DNA of 62,325 bases from Caulochytrium protostelioides (Eukaryota; Chytridiomycota; Caulochytriomycetes; Caulochytriales; Caulochytriaceae): NCBI GenBank assembly GCA_003615045.1, contig ML014220.1, positions 1 through 62,325 of the forward strand, in the 5' to 3' direction. Below are positions 1 to 62,325 of the stretch, in pieces (position 1 is the stretch's first letter; the number at the start of each line of letters is the position of its first letter). The position numbers were made by a program, and so were the translations under genes. A model generated the notes under the pieces. The model had not been told where the DNA came from. It saw only the letters and a program-made list of their open reading frames with translations, and searched no databases.

Positions 1-255
1 GAACCGTGATCCGAGGGTTGCTGGAGTCTGAAGCCACCAACGGCCATGAAGCTGTCCACAGCAAGTGGGTGAACCGCGATCTCCATGCCGCGTTGACCAT
101 CCGACGCTGTCTGGTCTGACCGGACAGACCGACAACGCTGTGCCGCAACCCCAGGCCAGGCCGCCTGCAGCCCGTGGTCGGCAAGCTCACCCGACGATGC
201 ACCGAATGTGGGACTGCCTCGGTGGGGGATCTCTGGGGGGGCACCACGGAGGGCA
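1..255 (+). mobile_element. Fanzor/TnpB-like element, degraded 3' end (copy A)
   Basis: Reading from about base 15, the frame gives a GLLESEATNGH segment and then VNRDLHAALTIRRCLV followed by a stop at 117-119. NRDL-x-AAL-x-IRR is the shape of the third RuvC motif (NRDxNAAxNI) that closes TnpB and its eukaryotic relatives, the Fanzors. The zinc-ribbon cysteines normally just upstream are missing, and Thr stands where Asn is usual (ALTI versus ALNI). Bases 120-255 remain similar to the second copy at 15566-15789, including an identical block around 169-199. A shifted frame in copy A keeps the peptide AARGRQAHPTM seen in copy B, so copy A probably carries a frameshift. The 5' part of the element lies outside the window. 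This is a relic, not an active gene. The motif and the similarity are seen directly; assignment to Fanzor rather than another TnpB-like group is inference. Confidence 0.55.
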
Positions 256-1141
256 TATCGTGAGGTACCGGAAAGGGCCTATATATACGACCGCGTTCAG
301 GCAAAATATTGACGCTACGCCATACCGTGCCACGCCATACCGTGCCACGCCATACTGTGCCACGCCATACCAGGCCATACACCGCCACCACAACGGCGGT
401 GGCGGCGGCGAGAGGGTCCCTCCCCCGGTCGACGGCTTGGGGGAGGGAGAGGGAGAGGGAGCGATCGGATCCGTCCTCGGGGGTCCCCGGCCACCGTGGC
501 GGGTGCGGGTACGCCCTGAGGGATGCGCGTGAAGCATGCTAACGTCAGGGGCCCGTCGCTTGTCATTCCCCGCCGTGGCCTCTCGATCCTTTTTGTGGAG
601 CCACGGCGGTGACGGCGGCCGCTCGGGAGAATGGTCTTGGACGGACTGCCCCTCCCGAGATCGGAACGGCGAGTGCACAGGCGCTGCGGTACGTCGATGC
701 GGGGTCTCGATCGCGCCTCGCCTTCCTGTGATCCGTGCTTCATACCGCCTCCACGCGGCCGCGCTTCTGCTTGTTGTTTCTCTTTTTTTTTTTTTTTTTT
801 CTCGAGAATCGGAGTGACGCGCGTGGGCGCGCACCTCCTGGAGAGAGAGCTCCTCCTCCCCCCATTTTGTTCTTGCCGCGATCGCTTCCTTGTTGCCGAC
901 CGCTCTGCGTACCGTTGGATGGCCTTTGCCTGGGGGGGAAGGTCGTTCACGGCGCGCAGATCGGCTCGGCCGGCCTTCCTGATCCTTCGCGGCCTTCCCG
1001 ACCCCGCCGGGCGTGTTCGGGACGGGAACGAAACCTATTGGATCCCACCGTCGTCTGGGCCCGGGCGCGCCACGTGCGAGGCTCGCCGCGCGGCGCCGGT
1101 CGTCCCCGTGACCGCGTGCCCCGTCGCGGTGGGCGCTGGCC
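256..1141. other. Intergenic region upstream of the sugar transporter
   Basis: No recognisable protein gene. It holds the 15-bp repeat, an isolated TATA-like stretch near 279-288, a purine-rich run near 440-460 and a poly-T tract of about 19 bases near 782-800. Open frames exist on both strands, but they are low-complexity Arg/Pro-rich translations without a family signature. The right half should contain the transporter promoter and 5' UTR, but no element can be named with confidence. Confidence 0.5.
319..391. repeat. 15-bp tandem repeat (CATACCGTGCCACGC-like)
   Basis: About four and a half imperfect units of cataccgtgccacgc follow the Fanzor-like tail. Variants (catactgtgcc, cataccaggcc) show decay. 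No gene covers it. Similar CATGC/GGCAT short repeats recur at 14725-14749 and 45491-45532. Confidence 0.8.
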
Positions 1142-3940
1142 ATGGACGCGTCGGCGTCCGCGGCGCTGGGCGATGCCGCTGGGCCTCGGCCATCGCGTCG
1201 TGGCGGCTGCTTACCGGTCGGCGACCGTCCCGCGGCCGCCCCCGATCGCCCGCGCCGCCGTGACGCCGTGGCGGCGGCCGCGGCCGCGGCCGCAGCGCTG
1301 CGACCGGCGATGGCGGGGCTGTTCAGCCCGAAGGCCGAGGCGGGCTCGCCTGCGGCGTCGCCCCCAGGGCCCGGGCTGACGGCGTCGCTCGCGTGGGATG
1401 GCTCGTCCGCGTCCGCGTCCGCGTCGTCGCGGTCGTCACCGTCGCGGTCGCGGTCGCTGTCGCTGGCCTCGTCCGGACCCGACGCCGACGGGCCGCCCGA
1501 CTTCGCGGACTTCTCCCAATTCGCGCATTGGGCCCACGACGACAGCCCGCCGTCGTCCGTGAGCGACGCGACGTGCCGTCAGCCGGTGCGCGAGGCCCTC
1601 GGGCGTTGCCAGGGCGGCGAGAGCGACGCGCAGGGCCGCCGCGACGTCGTGGACACGGCGAAGGCCGAGGACCGGGCAGAGGACCATGGCGGCGGCGGGG
1701 GCCCCGGCGAGCCCGACCGCTCTGGCCGGACTCCGCGTACGACCGACCCCCTCTGTGCTCGCCCCATCTCCGCCTCCGATCATGGAGATCTCCGTGGCCG
1801 CGACGACGATCTCGACCTCGACCTCGATCTCGACCTCGACGTCGACCGAGACCACGGGGAGCAAGTGGCGCTCGCCCGCCGTGACGGGGAGCCCGCCGGG
1901 TTCGACGCAGACGGGAGCGACGCCGGACGTCATGGCGGCCGCGGCGGCCGCGAGCTCTCGCTGCTGCGCCTCATCCTGCTGACCATCTCCCTGGCCGGCA
2001 TGCAGTTCACGTGGACGGTGGAGCTGTCCTACGGCACCCCCTACCTGCTCTCCCTTGGCCTGCCGGCGTGGGGCATGGCCCTCGTCTGGCTGGCCGGACC
2101 CCTCTCGGGGCTCTTTATCCAGCCGCTCGTGGGCGTGCTCTCGGATCACTCCACGCACTGGCTCGGCCGCCGCCGACCCTTCATGATCGGCGCGGGGTTG
2201 CTCGTCGTTCTCAGCATGGTCGGCATCGCCGACAGCCGCGGCATCGCCGCGATGCTGACGCCGCTGCGGGGACCCCCGCGGGGCACCGACCCCAGCCTCG
2301 GTGGCATGGGCGTTGCGGGCGATCTGACCCACATGGCCGACGGCGCCGACGGCGCGGATGCCTTGCTTCGCCGCGTCACCATCGCGGTTGCCGTGCTCAG
2401 CTTTTACTGCTTGGACTTCAGCGTGAACGCTGTCCAAGCCTCCTGCCGTGCCCTCATTGTCGACATCACGCCGGCCCACCAGCAGGGTCTCGCCAGCGCG
2501 TGGGCCGCCCGAATGATCGGCATCGGCAACGTACTCGGTTACGCCGCCGGTTACGTGGATCTGACCCAGCTCTGGCTGGCCGGCGCGGGCGTTTCGCAGC
2601 TGAAAGCGCTCTGCCTAATTGCTATCCTGTTCTTTGTCGCCACCGTCGCGCTGACCTGCGTCACCGTTACCGAGACGCCGCTGCGCCACTCCCATGCTCA
2701 TGCTAACGGTGACGGCGACGGCGACAACGACGGCGATGGGGATGGCGAGCCGCGGCCGCGACAGACCCGGCGCCAAGCCATCACGGCGCCCTTTGTGCGC
2801 ATCTGGGATGCCATCGGGCAGCTGCCGCAGCCCATCCAGTGCATCTGCAACACCCAGCTGTGGTCGTGGATGGCGTGGTTTCCCTTCCTCTTCTATGCGA
2901 CGGCGTGGGTCGGCCTCCAGTACGACCACGACCCGCGCGTCCAGCAGGTCCGCGCCGCGCTCGCCGTGGCCACGAGCGCGACCCCGACGGACGGGGAGCC
3001 GGGCGTCTCCGTCGAGGGCACGCGCGCGGGCGCGCTGGCTTTTCTGCTGTACTCTCTCATCTCGCTCGCCACGGGGTTTGCATTGCCTATGATCGCGGCC
3101 ATGGGCCGCGCGCTGATGCCTGCGTCGTCCCTGTCGTCCACCATGCTAGCGCCCGCCGCCTCCCCATGGGGCGCCCCGGCGACCGAGGCCCCCGAGCCGC
3201 ATGCCGGTCGCCGTGCCGCCGCGTGGCGCGCGTGGAGCGCGGCGCAGCTCACGATGCCGGCGCTCTGGGCGCACGCGCATTTCCTCTTTGCCGCGATGCT
3301 ACTGCTCACCCTGCTTGCGGAGAACGTTTTGCCGTTTGCCACGGCAATCGTCGCCGTCATCGGTATCTCTTGGGGCACGTGCCAGTGGGTCCCGTTCAGT
3401 CTGATCGGCGAGTATGTGAGCGCGCAGGAAACGGCGTTGCACGCGTCGTCTTCGGTATCGTTATCGACGCCGGCGGCGTCGACGGCGGCAGTCTCGGCAT
3501 CGACGTCTACAGCGGCGTTGGGGTCCGCACGGCCATCAGTTTCCGCGGCGGGGCCGCCCTCGGCCACCTCGCATGCGTCGCACCATGCCGCGCTCGTGGC
3601 CTACACATCACTGCCCTCGCCCCACCCCGACGATGTGACGAGTGAGGGCCACGTGACGCTGACGCTTGCGTCGCCGCGTGAACGATTGATGGCGGCGCGC
3701 GCGCCGCCACGCACCCCGACCCTCAGTGCCGGCATGGTCCTCGGCATCCACAACATCTATATTGTGCTGCCGCAGTTCGCGAGCACCCTGCTGTCGACCC
3801 TCGTCTTTGCCTTGCATGCACGGCTCGCCGATCCGAGCGATCCCAACCGAGATCCCTTCGGTTGGGTTTTGCGCTGCGCCGCTATTTTCGCCGTGATGGC
3901 CGCGCTGGCCGCCTACCATGTGCCACGCATGGTCACTTGA
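1142..3940 (+). CDS. SUT/SLC45-type sugar transporter (GPH family, major facilitator)
   Basis: A 932-residue membrane protein of the sucrose/alpha-glucoside-H+ symporter family (plant SUT, fission yeast Sut1, animal SLC45), expected to import disaccharide or glucose with protons at the plasma membrane. Residues 1-270 are a hydrophilic, low-complexity extension with an Asp-Leu run near 223-233. The first membrane helix begins near 274. The family loop between helices 2 and 3 reads SDHSTHWLGRRRPF (about 334-347). Further signatures are the segments ISWGTCQWVPFSLIGEY, and GMVLGIHNIYIVLPQ near the C-terminus, the latter typical of helix 11. A Ser/Thr/Ala-rich loop separates them. About twelve helices can be counted. 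The first ATG is used; the Met at residue 57 (base 1310) is an alternative start. The stop lies 204 bp from the converging gene, across an AT-rich gap with tatacaaatatata near 4009. Substrate is not readable from sequence. Confidence 0.85.
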   Translation: MDASASAALGDAAGPRPSRRGGCLPVGDRPAAAPDRPRRRDAVAAAAAAAAALRPAMAGLFSPKAEAGSPAASPPGPGLTASLAWDGSSASASASSRSSPSRSRSLSLASSGPDADGPPDFADFSQFAHWAHDDSPPSSVSDATCRQPVREALGRCQGGESDAQGRRDVVDTAKAEDRAEDHGGGGGPGEPDRSGRTPRTTDPLCARPISASDHGDLRGRDDDLDLDLDLDLDVDRDHGEQVALARRDGEPAGFDADGSDAGRHGGRGGRELSLLRLILLTISLAGMQFTWTVELSYGTPYLLSLGLPAWGMALVWLAGPLSGLFIQPLVGVLSDHSTHWLGRRRPFMIGAGLLVVLSMVGIADSRGIAAMLTPLRGPPRGTDPSLGGMGVAGDLTHMADGADGADALLRRVTIAVAVLSFYCLDFSVNAVQASCRALIVDITPAHQQGLASAWAARMIGIGNVLGYAAGYVDLTQLWLAGAGVSQLKALCLIAILFFVATVALTCVTVTETPLRHSHAHANGDGDGDNDGDGDGEPRPRQTRRQAITAPFVRIWDAIGQLPQPIQCICNTQLWSWMAWFPFLFYATAWVGLQYDHDPRVQQVRAALAVATSATPTDGEPGVSVEGTRAGALAFLLYSLISLATGFALPMIAAMGRALMPASSLSSTMLAPAASPWGAPATEAPEPHAGRRAAAWRAWSAAQLTMPALWAHAHFLFAAMLLLTLLAENVLPFATAIVAVIGISWGTCQWVPFSLIGEYVSAQETALHASSSVSLSTPAASTAAVSASTSTAALGSARPSVSAAGPPSATSHASHHAALVAYTSLPSPHPDDVTSEGHVTLTLASPRERLMAARAPPRTPTLSAGMVLGIHNIYIVLPQFASTLLSTLVFALHARLADPSDPNRDPFGWVLRCAAIFAVMAALAAYHVPRMVT

Positions 3941-4144
3941 TCGGAATCATGTCGCATGTTCTCGTGGGATCGGCTGTTGGCTGATGACTGGTGCCTCATT
4001 CTGTATTATACAAATATATATATCCTGGTATCTGTCTGACCATGCGTTGGCAGAGGCCATGGCGAGGATTACGCGGCAAGACCGACGAGAGCATGGCGTT
4101 TCTGCAGGGGTTTCATGTCACACCACGTCTCGCGCCCCCGCCGA

Positions 4145-7100
4145 TCATGCAGGGGGCCGCGCTGACGACGGACGGCGACCGGAAGGAGGCGTGGGCACCG
4201 GCGCCAGCGCCGATGGGGTGGGCAGCCGCATCGCGAGTGTCGACGGAGCAGTCGACGGCGGGACCCTCGCCGACACCCCAGCCGTTGCAGCAGCCTGTGA
4301 GGATGAGACCGCGTTCTGCGACGGAAAGGCCACCGCGGCAGCCGCGGCCACCGCCGCGGACGACGGGGGCGCCCCAAAAGATGCATCGGGAAACAGGGAG
4401 ACCGGTAGGGCGGACGGAAACGCGATCGCCGCGTCCGCGCCGTCGGCGCGATCAGTGCTCGTCCGATCGGCGACCACAGGGACAAGGGCGGGGGCAATGG
4501 TCGATGGGGCCAGCGGCGTAGTCCTGGTTGGGCCCAGGGGCACGCCAGGCGGGGCCGTCAGCAGCGGCATGAGGGCGTCCAAGGCGGGTTCGGACATCGA
4601 GACCGGCGCGGCTGCGGCTGCGGCTGCGGCCGGCGGCTCCGTCGACGGCTGCGAGAGCAGCATCGATCGTGGGAGCTGGGCGTACAGTGGGTGCTGGTTG
4701 CGGCCGGTGGCGGCATCGATCATGATCGAGGTGGACTGCGGCCACGGGGGCCAGACGTCCAAGGTGCTGTTCGGGACGGGGCGCGGAGAGGGGTCCGATA
4801 GGGCCGCGATCGGGATCAAGCCGAGGCCCTCAGGCTCCAGCGGTTTCGCGATCATCCCGATGGACGCATTCAGAATGCCGCTGCCGCTGCCGCTGCCACT
4901 ACCGCCGGCGCCGGGCAAGATGCCGCCGGCGCCGCCGCCACCGTTGGAGAGGGGGAGCGAGTGACGCGCGTCCCTCTCCATGGCGATGGCGGCAGAATGG
5001 GCACCGACCGGATAGGGTGTGGCCTCTCGCAAAGCGGTGTGCGTCATCAATCGGTTGACGGAGTCGTTGCGCGGATGCGTGAGGAGCGCCAGACTGTCGC
5101 CACTCGTGGGGTGCATGGCCGGCGCGCTGTGGTTCGCGATGCCCGCCGAGAGCTCGATCTGGTCGAGAATCGTCTTGGTGCCGAGCGACAGCTTTTCCAC
5201 GTTTTCAGGGGTGCCGAGAACGCCTTCGAGAGCAAGCATCTCTTTGGGCGAGAAGAACATATCAGGAAGACCGCCCATGACGTTCGGAGAGCTGCCGGGC
5301 GCGAGGCGCGCCGGTTTCGCTGCGGCGGCGGCGGCAGCGGCGGCTGCAACGCCTGCGGAGGTGTTCGCCGGGGCCATCGATGGCGGTCGTTCTGGTCTGG
5401 CCAAAGAAGGCCCCCGGTCACCGAGCGACGCCGGACATGCAGAGGCCCCAGTGGTCGCCGTCGTCGCCGCCGCCGCCGCCAGCATCAGAGCAGGCGCGGC
5501 GGGAGGATCCGCGGTGGAGACGGGAGGAGACGGGACGGCCGCACGTGTCATGGGCGGTGGCTGGGCGGTGGCCGCGAAAGACGGTGCAAACATGGGTGCG
5601 TCCGAGGCAGAGACGGCGGCCGCCATGGTGGCGGACGCCGCCTGGATTCGTGCCTCGCTGGCTGGGAGCGTGGATCGCCCCGACGCGACGGTCGGCATCG
5701 GCGCGAGCGGCGCGTGGCCGGCGGCGGATGACGCCAAGGGCATCACGGGATTCGCCTCATCGAGCAGCGCGTCCGCCACCGTTTCACGGTCTAGCATCGC
5801 CTCATCCGGGGTCGGGGCCGGGGCCGACGTGGCATGGCGTGTCGCGTCGGCGGGCGGCGCGCCCAGCACGATATGGACTTGGCCGGCCAGATCCGCGACA
5901 TGGCTGGCCATCTGGATACCAAAGACCCAGACCTTGCCCTGCACGACGAGACAGCGATGGATCAGAATGAGGTGGTCTTGGCAGCGCTCGCGCAGCGCGG
6001 CGTCCGGAATCTGGGCGGCTAGAATCAGAATGAGGCCAGCATGAAACAGCGTGAAGCTCACAAACGGATGGATATGGTGGCAGGACGGGTTGTGGCGCAG
6101 TATAATGTCGCGGCACATGGCGCCGACGCGGAGGGCCGCGCCAAACATCGTCACAAAGGCCGGGCTCTGTGCCACGTTGGCAAAGTCTGACCGGAACATG
6201 TTCACCACGTTGTAGCGGTGCAGCATCATTTCGATGGTATCGGCCAGGCAGCTCACCACGAGGCTACGCCAGTCTTGAGAGTGGGCTGGGTCGGCCTTCC
6301 AATGCTCGGCCGGGGGCAGCTGGACCCAGTGCGCGAAATTCTGGCGCCAGTCCTGGAGCAGGGTCTCCTGCTCATCAAACGTCTTGCGCCACTCGATGGC
6401 CTCCTTCCGGAAAAGGTCGGTCTGCCGGTAGCGCTCCGAGTAGATCTGGACCCAGTCCAGGCCCATCACGGCCTCCCACACCGCGGCAAAGATCGGCATG
6501 AGCAGACACAGATGCCGTGAGGGGTCCTGGTTTTCCCACTTGTGCAGCGTGACCGGATCAATCGCAATCGGACTCGGGTCCCGTGCCGACGAGAGCTGGA
6601 ACTGCCGTTCCGACAGGGGCAGGGCGATCTTCGGCGCGGCGCGCATGATCCGCTGGCGGGCCCAGAAGCAGCTCAGCGTGATATCGTTGCAGTACGCCGT
6701 CCACATCATGCGCCGCAGCCCTTCTTTCTCGATCCAATGCAGGTGGCTCACGGGGCCCGGGTCATGGTTGAGACCTGCCTGGAGCGCGAGCAGGATAAAC
6801 ATGTTGCCGTACATCCAACCGGCGCTGATGTGGCCCGTCGCAATGGCATACGTGCAGATCGTCCAAATGCTCATAATGGTGAACATGGTCGGCTGCTCGA
6901 GCACCGACATGGCCATGCTGCGCGCCGCCTTGTGCAAGGCCACGCTGCGCTCGAGGTCGACGCCGGCGTTGCGTTCGGGATGCAGTGGATCCGTGCCCAG
7001 TCGCAGCGACCATGCAAACACCGCACAGAGCAGCGGGCTCGGGAAATCGTACAGCGCACGCTCCAGCACGGTACTGCGATGAAACGTCGGAAAGTACTCA

Positions 7101-8531
7101 GCCGTACACACGTAGTCCAGATAGGTTTGCATCATGCTGTGAACTTCCTTTGGGGTGAACGACGAGAGCAGTGCCTGGGCTGGCGACTGTGGCGACAGCG
7201 GCCGCGGGATAAGAGGCATACGCGTCTGCTGTGGTTGTGGTTGTGGTTGTAGCTGCTGGTGCTGTGACTGCTGGGGGCCACCCGGCCCTGGCGACGGCTG
7301 AGAACTCAGTGAGGAAGACGGCGCGAGGGGCGGCGGCGGTGGCCGCGGCGGCGTCGGCGCCCAGGATCCATGGCCGTCCATGGCCACCACGTGCCGGACC
7401 CTTCCCGCCCCCAAACCACTCATTGCCGTCACTGGGGCCGTGGTCGTGGTCGTGACGCTCCTGAGGCCGCCGAGGCCTGGGTCAAAAGGACTATACGCAA
7501 AGTGCGCGGAGTCGTGGCTCGTCAGCGGACGGGCCGGCGAGAGGGAGCCGTCGGTGCCCGGCAAGGGCCGCGGCCCCTCATCCTCCAGCTTCACGCGCGC
7601 GGCGTGGTCGGGATGGAAGCCGGGCGGCGGTTGGCCGACGACATCGGCGCCCGCGACCTGGGTATAGTCGACGCCGGCGGTGCGCGCGAGCGCTTCGAGA
7701 CGCCAGATCCGGTGGCGCAGGTTCTGCACATAAAGCGCGCGCGTGCCGGGCGGCTTGGGCGTGGCGGCCTTCACCGTCATGGCGGCAGCGCTGATGGGCA
7801 TCGCCATGCGGCCTCCCGCCAGCCGCGGTGACGCCGCCAGGGTGGTCACGGGGAGCGATGGCAGCGGCCCGGGCATCCCGGGCGGTCCGGTGGCCGTCGG
7901 CCATCCCGTCAGCGCGTGTGCGGAAACAACGGGGCGGCGGCCGCCGCCGCCGCCGCCGCCGCGACCGTCGTCACTCATCCCCGCCAGAAGGCCCCAACCG
8001 CCGCTGACATGGGCGTCCGGGTCATACCCATGGCCGAGACGGGACCCGACGCTGTGGACCGAAGCCGCTGCTGATGACGCGGGGGCCACAAAAGGCGGTA
8101 TCGTGCCGCCGCCGCCGCCGCCGCCGCTGCCGCCACTGTCACCACCAGCAGGCAGGACCGGATAGGCGATGCCGATGGGTCGCGATGCCGATGCGGATGC
8201 CGACATCGACGAAGTCGACAGGCGAGCAGGATGGTACGCGTGCACAGGCGCTGGCATGGGCGCGTGCGCCGGCGTTTGGCTGAGGGCATGAGGATGCGCC
8301 AGCGGGGGCGCATCTGCCGGCATCCGGGGATGAGCGACCGCGTAGGCGGGGTGGTGCACGTGCGGCGGCGGGGGCTGCAACGACGGCGAGACGGGGAGCC
8401 ACGTGGCGTGCGCTGGCGGGGGCGTCTGGAAGGGCGGCGGGAAGGACGGGTGCGCTGGCAACGCCGAGGCGAGCGTCGGCGGGACATGGGCGCGGGTCTG
8501 CCCGTGCATGGGCGCGAGCGACGTCGAGAAC

Positions 8532-8562
<31 letters not shown>

Positions 8563-9012
8563 GCAGCAGCGGCGGCGTTTCCTCAGGAAGCGGCACCCAC
8601 GACGGCGAACCGGACTCTCGTGATCGCGCGGCCGACCCTGCCACCGTTGATGCGGCGGTTGCTGCCGGCGACGGCGCTGCCACCGATGCTGCCCTGCCGG
8701 AGCCGCTGTTCACGTAGGAGAGGGGCGAGGGCACCGTGGCGATGGCTGAGTGCCGGACGACGCCGTCATAAGACGTGTCGTGAGATCGGAAGCCCGAGAC
8801 CGATGGCGATGGGGTCGACAGCGACCGTGACAGCGGTAACGGCATCCCGGCGGCGGCGGCCGCCGCTTCGGCGTGCGCAGCCGCCGCACCCGCCTCGCGT
8901 GGGTGTGACGAAGCGTTGGGCCGCATCGGTGCCTGAGCATAGCATGGCGCGCCCGCGAGCGCTGCCAGGTGGGGATGGGCTTGGGCATCCCCATAGGGCT
9001 GCGGCGATCGGT

Positions 9013-9055
<43 letters not shown>

Positions 9056-10291
9056 CGGCGGCGGCGGCGGCGGCGACGGGCCGTGCCGGGATCGGTGCCG
9101 GTCGTGGTGGCCGCCGTGGCCGTGATGCGGGGCACGGGGAGCCGATGATGCGAGCGCGTAGGGTCGATGCCCCGGCGCCGGCCCGGCGGACGCGGTGCCC
9201 GCGGAGGCCGGTGGACCGTGGCGCAGCCGCGGCGACGCGTGCAGCCGTCGCAGCGCAGAAGGCGCGGCGTCGGCGTCACGTGCGCGCGTCGTGCGCGGCC
9301 ATGCGGCGGCGGTAGACAACGGCGCCAGCGCGCCGCCGCCGCCGCCGCCGCCACGAGTCGCGGCCGAGTCCAGAGCCTGCGGCAGGCACGGGGGATGTGG
9401 CGCAGCCACGCGGCCCAGCGCGACCCCCGCGGACGCCCCTTCCGGCGCGGTCGCGGCCCCGCGGGACGCCGACGCGTGGTCCGCCGCCGCGGCGCCTCGC
9501 GCCTGGGCCGCTCGATGGCGCTGCAGCGCGTCCGGCAGGACGCCGGGGGACGCCGGGCCAGGAAGGCCGGTGAGGCCAGCGGGCGCCGGCGCCGGCGCCG
9601 CAGCGGCCGCGGACGGCCGAGGGCCCATGAATGCGGCCGCCGGCGGCGCGTGCGCTGGGGAGGCGCGCCGGGCGCGCTCGGCATCGACCAGCGCGTCGGG
9701 TCCAGGCAGGGAGGCGGGCGGCAGCGACCAGGGCCGCAGCGCGTCAGGGAACCACCGGGACGCCTGGTCGTGCGAGGGCGGGGCGGCGCGGCGCTCCAGG
9801 GCTGGGTGCGAGCCGCCGGGGCCGTCGTCGTCGCCGTGGTCCATGCGATGGCGGCGGTGGTAAGCGGGCGGATGGCGGTGGTCGTGCCCGTCGCCGGAGT
9901 CGTAGTCGCCGCGATGGCGATGGCGATCGCGATCGCGATCGCCAACGCCCACGCGATCGCCATCGCGATCGCCATCGCGATCGCCAATGCCAACGCCAAC
10001 GCCAACGCGATCGCCATCGCCATCGCCATCGCCATCGCCATCGCCATCGCCATCGCCATCGCGATCGCCGTCACGGTGGCCGGACGGTGGCGGCCAGGCT
10101 GGCGCAGGCGGGTCATGAGCATGGCCGTGGCCGTGGCCGTGGCCGTAGCCGTAGCCGTGGCCGTGGCCATGGCCGCCATCGAGCCCGTAGCCGTAGGCCA
10201 CGTGGCGGCCATCGCCCGGCGGTGCGACGGCGTGGCATCCCAGGGGGCCTGCCGGGGGGATGTCGCGGCGGGGATGCGGGGGCGGCGGCAA

Positions 10292-10323
<32 letters not shown>

Positions 10324-10354
10324 GCCGCCCGTCCGCGTGGGGCTGCCGCGGCAT
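4145..10354 (-). CDS. Fungal-specific transcription factor domain protein, very long, no visible Zn cluster
   Basis: A protein of about 2069 residues. Residues about 1060-1500 match the fungal-specific transcription factor domain (PF04082 type), the middle regulatory region of Zn2Cys6 regulators. Seen here: YFPTFHRSTVLERALYDFPS, a WTICTYAIATGHISAGWMYG helix, and RRMMWTAYCNDITLSCFWAR. About 170 residues earlier, LRHRIWRLEALARTAG resembles the linker and coiled coil that normally follows the Cys6 zinc cluster, yet no six-cysteine cluster precedes it. The N-terminal half is disordered: Pro runs, His-Gly runs and an Asp-Gly/Arg-Asp region. The C-terminus is Ala/Ser/Pro-rich. The frame is open up to a GTG at 10513; the first ATG is at 10354 and is used. 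The domain is confident; the ends are less so, and an unrecognised intron or separate DNA-binding exon is possible. It would act in the nucleus; target genes are unknown. Confidence 0.75.
9905..10079. repeat. Hexanucleotide (GCGATC/GCCATC) repeat inside the transcription factor gene
   Basis: Imperfect 6-bp units of gcgatc, gccatc and gccaac run across this stretch and encode alternating Asp-Gly, Asp-Arg and Val-Gly dipeptides in the N-terminal half of the regulator. Because the unit length is a multiple of three, length changes stay in frame. Confidence 0.85.
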
Positions 10355-10929
10355 GGTGGCGTCCGGGTCCCCGGGGCCGCCCGGACCCGCCGCCGATGCC
10401 GCCGCTGTGGCTGCAGGAGCAGCCACGAAGGAGCGTTCGCACCAACGGCAATACGCGGCCGCCGTCCAGCCGTTCCCGGCGCTCACACCTAGCGCTCCGA
10501 CCTCGCGCCGCACGCACGCTCACCGATGGACGCGCACACGGGCACTCCCCAACCCCAGGCACCAACCACGCCTGCCGCGCGCACGCACCGACACCACCGC
10601 CGCTCACGGACGCCGACACCTGCTGCGGGGCGAATCCACGCGAAAAAAAAACAAAGAATACCACCACGCACGTGGGAGATGTCGATCCAGCGCCCCGATC
10701 TGTCAGGCCATGCTGAGGAGACGGAGACAGGGGCGGTGGTGGTGGAGGCCGGGCGGCCGTGAGGGTGCGGGGCAAGGGGCACAGTCAAAAGGCTAAGGAG
10801 GATACGATGCCGTGTTCGCCACAGCCAAAGCACACGCGGCGTGCACGTGCCTCGGCGCCGTCTTGTTGGATCGACGTGCCGGCGAGTCCAGCTCACGCCG
10901 AGCTGTGACGATCCAGGCGCCTCTTTTTC

Positions 10930-10973
10930 AGGGATGATCAGGGACGATCAGGGACGATCAGGGACGATCAGGG
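10930..10973. repeat. 10-bp tandem repeat (GATCAGGGAC)
   Basis: Four near-perfect units of gatcagggac (the first reads gatcagggatgatc across the boundary), about 575 bp upstream of the ATG of the minus-strand regulator. No open frame uses it. Confidence 0.85.
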
Positions 10974-13492
10974 CGGTGCATGAATCTGGCCTGTCCGGCA
11001 GAACGATAGGCGAATGGAATCACCAAAGACGGGAGGCAGGCCCGTGACTGTGCCCGACAAGACAACAACCCCCACCAGCGATGGATTTCCGACTCGCGGA
11101 CCGCCCCCGCACGTGGTCCGAGGGTGGCGCTTCGGCGTCCGACTCCAGCGTCACGACAAGCAGAAGGCGGTGCCGCGCGGTGGTCTTCCCGGCGAGACTC
11201 AGGCACCCCAGGGCGATCGGCCCTGGCGCACGAACGACCGTGGGGAGGTATGAATGGGGACCACGGGAGGGAACTCGGGCGCCAGGGCCGCGTGGTGGGC
11301 CACGGACTGCAGAATCACGGGATGCAACAACGGGAGCCACGCGGGCCGCAGACGTCGGCACGGATCGCTGCTTGGCACCCGACCGAGGCCCCCGCCCACG
11401 GCGACGGCTGAGGCGGCGGAGAAGGCGGCAACGGCGGCGGCGGCGGTGGCGGCAGCCGCCCCCGTCCAATCCAAGGCACCGCGATTCTTTCGTCGAGGGG
11501 GCCAACGGTGCCGAAGGTGCTCATGCGGCGCTCCGACGGTGCTCCGACGACGGCTTGAGCCATGAATCGGAACGCTGCCCGCCCTAACGCTCTCGGTGAT
11601 GGGCTCGCGGACGCTGACACTCTGAGGTGTTTACCGGCTCTAGGATGCGCGGGGCGCCGACGCACAGAGACGCTTTCGCTCTGTCTATCCTCTCTCTGTG
11701 ATTGTTTTTGTTTCTGACGCTGTCTCTCGCTGACCCTTCCTCTTTCTCGCTGATACACACACGAGCTCGCTTACGTTCGCACTGATGCTGACGCGTTGGG
11801 CAGGTAGCGGCCGATGAACGGGTTCCTGAGCTGACGGGCGCGCGGGCGTGATATGAACCGTGTGTCGGCTGACAAACCGCTCGCGGAGAAGGAGAGGGCG
11901 ATGCCATGCACAGGACACCCGGTGACCCGTCGCCGCGTCCCATACAAGGCAGTGGGCGCGATGCTGATCTGTTTCCTTCTTGCGCGCAGGCGCCCCACAC
12001 GGACGAACCCCCACCCCAAGCCAAACAAACAAAGCAGTGACCATCAACCGTCAACCACCAATGAAAACAATCCGTCTCAGGCGGTGACTGGCCTCAAACA
12101 GCGCACGTTCATTCGTCCTTTCCAAACCAGCAACGGCTTTGGGTGCTGATGTCTCGCAATGGAACAACACGAGTGGAGCACAGGGCACAACGCCGTCTCG
12201 CCGGAGAGAGGAAAAATCAGGAAAAATCAGGAGCAACGACGCAGTGACACCACCGTTGCGTAGCCAAACGACAGGTAGCTATGGACCGACGATCGTCAGC
12301 AGAAAAGGAGGGGGAGTCCATGCATTAAATCCATGCATTAAAGCAAGAGGCCATCCACGCACTTCCCTCCCCGAAGCCCTACCGCGTCAGAAGAACCAAT
12401 GAAACGATGCGACACGACGCGCCTTCATCGAGCGCGACCCGATTGGCGTGGCACAAGTGGGCATGCCTGAGAAGGCTAACACGTCGATGGATTACGCGGC
12501 CGGCAGGGATGCAGGCTCGCCGGTTTCGGCCCGACCTGAGCGTCGTGTTCGACACACAGGCTCCCAGGCGACAGGGAGGGGGCGCGAACCCGCCCTTAAG
12601 CAGGGGGACGGCGCCACGTTGATGACGGAGTTCCACGTCAATGACTGGCCGCGCCAGGCCCGCAGCGCGTGCCCAGGCAGCGTCGTACGGGCGTGTCGGT
12701 GAAGGGGCACCGCGATCTGCTGACGCTGACAACGATCACCTGTGGGCCGTCGGCAGGGACAGTTGAAGGAGCTGAAAGGGGCCGGTCGTGATCTGATTCG
12801 AAGCTCTCAAAGTCCTCAAAGCTCCCGACCTTCGTTGCTTCCGCGACGAGTCGCAGGGATGCCGGCGGCGACGGCGACGCACCGGTCAACCGACCGAGTG
12901 ACAAGGACCGGAGCGGGCAGTTTCTGCGTTCGATGGCGCCCCGCAGGGGCGTTCACGGTATCAGCCGACTGGCCCGGGGACGGTCCCAGCAAGAGCCGCT
13001 AATGCACGATAAGGGGGGGAGGGAAGGGTAAGTATGGGGGCGGTCCGGATGGGCGGCGACGAATCGGTCGATGACTGATGCGCCGCGATTATGGCCGCTG
13101 TCTCCGCTTCCCAGAAGAACACTTAACGACGACGGCGGATTTTGCCGTTGTTCGGGCCTGATGGGCTGCATCCACGAGGCGAGAAGGCCACGGCGTGCCA
13201 CAGACAACGCGAAGGGCGGAGATAAGTGTACTGCTGGACACACGTAATCCCTGTGCCTGCCGGTCCTTCTTTCATCAAGCTGTGATCCCGGGAAGCACGG
13301 CATTTGGTCCCGCAGACGGCGCGAGTCGTGACGCATGCGACGCGGGCTGCTGCCGTCATTCGGCCTTTCCTCCAATCCGGTTGAGAGTAGTTGGTCCTGC
13401 CCGCAGAATGGTATACCAAGACTGCGGCCCCTGGCATCATCTCCCCACCCTTTCATAGACGAGAAGATGCGCGGGTGCGTATGCAAGTGTGC

Positions 13493-13496
<4 letters not shown>

Positions 13497-13580
<84 letters not shown>
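13497..13580. repeat. GT dinucleotide microsatellite
   Basis: An uninterrupted GT run of 84 bases (42 units). It generates meaningless Val-Cys and Thr-His shadow frames on the two strands. It sits in intergenic DNA and is a likely length-polymorphic locus. Confidence 0.97.
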
Positions 13581-13583
<3 letters not shown>

Positions 13584-14006
13584 CGGGAAAGAGGGGTAGA
13601 GTGGAAAGAATGGAGAGGGAGCTGGCGACGACGACGACGACGACCACGGCCAACGCCGTTCGCGCCGGCCGCAGAGAGCGAATGGCCCGCGGCCGCCCAC
13701 GTCGTCGAAACCCTGACCCCTAAAAAAAAGTGATGAAAGTAATGGCGCCCGCGTGGAGGCGAACACCTTGTCGTCCCAACGTCGAAGCGCCGTGCCGCGG
13801 GCCTCACCTCTTTCTGGAAGGCGATGCTCGCCCGATGGGGAGGACCAATGGCATCCGACCAGCGCCTGCCAGGGCGCTGGGAGGGGCGGCCCAGTTCCCC
13901 AGCCAACAGGGGAAGGGACGGGACAGGAGTGTTTCGAGGGATACCTGCGTCTCCTCACGATGTTCAGCTTCGACCACGACCGGTCGCAGTTCCAGTTCCA
14001 GTTCCT

Positions 14007-14044
<38 letters not shown>

Positions 14045-14724
14045 AGCGCGTTTTGGAGCAAGGCGAGGCCCGTCCATCCGCCCGCCAAGTCCGGCCGACA
14101 GCATGACCAGTCGTCCCGTCATGCCATCACAGTGCGTCGCGTGTATCACACGGACGACACCAGTAGCCGTTGCATCGGGCGTCTGCACTCCCATCCATGC
14201 CTGACGCAAGGGCACCCCCGTCGGCGAGCGCCGAGGCAGAGGGAACCTTCGATGCGGATTCGTGCGGCCGTGTTGTAGGAGGCCACCTAGCCAACGGCGC
14301 ATCGCCTTCACGGCGTCAGCATGGACGAGCATCACGTCGCCTCGCATCGCCCAGGGTCGAGTTGGCAGGCAGCGTATCGAAGGCAAGGAGGCGGCCCCGC
14401 CCATCAGTCATGTGTGCAGCCGGTTCCCCGCAGTCCTAGACCGCATGCGCGTTCATGCTCCAGCGCTAAGGAGCGTCGCAAGCGGGCCATCCTCGGCCGG
14501 TTTCGAAGCGTGCTTCTGGCTTCCCCCGTCTCTGCTAGTGGCTGGTCCCCGCCTTGCATCAGGTTCTGACCCCAGCCTCAATCGCTCGGATGAAAGGCGT
14601 CGGAAGCGGTGGCAAACAAAGAAGCGGCTTTTTCTGGCGTTGCGCCAGCGCCGCCAACGCCGCCGTTTCGTTGCTTCAAGTTCGAAGAACGTCATGCCAG
14701 TGAAATCCGCGATGTGGTCCCCAT

Positions 14725-14749
14725 ATGGCATGGCATGGCATGGCATGGC
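14725..14749. repeat. GGCAT pentanucleotide repeat
   Basis: Five units of atggc/ggcat in a row. Related CATGC-rich short arrays occur at 319-391 and 45491-45532. Confidence 0.85.
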
Positions 14750-15443
14750 CTCACGGAGACAACTTGCTGCGCCCAGCCGTGCCGAGGAAAGCAGAGTCAG
14801 GCCACACACCCGCAGTGACAACGCCCACTTGCCTGCAAACGCTAGGCTTCGAAAGAGCCAGCTGGGGTCAGACTCGATGCCAAAAGCTGCGATGCCAAGG
14901 CAAGACCCTCGCCTCGCTAACCAACGACGTGGGCCGTAGGCGAACTCACAAAAAGAAAATAAAATCTATTGACGACATGCAACAGCCAAAGGCCCCTCGG
15001 AGAGGAACGACGCCCGTGAAGGCACATGCGATGTGCCTTCCCCAGTGTGGACAAGGAGCTTCGGCCAGCACCAAGCATGTCGCCTGAGCTCTCACGCCAA
15101 TCACCCGACCGAGCAGAGCCGTGCCCAAGGTATGGTGTGACCCGCGGGCAACGATGACTGAGCGGATGACGCGGCAGCAGGCGGGGCTTCGAGTAGAGCG
15201 CTGCGGCGCTCCGGATGCGCTCGGACCTTTCGCATATGCGGGGCGGTGGCCTATGACGGGGGAACCCATCGTTTGGCACAGCGTCTTGTCGACCGATCCC
15301 GCGGTTGCTGCTGACGGCCTCCTTATCTTGCTCCAGCCGCACGGCCGCCGCGGTGACGCCGTCCTTCCCCCTGACCCACACCCGAGGATTGATGGTGATG
15401 AGACATGGCGATGGCATATCACAGCGCCTCACTCTTGTCGTCA

Positions 15444-15469
15444 TGCTGTATCCCAATCGGGATACAGCA
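15444..15469. repeat. Perfect inverted repeat (11-bp stem, 4-nt loop)
   Basis: tgctgtatccc and its exact reverse complement gggatacagca are separated by aatc. The hairpin lies about 100 bp upstream of the second Fanzor-like tail. It could be part of that element or an unrelated palindrome; the sequence alone does not decide. Confidence 0.8.
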
Positions 15470-15543
15470 ATTGGGACTTGTGTTGGGAGCGGTCGCCCCC
15501 ATGGGTGTCGAGCAGCCCTTCGACTTAGCAAAGCGGGGACCGT

Positions 15544-15564
15544 GGTCCCAGGTCCCAGGTCCCA
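15544..15564. repeat. 7-bp tandem repeat (GGTCCCA x3)
   Basis: Three exact units of ggtccca directly precede the point where similarity between the two Fanzor-like tails becomes visible. Confidence 0.85.
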
Positions 15565-15565
15565 G

Positions 15566-15789
15566 GATTGCTGTGGTGTGATGCCACCAACGACAACATT
15601 GTGAACCGCGATCTCAAGGCCGCATTGAACATCCGACGCGGTCTGACCTTAACCGTCAGACCGGTAGCGCTGTGCCGCAAACCCTCTGCAGCCCGTGGTC
15701 GGCAAGCTCACCCGACGATGAACCGAATGCCCTACTGCCTCCGTGGAGGACCTCTGGAGACACCAAGGAGGATATGGTGTTCGTGGTAG
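15566..15789 (+). mobile_element. Fanzor/TnpB-like element, degraded 3' end (copy B)
   Basis: One open frame from 15568 to the stop at 15787-15789 reads MLWCDATND, then NIVNRDLKAALNIRR, then a tail containing RPVALCRK, AARGRQAHPTMNRM and YCLRGGPLE. NRDLKAALNI fits the terminal RuvC-III motif of TnpB/Fanzor nucleases, with the catalytic Asp inside NRD. One cysteine (WCD) survives where a zinc ribbon would be expected. Upstream, no frame shows RuvC-I, RuvC-II or the helical part, so only the 3' end persists. The DNA matches copy A at 1-255 on the same strand, through and past the motif. In TnpB/Fanzor elements the guide RNA derives from the 3' end of the gene and adjacent DNA, so bases about 15660-15790 are a candidate remnant of it; that is inference. 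The gene is non-functional as seen. Confidence 0.6.
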
Positions 15790-17076
15790 GTCGTCTCAGG
15801 GAGAATCTGTATGCCATCAGGCCATAAATCAGGCCCCTATCGCATGACAGAGAGGGCTGCGTGCACATGGGTCCCCACGGCAACCGGCCTGACAAGTTGT
15901 GCCAGCCCTCCCTTAGCACCACCCTCCTTCCGCGCCCGCGCTAGCGCGTCCGTGATTGTATCTAAGCCGCCTTAGCTCTGCTTGCGTCCGCCCGTGCATG
16001 GCCTACGCCGAATTTGACTCGGACATAACAAAGAGGCGGTGACATGCAACAAGCACAGCGTGTCGTTTCTCCCGACGAAACTGCAATCAAACGCTGAGCT
16101 GATGCTTCAACATCACGCTTCGATCGACTGCGATGGATGTGCGCATTCGTAACCAGCGCGAGGGCCATGGCGGTTGGCCGGGGAACCCCGTCATCGTGGC
16201 GTATTTGGGACTGCAATGATCCTCCGCTAAGCCGACCTTCATCATCCCTGCAGTCTGCCACTCGGGTCGATTCAGGCATGGATGCTGACGAAGGCTATGG
16301 CCATGGTTCCCATAAGAGATAATCAAAAAACGCAGAGACCGCGGAACATTTGATTTCCCCCAGTGACCCAGACACAGAAAAAATAAAAAAGAAAGACAAA
16401 AGAGCGGAACGCGTTCACGGTCGCGATACCCTAGGGCCCACGCCGGGGCCCCCGTATCATGGGCCCCCCATTGCATCCTTCATCTTGGAGGTGCCAGAGC
16501 ATGGCCAAATTATCATCGCCCACGGCGGCGCATGCCCCAGCCACAGCCGACGATGCGCCTTTGCAGCGGCGAGCGCTTGCCGGGAGGCCGCCTTCATTGC
16601 TGGAGCCATGCTCAGTCGAGTCGGCGAGCCAAGGTCCTGTCCAGTCTCCTCACCGCGTAGCTACGCTCTGCATAAGCCTCTGGAGGCAGGCCAGGAGCGC
16701 CTTCTCGATCACCTTTGAAATCCGGCCGAGCGCTGATTTTTGGCCTTGCACGATGGCCCCGTGCCGAGACAACCGAGACGGTCCAGATGGCTTGACGTGG
16801 CGGGGAGGCCGCGAGCTCCACATCACGGGACGGAGCGTGCCGCGGAGGTCCACAACGAGTTTCAAAAAAGCCGGGCACGCTTGTCACGCGCGACCGATGC
16901 CCTGCACGGCATCGCGTCACTGCTGGGCGATGCGCGGCGAGTGGGGTGTGCTTTTGAGCCAAGATGCAGGGGGCGGCGTGGAGTGCGGAGAGCTTAGGGA
17001 AAAATATGAATAAACTTTAAATTGAGGCACGATGACGGAGCGGACCCAGAAAACCATGAAAAAGAAGCTTTCAGGC
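15790..17076. other. Intergenic region between the Fanzor-like tail and the CH-domain gene
   Basis: No confident gene. The AT content rises near 16320-16420 and near 17000. A minus-strand frame at 16650-16865 has a short stretch (ISKVIEKALL) reminiscent of a LINE reverse transcriptase, but it is too little to call. The right end should hold the 3' UTR of the minus-strand CH-domain gene. Confidence 0.4.
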
Positions 17077-20000
17077 TCAGGCTGACGCGACTGAAGCATT
17101 GGTCTCTGACGGCACCGCCACCGCGGCCTCGGCGGGGTCGTTGGCAGCAGGGTCGTTTGCCGGGCCCGTTGGGTCGTGGGCATCAACAACGACACTGGCA
17201 GCGGTATCGGCGACGGCCGCGAGACGGCTCGCCAGAAACGTCGTCGAGCCGGCTTCGATCTGGCCGACGACATCCTGAATTTCATGCTTGATCTGGACGA
17301 GGAAGGCGACGAGTTGGGCGCTGTCCTCGTCGCCCTTGCATTGCAGGAGGCTCGACAGGCTCGGAGCAAGTGTCTGCGCCGCGCGCGCGAGCGGCGTCGT
17401 CGCCACCTGGCTTGCGCTCAGGCGGTGCGCCGCGCTGCCTTCATCAAGCGCTTCCAGGCTCTGAATCTGGAGGGGCGGCGATCCCGTCGACGCAAGACGG
17501 TCTCGGCGGGGGCGGATCTCCTGATGCTCCTGATGCTCGGGAGATGCGACGCTGCCATCTATATCCTCCGTATTGGCGTCCTGACCCTCGCTCTGATCCG
17601 CCTCCGTGGCTGACGGGTCGTGCTCATGGCGCGCCTGCACGATGCCGCGGGAGGGCGCCGAGCCGGAGGACTGACGCGGTGGCGCGACCGTGCTCGACAG
17701 GTGGGTGCGGTGGTGAGGAGGCATGACTGCGCCACGCACGGGCTGCGCGCACAGGGCGCACACCGCGGTCGCGGCGGCCGGCGGCACCAGCGCACCGCTG
17801 CTGAGGCGTGACGGGCCAGCATACCGCATGTTCTGCACCCAGTCGCGCAGTTCACCATGCAGACGGGACTGGATCTGCTTGAGAGCGAGCTGGTCTTTCA
17901 CGTCGCTCAGTTCAGCTTCGGCGCGCCACTGGTCCTGGCGCGCCGTCTGGACGTGCTCGACCAACCGCTTGTTCTCAAGGGTCAGCTGCTTGATCTGCTC
18001 ACGCAGCGATTGATGCTCGGCCTCCGCCTCCTCGGCATAGCGCGACGAGGCCACGAGACTGGTCTCCCAGTCAGTGATCAGACGGCGCGACTGGCCCTGT
18101 AGCTTGACATAAGCTTCATGGAGGCGCTCGACCATCAGTTGGTCGTACTGGCCGTGGGCGAGGCCTTCGTTTAAGCTGCCGATGTCGAAGTCGCTGCCGT
18201 TCGTCATGAAAGAGGCGCGCATCCACCAGTCCGAGTCACTTGAAAGGCGTGAATGGAACGGAATCGCCGACAGCGACCGCGTCATCTCGCTCATCGACGA
18301 CGGTAGGCGATGCGATACGCGATCCAGGGGCCGCACCAGATCCACGCACTGGTCGCGACCCTCGTCCGCCGCCGGCTGCCCCGACGCCCCGAGCGCCTCG
18401 ATCAGCATCGGCTCGCTCGCTGCAACGCCGGCGCCGCCGCCAACACCGCTGCTGCTGTCGCTCTTCTGATGACGCATGGCCGACGAGGAGGACGACGAGG
18501 GCCGCACCGTCTCGGCATCGATGCTGGTGACATGGTGGGTGCGGCGGTCGCGGCGCATCGTAGCGTCCGCCACATCAGCATCACCCGCCTCGCCAGGGGC
18601 ACCCGTCGATGCCACACCCGCCTCGGCCGCCTCATCGACAATCGCGCTGACGTCGATGTTGTACGTGACTGGGCCGATGGCATCGGACGCAGCGTCCGTC
18701 CCAGCGGCTGATGTCTCACCACGGGGCAACGAAGCGCGATCAGGGATGCCCCCGTCGGCGTCCTTGGCGTTCTTGGCGTTCTCGACGTTCTCGACGTTCT
18801 CGACGTTCTCGACGTTCTCGACGTTCTCGACGTTCTCGACGTTCTCGACGTTTTCGGCGTTCTCGGCGTTCTCAGCGTCCTCGACATCATGGGTCCAGAT
18901 CGCAAGTCCTTCAGTGGCGTCTGCGACATCACATCGCGCGAGGGCATCGGAGACTGGAGGCGTGCGCGCGGCACAGGGAAGCGTCGCCGTAGCGTCCGCT
19001 GGCGCATCGGTTCCACCGACTTGGCCATCTTGCGCATCCACCGAAGGCCCGCAGGCCTCGGTTGTCGCCGACCCCGCAGACGAACCATCGGCCGACGCCG
19101 CTATCGTCGTCTCACGCGCCAGCTCCGCGTTGACGATCCGCTGAGAAGCAGCGTCCGCGTCCGCGCCCGCGTCCAGCATCGGCGTCATCGAGGATGTGCC
19201 CGTCGCAGCCGCCGGCTCGGAGGTGGTCGCCGCCGTCTCTGCCAGCACCGGCACCGACGCCGCGGGTCCGGCGATGCCGGCAGAGGGACGGGAGGACGCG
19301 TCGTCGGCCATGGCCATCGCCGTCGCGATCTCCGTCTCGTCTGCCATGTTAATGTCGACATCGCGGCCCGCGACGGCATCGCGCATCGGCAGCAGCGAGC
19401 CAACGACCTTGCGGGGCCGCTGCTGGTCCAGACTCTGCGCGGCCTCGGTTTCCTTGGCGACCCAGGCGCTATAGAGGATGGTGAGGAAGCCGAGGCACAT
19501 CTTTTTGTTACCGCGGGCGAGGTCGCGGGCCGTCGCATACTGGCGGCACCCGAGGGTGATAGCGTTGTCGGTAACGCGCTCGGCACGCGTGAGCCAGTCG
19601 CGCAGCGTCAGGATTGGCGCGGCCGGGAACACGCCGTTCGAAATGTAGTCGAGGGCGACGGCAAACAGCACACAGTCGCGGAGGTCCGAGGCCAGGTTCG
19701 TGATGTGCGTCCGCACCGGGTACACGACCGCGGTCGCTGGGTCGTCGTCGCTGCCCAGCGGCTGCGACGTGCCCGCAACCGTCGCCAACACAGTCGACTG
19801 CGCCGCGTGGAGGACCTCGTTGCCCCAGGCCAGCAGCACGCGCTCGTACTCGGGCACGGCGGGCACCGTGGAGTTCTGTCGGTACAGAATCGGCGTGCGC
19901 AGGGCTTTCCCCTCGATTTTGGAGCCGTCCACCGCGCCCCGCGGCCGCGACGCCGCGGCCACGGTTGACGCTTCCGTGATCGGCGCCGACGCAGGGGAAT

Positions 20001-21288
20001 CGGCCGTCGAGAAGACATGGGCAGAGGTGGCCGAAAGGGAGGTTGTCTTGACGGCGGCAACGTCGATCCCCAGCCCTTCAGTCTCGGGAGGTGGCGCGGT
20101 GCTGTGAGTGGCATCCGCGCTGTCGACGGTGCCCGTGAGCGGCGCGGTGGCAGCAGCAGCAGCATCAGCAGCAGCAGCAGCAGCACCAGCAGCACCAGCA
20201 CCAGCACCAGCACCAGCACCAGCACCAGCACCAGCAGAAGCAGCAGCGATGGTGGTGGCGTCGTTGGCCGGGTGCGCGGCGTCGTCCTGCGAGGCGAGGG
20301 TGCGAGAGCCGTGAAGACGGCGGCCTGCGGTCGCTTCCGGCGACCCTTCAGCAGCGCCCGGCTCTGCACCGTCAACAGCGGCGGCGTCGGCAGAAGCCGT
20401 GGCATGGTCGGGGGCAGGATCCGTCAGGGCCATGTAGCTGGCCATGAGAATGGATTTGCGGAGGGAGGACTGGACGTCCTCGCCGTCGAGGGCCTGGATG
20501 AGGTCCGCCACGGACTGGGCCGTCTGGGCGCGTCGAGCATCGCACTGCGTGATGTCACGGACCAGGCTCAGCTCGATGATCTGCCAGATGATGCCGAGCA
20601 GCAGGTAGTCCGAGAGGCCACCGACCATGTCCATGGGCCGAACGTTGGTAGCCTTGAGGCCGGCGCGGTCGCAGCCGCGGAGAAAGCGCTCGTGGTTTTC
20701 GGTCATCTCCCACACCGTCGTCGGGTGCAGCTTTAGCCCGGCGAGCGGGAGACTGCCGGGCGCGACCTTGGCCAGGAGCTTAGACAGCAGCACGCCGTCG
20801 CAGCACGCATCAAACAAGGCCTGGGCAGAGTTGAGCGGCATAAAGCGCTGGGTATCGGGGTCTTCCTGGAGCTCTGCGGTGATCCAGCGGCCGTAGGCGA
20901 GGCACTCGGACTCGGCGACATAGTGCGCGGACCCCGTGCGGGTCAGTGTGCGCTTATGCGCGACGGCGGCCTGGGTCGGCGATGTCAAGGCGTCGCGGTC
21001 CGTCTCGGCGGCGGACGGCATCCCATTGTACAAACTGGTGCGCCGCGAGAGCGGCGCCACGACCGGCTTCAGCGTGCTGCGGTGGTCGACGAGACTCGCG
21101 CTGGAGTCGTTGGCGCCCACGGCCCCGGCCGTCGTGGTCGCATAGGACGCCGACACATGGCGCTTGCCGGTCTTGTGGAGTTTGCTTTGCGAGATGGACT
21201 CAATGGAGCCGCTCTTCTCGAGCTTCTTGCCGGACGGCGCGCCCGCGCTGTTGGCGGCCGGGGTGAGCGTGATGCCAAAGATTCGCAT
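17077..21288 (-). CDS. Fimbrin-like protein: two CH domains, long disordered middle, C-terminal coiled coil
   Basis: A 1403-residue likely actin-binding protein. Residues about 122-245 match a fimbrin/plastin type-1 calponin-homology domain. Readable pieces are YGRWITAELQEDPDTQRF, LFDACCDGVLLSKLL, WEMTENHERFL and YLLLGIIWQIIELSLVRDI. A second CH-like domain follows near 460-600, with LLAWGNEVL, FAVALDYISNG, RAERVTDNAITLGCRQYATARDLARGNKK and FLTILYSAW. True fimbrins carry EF hands and four CH domains of about 600 residues in total; here there is only one CH pair and no EF hand. Between and after the CH domains are Ala/Gly runs and a run of Glu-Asn-Val repeats. Around residues 1030-1150 a coiled coil is likely (RLHEAYVKLQGQSRRLI, LREQIKQLTLENKRLVEHV). 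Expected role: cytoplasmic actin cross-linking or scaffolding. The start is the first ATG, with no competing upstream ATG seen. Family assignment is good; exact orthology is not. Confidence 0.75.
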   Translation of the reverse strand: MRIFGITLTPAANSAGAPSGKKLEKSGSIESISQSKLHKTGKRHVSASYATTTAGAVGANDSSASLVDHRSTLKPVVAPLSRRTSLYNGMPSAAETDRDALTSPTQAAVAHKRTLTRTGSAHYVAESECLAYGRWITAELQEDPDTQRFMPLNSAQALFDACCDGVLLSKLLAKVAPGSLPLAGLKLHPTTVWEMTENHERFLRGCDRAGLKATNVRPMDMVGGLSDYLLLGIIWQIIELSLVRDITQCDARRAQTAQSVADLIQALDGEDVQSSLRKSILMASYMALTDPAPDHATASADAAAVDGAEPGAAEGSPEATAGRRLHGSRTLASQDDAAHPANDATTIAAASAGAGAGAGAGAGAGAAGAAAAAADAAAAATAPLTGTVDSADATHSTAPPPETEGLGIDVAAVKTTSLSATSAHVFSTADSPASAPITEASTVAAASRPRGAVDGSKIEGKALRTPILYRQNSTVPAVPEYERVLLAWGNEVLHAAQSTVLATVAGTSQPLGSDDDPATAVVYPVRTHITNLASDLRDCVLFAVALDYISNGVFPAAPILTLRDWLTRAERVTDNAITLGCRQYATARDLARGNKKMCLGFLTILYSAWVAKETEAAQSLDQQRPRKVVGSLLPMRDAVAGRDVDINMADETEIATAMAMADDASSRPSAGIAGPAASVPVLAETAATTSEPAAATGTSSMTPMLDAGADADAASQRIVNAELARETTIAASADGSSAGSATTEACGPSVDAQDGQVGGTDAPADATATLPCAARTPPVSDALARCDVADATEGLAIWTHDVEDAENAENAENVENVENVENVENVENVENVENVENAKNAKDADGGIPDRASLPRGETSAAGTDAASDAIGPVTYNIDVSAIVDEAAEAGVASTGAPGEAGDADVADATMRRDRRTHHVTSIDAETVRPSSSSSSAMRHQKSDSSSGVGGGAGVAASEPMLIEALGASGQPAADEGRDQCVDLVRPLDRVSHRLPSSMSEMTRSLSAIPFHSRLSSDSDWWMRASFMTNGSDFDIGSLNEGLAHGQYDQLMVERLHEAYVKLQGQSRRLITDWETSLVASSRYAEEAEAEHQSLREQIKQLTLENKRLVEHVQTARQDQWRAEAELSDVKDQLALKQIQSRLHGELRDWVQNMRYAGPSRLSSGALVPPAAATAVCALCAQPVRGAVMPPHHRTHLSSTVAPPRQSSGSAPSRGIVQARHEHDPSATEADQSEGQDANTEDIDGSVASPEHQEHQEIRPRRDRLASTGSPPLQIQSLEALDEGSAAHRLSASQVATTPLARAAQTLAPSLSSLLQCKGDEDSAQLVAFLVQIKHEIQDVVGQIEAGSTTFLASRLAAVADTAASVVVDAHDPTGPANDPAANDPAEAAVAVPSETNASVASA
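18766..18880. repeat. 9-bp in-frame minisatellite (GTTCTCGAC) in the CH-domain gene
   Basis: About a dozen 9-bp units encode repeated Glu-Asn-Val, shading into Glu-Asn-Ala and Lys-Asn-Ala at the ends, in the disordered region. The central units are identical at the DNA level, which suggests recent expansion. Confidence 0.9.
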
Positions 21289-23150
21289 GATGGCCGCCCG
21301 CTGCGCGACAGCGGCAGCAGCGATCGAGAGGCAGGCCGCGGTCCGGAAACAGCGGTGACAGCGGGGCCGTGGAGAGGGAGGGTCGCAGCCACGGCCTGGT
21401 GGAAGGTGCTGGTGCGCGGATCGACGGTCGTGCGTTCGCCCGGGGGAAATGGGTGGATCAAGTGGCTTGTCCGCGCCGATCTCGTCTGATGGTTCGTGAT
21501 TGAGGAAACGGAGGTCGCATTGGCCGTTATTGATGAGGATTTATATCATCCAGGCGTGCTTCAGTTTTTTGTTTTTGTTTTTCATAGAGTATCCAGGATA
21601 CAGATGGCATTGATCGTCGGTTGCATCAGCGTCATGCATGACACCGTTCCCGAACTTGGCGTCATGAGTGCGAAGGGGGGTGGGCAGCATCGATTCTGCG
21701 ACGACCTGCGGCTGACCCTTGCGTGAGAGGATCTTTCCAAAACACGATGCTCACCCGTTGGCCGTGGCTCTTCAAGAAGCGGGAGAGTGACGATTGTATC
21801 ATTGGGGCTAAAGGCTGCGATGTCAGTTTTTCTCCATTCTCGCTCCATCTCCCATCTTCCATCTTCTCCCGCGCGTGTCGCGCCGGCGCAAGGCAAGGCC
21901 CACGGGCGTCGGGCGCCCGCTGTCGGAAGACGGGAGAGCCGCGCGTGGACACGGCACGGCGACGCGTCACCGCTGATCCGTGTCACTCGCGCGCCGCCGC
22001 GCGTGTGTCACGGTCGTTGTCGTCGTCGTTGTCGTCGTCGTCGTCGCCCGAGTCCAGCATGCGATTAAGCGGCGCTGACGGCCGCTTTCACCGCTGTGGC
22101 CGCCGGGCCGCGCCGGGTCCTCCCGATCGCGACTCGACGGGGGCCGAGCCCGCGGCCTGAGCCTGCAAACTCCGCCATCAGCATGGGCGGCGGGCAGCGA
22201 CGGCGGAAGGCCGCGGCAGCCGGCCTGGGCCATGCCGCTCAAGCCCGGCCATGCGCCGGGAGATGGGTGAAGGCGGACGCGCTGCGTCACCGCGACGACA
22301 TGAATGCCCATGCATGAGGTCGGTTGAGGCGGAGCCGATGGCCGGTATGCTCGTGCCGCGGCGTCGGCCCATGCGCGCCCATGCACGACGACGACGGCTG
22401 TCCATGCCTGAAAAAGACGCTCGACCCGACGTCTCCTCTTCACAACGGGCTGCACCGTCATGTCGCATCGTTCCTGACCCGCGCACCGCATCCGACGGCA
22501 GAACACCTCTGCAGGGACCGCTGGGAACGTGGCCAAGAACACGTGGGTTCGTCGCTTCGTCCCGGATGAACCATGCGAATGCGACAAATTGCTGACACCT
22601 CGCTGACGAGACGTGGTCTCGCCCAATGCTGCCACCGCCAAGTGCAAATCGCGGATTGCGGATCGCCAACGCTGCGGCAATCCCCAACGCCATGGTGGCC
22701 AAAGCCGGGAAACGGAAGCCGATGTGGCGCTCGCGCGAGACGAGGGTGGCCAGGGGGCATGCGCCATGTGGCGTGGCATGCCCTGTGAAGCCACCTGAAT
22801 GCCGCTCGCGCGGCGATGGCTAGAACCCCGACGGCACGGTGGGACGTCGGGAGCGGTCATGCGGCAGACGCGGGATCGCGCTGAACTCGTAAGGGTCGTG
22901 ATGCCCGTCGGGCTGCCGCGCGGCCATGGGTGATCCCGGGGTGCCATCCGCTTCCTGGGTGACGCCGCCACGTGGCTACCCGGAACGGCCGATCCCTGCC
23001 GTCGAGGTGCAGGGCATGCGGCCGATCCCCGTCTCAGCCCACAGCGCGTCCTCCTCGCCCCGCTGAACCTTCTCCAGACGCCCCGCGTCGAGCAAGCGCT
23101 TCTCTGTTTGGCTTCGGCTCCGCAACACCTCCTCGCACGCGTGACGCAGG
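21289..23150. other. Divergent intergenic region (CH-domain gene / CWC25)
   Basis: About 1.9 kb between two divergently transcribed genes, so both promoters should lie here. A less GC-rich patch lies around 21500-21850 (atttatatcatcc near 21539, ttttttgtttttgttttt near 21565). A CGTCGT run near 22014-22050 is a microsatellite. A 334-codon minus-strand frame (21967-22971) is Arg/Pro/Ser-rich with no motif and is not called. Confidence 0.45.
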
Positions 23151-24779
23151 ATGGGCGGCGGCAACCTCAACTTCAAGAAATCCTGGCACCCGCATACGTT
23201 CAAAAACCGCGAGAAGGTATGGCAGCGCGAGCAGGAAGCCGCCGCGGAGGCGCAGGCGATCGCCGAGTTACAGCAGCAGGTCGCGGAGGAGCGCGAGCAA
23301 GCGGCCCTCCAGGCGCTCCAGGACGCCGCGCAGGGATCGCGGCGCACGCAGCGCGTCGAATGGATGTATGCGGACGCGCCGCGCCAGACCGAGCAGGATC
23401 TCGAGCGTGAGCGCGAGGACTATCTCCTCGGCCGCAAAAAGGTCGACCTGGCTCGGCCGCCGCCCACGACCGCCACGAGCGCCACGACGGCCGCCACGCG
23501 CCCCTTCGACGGCGGGGCGGCGTCGGCGTCCGCCGCCCATCTGCCGTCGCTCGCCTACGGCGCCGCGGCCAACTCGCGCCGCGACATCGCCGCCAAGATC
23601 CGCGAGGACCCGATGCTGGCGGTCCGCCTCAGCGCGCAGCAGCACGGCGTTGTGGACCCACTGACTGACGGCGGCGGTGGCGCCTCTGTCGCGTCGTCGC
23701 ACCGGCGACGGCGGTCGTCTCGTGACGCGAGCCGTGACCGTGACCGCCATCGCAGCGGCGACCGCGACCGCCGTCGAGACCGCAGCGGCCGTGACCGGAA
23801 TCCGGACCGAGACCGCGACGGCCGCCGTCGCCATCGACGCAGCCGCAGCCGCAGTCGCAGCCGCAGCCCCGACCGTCGGCGACGAGACGACGACGGGGAA
23901 CGCCGGCCAGGGCGGGAGGCGCGACACGCGACGGCGCGACGCGGCCGCTCACGGTCGCCCGCTGAAGCGCCGTCGCGCGACGGCGACGACCGCCGCAGGC
24001 CCAAGGACGCCGAGCGTCGCCGTCGGGACGCGCCCGAGACTCAGGACGCGCGGGCGTCCAGCCGTCGCCATGACCGCGACCGCGGCCGCGCCCGCCACCG
24101 CCGCCACGACGGCGCCGACCGCCGCTCGTCCTCCGCCTCCTCCTCCTCCTCGTCGCCGACAAGCTCGCGCGGTTCCCCGGCGCCGCGCCGGCGTGACCGC
24201 GGCCGTGACCGCGGTTGTGACCGCGACCGGCATCACGCACAAGCGCCACGGCCGGAGGCTGATCGCTCGGGCCGGCGGCAAGGCTCGCCGACTGCGCCAG
24301 AACCCCCCTCGCACCACGCCAGGACCGCTTCCGCGGCCGCGGCCGCGACCGCCGATGCCGCGTCGTCCTCGTCTTCCCAGCGCCGCGACCGGGATCGACT
24401 CGACACGCCGCGGGACCGGCACCTCCGTAACCGCCGCGACGGCCGCGACCACCACTCCCATCCCGCGGGGCCTCCTCCCGCCGACGGCTGGTCCGATCGG
24501 CGGCATGGCCGCGGGCCCCCTGCGCACGACCCGCCGGCGCGCGTCGCGATCGACAAGCCGAGCGCGACGGCGGCCGTCCTGGAGCGGCTGAAGGCGATGC
24601 AAGCCGACGGCGCGCAAGCGCATGCCGAGCGCCTGGCGCGTGTGCAAGCGCATGCCCGGCACGAAGAAAAAGAAGCCGCGGCTGCCGCCGCCGCCGCCGC
24701 CGCGACCGCGTCGCTCGGCAGCTCGGCGACCGAGCACTTTGGCCACGCGCTCCGCCGGAATCGATTGATGGAAGAGTAA
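23151..24779 (+). CDS. CWC25: Pre-mRNA-splicing factor Cwc25 with Arg/Ser/Asp-rich tail
   Basis: A 542-residue nuclear protein. The N-terminus, MGGGNLNFKKSWHPHTFKN then REKVWQREQEAA, is the hallmark of Cwc25 (CCDC49 in animals), a step-one splicing factor that joins the Prp2-activated spliceosome and promotes the first transesterification near the branch site. The conserved block continues through WMYADAP and EDYLLGRKKVD to about residue 105. The rest is low-complexity: Arg-Asp, Arg-Ser and His-Arg repeats typical of splicing factors. A final segment (AVLERLKAMQADGAQ to HALRRNRLMEE) resembles the conserved C-terminal end of the family. Yeast Cwc25 is much shorter; the added length is all repetitive tail. 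The ATG at 23151 begins exactly at the family start. An AATAAA signal lies 26 bp after the stop codon. Confidence 0.92.
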   Translation: MGGGNLNFKKSWHPHTFKNREKVWQREQEAAAEAQAIAELQQQVAEEREQAALQALQDAAQGSRRTQRVEWMYADAPRQTEQDLEREREDYLLGRKKVDLARPPPTTATSATTAATRPFDGGAASASAAHLPSLAYGAAANSRRDIAAKIREDPMLAVRLSAQQHGVVDPLTDGGGGASVASSHRRRRSSRDASRDRDRHRSGDRDRRRDRSGRDRNPDRDRDGRRRHRRSRSRSRSRSPDRRRRDDDGERRPGREARHATARRGRSRSPAEAPSRDGDDRRRPKDAERRRRDAPETQDARASSRRHDRDRGRARHRRHDGADRRSSSASSSSSSPTSSRGSPAPRRRDRGRDRGCDRDRHHAQAPRPEADRSGRRQGSPTAPEPPSHHARTASAAAAATADAASSSSSQRRDRDRLDTPRDRHLRNRRDGRDHHSHPAGPPPADGWSDRRHGRGPPAHDPPARVAIDKPSATAAVLERLKAMQADGAQAHAERLARVQAHARHEEKEAAAAAAAAAATASLGSSATEHFGHALRRNRLMEE

Positions 24780-24804
24780 GAACGATAAACACGTTCTCTC
24801 ATGA

Positions 24805-24810
24805 AATAAA
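24805..24810 (+). promoter_or_regulatory. Probable polyadenylation signal of CWC25
   Basis: AATAAA sits 26 bp after the CWC25 stop, followed at once by an A-rich run. The remaining gap to the converging kinase gene (to 25050) holds no other recognisable element. Confidence 0.6.
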
Positions 24811-25050
24811 GAAAAAAAAATCCGGCAAACCCCAACGGCAGCGATAGCCCGTCGCAGTGTTGCTTTCCACTTTAGGACGGCGAGGGCTGGGGACTCGAGG
24901 CGCCCTCAGGCTTCGGGAGAACCATCAGCTCGCCCGACGCTTCCTCTTGCCTACAACAGGCCATCATTGCAAAAAAAAAAAGAACATATCGGTGAGTCGC
25001 CTTACAAACACCCAGGGGCGTCATAGCCGTCGGCGTCAAGCAGAGCGTTC

Positions 25051-26726
25051 TTACGGTCGGAACCCATGCGGGCGGTAGCGTTTCAAGCTGGGGTGGTTGA
25101 CGAGCTCGGGCGGGATGATGCCGCCCAGCGTGAGCCCGTTCGGGTCCTCCGGGTCGGCCGGCGCGGGCCCGGCACCCTCGTTCGCGGCGTCGGCGGTCAC
25201 CGCCGTCGCCGCCGGCACGCCGGAGGCCGGCGCGCTGGAAGCGGACGACCCCGACCCCGCGACGGGCGCCGTCAGCGCGCCCGGCGTCTCACGGTCCGCG
25301 GCGGCGGCAGCGATATCGGCGGTCGGCGCGTCGCTGGCGCTGGCGCTGGCGCTGGCGCTGGCGCTGGCCGTCGCGAGGGCCAGAGGCGCCACGGGCGGCT
25401 CGATGCGGGGTGGTGGGCACGATGCCGCCGGTCCCGCGGGCGCCGCCGTCGCCGTCGCCGTCGCCGCCTCCGTCGATGCGGCGTCGGTCGGCGTGGTCGG
25501 CGCTCCCGAGGCGAGCGGGTGGCCCGGGGTGCCCGCGGCGGAGGCCGGCACGGTGACCGTGGGCACGGAGGCGCTCGCGGCGCCTGCAAGCGCCTGGCCG
25601 GGCTTCGGGGCCGGGTGCGCCTGGAGCAGGTGGACGGCCTTGACGACGTCGACGGCCTTGCGGAACATGGTGAGGGCGTTGAAGCGCTCGCGGACGTTGG
25701 GCAGCAGATCCTTATTGGGCGTCTCCGGGCTGAGGACGACGTCGTCGTTCTTGGGGCGGAGCCACGGGTGCTGCAGCGCGTCGCGCGCCGTCAGGCGCTG
25801 CGTGCGGTCCACGATGAGCGTCTGACGAATGAAATTCTTGGCCGGTTCCGAGATGTCGCGCCAGAACTCGATCGGCTCGAATTTATACTTGCCGCCCAGG
25901 ATGTTCTGAATTTCTTCGGCCGAATTGGACGCATCGAACGGCGTGTAGCCGCACAGCAGAAAGTACGCCAGCACGCCGATGGACCAGAGATCGACCGCCT
26001 TGCCGTGGCCGCTTTTCTTGATGACCTCGGGCGCCATATACGAGACCGTGCCGCATGTCGTCATCAACCCGTCGAACTTGTCCTGGTCGAGGATCTTGCT
26101 CAAGCCAAAGTCGGCAATGACCAAGTCGGAGAGGGAATCGCGGCTTCGGAGCATAATGTTTTCAGGCTAGGTACGGTAGGTGACAAAAGATAAGTAGACA
26201 AAACCCAATCAACGCCGAGGGAAGCAGAACACAGATACCATGTGAGTTCATTGCATCGTCCCAGTTTCCATAGAATTCATCGATACGATGACGCTGGAGC
26301 ACGACGGACGCTTGCAGGCGGTACCTTGATATCGCGGTGGACGATGTTCTGCTGGTGCAGATAAGCGACGGCGTCGACGACGGTGCGCACGATCTGGGCG
26401 GCGTCCTCCTCGAAGAAGGAGCCGCGCTCGCAGATGCGATCAAAGAGCTCGCCTCCCGTGCACAAGGTCTGCACCAGGTAGAGGCTATTGGGGGTCTCAA
26501 AGTAATCGTGGAGGGTCACGATGTGCGGATGGCCCTTCGAGACTTTCTTGAGGATCTCAATCTCGTTCAGGATCATGTGCTCGCGGCCGCGCATGAGCTT
26601 CTTGCTGATGACCTTGACCGCATACCGGTGGCCGGTCTTGATGTGCACAGCTTCCTTGACGGTGGCATAGGAGCCCTGGCCGAGGACCTTGCCGGTCTTA
26701 TACTCGCATGGTGCCAGGGCCGACAT
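25051..26726 (-). CDS. Calcium/calmodulin-dependent protein kinase I-like (two exons)
   Basis: A Ser/Thr kinase of the fungal Cmk / animal CaMKI type. Exon 1 is 26726-26325 and ends on HRDIK; exon 2 is 26166-25051 and resumes PENIML. The 158-bp intron (26167-26324) starts GTACCG and ends CTAG; joining gives about 505 residues. Visible parts: glycine loop GQGSYATVKEAV (16-27), catalytic Lys38 in AVKVI, SKKLMRGREHMI, HRDIKPEN (130-137), DFG (153-155), and activation loop LMTTCGTVSYMAPE with Thr170 where CaMKK phosphorylates CaMKI. After the kinase domain, FNALTMFRKAVDVVKAVHLL fits the autoinhibitory/calmodulin-binding helix (FNA-x-RK). The C-terminus is a long Ala/Pro/Ser tail. It should transduce Ca2+ signals in the cytosol or nucleus. 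The splice junction restores a perfect kinase subdomain VIb, so it is well supported. Confidence 0.92.
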
Positions 26727-28716
26727 GGCGATCGGGATGCGGTAAGCAGCGCGCGCGGCAACACCAGCAACGAGGGGGCAAATCAGGCACGTGGCAATCG
26801 CAGAGAGAGGGGGTGCACGGGGTCAATCACGAGGGTGCGCCAGGGCCAATGGACGAACCACGAGACGAGAGGCGGGCGCAACCGGATGGGAGGGCGCAGC
26901 CTCGACCAGTTACTCGGGCACGAGTCAACACGACGTCCTGCAGATCCGCAGCCGGTGGGTCCTTGTCTGGCGATGTCTGCAGGACATCCAGGGTCACTCG
27001 GGTATGGCGGTCCCGGCATCGCCCCTCGCCCATCATACCCCGCCGAACCGCGGCGGGTTTTTGTCGACACCGGGTGTTTCTCTTCTGGGCGACCGCGGAG
27101 ACCACGGCGTCGGTGCGTGTGCGAGAGGGCGTGCGAGTGCGTGTGCCACGCCAACACCCAGGCGCATGGCACCTCGGTGTGCCGCGTCTGGCCGCCGGTC
27201 GGCGGTCTCGGCCTGCGGCGGCGGTATGGGCGGCATGCGGCGTGCCTGGCAGACCACCGACGACGGATCGGCTGACGAAGCGCGCGTCAAGGCGCAGCCG
27301 CCGCGGCGTCGGTCGGATGGCGACGGTCGGCGGTCGGTGGTCGGTAGGTGACGGCGGCGAAGCACGGCCGATGGCGGCCTCGGAAACCCCCCGCCCCGCC
27401 AGCGGGCTTAGCGGCCGGGTCGGGAGAGAGAGAGAGAGAGTCGGAGAGACGCGCGGCCGGCAACCGGCCCCACGCGATGGCACTTTCACCTGTCGCCGCA
27501 GCGGCCATCGGCGACGACACATCATCGCACAACGGACGCCGTTGATTCGTCGCTAGACAGTATAGTGAGGAAATACGACAGAGAGCGATCGTGGTCTCGA
27601 CCCAGACAACGGGACACAGCGGCGCAAGTCTGGAACGAGCGAAAAGCGCGTGCGATCGAGGCGGGAAAAGCATTCCGGGGAAGGGAGTTGCGACGCGTTT
27701 GGGGCTGGAGATGGGGAGTCGACGCGACGTCAGAGTAGCATGACTTAGCATCTCGTCAAGGCGTCATACGTGAGGGTCAGCACAGGAGAACCGCGATCCT
27801 CTGCGAGTCGTTAGGACATTGGTGTCGGCCTTCCCTTCCGACCTCTCCACCCAATTTGGGCGACCAAAACGGGGATGTTCCACAATCAAAGCCACGCGGC
27901 ATGATACATCCACCGGACAATGGTCTCTTTCCTGATGCGACTTATTCAATGACTCGTAGACAAACTCGGTAACAATCCCTCCCGAGTGTACCGGAAAACA
28001 AAATAAGTATTCGCCATGTCACGGGGGGCGCGTTGTGACATGATGGATGATTCGGAACCATGGAGTCATAGATCTCGACGGGTTTCGATGCTTGATGTCT
28101 ATCATCTGCTGCTGGATGGCCCTTGGAGGGATGCGGTGCCACAAGAAACCATGTCGTGTCCTTTGATGGCACGCAGGTCAACGCTCTTCTATCATGGGTC
28201 CGCACCCACCAGAGAAGGAAGCGGTCCGCTCCCGGATGGAGCGCCGTTGAGCCTGAGAAGGCCTTTCTGAAACGGACTTTCTGAGAGAAACCACATCATC
28301 GCGGGGATCGGCGTGGCTTGACGTCATCTGCTGCGCCACATGGAGCCTGTGGCGCCCCGCGAGCGCCACGGCTGCCGTCGGCCGCCGGCGGCCGCACCGG
28401 CCCGCGCTGCGGCCTGCGTGGCCGAGGGTGTGAGCCCCGCGGCGCTCAACGCGACATGCCGCTCGGTCCCCGCGGTCTCCAGGACCTATAAGACGACGGC
28501 GATCTGCAGCGCAGCAGATGTGGCGGCGGCGAGGAGATTGAGCGGAACCACCGACTCGAACACGCGCTCCTCACTGACCTCATGAACGCTCTCTCACACA
28601 CACGATTCACCATCTGCCGTCGACCAATTCAACGCCATTCTGGCTCGCCTGACTTACGCCCTTTGATTCGCCCGTCGCACCGACGTTTTCTTTATTTCCA
28701 CCAACACCGCACCATC
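26727..28716. other. Divergent intergenic region (CMK / PBI2)
   Basis: About 2 kb between the kinase start and the protease-inhibitor start. It should hold both promoters. A GA run lies near 27427-27442. The stretch 27550-28120 is less GC-rich. No coding signature was found in any frame. Confidence 0.45.
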
Positions 28717-29114
28717 ATGTCGGGTAACGTGACACGTCAGCCCACCTTGCACCCATCAGCTGCCATGAAGCGGACGCCAAGCGCCGTGCCTGTTCCGTGA
28801 TACTCACCCGCATAAATGAATCCATCGATTCCGTCCTGGCTCGTTTTTATTCAATGATGTCATGATGGCATGGTGCAGGCAAGTACATTATCACCCTGAA
28901 GGACTCGGTCACCGATGCTCAAATCGAGGCCGCCGCCAAGCAGATCACTGAACAGGGCGGCACCATCACCGAGCGCTACACCTCGGCGCTGAAGGGCTTC
29001 GCCGTAGAGATGCCGGACAATGGCCTCCATTCGCTCCAAGCCCACGAGCACGTCGAAGACATCGAGCCCGAGGGCGAGGTTTCGGCCTTCGCCAAGTCGG
29101 CCCTCAACAAGTGA
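28717..29114 (+). CDS. PBI2: Protease B inhibitor (Pbi2/I9 family), two exons
   Basis: A small cytosolic inhibitor of vacuolar subtilisin-type proteinase B, about 80 residues. Exon 2 (28879-29114) encodes KYIITLKDSVTDAQIEAAAK, then QGGTITERYTSALKGFAVEM, HVEDIEPEGEV and a C-terminal ALNK. This is the inhibitor I9 / Pbi2 fold, related to subtilase propeptides. Exon 2 has no usable ATG of its own. The start is best explained by exon 1 at 28717-28723 (ATGTCGG), a 155-bp intron 28724-28878 (GTAACG to GCAG), and joining to give MSGKYIITLK, matching the short N-terminus of the family. Yeast Pbi2 also works with thioredoxin in vacuole fusion. The I9 domain is seen directly; the splice model is inferred from frame, GT-AG borders and an intron length equal to its neighbours. 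It converges on the Lin1 gene 193 bp away. Confidence 0.85.
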
Positions 29115-29160
29115 CTGGCGCCGTCGTCTAAGTTGTAGGCGACGTCGGCAGTCAAGTTTC

Positions 29161-29187
29161 GCATACGACGGCAGGGCCGTCGTATGC
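29161..29187. repeat. Hairpin (11-bp stem, 5-nt loop) just after PBI2
   Basis: gcatacgacgg and its exact reverse complement ccgtcgtatgc flank caggg, starting 47 bp after the PBI2 stop, so probably in its 3' UTR. It could be an mRNA stem or the edge of the tandem array that follows. Confidence 0.75.
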
Positions 29188-29192
29188 CTGAT

Positions 29193-29256
29193 GCCGTATA
29201 CCGTATACCGTGTACCGTGTACCGTATACCGTGTACCGTATACCGTATACCGTATC
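29193..29256. repeat. 7-bp tandem array (ACCGTAT/ACCGTGT)
   Basis: Roughly nine units alternating accgtat and accgtgt fill most of the 193-bp gap between the converging PBI2 and Lin1 stop codons. Confidence 0.9.
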
Positions 29257-29307
29257 AGTTGCGGCTGACGATTCGATAGCGACGCTCTAATACAACTCCT
29301 TAATTTA

Positions 29308-31178
29308 TCAAACGACCGATGATGCCGTGGGCATAAAGTCACCGGGTCGGAGGGGCCGCCATGGCGGCGGCGATGATCGCGACGAATCCGCCTGCACGGG
29401 CCGCCACTGCAGACCCGACGCGGGGGTAAAATAACCGGCCTCGACCCAGTCGTGCATCGCGTCGTAGCTGAACGGCCCGAAGGTCTGCGGCGTGCCGTCC
29501 GCCGCGTCCGCCGCCAGGCTGGCCGGCAGCTGGTATTCATACTGCAGTCGCGTCGGGTCCAGACGCTCCGCATCAGCATGCTGATGGGAGGCGGCGGCAT
29601 GGCCGTTGATACCTGCCGAAGCGCCGTTGGTGTGGCTGGCGGCGGGTGGGCCGTTGGACACGATCGCGGTGGGGCCGTCGCCGCAAACGGCAAACATGTC
29701 ATCGTCATCCGCGTCGCCGTCCGCCATCGTGCCAGTCGCCGTCGTCGCCATACCGGGTATCGGAATCACACTGTCGTCGTCGCCGTCATCGTCATCGCTC
29801 AGGTCCGGGACGGGGAGCGGCAGATGCAGCGCGCGGATGCCGTCAGCGGTCAGCCCGTAGATGTCGTGATGGCCCCGCGTCAGCAGCGTCTGGGCCCATG
29901 CGGTCAGGTCGTCCAGCTGCTTCTGCACGCGCTCGCGCTCGGGAGGCGATAGGAACGTTTCAGGGACCGCATCTGCGTTCGCTTTTGCCATAAATTTCGA
30001 TTTGGACTTGGACTTGGACTGGGACTTGCGGCGCTGCGCCGCAGAGAGACCGCCACTCAGCTGCTTGCCGAGCCGCGCGAGGGCCTGACGGACGCGTAGC
30101 GACAATTGGGTTTCAGAGACACGAGAAAAGAAGGGAATGAGGTGAGTGATCCGCGAAGGATTCGAACTGGACGACCTCATCGTAAAGAGATCGTCGGCGG
30201 AAGGAGGAGGCCGTTTGATCCGGCATCGCGGTGACGTACCTTGGCCACACTTTCGTCGGGCAGCAGGACGGCGATGATGGATCGCCACAGCGTCTCTTCG
30301 GAGAGCGCCGGCTGGGACTGCGCGCGGCGCTCGCGCGCCTCGGCCTGGGCCTGGGCGGCTGCGGCGGCCCGCGCCGCTGACCGCATCCCCTCGACAGTGA
30401 CTTGCTGCAGCCAGACGTCATGGCGCGCGAGCGGGTCGACCGCGGTCTTCGCGAACCCTTCGGGACCCGTGTGCTCGAGCCCGCCGTCGGCGATTTCGCG
30501 GTCCAGATTGAACGGCGTGATGCCGGAGGCTTCGGCCGCGGCTTCTTCCGTCACATACATCAGCGACTCGGCTGCCGCATCGGCCGCCGCCGCCCGCTTC
30601 GCTGCGGCCGCCCGTCGATGGTACGCTTCGGTATCGCGGTCTTCGGGGTCAACCAAGGGATCGAGCAACGACCGATCGTCATTGCGATGGGACTCCGACT
30701 CTGATGCCGACTCTGATGCCGGCTCTGATGCCGAGTCAAAGGCGTTCGAGTCGATCGCCTGGTCTTGGCGCCGCTTCGCGCGGCGCTGTCGTGCATCCGG
30801 CGTGGTGTCGCTCTCGGCATCGCTGTCGAACGCCACGCGCGATGCCCGGGCGCCACCGTCCGCAACGACATCCGCGCCGACCGGCGCATCTGCGTCCGCG
30901 TCCGTGTCGGAGTCCGAGAGGTCCGGGTCGTGGCGGCGGCCGCCTGCCGAGACGCGGTGCTTCCACCGGCCGGCCTGGTGGACGCGCCGCGGCTGGCTCA
31001 GGTCATCGTAGGCGAGATCGGAGTTATTGTCGGAGTCGCTCGCGCCGGCATCGTTATCGGTGCCGGCATCGGCAGCTCGTGACAAGGCGAGACCGGCGGC
31101 GACGGGGTCGTGGTCGGCGGTCGCTGCCGTCGATGAATCAAACTTCACGCGCTTGCGCGGCGTCGGCCGGCCCGCCAT
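29308..31178 (-). CDS. LIN1: U5 snRNP GYF-domain protein (Lin1 / CD2BP2 / Snu40 type), two exons
   Basis: About 571 residues. Exon 1 (31178-30240) starts MAGRPTPRKRVKFDSS, is acidic and Ser/Asp-rich, and contains GITPFNLDREIADGGLEHTG with a following DVWLQQV, the conserved N-terminal region of Lin1/CD2BP2. It ends LLPDESVAK. The intron 30085-30239 (155 bp, GTACGT to TCAG) joins to ALARLGKQLSGG in exon 2 (30084-29308), rebuilding the family's LLP-x-E-x-VAxALxRLG helix. Near the C-terminus (about 491-545) is a GYF domain, with FGPFSYDAMHDWVEAGYF, which binds proline-rich splicing proteins. The protein joins the U5 snRNP and is released before spliceosome activation, so it acts in the nucleus. 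It keeps both family ends with a long acidic middle. A shadow frame covers the intron but has no family similarity. Confidence 0.9.
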
Positions 31179-33138
31179 GGGCGTCCTGCCGATCAGGGGG
31201 TGGCAGGAATGCGGAAACGCGGGATGAAATGCGATTCAGGTAATGACAGAACGTGATGCGCGAGGGCAGGAAGGCCGGACGAACAAAATAAAAATTCGCC
31301 GGCGGACATCGACACATTCGCGTCCATCATGTAGCATGATGCCAGGTCATGCCATGTCCAAGCACATAGGCGCAAGGTCGGTGCCACCCTGGTGGCGAAG
31401 GCGGCCCCATATAGTGTCTTGGACCCAAGGCACTCGAGGCGCCGGCGCGGGCTCCGACGTGGCGTGCCCGCGACATGGTCGGTCGCTTCCGGGCGATGTC
31501 CCGACAATGAACCCGCGGTGCGTTCCACCCGAGCCCGTGTATGATAGATGATTGACGTTCTGAAAAAGATAGCCTGCCGGCGTTAGGGCGAATGGAACAA
31601 CAATGTTAACATGATAAACCTCTCAAGCACATGCAATGGCGGAATTTATACTCCCACTCTGGTTTATCACATCTAGACGAAACAACTTATCATAGAGCGC
31701 CCTTTATATGCATGCCCGCCCCCCGCGAGGCCTCCCCCCTCCATTGTTAACATATTAGACTATCCAGCAAATCCGATCACATAGGTTCCTCAGCTATCTA
31801 CGACATTCAGCCTACTCGCGGTCGTCTCAAAATCCAGAAAGTCACTTAAGGAGAGTCGTCCGCGCTATGTCCGCCCGTCGATGTTTGTCATCACCGGAAG
31901 CATGTGATCGGATTGGCACAGAACAGGCATCCATAGGCCGTACTCATGTATTTGAAGAACATGAGTATGGAGTGCCCTTAGAAAGCAAGCAAAAACAAGA
32001 AGCGCCGTAGCCATCCGACGGGATCAGTGCATGCCAGCGCAAGCGCCAATATGCCGTGATGTCGTCGATTTCTGCGGGTTCTCTGTTGACTGAGTCATGC
32101 AGTGAGTCCAGAAGAATGAAGAATAAGGAATGATAAGGCGTGAGGAATAAGAAATAAGGGAGTGGCAAAAAGAGGGACAGAGAGAGGGACAGAGAATGTG
32201 GCATGTCAAAGTCGTCAAGGATCAGGTATCATCAGATCTCCAGGGTGTTGGTACTGATCTATCGTCATGTTGTAAATAGTTGTTGATAGTTGATATTCCG
32301 AAAAGAAATAAAGCAATGATTCGTCATTTGATACCAGCGGAAACGACAGAAAGCGACATACGCCCAAAGCAACGTCAAGAGCGCAAGAGATGCGTCGTGA
32401 AACGGGTGTAGTCGCCAAGCACACAGGTGCTTGGAAAATACGGCCGCGACACCATCCGATGCGCGCGTTGACTTGACAGAGCCGTAGCGTCTGTCCATTG
32501 GAGTGGGAGCGTGAAGAGGGTGAAGGGAGCATGAAGAAAGCGTGAAGGGGAGTGAAGAGAGAGAAAGACAGGGTACGAATGAAAGTAATCAAGCGTCTGA
32601 TGGGGATGCGAAAGAGAAGCGTAGCGATGAAGTGCATCATCGATTGAATAGATAGAATATTGTCACGTCCATCGCTATGGTGGGAGCGCAACCGACACCC
32701 CATAGTAAACAGAACCACGAGCTGCGTTCCGAGTCGTGGTCGGCACCTCGTCGCGATGCCGCGCTGTGCGGCTATTTATATGCGAATCCGGCGTCGGAGT
32801 TTGGCGGCCTGGTGCGGACGCAGCGTGGCTGGTGTGGCTTGGCAGACCTCTGCGCCGCCCGACGCGCGTCAACGCGGAAGGGGTCCCAGGGCCATGCCCG
32901 CGCCCTCACACGCCGCCACTGTGCCCTGCGGCCCTGCTTATCTCCACTGAGCTCTCGATCGAGGATCGGCAGCGGGCATACCGTGCTCTCGATGCCGACC
33001 GCGCGTCCTCCTGGCTTATCATTGGAGGACAACGCGCGCGCTTTCACTTCTCAAGTGTCCCTGATTCCCCGCTCTATCCTGCGGTCGGCCTTCTTTGTCA
33101 CGCGTGCTGATCCTCACTCTGTGATCCTTAAGCTGCCG
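31179..33138. other. Divergent intergenic region, AT-richer (Lin1 / BRCT gene)
   Basis: About 2 kb, clearly less GC-rich than the genes on either side between about 31550 and 32680. It holds a candidate solo LTR (31604-31752), a stretch with repeated gaataagg and gggacagaga near 32115-32200, and a TATA-like tatttatatg near 32770. The frame of the BRCT gene is open from 32677, but that upstream part has no domain similarity. No other gene is seen. Confidence 0.5.
31604..31752. mobile_element. Candidate solo LTR with TGTTAACA termini
   Basis: A 149-bp segment begins and ends with the palindrome TGTTAACA, giving the 5'-TG...CA-3' inverted ends expected of retrotransposon LTRs. Inside is a TATA-like ctttatatgc, about 50 bases from the right end, and an internal inverted pair gataaacc/ggtttatc. 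No clear 5-bp target duplication flanks it (left acaac/acaa, right tatta), so it is either old or not an LTR. A second copy is not visible in the window. Confidence 0.3.
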
Positions 33139-33175
33139 ATGACGCATCCAGAAGCAGCAACGGCGGCGGCAGCAG

Positions 33176-33206
<31 letters not shown>

Positions 33207-36200
33207 GGAAGCGGCGACGACGGCGACGGCGACGACGCAGGATGGCACACCATCGCCACACCACGATGGCGAGCATGCCGCGAGCATGCCTCCCATGCCC
33301 GACGCAGGTCCCATCATGACCCGAGCCGATCCCTCGGTGGCCCCGGCCTGCTCTTCTGGCGACGACAACGCAGACGCCGACCATACCGAGGATCCCGCGA
33401 CTACGCAGAACAGTCTTCGGCTGCGCGGGTGGATCTATGTCCACCCATCCGCCGAAGCCATGGTCCCTGCGGACGCGTTGACGGCGACCGGCCTCGATGC
33501 GATCTCGCGCGACCAGCTCGCGGCCCTGCTCGCGAGCACGGCGTCGTTTGTGGCGCAGTCGCCGCTGTACCTCGTCGCCACGACGGTGCTGTTCACGGAC
33601 GCTGTGGCGCGGCGCGCCGCCGCCGTCGCCGGCGTCCACGTCGTTCATCCGACATGGCTGCTGCGGTCCGTCGCGCTCGGCGAGCGCCAGCCGCCGGACC
33701 GCTTTGGACTCGGCGCCGCCCAGTGGCTGGCGGGTGTCACGCTCGCCGTCGTCCATCTGCCGTGGACCGTCCGCATGCACGTCTACGCGACGGCCGCCGC
33801 CTTTGGCGCTCAGTTCCGCAAAACACCCGATGCATTGTGCACCCACGTGCTCGGCCTCTATGCCCCGGGTGACGAGCCCGATGATCTCGGCGGCGGCTTC
33901 AGCCATCGCGGCCACGGTAACAGCAGCAACGACAGCAGCAACGGCAACAGCAACGGCAACGATGGCGCAGCAGCAACGACCGAATCGATGCCGTTGGCCG
34001 ATCTTGTCGCCGAGACGGCCTGCGCAGTGGCCGCGACGCGGCCGTCTTCCACGGCCGCCACCCCCGAAGTCCATGGCGCGTGGTTCGTCTCGGCCGACTG
34101 GCTGCAGGCCTGTGTGCGCCTCAAGACGCGGGCGCCCGAGATGCCCTTTGTTCTGGCGCCCGTCCCGCCATCGCCGTCCGTCCCGGCCCCCGGCATGGCT
34201 TGGCAATCGGGCATGACCCGGTTCGATGGTCTGGTGCAGCGCGCGAGACGGCAGCGACAGCGCGAGTGGAAGCGCCACGTGCTGGCGCATCCGCCCCTCA
34301 CCGACGTGCGCTCGGCTGGCGCTGTAGCGACCCCGGCGGATCCCTTGCACCCCGCCGATCTCGCCTTGGACCCCGCCCCGGCCGCTGGGCCACCGCCCGC
34401 CGACGCCGATGAGATGCCGCTTCCCGGTACTCAAGACATCGAATCTGCGACCGCTGCCAGCAATAGTCACAGCGACGACGACATGCACGACGTACACGGT
34501 GAGATGGCGGGCGTCTCCTCGCGGCAGCCGTCGATCTGCGCGGCCTGGTATGGCCGCACCTTCTATCTCTCGTGCCTGTGCTGCCTGCCCGCGCAGTCGC
34601 AGGACAAAGCCGTGGTCGCCGAACGCAACCGCTGGGTCGACCTGAAAGCGGCGCTCAAGCAAGCCGGCGCTCACTACGTCGCGGATCCTTCGCGCGCAGC
34701 GTGTTTGATCCTACACTGCCAGAAGCATCCTCTCTTTCGTCGCGCCACCGCGCCACATCCGGACGAGGAAGCTTCGTATCGCGGATCGCAAGCGATCGGC
34801 AACGCCGCCTGGGCGTGCGCGATGCTCCGCGATGACGCCGTCTGGACCTGGCCCGCGGCGGCGGCGGAATGGATGCCGGCGCCGGTGTCCTTTCCTGCGC
34901 CGCTGCGGCCCCGTCCGTACCACCTGCTCTTTCTGGGGCTCGAGCGGTCGCTGCGCCGGCGCCTGGCGCGGCTCGTCCGGTGGATGGGCGCCACGCTCGC
35001 GACCGAGCCGACCGCCGACGTCACGCACGTCGTGAGCTGTAGCGACGGGCCTTGCGCCACCCTCTCCAACGATCCCGACGCGCTCGAGTACCAGCGGCAC
35101 CTGTGGCAGACGCTTTCCGCGGCCACGTCCGTGCGCGGCGTCCATCTCGTCAGCCCGCTGTGGGTCGAAGCGAGTTTCCTCGCGATGCAGTGGCTGCCGG
35201 AGGCGCAGCCGCGCTTCACGTGCTGGGAACTCGGCGCCACGGTGCTCGCGGCGGCGCGCGTGTGGGGCGGCTGGCCCGCGGACCTGCTGGACGTCTGGCG
35301 ACGCGAGGCCGTGACGGCCGTCGCCGCCCCGGTCGTCGCCGGCCCGGCTGGGGCAGCGTCCCCAACCGCGAAACGGCCGCGGACCGACGACCCGTTCGCG
35401 ATGGACGCGCCGTCGAGCCGAATGATGCTGATGCCGCCGCCGCTGGCGAGTCCGTCAAGTCCTTCGCACCACCACGCCCTCGTGCCGCGGCTGGTGCCCG
35501 CCGACGCCGACGCGGCCGACGGCGTTCGCGGGCGGAGCGCGTCGTCGACGGCCGCCGCCGCGGCGCCGCCGCCGTCCCGCGGCGGCAGCACGAGCCGCGG
35601 CGGGTTCCGGCTGCTGCCGACGGGCGTCGTGCTCACGGCGCAGGGCCAGAGCCAGCTGACGGCGCTCGGCGCGACGCTCGCGACCTCGGTCGAGACGTGC
35701 ACCCACATCGTCACCGACCGCCCGACGCGCACCGAGAAGTTCCTGATGGGCCTCACTTTGGGGCGCACGATGGTGCATATCCGCTGGATCAAAGCGAGCT
35801 TTGCCGCAGGGCGGTGGCTGCCGGCCGCCGGGTTCCCCGTGACCGACCCGCCGTTTGAGCAGACGTGGCACTACCGGCCCGAGGTCACGGCCCTGCGGTA
35901 CCGCCACCGCGAGGCGCAGCGGCAGCAGCTGCTCGCCCTCGCGGGGCTGAGCGGGACGTCGCTGCCGCGCGGCGCGCTGGGCCTCTTTGGCGGCATCCAA
36001 TTCTATGCGACGCCCCACGTGCAGCCCGCGCGGGAGATCCTGAAGCGGCTGGTGCTCTCGGGCGGCGGGACGTGGCTGGACCACCTGCCCACGCTGCCGG
36101 CGGCCACGGCGCCCGAGACCGGCCGCGAGGCGCCGCTCGTGATCTGCATTGGGACGGTCCCGGACATCCAGTCGATCCGCCGTGCGAACCGCCCGCACGT

Positions 36201-36345
36201 CCACTTCTTTTCATCCGAGTTTATCCTCACGGCGTGCCTGCAGCAGCAGCTGCCCTGGGACCATCCGGCGCTGCGGCTCGTCGACGCGGCGACGCCCGCC
36301 GCGCGTCGCGCACCGCCATCGGGCGAGTCCAACGAACGTCACTAG
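33139..36345 (+). CDS. Six-BRCT DNA-damage response scaffold (Rtt107/Brc1/PTIP-like)
   Basis: About 1068 residues from the ATG at 33139; the frame is open back to 32677 but that extension looks like 5' UTR. BRCT-like modules lie at roughly 92-190, 195-338, 466-580, 592-693, 824-904 and 950-1047. Each ends in a hydrophobic-Trp pattern such as VHPTWLLRS, VSADWLQAC, VSPLWVEAS, IRWIKAS or HFFSSEFILTA. The fifth contains THIVTDRPTRTEKFLMGLT, the RT-x-KFL signature of the C-terminal BRCT pair in Rtt107/Brc1/PTIP. The 4+2 arrangement with a disordered Ser/Ala-rich spacer fits yeast Rtt107 and fission yeast Brc1, which bind phospho-H2A and recruit Smc5-Smc6 and repair nucleases at stalled forks. It would act in the nucleus. 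The N-terminus starts with a run of Ala/Thr from an imperfect CAG-type repeat. The stop is 56 bp from the stop of convergent REV3. Class is firm; the precise orthologue is inferred. Confidence 0.85.
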
Positions 36346-36401
36346 CTAATCAAGAGGGAGGCGCCACGCGCTGTCGATCGCCGTGTCGCGACCGCCAGCG
36401 G

Positions 36402-39400
36402 TCAGAAGGTGAGGAGATCGAGCGCGCGGACCAGGCGCTGGGTGGCCGGCCGCTGCGCCTGCGTCTTGCCGCGCACATAGAAGACGGGGCAGTCGCGGTT
36501 GGCGCAGGCCGGGGCGGTCGGGGCGGCTGCGACGCCGGCGCAGGCGCTGCAGACGGCGCTGCAGACGCGGTCACGGCGCTGGAACGCCGCAATCTGCCCC
36601 GCGAGGGCCGCGACGGTCGGTGCGCGGTGACCCGGGTCGCGGCACGCGTCGCAGAGCACCGCGGGCGGCACGGCGTCGTGCATCCGGGCGCGCGGGCGGA
36701 AGGCCATGCCCGTGCGGCGCTGGCACACGACGCAGTGCGCGCTCGCATAGTAATGGTCGAGCGCAAGCATCCGCGACCCGCGATTAGGGCCGCCGCGGCC
36801 GCGCGTCCCGGAGCCGGAGCCCCACGCGTGGATCGCGGACGGCGAGGCGGCCGTCGCTGCCGACGCGCCGGCGGCGCCGAGCCGGAGACCGGTCTGGAGG
36901 CGCTGCTGCTTGGGCATGTCGCGGAACCAGGCGTCGAGGTCGACGCCAACGAGGTGGAGCACGCGGCCGAGGGCCGGGATGATCTGCTTAGTGATGTAGT
37001 AGCTGCCGTGCAGCCGCAGCGACGGGTCGTGCACGAGCGCCATGGGCGAGACGACGAGGTCCATCAGGCGGCTGCCCGGGCCGCCGTACACGACCACGTA
37101 GGGCACGCGCTCGCCATACTGCGGCTGGACGCGGCGGTCGCGCTGCATCTGCTGGCCGGCCACAATCGCGCCGGGCGGCGGGGGCCGGTCCGCCGAGTAG
37201 GTGCCGAGCTTGACTTCCTTCGCGATCACAAAGTCCTGGACCGAGCACCGCCCGAGCATCAGCTTGGCCCACTGCCGCGTCAGGTAGCGTCGGATGAGGG
37301 ACAGGTCCTGGGTGCGGAAGAGGAGCTTCAGACAGACTTCCATGCTTTTGGCCACCACGGGGCAGTTATCGCGACGGACCACTTCGATGCCCTTCGCGTC
37401 GAACGTCGGCTCGCGCTGGTCCTTGAACTCGAACATGTTGCCCACATAGCGTTTCTTGGCCAGCAGCACGGAGGGCAGATATACTTTCTCGAACTTGAGC
37501 TTGATCACGCCTGTGCCACCCGGGCGGTTGGTCGCGGTGATGCGGTTGACCATCTCCGTCCCGATCTGGAAGGCATGGTCCTTGCTGCGGCCCGGCAGAT
37601 AGACAAACAAGCTGTCGGTGTCCCCGTAGACGACCCGCGCCTGCCACGCGGGCTCGCGGTGGATGAGGTCGATCGCATGCTCGAGGATGGAGCGGCCGGT
37701 CTGGACGATGGCGTCGGCGATCTCGGCGCAGGGCATGCGGCCCGAGTAGCTCGCGCCCGCGTAGCCGTAGGTCACGTTCGCGAGCAGCTTCAGGCTGAGC
37801 TGCCGCGCATTGAGGATGCGCGACAGGCCGGGCTGGTCTTTGTAGCGCTTCATACTGTTCTTGACCATGACACGCGTCGCGAGCAGCTCGGAGAGCATGC
37901 GGCCGAGCACGCCCGTGCGCAGGTGCGGACGCAGAAAGGCGACGCCGTTCGGCGAAATCGTGATGGACGCTTTCCCGTCGGGGTCGTGTTGGAGCAGTTG
38001 CGCCAGCAGCGCCGTGTCGGGACGATACCCGGGCACGGCGCCCAGCTGGGCGGGCGGGTCAGCCCCGACGGCGGCGACGCGGCCCAGGCACGTGGAGTAG
38101 CAGTAGTTGTAGGTAATCATGACGGACGGGTAGAGGCTCTGGAAGTCGAGGACGAGCAGGGGACTCGCATAGAACCCGGCGGCGGGCTCCATGATGAGGG
38201 GCAGGCACTCGGGCGCGCGCATGCGCTTCACGTCGTCGCGGCTCGGGCTCGCGAGCATGAAGTTCTCGGGGCGGCAGATGCGCGCCATCACGCTCTCGAC
38301 TTTATACTGCGAGCCGCGCGAGATGACGGAGAAGAAGTCGACGCCATAGACGCGGGCAAACTCCGACGTGCGGGCGATCAGCTGGGTCTGGTCCAAGAGA
38401 GCGATGACCCACTGCGTGCGGGCCACGTAGTAGGCGGCCGTCTGCCACGCAGTCGCGGCGCCGCCGGCCCACCAGGCCGTCAGGCGACGCGCCGTGTAGT
38501 GCGGCACCCGGAGCCGCAGCACCTCCCAGACGGCGTTCTCGAGCGTGTATGACGTCAAGGTCAGCTCTGAGCGCATGAGCCGCCACACGTTGAGGAACAT
38601 GCGGCCGGTCGTCTCCAGCGCCGCCAGCCGCCGTTGCAGGCGGCCCTGCGGCCCGCCGGTCGTCGGCGAGGCGGTGGCGACGGGGAGCGGCTCGCGTGCG
38701 TCGCGGATCCGCCCGATGAGCGTGCACAGGTGGCGGCCGTTGAGGTGCTTCAGCCGGTCCGCGAGGTACCCGAACGATGCCGCATGCAGCTCATACCCCG
38801 TCAGGATGTCCGGGTCCATCGCCAGCACGTACCCCATGAAGGTATGGAACAGCTCCAGCTCGCTGTCGACCCACGTCCACCGGCACGACGGCACGGCTCT
38901 CTGGATGCCCGTCGCAACGACGTCCGCTCCAGCTCCGGCTGCGCCGCCGACGCCGACGCCGACGCCCGAGGGGCGTACGGCAATGACCCCGACATGGTAC
39001 CCGGGCCGGCGGCCGTTGGTCGGAAAGCGGTGCGGCTCGTCGCTGTGCACGCAGTAGAAGACGCTCTCGACGGGGTCGGTCTGCGGGTCCGGCAGCAAGT
39101 CCTCGCGGCTCCGTGCGTGGACCTCGACGCTCAGGATCCGTAAGAAATCCGTCGGCACCACCGCGGGTGGCTTAGACGCGAGGTTCCGCTTCGGCTTCGC
39201 TTTTGGTGGCGGCGGGCGGGGATCGACATAGACGGCCGCACGTGGCGTCGGGCCTTCGATCTGCGAAGCGAGCGGGCCCGCACGCGGCGCGGCCGGGCTT
39301 TGGCTGGATGCCGCCGACGCGGTCGTCTGTGCCACCTCCCTGGCGACGGCGGCGCGGGTGGGCGGCGCCCCCGTAAGCGTCCAGTACATACAGGGGGCGC

Positions 39401-42400
39401 ACGGCTCGGCCCGAGGCCGCGGCGGCTGGAGCAGCGGCTCGCTGGCTTCATGGGAACGACGCGACCGCGGTCGCTGCGGCCATGGCGCCCACACGGCGGC
39501 TGGCGTCTCCGTCTGGAGCTGCGCGTCGATCAGCGTCCACGCGGCACGTGGTGTGGGCATGGTCCGCGTCGTCGCTGTCAGCGGCGCCGGTTCGCCGTCG
39601 TCGCGTGCGTGCTGGCCCCACGTGGGCAGACGGTAGCGCGCCGGATCGCCATGAAGCGTATACGCGACGCCAGCAAAGACCCGCGCGGGGCGCAGCGACT
39701 CGCGCAACACGTCGCCATACGCCGAGTAGAAGGGTTCCTTGTAGACCCGGGACGGACGGCTCCCGGTCCTGAGCGCTTCATCGAGCGCGCGCCGCGTGGG
39801 CGGTGGTGCTGGATGGACCTGATACCGGGGCCGGCGTGGCCGTGGCAGCGGTGGCGACGGCGACGGTTGCGATGGTGGCAACGGCGATGGCGACGCCATT
39901 GCCATGTCCAAGCCGCTGCCACCGCTGCCGTCATCGACGTCCACGCCATCCAGGGAATCATGCTGATCGGGTGAGGGCGAGGGCGCCTGCGTCGGAGGAA
40001 CGAAGGCCGGCGATCCACGGAAATGCAGTGCTCGCCGCGCCGTCGGAGGCGGCCAGAGCGCGTCCTGCGTGGCGTCTCCCGAGGGAGATCGCTCGACCGA
40101 CGTCGAGCTGACGGTGAACCTGTCCTCGGACGGTGGCGCGGCCATCATCCGCGGCGGCGGCAGCGGCGGCGGCGAGACGTCGCCCGGCGAGCCGAACAGG
40201 GCGTCTGCTGATGGCAGCGTCAACGACGACCGCGCGGCGGCGGCGGCGGGCGGCGGCGCGCCCCGCGGGTCGCGCGCGAACGGGGGCGGCGACGGCGACG
40301 GCGCCCGCCGCTCATGACGGCGTGTGACGGACGGCGGCTGCCACCGGCGGCGGCGTCGATCGCTGACGGGCGAGACGGCCGCGCGATCGGACGGCGGGAG
40401 GGCGACGGACCGCAGAGGCGGAGCGGGTGGAGGGGGCGGAGCCGGCGGGACCCGCGGGACCGGCGAGGGCGGCTGCCGCGACGCACGGCCGAGCATCTTG
40501 TACCGCTCGTGCGCCGGGATCAGGGGTGCTGGACGGCGCGGCGGCGTCGGGCTGACACTGGAGTCGCGCGACCGATCGCGGACGGGGGAGCGGTCCGCGT
40601 CCGCGTCCACACGCGACAGCGCCCACGGCCGCCGTGCCGCAGTCAGCCATCCGTTCGCCCGCACCGGCGTCCGGACGTCCAGCCCGCGCGCCGCGACCAT
40701 CGCTTCGGCGTCGCGGTCCGGGAAGGTCGGGAGATCCAGCGACGACGACAGCGTCTGCGGCGCCCGGTTGCCATCACGGTGATCGGCGGCGGCATCGCGC
40801 ATCGCATCGCTGGTCAGCAGCATCGCGTCCGAGGCGTCCGAGGCGACGGCGTCGCTCCCGCACTCGCTCGGGTCGCGGTACGACGCAAACGGTTCGCCGC
40901 CGGGATCAGCCGCGGCGTCCGACGAAAGGGCGGCGCGGCGGCGCGGCGGCGGTGTCGCCGGGATCGCGGCGCCGAAGCGCTCGGGCCGCCGCTGCGTTTC
41001 CGGAACCATCCACACGCCCTCCATCGGCAGCGCGAGGTCCACGCTGGACGCCGGGTTCGTCGCGATGGGTGACGCCGATGCCGATGCCGCGAGGCGGTGG
41101 ATCAGCCGGCCGGCCGCCTCGGGGTCCTGGTCGTCTTCTGAGACCGACACGATGATGGACACCGCTTCGCTGGCGTCCGTCTCGTCGCCCGCGTCGCCGT
41201 CGCCCGTGTCGCCGTGGCCAAGCCCATCGTTTTGTGGGATTGTCCGCGGCGCCTGATGCTTCCAGACCCGCGGCTGCGGCATGGTCGTTGCGACGGCGGG
41301 CGGCCGCATGGGCGGCGTGGTGGCCGGCGGCAACGGCGCTTCCGCGTCGAGCGGGGAGGGCGGCCCTTCCATCCACAGATCGTCGAGGTTCAAACCGGCG
41401 GCGACGGCGTCCTCAAGCTCGCGCTGGAAAGCGGCTTCGATCGCTTCCAAGTCGTCCATCACGGCCGGCGTCAGCTCGACCGTGTCGTCGGGCACCGCCG
41501 GCGGGCACTGACTGAGCCGCGGCTCGAGGGCATCGTCGTCAGCATCGTCGCCAGCAATAGCGTCGTCAGCGGTATCCTCGTCAGCATCGTCTGCAGCATC
41601 GTCGACCGTCACGTCAGCAAACTCGTCCGCAATCTCGTGGTCAGCATCGTGACCGTCTGCACCGTCGTCGGCCACGTTCATTGGCCGTGTCACGATCGGA
41701 TCACCCCGCATGGGCACGGCGTCCGGACCACCCGTATCCCACACCTTCGGACCCGGCGGCCGCGGGGAGGCGGGCGAATTGGTCGCCGACTCGCGGGCCA
41801 TCCAGTCCAGAATCGACAACGCCTCGTCGGTCACGGCCGCGGCGCCACCGGCGTCCGAGCGGCCGTCCGGGGTCGGTGCCGCCACAGCCACTTGGGAGGG
41901 TAGCCGGCTAAGCGCGTCTTGCGTAAAGAGCTCATCAATCATCTGCTCATCGAGCGGGGCGTCCGGCCGCTGCGACAGGTCGGGGCTCGCGTCGATGCGT
42001 GGCGGCAGCCCGAGCGCCGCGTCGGCCGTCCAGCACGCCGCGACGCGGGCGAGCGCCGCATCCGTATGCTCGTACAGCGCCGAGAGAGCGTCGAAGGCCG
42101 TCATGATGGACGGATTCGCCAGCAGCGGGTCTTCAGCGGCGGCGTGGGCGGCGGCGGGCGCCGCCCCGAGGGCGCCCGTGATTGTTGTGGGATCACGATA
42201 GCGCGGCGTCGGCGGCGTCGGCGGCGCCCCGATGCCATCGCGGATAGCCTGGACATGGCGCGGGCGGATGCGCCAGTCCTGCAACGGCGGCGGCGGCGGC
42301 CACGGGGCGTCGGCCGGCGGGCTCGGCATGACCTCGTGCTGCATCTCGACCAGCATGGCCTCGAGCTCCGCGTCCGGGATACTGGGCAGCGACGCCTGCG

Positions 42401-43949
42401 GTGTGCGGTTGGGCGTCCGGCTCGACGAGCGCGTCGGCGTCGCCGCTCGCGATGCATGGCGCCGGCGGCACCGGCGCAGCGCTTCTTCGTGCCACGCGAG
42501 CGCCATCGAGGGCACGAGCGGCGGCGGCGCGGCCGCCAGGGGCGCCGCGGCCGCGGGCGGCGGAAAGACCACGAGCGGCTGCGTCGCGCGCTCGCGGAGC
42601 CGCCGGAAGTTGCGCACGTCGCCGGCCCACGTGTCGGCCTCGAGCTCCGAGTGGCTCACGCGCGCCAGCCCGCCGGCCGCCGGCCACACGAGCTCGGGGG
42701 GGATCGAGCCGGCATGCAGGACCGGGTGGTGCTGCGACAGCCACGACCGGAAGCTCTCCGGGGAGTCGTTGATGGGTGAAGCCCCATGGACGGCCCCGGC
42801 GGCGTCCGCCTGCCCGGCGGCCGCCGTCCCTGGCGCCGTCGCCGTCCAATAGGCCGTGGCTGGCATCACCGAGTAGTCGGCCGTCATCAACCGCGTCGGT
42901 CCCAGTGGGTCAGGGGGATGGATGGGCGTGCGGAAGCGGAGATCGGCGAGGTCGATGGTGTCCATCCCGTAGAGCGAGTGGTCGATAAAGAACTGGTGCA
43001 GGAAGGGCAGATGCGCGTCGTAGGCCGGGAACGCTTGGCCGAGCACGGCGCCCGAGGCCAGGATGCGGACGGCGCGGGTGACGAGGCGTGGGTTGAACAG
43101 GTAGATCTTGAGGAACGGCTGGTAACCTCGGTGGAACCCATAGAAGGGGATCCCTTTACACAGCAAGATCGACGCGAGGTAGTGCGGACGCGACGCGGAC
43201 GGCGTCCAGGTCGATCGTCCACGGCCTGGATACCCGGACCACGGCTGCTGCGGCGGCGGCATCATGTGAGGCGCAGGATTGGAGATGGTCCCCGTCTTGA
43301 CGCGCTGCATCGCGTCCTGCGCGACATCCAGCGCGGCCGTGAGCGCCCGTCCGAATTGGTAGATGTAGGCCTGCACGCCGTCCGGCAGCCGCGGCCGCCG
43401 GCGCGGAGGGTGGGCGCCGTGGCGGCGGCGGCGGCGGCGGGGGTCTGCGCCATCGAGCATGTCCGCATCGAGCGGTGGGCCGCGGTAGTCCACGTAGAAG
43501 TACGGCAGCGCGTGGTGCACGTGGAGACAAATCTTCTGGGCGCGCTCGGTGACGCCGAAGATGCGGATGACCGGCACGCGGGGCGTCGGCGACCAGACGC
43601 CGGCGGCGGCGCGGGCGGGCGGCGCGTGGAGGTCGAGCGGCGCGGCGTCCGCGGCGCGGAAGTTCATGCACCAGCGACGGTCGGCGTGCGCGTGCGGGAC
43701 CTCGAGCTCGTAGTCGACCGTGACGATGCGCACCGCCAGAACGCAAAGCGGGTCTGCGCCTGCCGTCCCTGCGAGCGCGCTGTCGGGGTCGCCCTCGGGA
43801 TCGCCGCCAGGATCGCCCCCGGAGGGCGGCGGCCGTGGCCCGTCATGGGCAGGATGCCCAGAAGCATCGTGCCGACCGGTCGTCTCGCCAGGATCGCTGC
43901 TGACGTGACCCGCATCATGGCGATCGACCCGAGCGAGCGAGCGCTTCAT
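36402..43949 (-). CDS. REV3: DNA polymerase zeta catalytic subunit Rev3
   Basis: A 2515-residue B-family polymerase for translesion synthesis. The N-terminus has the Rev3-type domain (LCVLAVRIVTVDYELEVP, PVIRIFGVTERAQKICLHVH, LPYFYVDYRGPP). A large disordered, Pro/Ser/Asp-rich middle runs from about 300 to 1650. The exonuclease-like region has LSVEVHARSREDLLPDPQTD and MDPDILTGYE (about 1710). Polymerase motif A is VLDFQSLYPSVMITYN (about 1932), motif B LSLKLLANVTYGYAGASYSG, and motif C VVYGDTDSLFVY (about 2105); KKRYVGNMFE follows. All catalytic Asp residues are present. The C-terminus carries two cysteine clusters, CVVCQRR to CDAC, and CSAC to CANRDCPVFYVRGK, the second being the Fe-S site that binds the Pol31/Pol32 subunits with Rev7. 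It is longer than yeast Rev3 (about 1500) and nearer animal size. The start is the only ATG before the N-terminal domain. No intron is needed. Confidence 0.95.
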   Translation of the reverse strand: MKRSLARVDRHDAGHVSSDPGETTGRHDASGHPAHDGPRPPPSGGDPGGDPEGDPDSALAGTAGADPLCVLAVRIVTVDYELEVPHAHADRRWCMNFRAADAAPLDLHAPPARAAAGVWSPTPRVPVIRIFGVTERAQKICLHVHHALPYFYVDYRGPPLDADMLDGADPRRRRRRHGAHPPRRRPRLPDGVQAYIYQFGRALTAALDVAQDAMQRVKTGTISNPAPHMMPPPQQPWSGYPGRGRSTWTPSASRPHYLASILLCKGIPFYGFHRGYQPFLKIYLFNPRLVTRAVRILASGAVLGQAFPAYDAHLPFLHQFFIDHSLYGMDTIDLADLRFRTPIHPPDPLGPTRLMTADYSVMPATAYWTATAPGTAAAGQADAAGAVHGASPINDSPESFRSWLSQHHPVLHAGSIPPELVWPAAGGLARVSHSELEADTWAGDVRNFRRLRERATQPLVVFPPPAAAAPLAAAPPPLVPSMALAWHEEALRRCRRRHASRAATPTRSSSRTPNRTPQASLPSIPDAELEAMLVEMQHEVMPSPPADAPWPPPPPLQDWRIRPRHVQAIRDGIGAPPTPPTPRYRDPTTITGALGAAPAAAHAAAEDPLLANPSIMTAFDALSALYEHTDAALARVAACWTADAALGLPPRIDASPDLSQRPDAPLDEQMIDELFTQDALSRLPSQVAVAAPTPDGRSDAGGAAAVTDEALSILDWMARESATNSPASPRPPGPKVWDTGGPDAVPMRGDPIVTRPMNVADDGADGHDADHEIADEFADVTVDDAADDADEDTADDAIAGDDADDDALEPRLSQCPPAVPDDTVELTPAVMDDLEAIEAAFQRELEDAVAAGLNLDDLWMEGPPSPLDAEAPLPPATTPPMRPPAVATTMPQPRVWKHQAPRTIPQNDGLGHGDTGDGDAGDETDASEAVSIIVSVSEDDQDPEAAGRLIHRLAASASASPIATNPASSVDLALPMEGVWMVPETQRRPERFGAAIPATPPPRRRAALSSDAAADPGGEPFASYRDPSECGSDAVASDASDAMLLTSDAMRDAAADHRDGNRAPQTLSSSLDLPTFPDRDAEAMVAARGLDVRTPVRANGWLTAARRPWALSRVDADADRSPVRDRSRDSSVSPTPPRRPAPLIPAHERYKMLGRASRQPPSPVPRVPPAPPPPPAPPLRSVALPPSDRAAVSPVSDRRRRRWQPPSVTRRHERRAPSPSPPPFARDPRGAPPPAAAAARSSLTLPSADALFGSPGDVSPPPLPPPRMMAAPPSEDRFTVSSTSVERSPSGDATQDALWPPPTARRALHFRGSPAFVPPTQAPSPSPDQHDSLDGVDVDDGSGGSGLDMAMASPSPLPPSQPSPSPPLPRPRRPRYQVHPAPPPTRRALDEALRTGSRPSRVYKEPFYSAYGDVLRESLRPARVFAGVAYTLHGDPARYRLPTWGQHARDDGEPAPLTATTRTMPTPRAAWTLIDAQLQTETPAAVWAPWPQRPRSRRSHEASEPLLQPPRPRAEPCAPCMYWTLTGAPPTRAAVAREVAQTTASAASSQSPAAPRAGPLASQIEGPTPRAAVYVDPRPPPPKAKPKRNLASKPPAVVPTDFLRILSVEVHARSREDLLPDPQTDPVESVFYCVHSDEPHRFPTNGRRPGYHVGVIAVRPSGVGVGVGGAAGAGADVVATGIQRAVPSCRWTWVDSELELFHTFMGYVLAMDPDILTGYELHAASFGYLADRLKHLNGRHLCTLIGRIRDAREPLPVATASPTTGGPQGRLQRRLAALETTGRMFLNVWRLMRSELTLTSYTLENAVWEVLRLRVPHYTARRLTAWWAGGAATAWQTAAYYVARTQWVIALLDQTQLIARTSEFARVYGVDFFSVISRGSQYKVESVMARICRPENFMLASPSRDDVKRMRAPECLPLIMEPAAGFYASPLLVLDFQSLYPSVMITYNYCYSTCLGRVAAVGADPPAQLGAVPGYRPDTALLAQLLQHDPDGKASITISPNGVAFLRPHLRTGVLGRMLSELLATRVMVKNSMKRYKDQPGLSRILNARQLSLKLLANVTYGYAGASYSGRMPCAEIADAIVQTGRSILEHAIDLIHREPAWQARVVYGDTDSLFVYLPGRSKDHAFQIGTEMVNRITATNRPGGTGVIKLKFEKVYLPSVLLAKKRYVGNMFEFKDQREPTFDAKGIEVVRRDNCPVVAKSMEVCLKLLFRTQDLSLIRRYLTRQWAKLMLGRCSVQDFVIAKEVKLGTYSADRPPPPGAIVAGQQMQRDRRVQPQYGERVPYVVVYGGPGSRLMDLVVSPMALVHDPSLRLHGSYYITKQIIPALGRVLHLVGVDLDAWFRDMPKQQRLQTGLRLGAAGASAATAASPSAIHAWGSGSGTRGRGGPNRGSRMLALDHYYASAHCVVCQRRTGMAFRPRARMHDAVPPAVLCDACRDPGHRAPTVAALAGQIAAFQRRDRVCSAVCSACAGVAAAPTAPACANRDCPVFYVRGKTQAQRPATQRLVRALDLLTF

Positions 43950-44570
43950 CCTGTGCGCAGGCGGCCGTGTCGCGGTCGCGGCGGCAGGAGCAGTGGCGGC
44001 ACGAGCAGCGGCAGCAGCGGCCGACTATCGCCGCTTCTGATTCGCAGGAGAGCCGTCGGCGCAATCACGGCAGATCGAGCACGGTGCATGGTGCCGCATG
44101 CTGCAGACGCGGTCGAACGCGGGACGCGGCGACATCAATCACCGTTCATTCTCTCGAGCCGTCAGTGGGTCGCGACGGGGTTAGGGAGGCAGACGTGTAA
44201 TGTGGCATGCGGAGGATCGGAGTTTCGGAGCCCAAGGGACCCGCGTGACCGGAGCTCCGCTTCCGACAGACCGAAACACGGACTCATCCCACGGACCCAG
44301 CACCGTTAGCCAGAACGGATCGGATCATGAAGATGATGCAGCGCCGCGCTTGTCGCGCCTACGGACGGCGGCGGCGTGGCCTCCGGAGCGCTCGCCGTGA
44401 TAGCCGATGCCGGCCGGAGTGCGCGCCGTGGCGCTGCACCTGGGCGTTTCGCGGACCGCGTCGCAAGGGGGACGGGGCAGCCCGCGCGTGGCCGGGCATC
44501 GCCGCAGCGCGGGGGGTCGGCCACCACGGCCGGGGGTCTCTCGGCTCGGATCGCCCAGTCGCACTGACAT

Positions 44571-44600
44571 CGACATCGACATCGACATCGACATCGACGG
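44571..44600. repeat. CATCGA hexanucleotide repeat
   Basis: Five to six perfect units of catcga in intergenic DNA. Confidence 0.85.
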
Positions 44601-45490
44601 GATGAGTCGAGGGCTCCGCCTGATCCCCTCCTATCAGGCCGACGAGCAGCCTGCAGAGCGATGGGCGATGAAGCTCATCGCTCCCGCATCGTGCCCGGCG
44701 GTTGATGCGCCGCCTCGATGCTCTCTTCCTTTCGATTGCTTCCTGATAGAGCGCCGCGTGCAAAACCTGTACAAAAGAATAAGATAAGGTGTAGAGAGTC
44801 AAACGTCAAAAGGAGGAAGAAGAGCGAGCAACCATGGAGCGGCCGAGGACAAGCAAGAGCGGTGGGGGGGACGGATGGGAGATGAAGCGAGGCGAGGCCT
44901 CCACGAGACGGGACGGATGAGGAGAAACGAAGAAAAAGGAACATCACGAGGGACAAGCAGAACGCGGTGCTCGCGACCGCGGACGGAAGATGGGGCCAAT
45001 CCTTCGGGCCAGACGGACGTCTCAGAGCCGGCGCGGCCCAGGCGTCTCGACCCGACGCGACCGCATCCCACGCGGAGCCGCGAGCCGTTCATCCCACCTG
45101 CAGGCGCGCCTCGCGGATGGCGCAGCGCACCCCAAGAACCGATCGCCGGCAACGCGCGAAGCCGCTGAGGCGACCGGCGTCCTGGGCGCCAGCACTCGGG
45201 CGAGGCGAGGCGCAGCCGCGGAGATCACGTGCGGTGTCGCGTCCCGCGTCGCGCCGACGACGTCGGATCGGGCGGGAGCAGGTCCGCGGCGGCGCCACGT
45301 GGCCAGGCGCAGAGCCGAGGCCCGCCCAGCGCTGGCGGCTCCCACCGAGATCACGCGAGGCGCATCGGCATCGCTGGATCAGCACCGCTCTTGAGCACGC
45401 CCGCGCGGCCCCGCGGACGCGCCGTTGCTTCGGGCACGTGGTGGCCCTGCGCGCCGGCGCCCACAGCCTCCGTCAGCCGACGCGAGGGCC

Positions 45491-45532
45491 AGCCCATGCC
45501 AGCCCATGCCATACCATGCCATGCCATGCGCA
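45491..45532. repeat. CATGC-type pentanucleotide array
   Basis: Imperfect units of agcccatgcc, ataccatgcc and atgcc lie 45 bp beyond the YPT1 stop, probably in its 3' UTR. They resemble the arrays at 319-391 and 14725-14749. Confidence 0.75.
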
Positions 45533-45576
45533 TCACGCCGGTGCGGCGCATGACAGGCAGGGCCCATGGCGGACGC

Positions 45577-46203
45577 TTAGCAGCAGCCGCTCGAGGACGG
45601 GGCGTTGGCGAGATCGGAGCCCTGGAGCTTGACGTTCTGCTTGCCCGGCTGGGCGGCGGCGCCGGCGCCCGTGGTACTTGCGCCCATGCGGTCCTTGATC
45701 TGGCGCGCCATGGTGAGGAACGCGACCTCGACGTTGACGGCGTTCTTGGCACTCGTCTCCAGAAACGGGATGCCCAGGTGGTCGCAGAACTCCTTGACGG
45801 AGTTGTAGTCGACGACCTTCTTCTGGATCATGTCGCTCTTGTTGCCGACGAGCAGCTTGTTGACCTCGTCGTTCGCGAAGCGGTCGATTTCCTGGAGCCA
45901 CTGCTTCACGTTGTTGAAGGTCTCCTGCTCGGTCACATCATAGACGACGATGATGCCGTGCGCGCCGCGGTAGTACGACGAGGTGATCGTGCGGAAGCGC
46001 TCCTGGCCGGCCGTGTCCCAAATCTGAAGCTTGACCGTCTTGCCCTCGAGGTCGATGGTGCGGATCTTGAAGTCCACGCCAATCGTCGAGATGTAGCTCT
46101 CGGTGTAGGTGTCGTCCGCGAAGCGCAGCAGCAGGCACGACTTGCCGACGCCTGAATCGCCGATCAGCAGGAGCTTGAAGAGGTAGTCGTACTCGGGGTT
46201 CAT
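45577..46203 (-). CDS. YPT1: Rab1-type small GTPase Ypt1
   Basis: A 208-residue Rab GTPase governing ER-to-Golgi traffic and autophagosome formation through TRAPP-activated recruitment of tethers. The sequence starts [22 protein letters not shown], with the P-loop at 15-22. Effector switch I reads [18 protein letters not shown], switch [21 protein letters not shown] (from 62), and the base-binding motifs are GNKSD (120-124) and ETSAK (149-153). The C-terminus ends SSGCC, the double-cysteine site for geranylgeranylation, after a short hypervariable tail. Length and every motif match the Rab1/Ypt1 subfamily rather than Sec4 or Rab8. The gene is intronless here, whereas many fungal YPT1 genes are split. 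The ATG at 46203 gives the canonical N-terminus. It sits alone, far from its upstream neighbour. Confidence 0.96.
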
Positions 46204-46761
46204 GGTGGGAAGCGTAATCCGCGAAGCGTGGGACGTAATACTAGTAAAAAGAGAGAGACGAAGCGTAGAAATAGGAAAGGAAAGGGATCGGCCGTGTGCT
46301 CAAGCGTTGAAGTGATCCGTAGCTCGCGCGCGAGTCCGTGTGGTCGTTGTATGGGCGGTAGGGACCGTGACGTCGCGATGCGATGCGCAAGGCGCTCCTG
46401 ATACGTGGGAGCATGCACGCTTGCTAGGCGTTTCCGAACGCCCAAAAGCATGCGCGTCCCCTCCCAATCAGCACTCACGGGGGACGATGGCGACGCCGTC
46501 GCCAGGCGAGCCACGGCGAGCAAATCGAGAAAAGGCCGGAGAGGGGCGGGCGGCGGGCGGCGAATTCGTGGGAAGGCACGCGGGCAGGCGGAGCCGTCCG
46601 AACCGGATGCGCGCTGCTGGACGGCGCTGCCACGGCCTCCCAAGCGACCACGCGCAGCGGGTTGCCTCTTCCGCAGCATGCTGCAGGCCGCAAGTCGCAA
46701 GTCGCATGCCACATCCGGCCTACCGCATCCGGCATACCGCATCCGGCATGCCACCTGCCAC

Positions 46762-46841
<80 letters not shown>
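46762..46841. repeat. GAC trinucleotide run
   Basis: About 26 uninterrupted cga/gac units, about 560 bp upstream of the YPT1 ATG. It gives poly-Asp or poly-Val shadow frames. Confidence 0.95.
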
Positions 46842-46843
<2 letters not shown>

Positions 46844-48804
46844 ATGCCGCCCTCGCTGCGGCCGCGTCGTCCGCCGTCCCCTCGGCGTCGTGGCGGCAAG
46901 GCGGAGGGGGAGGCCTGGCCACCGATCGCCAGCAAGCCTGCGCAGGCATCGACAGGGGTGTCGGTCGGATCCCGCCGCCCACGGGAGCGCCGCCTCGCTG
47001 CGATGCATGAGCGCGGCGAGACGTGGCCGCGGCGGTCGGGTCGGCGCCGCCGCCACGTGCTGGGGACCGTCTGGACCGGCGGGGGCTGCCGTCTGAGCCA
47101 GCGGGGGCTGCCGAGGCCGAGGCTTGTCCCTCCAGCGGCCCTCCTCGCCACGACGACGACGGCGGCGACAGCGGCGGCGGCGACAGCGGCGGCAGCGATA
47201 GCGGTCGCGGCGATAGCGGTCGCGGCCGTAGGGGCGGCGGAGCCGAGACCACGCGATGGCCTGGCCGATCCGCTCGACGTCCGCCGACCGCGCGCTTCGG
47301 ACGGCATGCGAGATCGCGCGCCGATCTCGGGGAACGGCGCTGCGCCGCGCGCGTGGGCGCCAACCACGCATCAGCCTCTCTGCGGTGCCGTGCAGGGCGA
47401 TGCCACGGAGCGCGGCTGGCGGCTGGGGACGCCGCGGGCCAGACCCGCCCTGCACCAGAACACCCGCAGCGAGGCCGTCGTGCGCAGCGCTGCTGGAGGA
47501 GAAGGGGGCGCAGCGATTTCCCGCGACGATCGGCGCCATTCATACCGTTGCACCCAGCAGCAGCAGAGCAGGAAAAGTGAATCTTGCGCCACGATGGGCG
47601 CGTGCGATCGTCCTCGCCAGAGACATGCGACCGCGAGGCCGCCTCCTCGGCAGGGAGACCCGAGCAGCGCGGCGTCTCGGCCGGGCATCATGGCGGATGG
47701 TGCGGAGGGATGCGGCAAGTATGATCAGCCGCATCGCCGTCGTTCATCCCGTGCGAGGGAGTCGTGAAGATCCTCTCCAACCCCGTGTGGGCAAACTCGG
47801 CGCTGGTGTCAGGACGATCGATGGCTCGCGCATGCCGCCAGTCATGAGAAATCATCCGAAGGACATGGATGGTGCGGGTGATCGCTTTGAGCGAAGGAAC
47901 CAACGGCATCGCTTTCTTGGGCATGGGTTCAATGGCGATGGGCGCATGGCTCCTTGTCCGCTTTCCCGACTGAGTGAGGAAGACCTCGAGCCGACCTAGG
48001 TAGGATCGTGGGGGGCCATCTATCGATATCTCACGATCCGTGTTTCCTGCCTCGGAACCGTTCGCCGTCATCGATTGCCACAGAAAGCGGGCCTTTCGTG
48101 GGCTGTCGCCAGGCATGGTGCTGGCAGCCCTGGACGTCGTCGAGTCGACGCATCCAGACGAGTTCAAGGAAGTATGACCCGACCGGCCGCATTGGCACTG
48201 AGGCACTGCCGGCACCGCCTGCTGCTGACGGCCGTCCCGAAAAAAAGATGGGCAGAACGCCGCCGAAAAGCCCCTTCGGTCAGGATCAACGATGCTGATG
48301 CCAATGCCGCCGATCCGCTACAAGCGGATCCGAGGCCCGCCGCCGCGCGCCGCCACGAGGCCCCGTGACCTGCCGCGCGATTCGCTCGGCGCCCGGGCGT
48401 CGCCACCCCGCCGTCGCCGCCGCCCCGCCGGCTGCCCGGGCTGGCCGGGATCCCGCGGAGCGGCCATGACCCAGGTCATGGGTCCCGGTGACTCGGCCCG
48501 CGCTGCGGCGCCCGTCTGACCGCGCGACGGCGGGCACGGACGCGCGACCCGTGGTCGCGTGGGCCGATGCGTCACGATCCCGTGGCCGTCGCCGCCACCG
48601 CGGCCCCTGCTGCCATCGCGAGCGCCCTCGCGAGCGCCCTCGACGGAGCCATCGGCGCCCCCCGCGGCTTCATGGCGGCCGGCGATCGGCTCGCGCGGCG
48701 ACTGGTCCGCCCGTCGTACCACCTTCCTCACGCGAGCACGCGGCCACCGGCGCCCCAAGACCGCGGTGGCCGAGACGGCGCCGCCTGAACCACGCGCCGC
48801 CCTG

Positions 48805-48835
<31 letters not shown>

Positions 48836-49588
48836 TGGCCGCCGTCGGACGCCATGGCACCCATGGGCAGTGCCAGAGATGATGCCATGACCCGACGGCG
48901 TCCGTGCCCATGGCATCACGCTGTCGTCCCTTCTCGCGCCAGAGCACCGCTGTCGGGTGACCCCGTGGGCGAAGCGCGTTGGCGCCGTGCCTGTGCCTGT
49001 GCCGGGGCTCTCAGGTATGACCCTCGGCCCCGCAAGAGCGCTGAGGCTGCCGCCACCGCCTGGGCTTGGGCTGGAGCTGGTGGAGGGGCAGGGCGGGCAC
49101 GCAGCGACGGGGCACCGGCGCATCCCATCCACGGCGACTGGCTCGCCCTACGGCTCCCCTGAGCTTCCCTGACGCGGCGCCTGGCGGCCGCAACCCCCAT
49201 CGTCCTGCCGCAACAACACGCGGACCTCGAAGGGCTGCAGAGGGCCGAGACGGAGGGCCGCGAGACGCGAGAGACGCGAGAGACGCGAAGCGGCTGGCCG
49301 CGCGTGTGGCGGGGAGTGCCCGTGGACGCGGCCGGATTCGCGCGGCCTCGGTCGTCGTCGTTGCGTTCCGACCTCAGCACCACGGCGAGTTTCGTTCCGT
49401 TCGATGGCCCCCGCGTCCCGGTCGGCGTCCGCAGTGGCGTCGGCGTCGGCGTTGGCGTCGGCCCCAGGCGCGCGCGTCTCCTCAGCCCGCTCGCACCGCT
49501 CGCCAGCTGAGCCGGCTGCGCCCGCCGGGCTCGCCGCGTCTTGATGCTGGCGCGAAGCGGCGGGAGGCGATGGCGGCTGGATGCTCCC

Positions 49589-49642
<54 letters not shown>
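49589..49642. repeat. GACGGC hexanucleotide run
   Basis: About nine units of gacggc, continuing imperfectly to about 49675. It produces Asp-Gly or Ala-Val shadow frames and lies in no recognised gene. Confidence 0.9.
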
Positions 49643-49645
<3 letters not shown>

Positions 49646-51951
49646 GCAGCGACGGCGGCGACGGCGACGGCGGCCGTGGCGTGAGCGTCGTGGTCAGGCG
49701 CTTGCCGTGGCTTCGCCCGCTTCCGTCGCGCCGCGCCGTGCCGTGCCGAGTCATGCCAGCGCCGCCCCTTCGCGCTGGCCCCTTGCCGCCCCGCGCGCGC
49801 GGCCCACCGCCGCGCCATGGGCAAAAAAGCCCTTTCGCCCGCCACGGATGGACCGCGGCGCAAGGAGCCAGCCGCCGTTGCCGTTGCCGCCGCCGCCGTC
49901 GCCGCCGCCGCCGCCGCGGGAGGATCGAGCCCGGAAACAACAGACGGTGGCGACCGCAACACGGGACTCACCGGATGCGGATGATGACGCGGCGGGCGGG
50001 TGGGCGCGGCCTCGCGGCCTTGACGGCCTCCTGTCCACGCGTCCTTTGCCGCGGCTCCCCCGTCCGTCGCGGAAGCGTCCGGTCAGGCGACGTTCCGGAC
50101 CTCCACACTCCTGGAACGCTCAGCATGAGGGCGTCGTCGCCTCGTCTGGGCACCGTGGCCCGAGCGGGAGGTGGACGCGGGGTCGCGGGGGGCGCCTCGC
50201 CTGCCGCGTCGCATGGCCCGCATGCGGCACACGCGGGGAGGCGTGCGTCCGCGACGGCGACAGCGACTTGAAGCACGCCTGCCAACAGGGGGGAGTGGGC
50301 CCACGGCTGGCCAGCCAGCCAGCCAGCCGGCTCTGGTCTGGCACCGATGCGGTGCCACGACACAGGGAAGCATGAACGCAAGCGAAAGCGAAGGGGCCAG
50401 AGACGCCGCGGGTGCTCGGCCGTTCGTCCCGTGAGTGCTCATGTCGCGTGCACACACGGCGCCGTCGCCGGTCGGCAGCGTCAGCGTCAGCGTCAGCATG
50501 TCGCTGTGGGCCGCTCGGCCTTCGCGCGCGCCGGATGCCGGACGGAGGCGGCGGTGAGCGGGGCGGCGTCCGCCGGGCGGCGCGAGCAAGGGCGGCGGCC
50601 TGGGCCTGATGGGACGGCCGCCAGGGCCGGCGCCCGTCGATCCTGTCGCCTGCGGAGCGCGCCCCTCGGAGGATGCGGAGCGCCCTCGCCACGGCGCCGT
50701 CCGTCCACGAGCAAGCGCGCGGTGCCCTGATGCGTGGCCCGGCGAGGCCGTGCGGGACCGGCGCGGCGGCGGTCGTCGCTCGGGGGGCCGGTCGAGGCGC
50801 ACGCGCTCGGCGTGGAGAGGGAGAGGCCGCGAGCGCCGCCGTCGCCGTCGCCGTCGCCGTCGCCATCGCCATCGCCATCGCTATCACCCTCCGCCGCCGC
50901 CGGCGCGAGGGGGGGGAGCCCGGGAGCAGGCCGCGCGGCGGCGGCGGCGGGGCGGCCCGAGCCCATCGCGTGTTGTGCGTTGTTTTCTTTATGGAAATTT
51001 ATTCCGTCGAGTCCCCCTCGCCTCGCCTCGCCTCGCCGCGCCTCGCCTCCCGTCGCCTCCCCTTCCTTCGATGCAAGCGCATGCACGGCGCGACGCTACG
51101 CTGCGCGACGCTGCGCGACGCTACACGGCGCGACGGTGCGATGCGCGGCGCTACGACGATCCGGCAGCGTCGCTGGCATTTGAGCACACGCGCCGCCCAT
51201 GCCGTCCGCGGGATCAGGCACGCGACGCCGGCGAGCCACGACCGGGGTGACAAGTGACGCGACGGATGGACGATCCCGTGCATCGACGGATCCAGCAGCG
51301 TACGAGACAAGACGGCCCAGCACCTCGCGTCTGGACACTCCCGATCCCGCATGTCTGTCTGATGCCGGCTGGTGTTGGTCATTCACCGACCCGTTCGCGC
51401 CGCTTCTTCCCCGCTCCGTGCTTTCTCTTGCCCCCCACTCTCGCTCTCGCTCTCGCTCTCGCTCTTGTCCTTGGACGAATTCAACATTCGCATGCGCATG
51501 CGCACCCGCCGTTGCCTTGCGCGCTCGCGTCGGCATCGCTGGGTCGCTGCCTGAACTCACGCGACGACGCTTCCAGACGCGACGCGAGGCGGCCTCCGCC
51601 GGCTTCATCTCCGCCCTCCTGCATCCTTTCCTGAATCCCTCCTGCATCGAGACCGCCCGGACGCGCTGTCCGCGATTCGCCCGCCAGTGACGCCGTGCGT
51701 CTGATCCACGTGCCTTCCACGCCGTCCCTCCGGCCGCTCGGCCGCCCCTGCTTTCGGCGTTCCGCCAGACCTCATTCGTTGGCACGTGCCGTGTCGCCCG
51801 CCGCTGCCCGCACGATCGCCCTGGATTGGGTGGCCATCGCCGACGACGCGACGACCGGGTGATCATACCGCCTCGCCTCGCCTCGTCTCGCACCACCAGA
51901 GACGCGAGACCGACCGTGCGTGCCGAAGCGCGCTTAATAGCGACGCCCAGG

Positions 51952-51960
51952 CGGCTGCTG

Positions 51961-52009
<49 letters not shown>

Positions 52010-52058
52010 TGCTGCTGTTGCTGCTGCTGTTGCTGCTGCTGCGGCTGCTGCGGCTGCT
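51952..52058. repeat. CTG/CAG trinucleotide run
   Basis: About 35 ctg units with occasional ttg and cgg interruptions, roughly 660 bp upstream of the GATA-factor ATG. On the minus strand it would read poly-Gln, on the plus strand poly-Leu or poly-Ala. It is probably promoter or 5' UTR DNA rather than coding. Confidence 0.93.
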
Positions 52059-52713
52059 GGGGGGTTCGCGAGGGATCATCGCCACAGGCCGCGCCGCAGC
52101 CGACGCCCGCGCACACGCCCCGCGGCCCGCGTGAGGGGGACGCCGCCGCCTTCGCCGCTCTTCGCCGCTGGAAAGAAAAGGGGAAAACGGCGAAAGACCC
52201 AACGCCACATCGGATCGGCGTGGCGACTCCTTTTCTTTTCCTTTGGCGGCTTCGGCGCGCCGTAGCCGTAGCCAGCACCCCCAAGGTCGGGTCGCGCGTC
52301 GCGCATCGCGCTCTCACCGCTGGCACGCGCCGGTGGCTCGAGCACGCGACGCCCTCCATCGGCCTCGGGATCGGCCGCGGGATCGGCCACGTCGGCGTCC
52401 GCGGACCCGTCGTCGCGCCGCTCGGCTGCACCACCGGCGCCGCGGACGCCGCTTCTCGCTGGGTTGCGACCGCGGTCGCTGCCACGGTCGCTGCCACGGT
52501 CGCCGCCACGGTCGCTGCCGTGGACTCGGCGGGTCGTCACGTCGGCAAAGACGGGGCTGCGGGGTCGCCCCGGGGCACCGCGGGGCCGCGCGCAGACCCG
52601 GTCCGGACCGCGTGCCCATCGTGACCCGGACGGGCGCTGTGCGGCCCTGACCCTGGCTGCCGCTGCTGGCTGCCGCTGCTGCTGCTGCTATCGCTGCCAT
52701 CGCCGCCGCCGCC

Positions 52714-55700
52714 ATGGACACGCTGTCGACGCCGCAGTCGGTGCATGCCGAGGCGCCCATCTCGCCGACCTGCTCCTCGGTCGCGCCCTCCGACGCCACG
52801 ACCGCCTCGACGCCCACGACCGCCGCGACGGCGACGCCGGCAACCGCGACGGCGGCGACACCGACGCCAACGCCAACGTCCACACCGGCGACCACCACCG
52901 CCAAAGCGAAGGGCGGCCGCGCGGCCGGCAAGGGCGGCAAGGGCGGCCACGGCCGCGCCCACGGCGCCGGCACCACCCCGCGGTCCTGCAGTTTCTGCGC
53001 GGCCACCCAGACGCCAATGTGGCGCCACGGCCCAGGCATCTACGTCCTGCTCTGCAACTCGTGCGGCGTCAAGTTCAAGCGCGGCAAGATCCTCCAGGAT
53101 GTCGAGGGGCCCTTCAACGGCCGCCGTCTCGGCTCGAATCAGAACAGCGCCGGCGACGCGAAGACGGGCGCCGCTGACCGGCCCACGGCCAGGCGCGAGA
53201 AAAACGCCGCCGCGCCGTCCACGGCGGCTGCCGCTGCCGCACGCCGCGACCGTCCGTCGCCGCCCGGCGCCCATGCCGCCGCCGCCGGTGCCGCCGCCGG
53301 CATGGCCCCCTCGGCCTCGGCCGCAGCCCGCTCGGAGCGCCGCGCTAGCCATAGCGCCGCCGCCCCGGCCACCACCACCAACACCACGTCGTCGTCGTCG
53401 GCATCGTCGGCACCGTCGGCATCCACCGTCGCCGCTGCAGCGCCGCCGTCCTCAGTGGCTGGCGGCCGCGGACGCCGCGCGAGCCTCCTCCAGGCCCAGG
53501 CGGCCCTCAAAGACGCGGCGCGCGGGTCGGCCCACGACCGGCGGTTCGTCGCGGCGCTGGACGCCGCCGTCTCGCCGTCTTTGTCGCTGTCGCCGCCGGC
53601 GTCCGCCGCGGCGGCGCACGCGACGCCGCCCGCCCACGCGTTCGGCGACCCCTTTGCCCGGGCCGCCGCCGCCGCCATGGGCTCCGTCTCGGTGACCACG
53701 GCGCTGGTCGGCCACCTCCAGGCCGACGCGTTCCGCCCGCCCGGGCCGCGGCGCTCCGTCACTGCCTACGGGGCGTTCGGCGGCGGCGGCGGCGGCGGCG
53801 GCAGTGCAACCTCCGCGCCGGGTGCCGGGCCACAGCGGACCGTGCAGGACTTGCGGCTCACGCACCCCGACGCTGCCCTGCACCACGACGGCCACCTCGC
53901 CGCCGATCTGCATGGCCTGGCCATGGCCTCGGTGACGCGTGACGCGGCGGGCGAGGCCCTCGCGGGCAGTCTGTCGCCGTCGCTGACGGGCTATCACGCG
54001 CCATATGCTATGATGCGGGCACATCCGGCGCACGCGCACCCGTCCCTGCATCACCCCCACCACCCCCACCCCCACCCCCACCACCAGCACCACCATCACG
54101 CCCACCATAGTCTCTCGGCATCGCTGCCGCTTCATCTGTCGATCGGCCATCACGGCGCCTCGCTGGCGGGCGCGATGCATTCCCCGACGAGTGGCGGCGC
54201 GCCCCTCGCGCCGCACTCGGCAGGTGCCGTGCCCACGTCCATGGCGAGCCTACTCCCTTTCACGAGCCGCCACGACGCCAAGCACGGCCTGGCGGCCTCG
54301 TTCGGACGCGACGATCCATATGCCGTCCACGCGGCCATGCACCCGTCGTCGCACCTGCTGCATCCGTACGACCCTCGGCTCGGGGCGGCGCACCCGTCGC
54401 CGTCGTCCCACGCGGCACACGCGCTCGACAGTACCGCGCCGTCCGCCCTCCGTGGCGCCGACGGCCTCGTCCGGGATCTCGATGGCGACACGCCCATGGA
54501 CCTCGACTTGGACCGCGGCCTCGAGCTCGAGCTCGGCATGGCGCTGCGCCACGATGACATGGACATGGGGCTCGCGCATCCCGGCGGCGCCCACCCGAGC
54601 GCCGAGGCAGCCGCCGCCGCGGCGACCCCGCATCTGGGGATGGCACCCTACTTGCTAGCGCATGGCGCGGGCGCTCGCGCGGACGCCGACGCCGCCGACC
54701 CGATCCTCTTTGCGTCCGACATGCACACCCTGCACCACGCCGCGGCGCCTTCCGAGGCCGACGATGCCGATCCGGACGCCCTCGCGTCGGACGACGGGTC
54801 CGAGCACTCGGAGCACGAGCACCACGACATGCCGCCGCTCTCGGACGCGTACGTTTTTGACGATGACGAGGACTACGATGACCACGAGAGCCAGGGCAAC
54901 GTGGAGGATGTGCTGGACGACGACGGCAACCACGACGGCGACGACGATGGCAGCCGCCGCCACGTGGTGGATGGCCGCGACCGGCGTCGTGCCCCGCACG
55001 ACGCCGATGCGCGAGACCCGCTGCTGACGCCCGTCAGCGCCGAGGTCCGCAGCATGGCGTCGATGGCCTCGGGCGCCCTAGGCGCAATGGCCATCTCGAC
55101 GGCCGCCCCGTCCATGGCGGCGTCGGCGATGGCGTCGCCACCGCCGACCGCGCTGCCCTCGCACGACGCGCCCTCCATGAACATGCTGCCCATGCATGCT
55201 ATGATGGGCATGCTGGCCGATTTGCCGATCGGGATGGGGTTGATGGATGTCGAGCACGGCATGGACCACCCGGCGCCGCACGATGCGTCACTGCTGACCG
55301 CCGTGGGCGCCGGTGGCGCGACGACCGCGGCGACTTCGACCCGCTCATCGCCATCGCTGGCCCACACGCCAGCGCTTACGATGCGCCGGCCACCGGGCTC
55401 ACGGCCGGGCTCTAGCGCCGCTTCGTCGGCCCCGGCGTCCCGTACGACGAGCGGTGGGCGGCCCAACGCCGCGGCCGCCGCCGCGGCCTCTGCCGCCGCC
55501 GCCATGGCGGCGCATGCGGGCCCCGGTCCTGGCCACGGCTATGGCTATATCCCCCACGGCCACGGCTATAGCTACGGCCACGGCCATGGCCCGCCGGCAT
55601 CCGTCAACGTGGCCTTGGAGCGGCCTGGTTTCCCGAGCATACCGCGGTCGGCCCCGCACGGCCCGTCGTCGCTGCCCATCGCGATGTCGATGCCCATGTC

Positions 55701-56019
55701 GATGCCCATGTCGATGTCGGTGCCGATGGCGGGGCCGATGGCGGGGCCAAAGCCGGCGGCTGGCGCAGCCGGAAAGCACGAAGCCGCCGGATGCATGATG
55801 GGCCAACCCACGCTGGAAGACCTGACGCTGGCGCTGCAGAACCTGAGCCCCCAGATGCTCTCGCAGCTCGTGTCGACCATCATCCTGCACACGCTGGAGC
55901 AGCGGACACAGCATGCGCTGCTCGCTGGCCAGGAGGTCGCCCTCGACCTCAAGGGTCTCAACGAAGGCTGCCTGGCCCAGGTCCGCGCCTTCTGCCTCCA
56001 GCTCGGCGTGTGCCGCTGA
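52714..56019 (+). CDS. GATA-type zinc-finger transcription factor with NET-like C-terminus
   Basis: An 1101-residue nuclear regulator. One GATA finger lies at 92-117: Cys92, Cys95, Cys114 and Cys117 in CSFCAATQTPMWRHGPGIYVLLCNSCG, given here in two parts as CSFCAATQTPMWRHGP and LLCNSCGVKFKRGK. The spacing is C-x2-C-x18-C-x2-C, one residue longer in the loop than the usual 17, and followed by the basic KFKRGK. The middle is low-complexity, with Ala, His and Asp runs including His-Pro repeats near 440-465. The last 70 residues are ordered: LTLALQNLSPQMLSQLVSTI, then VALDLKGLNEGCLAQVRAFC, resembling the NET (extra-terminal) fold of BET proteins. No second finger is seen. The ATG at 52714 precedes the finger by 91 residues. 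Target promoters, likely GATA-containing, cannot be read from the sequence. It converges on a MAPKK gene. Confidence 0.82.
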   Translation: MDTLSTPQSVHAEAPISPTCSSVAPSDATTASTPTTAATATPATATAATPTPTPTSTPATTTAKAKGGRAAGKGGKGGHGRAHGAGTTPRSCSFCAATQTPMWRHGPGIYVLLCNSCGVKFKRGKILQDVEGPFNGRRLGSNQNSAGDAKTGAADRPTARREKNAAAPSTAAAAAARRDRPSPPGAHAAAAGAAAGMAPSASAAARSERRASHSAAAPATTTNTTSSSSASSAPSASTVAAAAPPSSVAGGRGRRASLLQAQAALKDAARGSAHDRRFVAALDAAVSPSLSLSPPASAAAAHATPPAHAFGDPFARAAAAAMGSVSVTTALVGHLQADAFRPPGPRRSVTAYGAFGGGGGGGGSATSAPGAGPQRTVQDLRLTHPDAALHHDGHLAADLHGLAMASVTRDAAGEALAGSLSPSLTGYHAPYAMMRAHPAHAHPSLHHPHHPHPHPHHQHHHHAHHSLSASLPLHLSIGHHGASLAGAMHSPTSGGAPLAPHSAGAVPTSMASLLPFTSRHDAKHGLAASFGRDDPYAVHAAMHPSSHLLHPYDPRLGAAHPSPSSHAAHALDSTAPSALRGADGLVRDLDGDTPMDLDLDRGLELELGMALRHDDMDMGLAHPGGAHPSAEAAAAAATPHLGMAPYLLAHGAGARADADAADPILFASDMHTLHHAAAPSEADDADPDALASDDGSEHSEHEHHDMPPLSDAYVFDDDEDYDDHESQGNVEDVLDDDGNHDGDDDGSRRHVVDGRDRRRAPHDADARDPLLTPVSAEVRSMASMASGALGAMAISTAAPSMAASAMASPPPTALPSHDAPSMNMLPMHAMMGMLADLPIGMGLMDVEHGMDHPAPHDASLLTAVGAGGATTAATSTRSSPSLAHTPALTMRRPPGSRPGSSAASSAPASRTTSGGRPNAAAAAAASAAAAMAAHAGPGPGHGYGYIPHGHGYSYGHGHGPPASVNVALERPGFPSIPRSAPHGPSSLPIAMSMPMSMPMSMSVPMAGPMAGPKPAAGAAGKHEAAGCMMGQPTLEDLTLALQNLSPQMLSQLVSTIILHTLEQRTQHALLAGQEVALDLKGLNEGCLAQVRAFCLQLGVCR

Positions 56020-56635
56020 GGGCCGCGCGTCGTGATCAGGGCCCGCTACGGCCGTTCTCGAATGCGTCTGCGCTCTTGCTCTCCTTCCTTCCCTGTCTGT
56101 CGCCTTTTCTTGTTCCATTTTTTCGTGTTTTTCTTGTTTTTTTGTGCTCTCGTTTCTTTGTTGTTTTATGTTTTTTGCTCGCTTCCGTCGATGTAGTCCT
56201 ACTCCACGTTCACTTCCCGTTACAACGCACCTTGCATCAATGAAAGAGGAGGGAGGAAGCGGATCAAGCGAGAGCGATGGGTCTGCGCGTGCCTGCCCGT
56301 ACGTGCCCGCGTGCTCTTCCTGCGGGCGACCGCTAGAGCCGAGCGGCAGGCGAACAGAAACCGAAGCGTGTCGGCATCTTCCGCGTCTGGCATATAAAGT
56401 GAAAGCGATGCGGAGGTCAGGAGTCGGGATCCATGACGCGGGAGTCGAAGAGAGGTCTCGTGCTGGATCGACATGGCCGCCGAGAGACATACAGAGGATG
56501 CGCGGTCACGCTTATTTCTACAGAATTCTGGAAAAAAAAAAAGTGAGCCGCGGCCGGGCTCAGAACTAGGAACGTCCAGCGAGGGGCCAAGCACCGATCG
56601 CCGGGCCGGCCGTGACACCAGCCAGGAACCCGAAA
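56020..56635. other. Convergent gap between the GATA factor and MAPKK
   Basis: A tail-to-tail gap of 616 bp. A T-rich tract at 56095-56175 directly follows the GATA factor stop and is probably its 3' UTR. The stretch 56220-56560, with an A-rich run near 56532, has no gene signature. Confidence 0.5.
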
Positions 56636-58843
56636 TTAGAGGCCGAGCTGAGCCGCGGCGCTGGCCGCCCAATTCCGCAGCACCCACGGCACCGGCTCCG
56701 CCCGCTTCGTCGCGAGGCCCTTCATGCGCGGCCGCTCGCTGTCCCCGGCGCTCAGCGCGGCCGCGCTCAGCGCCGTGGTCGCCGTCGATGTCGAGGACGC
56801 AGCGGAAGTCGCCGTCGCCGCCGAGGTTTCCGAGGTCGCTGACAGGGTGACCGTCGTGGCCGGCGTGGCCGGCAGCGCGGCAAGGAGGCCGGCCGTAGGC
56901 GTCGCGGCAGCGGCGGCCGTGGCGGCGGTTGCGGCCGCTGAGGACGTCGACGTGGGCATGAGCAACGGGGCGTGCGCCGCGCCCGGCGAGCCGTAGCAGG
57001 TCGATGGGCCGGCTTTGGTTCCGGCTTCAGGTCCGGGTCCAGCTGTCGCTTCAGCTCCGGGTTCGGACTCACCTGCAAGCGACAGGTCGGTCAGGCTCGC
57101 GAGCAGTTCTGGGTGGTCGGGCTCGAGGCCGTTCGCAGACAGACCGCGCGCCGCTGTGGCGGGCACAGTATGCGACGGCGACGCGTCTGTCGCGCCGCAC
57201 GCCGCCGCTGTCGTCGCTGTCGTCGCCGAAGTCGTCATCGTTGCTGTTGTTGCTGTTGCTGTTGTTGCTGTTGTTGATGTGGCTCCTGCTGCTGTTGCTG
57301 CTGCTGCCGCTGTAGCGGCGGCGGCGGCAGCGGCGGCGGCGGCGGCAGCGGCCCCCGCGACCGTCTCATTTTGCCGCATGGCGTCGACGCAGAAGGGATC
57401 AGCGAGCAGCATCGCGGGATGGGGCCGGTGGCGGGGATCTTTGATGAGGCATCGCTGGGTGAAGTCGCGGAAGGCCTGGGAAAAGCGGTCGGCGGGCAGC
57501 TCAGGCGCGGGCTCTTCCTCGATGAACTGCAGCAGGTCCAGGACGCTGGGCAAGGGCGGATGGCCCTCGGGCGGGAACGGGAAGCGGGCGGTGGCAATCT
57601 CCATCAGCGTGAGCCCGAGGCTCCAGACGTCGGCCTCGACCGAGCACTCGATGCTGGCCTTGACGCGCTCCGGCGCCAGGTAGCCCTGGGTACCGGTGAA
57701 GGTACGTGCCTGCGTGCCGTTGACGAGGGCCTTGCTGACGCCAAAGTCGGCGATCTTGATGTCGCCGCGGCGGTTAGCGAGGATGTTGCTGGGCTTGATG
57801 TCGCGGTGCACGATCCGGTGCGCGTCGTAGAGGTAGACGAGGCCGCGCAGCACGGCGATGGTGATATGCGCGACCACCGGCTCCGGGATCGGCCCGATGC
57901 GGCGGTAGAGCGCCTCGAGGCTGCCGAGGTCCATGTACTCCATGACAATGCTGATGTCCCCCTCGTAGGCGAACGCGCCGTAGAACGCGACCACGTGCGG
58001 GCAGCGGCAGATCCGCAGGATCTTGAGCTCGCGCAGCAGCCGCTTTTCCGTCTTGTCGCGCTCGCTCTCGTCGTGCACAATCACGCTCACGATCTTGCGC
58101 GCCATCAGTTGCCCGCTTGGCCGATAGCGCACCTGGGCCACCGTCCCGCCCGATCCGGCGCCGAGCTCCGCAATGTACTCGAGGTCCTCGTGGCGGAACG
58201 CGATGCGCGACTCGCGCGCCACGCGCTCGGCCGACAGGTGCGACGTCGAGTGGTGCGGCGCCGTCGCCGTCGCCGAGACCGACGCCAACGCCGAGGCCGA
58301 CGCGGGCGCGGCCGAGGACAACAATGACGACGGCGATGACAGCGCGTGCGATGTCGCGCTGCTCAGCGTCGCGATGCGGTTCGAGCGCAGCGCCAGACGG
58401 CCCGGCTTGAGACGGCGATGGGCCGCGGGACTCGGCGCGGCGGATGCCGCCTGGCTCGTCGCGGCGGTGGTGACGGCGACGGCAGGGGGGGCCGGCGTTG
58501 GAGTACCGGCGGGGGGTGTCGCGGCCGTCGATGCGGTCGTGGTCGCCGGGGTGGGGGTCGTCGTGCCGGTGCCGGTGGCCGGTGCGATGGTGCCAGAGGC
58601 GAGCTGTGGAGGCGTTGGCACGGATCCCGGCGCCGCTGAGACGAGCAGGGTCCCAGCGGGACGCGCTGATGTGCTGTCGCCGCTGCGGCTGCTGCTGCGG
58701 CTTCCAGGGCCGCCATCGCTGCTGTCGTCTCTGCTGCCGCCAGCGCCGCCGCCAGCGCTGCTGGTGCTCGCCATCACGATCGGCACGGCCGCGATGTGCG
58801 CATCCGTCGTCGCGGCGGCGAGGCGCGGGCTGGCGCACAGCAT
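56636..58843 (-). CDS. MAP kinase kinase (MEK/Ste7 class)
   Basis: A dual-specificity kinase that activates a MAP kinase. From the ATG at 58843 it has 735 residues; the ATG at 58774 (712 residues, better context) is an alternative. The frame continues up to a GTG at 59002, but that part is repeat-encoded. The N-terminus is a Thr/Ala/Pro-rich tail with a possible MAPK docking site, RRLKPGRLAL (143-152), fitting basic-x-L-x-L. Kinase domain about 219-485: ELGAGSGGTVAQVRY, Lys250 in ARKIVSV, EYMDLGSLEALYRR, HRDIKPSNIL (346-355), DFGVSKALV (366-374) and GTQGYLAPERV. The activation loop reads TQART, Thr377 and Thr381, spaced as the two phosphorylated residues of MEK. The C-terminus is a long Ala/Thr/Gln-rich tail encoded partly by CAG-type repeats. 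Which pathway (mating, integrity, osmotic) is not readable. It converges on the GATA-factor gene. Confidence 0.9.
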   Translation of the reverse strand: MLCASPRLAAATTDAHIAAVPIVMASTSSAGGGAGGSRDDSSDGGPGSRSSSRSGDSTSARPAGTLLVSAAPGSVPTPPQLASGTIAPATGTGTTTPTPATTTASTAATPPAGTPTPAPPAVAVTTAATSQAASAAPSPAAHRRLKPGRLALRSNRIATLSSATSHALSSPSSLLSSAAPASASALASVSATATAPHHSTSHLSAERVARESRIAFRHEDLEYIAELGAGSGGTVAQVRYRPSGQLMARKIVSVIVHDESERDKTEKRLLRELKILRICRCPHVVAFYGAFAYEGDISIVMEYMDLGSLEALYRRIGPIPEPVVAHITIAVLRGLVYLYDAHRIVHRDIKPSNILANRRGDIKIADFGVSKALVNGTQARTFTGTQGYLAPERVKASIECSVEADVWSLGLTLMEIATARFPFPPEGHPPLPSVLDLLQFIEEEPAPELPADRFSQAFRDFTQRCLIKDPRHRPHPAMLLADPFCVDAMRQNETVAGAAAAAAAAAAAAATAAAAATAAGATSTTATTATATTATMTTSATTATTAAACGATDASPSHTVPATAARGLSANGLEPDHPELLASLTDLSLAGESEPGAEATAGPGPEAGTKAGPSTCYGSPGAAHAPLLMPTSTSSAAATAATAAAAATPTAGLLAALPATPATTVTLSATSETSAATATSAASSTSTATTALSAAALSAGDSERPRMKGLATKRAEPVPWVLRNWAASAAAQLGL

Positions 58844-60646
<1,803 letters not shown>

Positions 60647-60776
60647 CTCGCCCATCTCCACTCGAAGGGCATTGTGCACCGCGACATCAAAAGTGACAAT
60701 GGGCGAGATTCGGCTCGGCGCCGAGGGTGGGGACGGAAATGGAGGGTGCACGACGTGTGGCTCAGCGGTCGGCACA
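60647..60776 (+). pseudogene. Fragment of a STE20/PAK-like protein kinase
   Basis: One frame reads LAHLHSKGIVHRDIKSDN (to about 60700), the catalytic-loop subdomain VIb. HRDIKSDN is the version typical of PAK/STE20 kinases. The next frame, from 60699, continues MGEIRLG, resembling the strand before DFG, then CGSAVGT, resembling the activation-loop SxVGT. The DFG triplet itself is missing and a frame change lies between the two parts. Neither the N-lobe before it nor the C-lobe after it can be found. It is therefore a small broken piece of a kinase gene, perhaps carried in by an element, rather than a live gene. An exon of an otherwise unrecognised gene is less likely given the frame break. 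Confidence 0.5.
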
Positions 60777-61500
60777 TCAGTATCGACTATTTTCGATGGC
60801 CAGCGTCGAGGAGCCTCTTATCAAATGAGCATCGGCCCTATTTCTGTAAAGGACATGATCCGCTGGGGAATTGGAAAAAGACATCGAACCACAGGGATCA
60901 AATTAGTCATACTCAGCTGCAAGCCTATCAGCTCAACAAGAGCTTGGGAGGACACAGGATTGCTTTGGGGGCCGGGGAGTTGTCAGGCCCAGAAGTTGCG
61001 ATCCAGTATGTAGAAGGCAAGGCATCGCCCGGAAGCATTGGAAAGTTCTCTTCCAAAATGGGTCCCGAGCACGTGCTTCACGAGCTGTGTTCTGTCCAAA
61101 AGCCCCTCGAATCATTCCATCGCAGCACAGCAACCGACGAATACCGAAGTATGACACGGCTGTCGCACAACAGCATAGTAGAGCTCTAGCGCTGTTGGGG
61201 ACCCACATGTGTTTCCAACTCCTGGACCGCTGCTTTGCATCGATATATATTAGAATCATCACACAAGGCATCATTGAGTAGACGAGAATCGTTCTGATCC
61301 TCATCTGTGATCCTCAACTTTCACGGGCGTTATCGTCGAAGCTGATTCCAAATGATGTCACAAGGGTTCTTGGGCTATTCACCTTGCTTTTTTGCGTGAA
61401 AGATGCTAGCAAAGATGCTTCAGTGCAGGCAAAGAAGATATCATTATGAAGCCTTCGAGGAAGTAGCAAATACATAGTGCCAAGAGCGGAATGCATAGGT
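60777..61500. other. Decayed region next to the gypsy element
   Basis: Composition is AT-richer than the genome average here. On the minus strand, just past the reverse transcriptase stop (about 61500 down to 61440), TYAFRSWHYVFATS resembles the RNase H segment YALRSWRHYL, so a remnant continues. No integrase or LTR can be recognised further on. Confidence 0.4.
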
Positions 61501-62325
61501 CTATAAGAAAGAGTGGTACCGTTTAGTCTGAGGGAATTGGAGCGACATGTGGGCCAAGGACCCCAGGCCGTCGCCATGTTCTTGGAGAAGCACCGCTCCA
61601 CAGGCAAAACCAGAGGCGTCGATTTGGACAACGAAGGGCTTGTCCATATCTGGTGCACGAAGGATGGGTGTGTCAATGAAAGCAGCCTTTAGAGCATCGA
61701 AAGCAGTCTGGCATGCATCATTCCAGAAGAACTTGTCTTGCCCAGTCAGATCGTGAAGAGGGCTCGCAGTATTGGCCAAGTCTTTGATAAATCGTCGATA
61801 AAATGACGCAGTCCCAAGGAAGGCGCGGACGTCGGTTTTGTTTCGGGGTGATGGCCAGTCACGAACAGCTTTGACCTTGTCAGGGTCCATTTTGATACCG
61901 TCACGCGTCACTCCGTGACCCACAAATTCAATTTGGGTAGCAAAAATCTCGCATTTGCTAGGTTTGCACCACAGGTCGTGGTCAGCGAGTGCTCGGAAGA
62001 CATGCTCGAGGCGTTTGATATGATCCTCCTCTGTGTCTGAGTAGATCAAGATGTCATCGATGTACACCATGGCGAACCTGTCCAAAAAGGGTCGAAGCAC
62101 GTCATTCATCATGTTTTGGAAAGAAGCGGGAGCATTCTTGAGTCCAAAAGGCATGACAGTGTATTCAAATTGACCGTACCGCGTGACGAAGGCCGTCTTG
62201 GGAATGGACGACTCTTCCATGCGGATTTACCAAAAGCCGCTAAGCAAGTCGAGTTTAGAAAAGAACTTGGCTTTGCCTAGCTGATCCAGACAGTCATCGA
62301 TGCGCGGCAGAGGGTACGAGTGGCG
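61501..62325 (-). mobile_element. Ty3/gypsy retrotransposon pol fragment (reverse transcriptase to RNase H start), broken
   Basis: The minus strand encodes a gypsy-type reverse transcriptase running off the right edge. Entering from the edge it reads YPLPRIDDCLDQLGKAKFF then SKLDLLSGFW, a TAA stop at 62227-62229 where Gln is expected (SGFWQI), then IRMEESSIPKTAFVTRYGQF and MPFGLKNAPASFQNMMN. The catalytic YIDD is at 62053-62064 (YIDDILIYS). GHGVTRDGIKMDPDKVKAV and FLGTASFYRRFIKDLA follow, then the RNase H opening PFVVQIDASGFACGAVLLQE. The frame closes at 61501 and only a trace continues. One nonsense codon and an early end mean this copy cannot make a complete Pol. Gag, protease, integrase and LTRs are not in the window. 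Codon and base use are less GC-rich than the host genes, as expected for a mobile element. Confidence 0.9.

Follow-up and report, generated by a model that had tools for sequence, protein, structure and literature searches.

The RNA-guided nucleases of eukaryotes are the Fanzors, and searches rely on the zinc ribbon to find them. The motif published for Fanzor and TnpB (PMC3627910) runs D-X(125,275)-[TS][TS]-X-X ... RD and places a C4 zinc finger after RuvC-II and before RuvC-III. The fingerprint given for Fanzors in PMC10711439 comprises a RuvC-I DPG and a rearranged catalytic Glu (Ealt) beside the position of the zinc finger; the regular expressions quoted in that paper demand CxxC, and its section 23 places the zinc finger in "many" Fanzors, not all. 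Two kinds of described element serve for comparison. CRe-1, CRe-2 and CRe-3 of the green alga Chlamydomonas reinhardtii are Helitron2-borne elements encoding Fanzor1, whose copies are often 5′-truncated with the intact 3′ end over-abundant, a pattern that section 8 of PMC3627910 explains by replication from the 3′ end; the same paper gives target-site duplications for about 10-70% of copies and insertion after T-rich words. SPu-1 of the chytrid Spizellomyces punctatus, with its protein SpuFz1, is described (PMC3627910, PMC10432273) as having a CCCC zinc finger, inverted repeats of 33 bp and putative TA duplications, and as present in intact copies.

The window analysed here (62,325 bp) is the entire contig C110 of the 20.9 Mb, 337-contig assembly of the fungus Caulochytrium protostelioides. 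It holds two RuvC-III motifs, both on the + strand, VNRDLHAALTIRR at 69-107 (piece 1) and VNRDLKAALNIRR at 15601-15639 (piece 2); searching all six frames of the window (62 kb) with a loose RuvC-III pattern gave no third occurrence. The coding sequence of piece 1 reads VNRDLHAALTIRRCLV and its stop at 69-119 (+; TGA at 117-119), and piece 2 reads VNRDLKAALNIRRGLT at 15601-15648 (+). A preliminary description made from the letters alone had placed such motifs at both sites, rightly, with the second starting at 15604; the true start is three bases earlier. It was also right that the pieces share a strand and similarity past the motif: their alignment, + strand in both, spans 194 bp (78% identity, E 2e-40), the likeness reaching to about 262 and 15779.

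With a profile of the element, nhmmer matched piece 1 (1-313, +) at 1-308, with the envelope to 313 and model positions 1424-1726, and a tail profile matched it at 46-290; since the window is the whole contig, this relic is cut by the contig start. Piece 2 (15554-15814, +) matched at 15554-15793, with the envelope to 15814 and model positions 1427-1696 of 1731, and is a 5′-truncated relic made up of the final coding part and the 3′ non-coding end. Its stop-free stretch LLWC...VNRDLKAALNIRR...RPVALCR (15568-15698, +) aligns with the Fanzor C-terminus and is comparable to RGLLWC..VNRDLNAALNIRR..RP in our alignment A1. Neither piece encodes a working protein; on sequence and predicted fold we are confident that both are dead copies, truncated at the 5′ end, of a single transposable element, old and high in copy number, that encoded a Fanzor1. 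A self-complementary stretch of 26 bp (92%) lies upstream of piece 2, at 15444-15469.

The family extends across the genome. The 224-base segment around the second motif, as DNA query, gave 491 candidate places (40 scored) and a diverged tail gave 187 (40 scored); protein queries gave 283 for the RuvC-I side and 368 for the RuvC-II side (150 scored in each case). Merging the 380 listed matches and the contig-start copy by strand and distance left at least 287 distinct places on 171 contigs, at least 145 on the + strand and at least 142 on the − strand. A family of this sort had been anticipated from the two pieces in the window, as had, as a possibility, intact members elsewhere, of which there were none among the 76 loci read out of these 287 or more places. 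Some copies lie close together: in L061, L055, L045 and L053 two tails are adjacent, opposite or repeated, which suggests nested or paired insertions. On contig C253, two oppositely oriented copies lying towards the two ends (914-1135, +, and 18401-18622, −) match each other at 97% over 384 bp, and RuvC-I parts occur near both ends; an inverted duplication or an artefact of assembly might account for this.

In all three segments compared, copies differ from one another most at codon position 3 (0.237, 0.261 and 0.224) and least at position 2 (0.171, 0.140 and 0.142); the segments contain 42 stops in 4544 codons, 4 in 2320 and 12 in 2006, and median pairwise identity is 0.80-0.82. We read these raw codon-position differences as those of a lineage that would have been under coding selection while it spread, its copies now being old pseudogenes. 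RuvC-I and RuvC-III segments are both carried by 49 of the 74 loci with any segment, and in seven of the 49, representing five distinct places, the sequence between the matched parts is stop-free. Three of these five places cover the RuvC-I segment only partly, and the N-terminal half is intact in none of the five; L019 has a stop immediately upstream of its stop-free part, and L022 begins at model position 585 of 1731. In several copies (L021, L066, L012 and L051) the translation carries repeats rich in proline, both ahead of RuvC-I and in the interval from RuvC-II to RuvC-III; L019 lacks them, and they resemble expanding minisatellites within the coding region.

The shapes of the copies bear on how they spread. 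Thirty loci were sampled by the element's middle part; 25 of the 28 that could be judged reach the 3′ end, and 9 of 30 reach equally far 5′-ward, the 5′ ends being spread over model positions 2 to 1030. Such 5′ truncation with an intact 3′ end is the trait of the CRe elements, and the copies would have spread by a 3′-anchored process nearest to that of the Chlamydomonas Fanzor1 families carried by Helitron2. The host differs, being a fungus rather than a green alga. Relatives of the present protein are found in volvocine green algae. Neither the target-site duplications nor the T-rich insertion preference of CRe copies was detected. Among 49 copies, in seven of which the 5′ boundary was set solely by the profile edge, and all of them old with imprecise junctions, duplications showed no clear excess over a re-paired control (shared words of at least 7 bases at the copy ends in 4 of 49 versus 4.6 expected, of at least 8 in 3 versus 1.3, and of at least 9 in 0 versus 0.2); T-rich words showed no clear preference, at 15 of 48 versus a background of 12.4 (sd 3.2). 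Decay may be the cause of both absences. The Helitron Rep domain (PF14214) had no match in the genome, and control genomes were silent too. Unlike SPu-1, the present element showed neither duplications nor, among the 76 loci read, an intact copy, and it lacks the first CxxC; since its 5′ end is undefined, so is any inverted repeat.

Right ends of copies are A/T-rich, with AATAT near the end in 27 of 54, CTCAATAT in 10 of 54, and a longest A-run of 7. A fixed A/T-rich 3′ end with graded 5′ ends is also what target-primed reverse transcription would leave, had a LINE-like retroelement copied Fanzor transcripts in from their 3′ ends, and the genome has reverse transcriptases (19 matches). This is the main rival to Helitron2-like spread, yet we consider it unlikely: the tail profile matched one of 12 reverse-transcriptase loci (L081) and the element profile three (L079, L081 and L083), duplications lack a clear excess, no A-run after the tail exceeds 7 among the 54 right ends, and the reverse transcriptase in the window is of the kind that bears RNase H. 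In L081 (985-2724) a reverse-transcriptase fragment splits a Fanzor copy at about model position 1074-1085. We rejected a LINE origin for the tail, since the one locus of the 12 with a tail has it through this nested insertion. Helitron2-like, 3′-anchored spread is the reading we prefer. This genome supplies a fungal case of 5′-truncated Fanzor spread, which is otherwise known to us only from Chlamydomonas.

For RNA guidance in the present family we argue by analogy with other Fanzors. The protein would have bound RNA made from the 3′ end of the element, covering its last codons and its non-coding tail, with roughly 15 nt of the adjoining DNA serving as guide, as in SpuFz1; the nuclease would then cut matching DNA, so that retention or copying of the element would be favoured. 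We regard this account of RNA binding and cutting, together with the proposed spread, as evenly balanced between right and wrong.

A possible 3′ hairpin, located where such an RNA would be expected, lies on the + strand in piece 2 at 15738-15771 (arms 15738-15746 and 15763-15771), and in piece 1 at 217-252 (arms 217-225 and 244-252); that of piece 2 is a possible candidate for a guide-RNA or transposon-end hairpin. It was evaluated in 48 of the 49 tails listed, L007 being left out as nearly identical to L006, and, as it was picked after viewing the alignment used, the test is not an independent one. In these tails 82.0% of cells pair, versus 33.2-51.1% when the arms are slid; the covariation score is 0.177 versus 0.123 for shuffles (a value that none of 500 reached), and slides give 0.108 at most; and double-change cells number 20 versus 10.5 for shuffles, with 21 at a slide of +2. 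On two of the five measures the tails score no higher than shuffles (double-change pairs, 133 of 500 as high; further pair types, 284 of 500), and the signal comes mostly from two column pairs (CG/UA and GC/CG). RNAalifold predicted just 2 pairs in the alignment, and six tails folded singly showed no gain in stability over shuffled sequences (z between −1.27 and 1.58); among single sequences, piece 2 has a non-significant z of 0.08, and the minimum-energy fold of piece 1 (z −1.27) differs from the hairpin. The pattern could equally reflect a DNA hairpin at a transposon end, or subfamily structure among the copies.

Section 7 of PMC10432273 proposes for the chytrid S. punctatus 'ghost' loci, and tails here might likewise have been kept because they still make guide RNAs for a Fanzor elsewhere in the genome. 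The partly supported conserved hairpin would suit this, as would the order of first-look candidates (tail 491, RuvC-II 368, RuvC-I 283), from queries unlike in kind and length. However, 5′ truncation alone can explain the excess of tails, no intact partner protein was seen among the loci read (76 of at least 287 places), the profile match of piece 2 (15554-15793) stops at model position 1696 of 1731, before the element end, and a median identity between copies of 0.80-0.82 suggests long decay. We judge such retention quite improbable.

As for the protein, the ancestor was in all likelihood a RuvC nuclease of the TnpB/Cas12 kind, with the D-E-D triad formed by DPG, a rearranged Glu (in VDEFRT) and RD, and without a complete C4 zinc finger. 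The preliminary description had proposed to look upstream of other copies for RuvC-I and RuvC-II, and both are present in related copies. Of 42 copies examined for the Asp of DPG, ten do not reach it and one has a gap; 27 of the other 31 keep it, and the full DPG is present in 21. The Glu in VDEFRT, at the Ealt place adjoining the zinc-finger position, is found in 42 of 50 copies with a residue (51 examined) and is invariant in alignment A1; the Asp of RD is found in 46 of 53 with a residue (54 examined). In L019 the order and spacing (DPG 49-51, E212, TS 215-216, RD 255-256) fit the motif of PMC3627910. In profile searches, which had also been proposed, a profile built from relatives matches the three solved Fanzor1 proteins, while Pfam and NCBIfam recognised none of the four translated copies tried. 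A PDB search with the single L019 sequence as query gave no match, and for the predicted fold of one copy the first structural match is a Fanzor. Sequence and predicted fold are nearest to Fanzor1 structures, and upstream motifs, profile, fold and family all argue for the Fanzor/TnpB identity first suggested by the motif, the pieces being probable Fanzor1-type 3′ ends; that the elements would instead be relics of bacterial-type TnpB or of Fanzor2 is scarcely credible. In one scan of viral contigs, where very near records may be absent, 19 stretches fit a pattern and none encodes a relative by tblastn.

The Fanzor1 protein we propose departs from the published motif at the finger. Its C4 finger is incomplete, where the motif in the CRe paper (PMC3627910) has one, a comparison made with the motif rather than with CRe proteins. 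At the first CxxC most copies read H-x-x-T (H in 48 and T in 40 of the 49 with a residue, 51 examined), and Cys occurs at neither position in any of the 49; the second half keeps one Cys (LLWC) in 14 of the 54 copies examined. The equivalent protein segment is modelled by PF07282 (Cas12f1-like_TNB, the OrfB zinc ribbon), whose best match in the genome, 20.8 bits, is under the Pfam cut-off of 26.3, in our opinion because the zinc finger is missing. Three of 48 relatives (P0043-P0045) have CxxC and a precomputed PF07282 domain; on rescanning, two were above the cut-off and P0045 slightly under. The 45 relatives without CxxC, many of them short fragments, have DPG in 26, RD in 43 and all three motifs in 25, and among those of at least 300 residues all three are present in 20 of 23. 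P0024 and P0034 are examples of finger-less relatives with an uninterrupted reading frame. Three relatives (P0005, P0007 and P0020) have a precomputed PF26935, which was not listed when P0005 and P0007 were rescanned. An unrooted tree with 39 rows puts the three that have CxxC together on the same side of one branch (support 92/92), the bootstrap being unsettled and P0018 and P0039, without CxxC, nearest to them; the tree permits a single loss of the zinc finger.

We keep the name Fanzor, on homology and predicted fold, and call the protein a variant. The lineage we propose is defined by a kept D-E-D and an H- or D-containing loop in place of the first CxxC, and our literature search, of incomplete coverage, found no earlier report of a Fanzor lineage without the finger. 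We suggest, tentatively and with less than even confidence, that this Fanzor1 lineage of a chytrid, green algae and uncultured organisms works RNA-guided, and that in the chytrid it has spread in a 3′-anchored, 5′-truncating manner that left hundreds of guide-RNA-like ends. The kind is already known; a zinc-finger-less lineage with a fungal 5′-truncated expansion is a variant worth testing. A lineage with the catalytic triad and without the finger would be undercounted in searches based on the zinc ribbon, and it makes the need of the finger for cutting testable.

The rest of the window holds ordinary genes. A sugar transporter (1142-3940) is closest to those of chytrids such as Batrachochytrium and Entophlyctis (42-44%), and a very long single open frame on the − strand (36402-43949), with family B polymerase domains, encodes a REV3-like DNA polymerase zeta; a BRCT protein, a kinase, a GATA factor and a calponin-homology protein are also present. 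At the contig end (61501-62220, −), the reverse transcriptase with RNase H domains probably belongs to an LTR retrotransposon.
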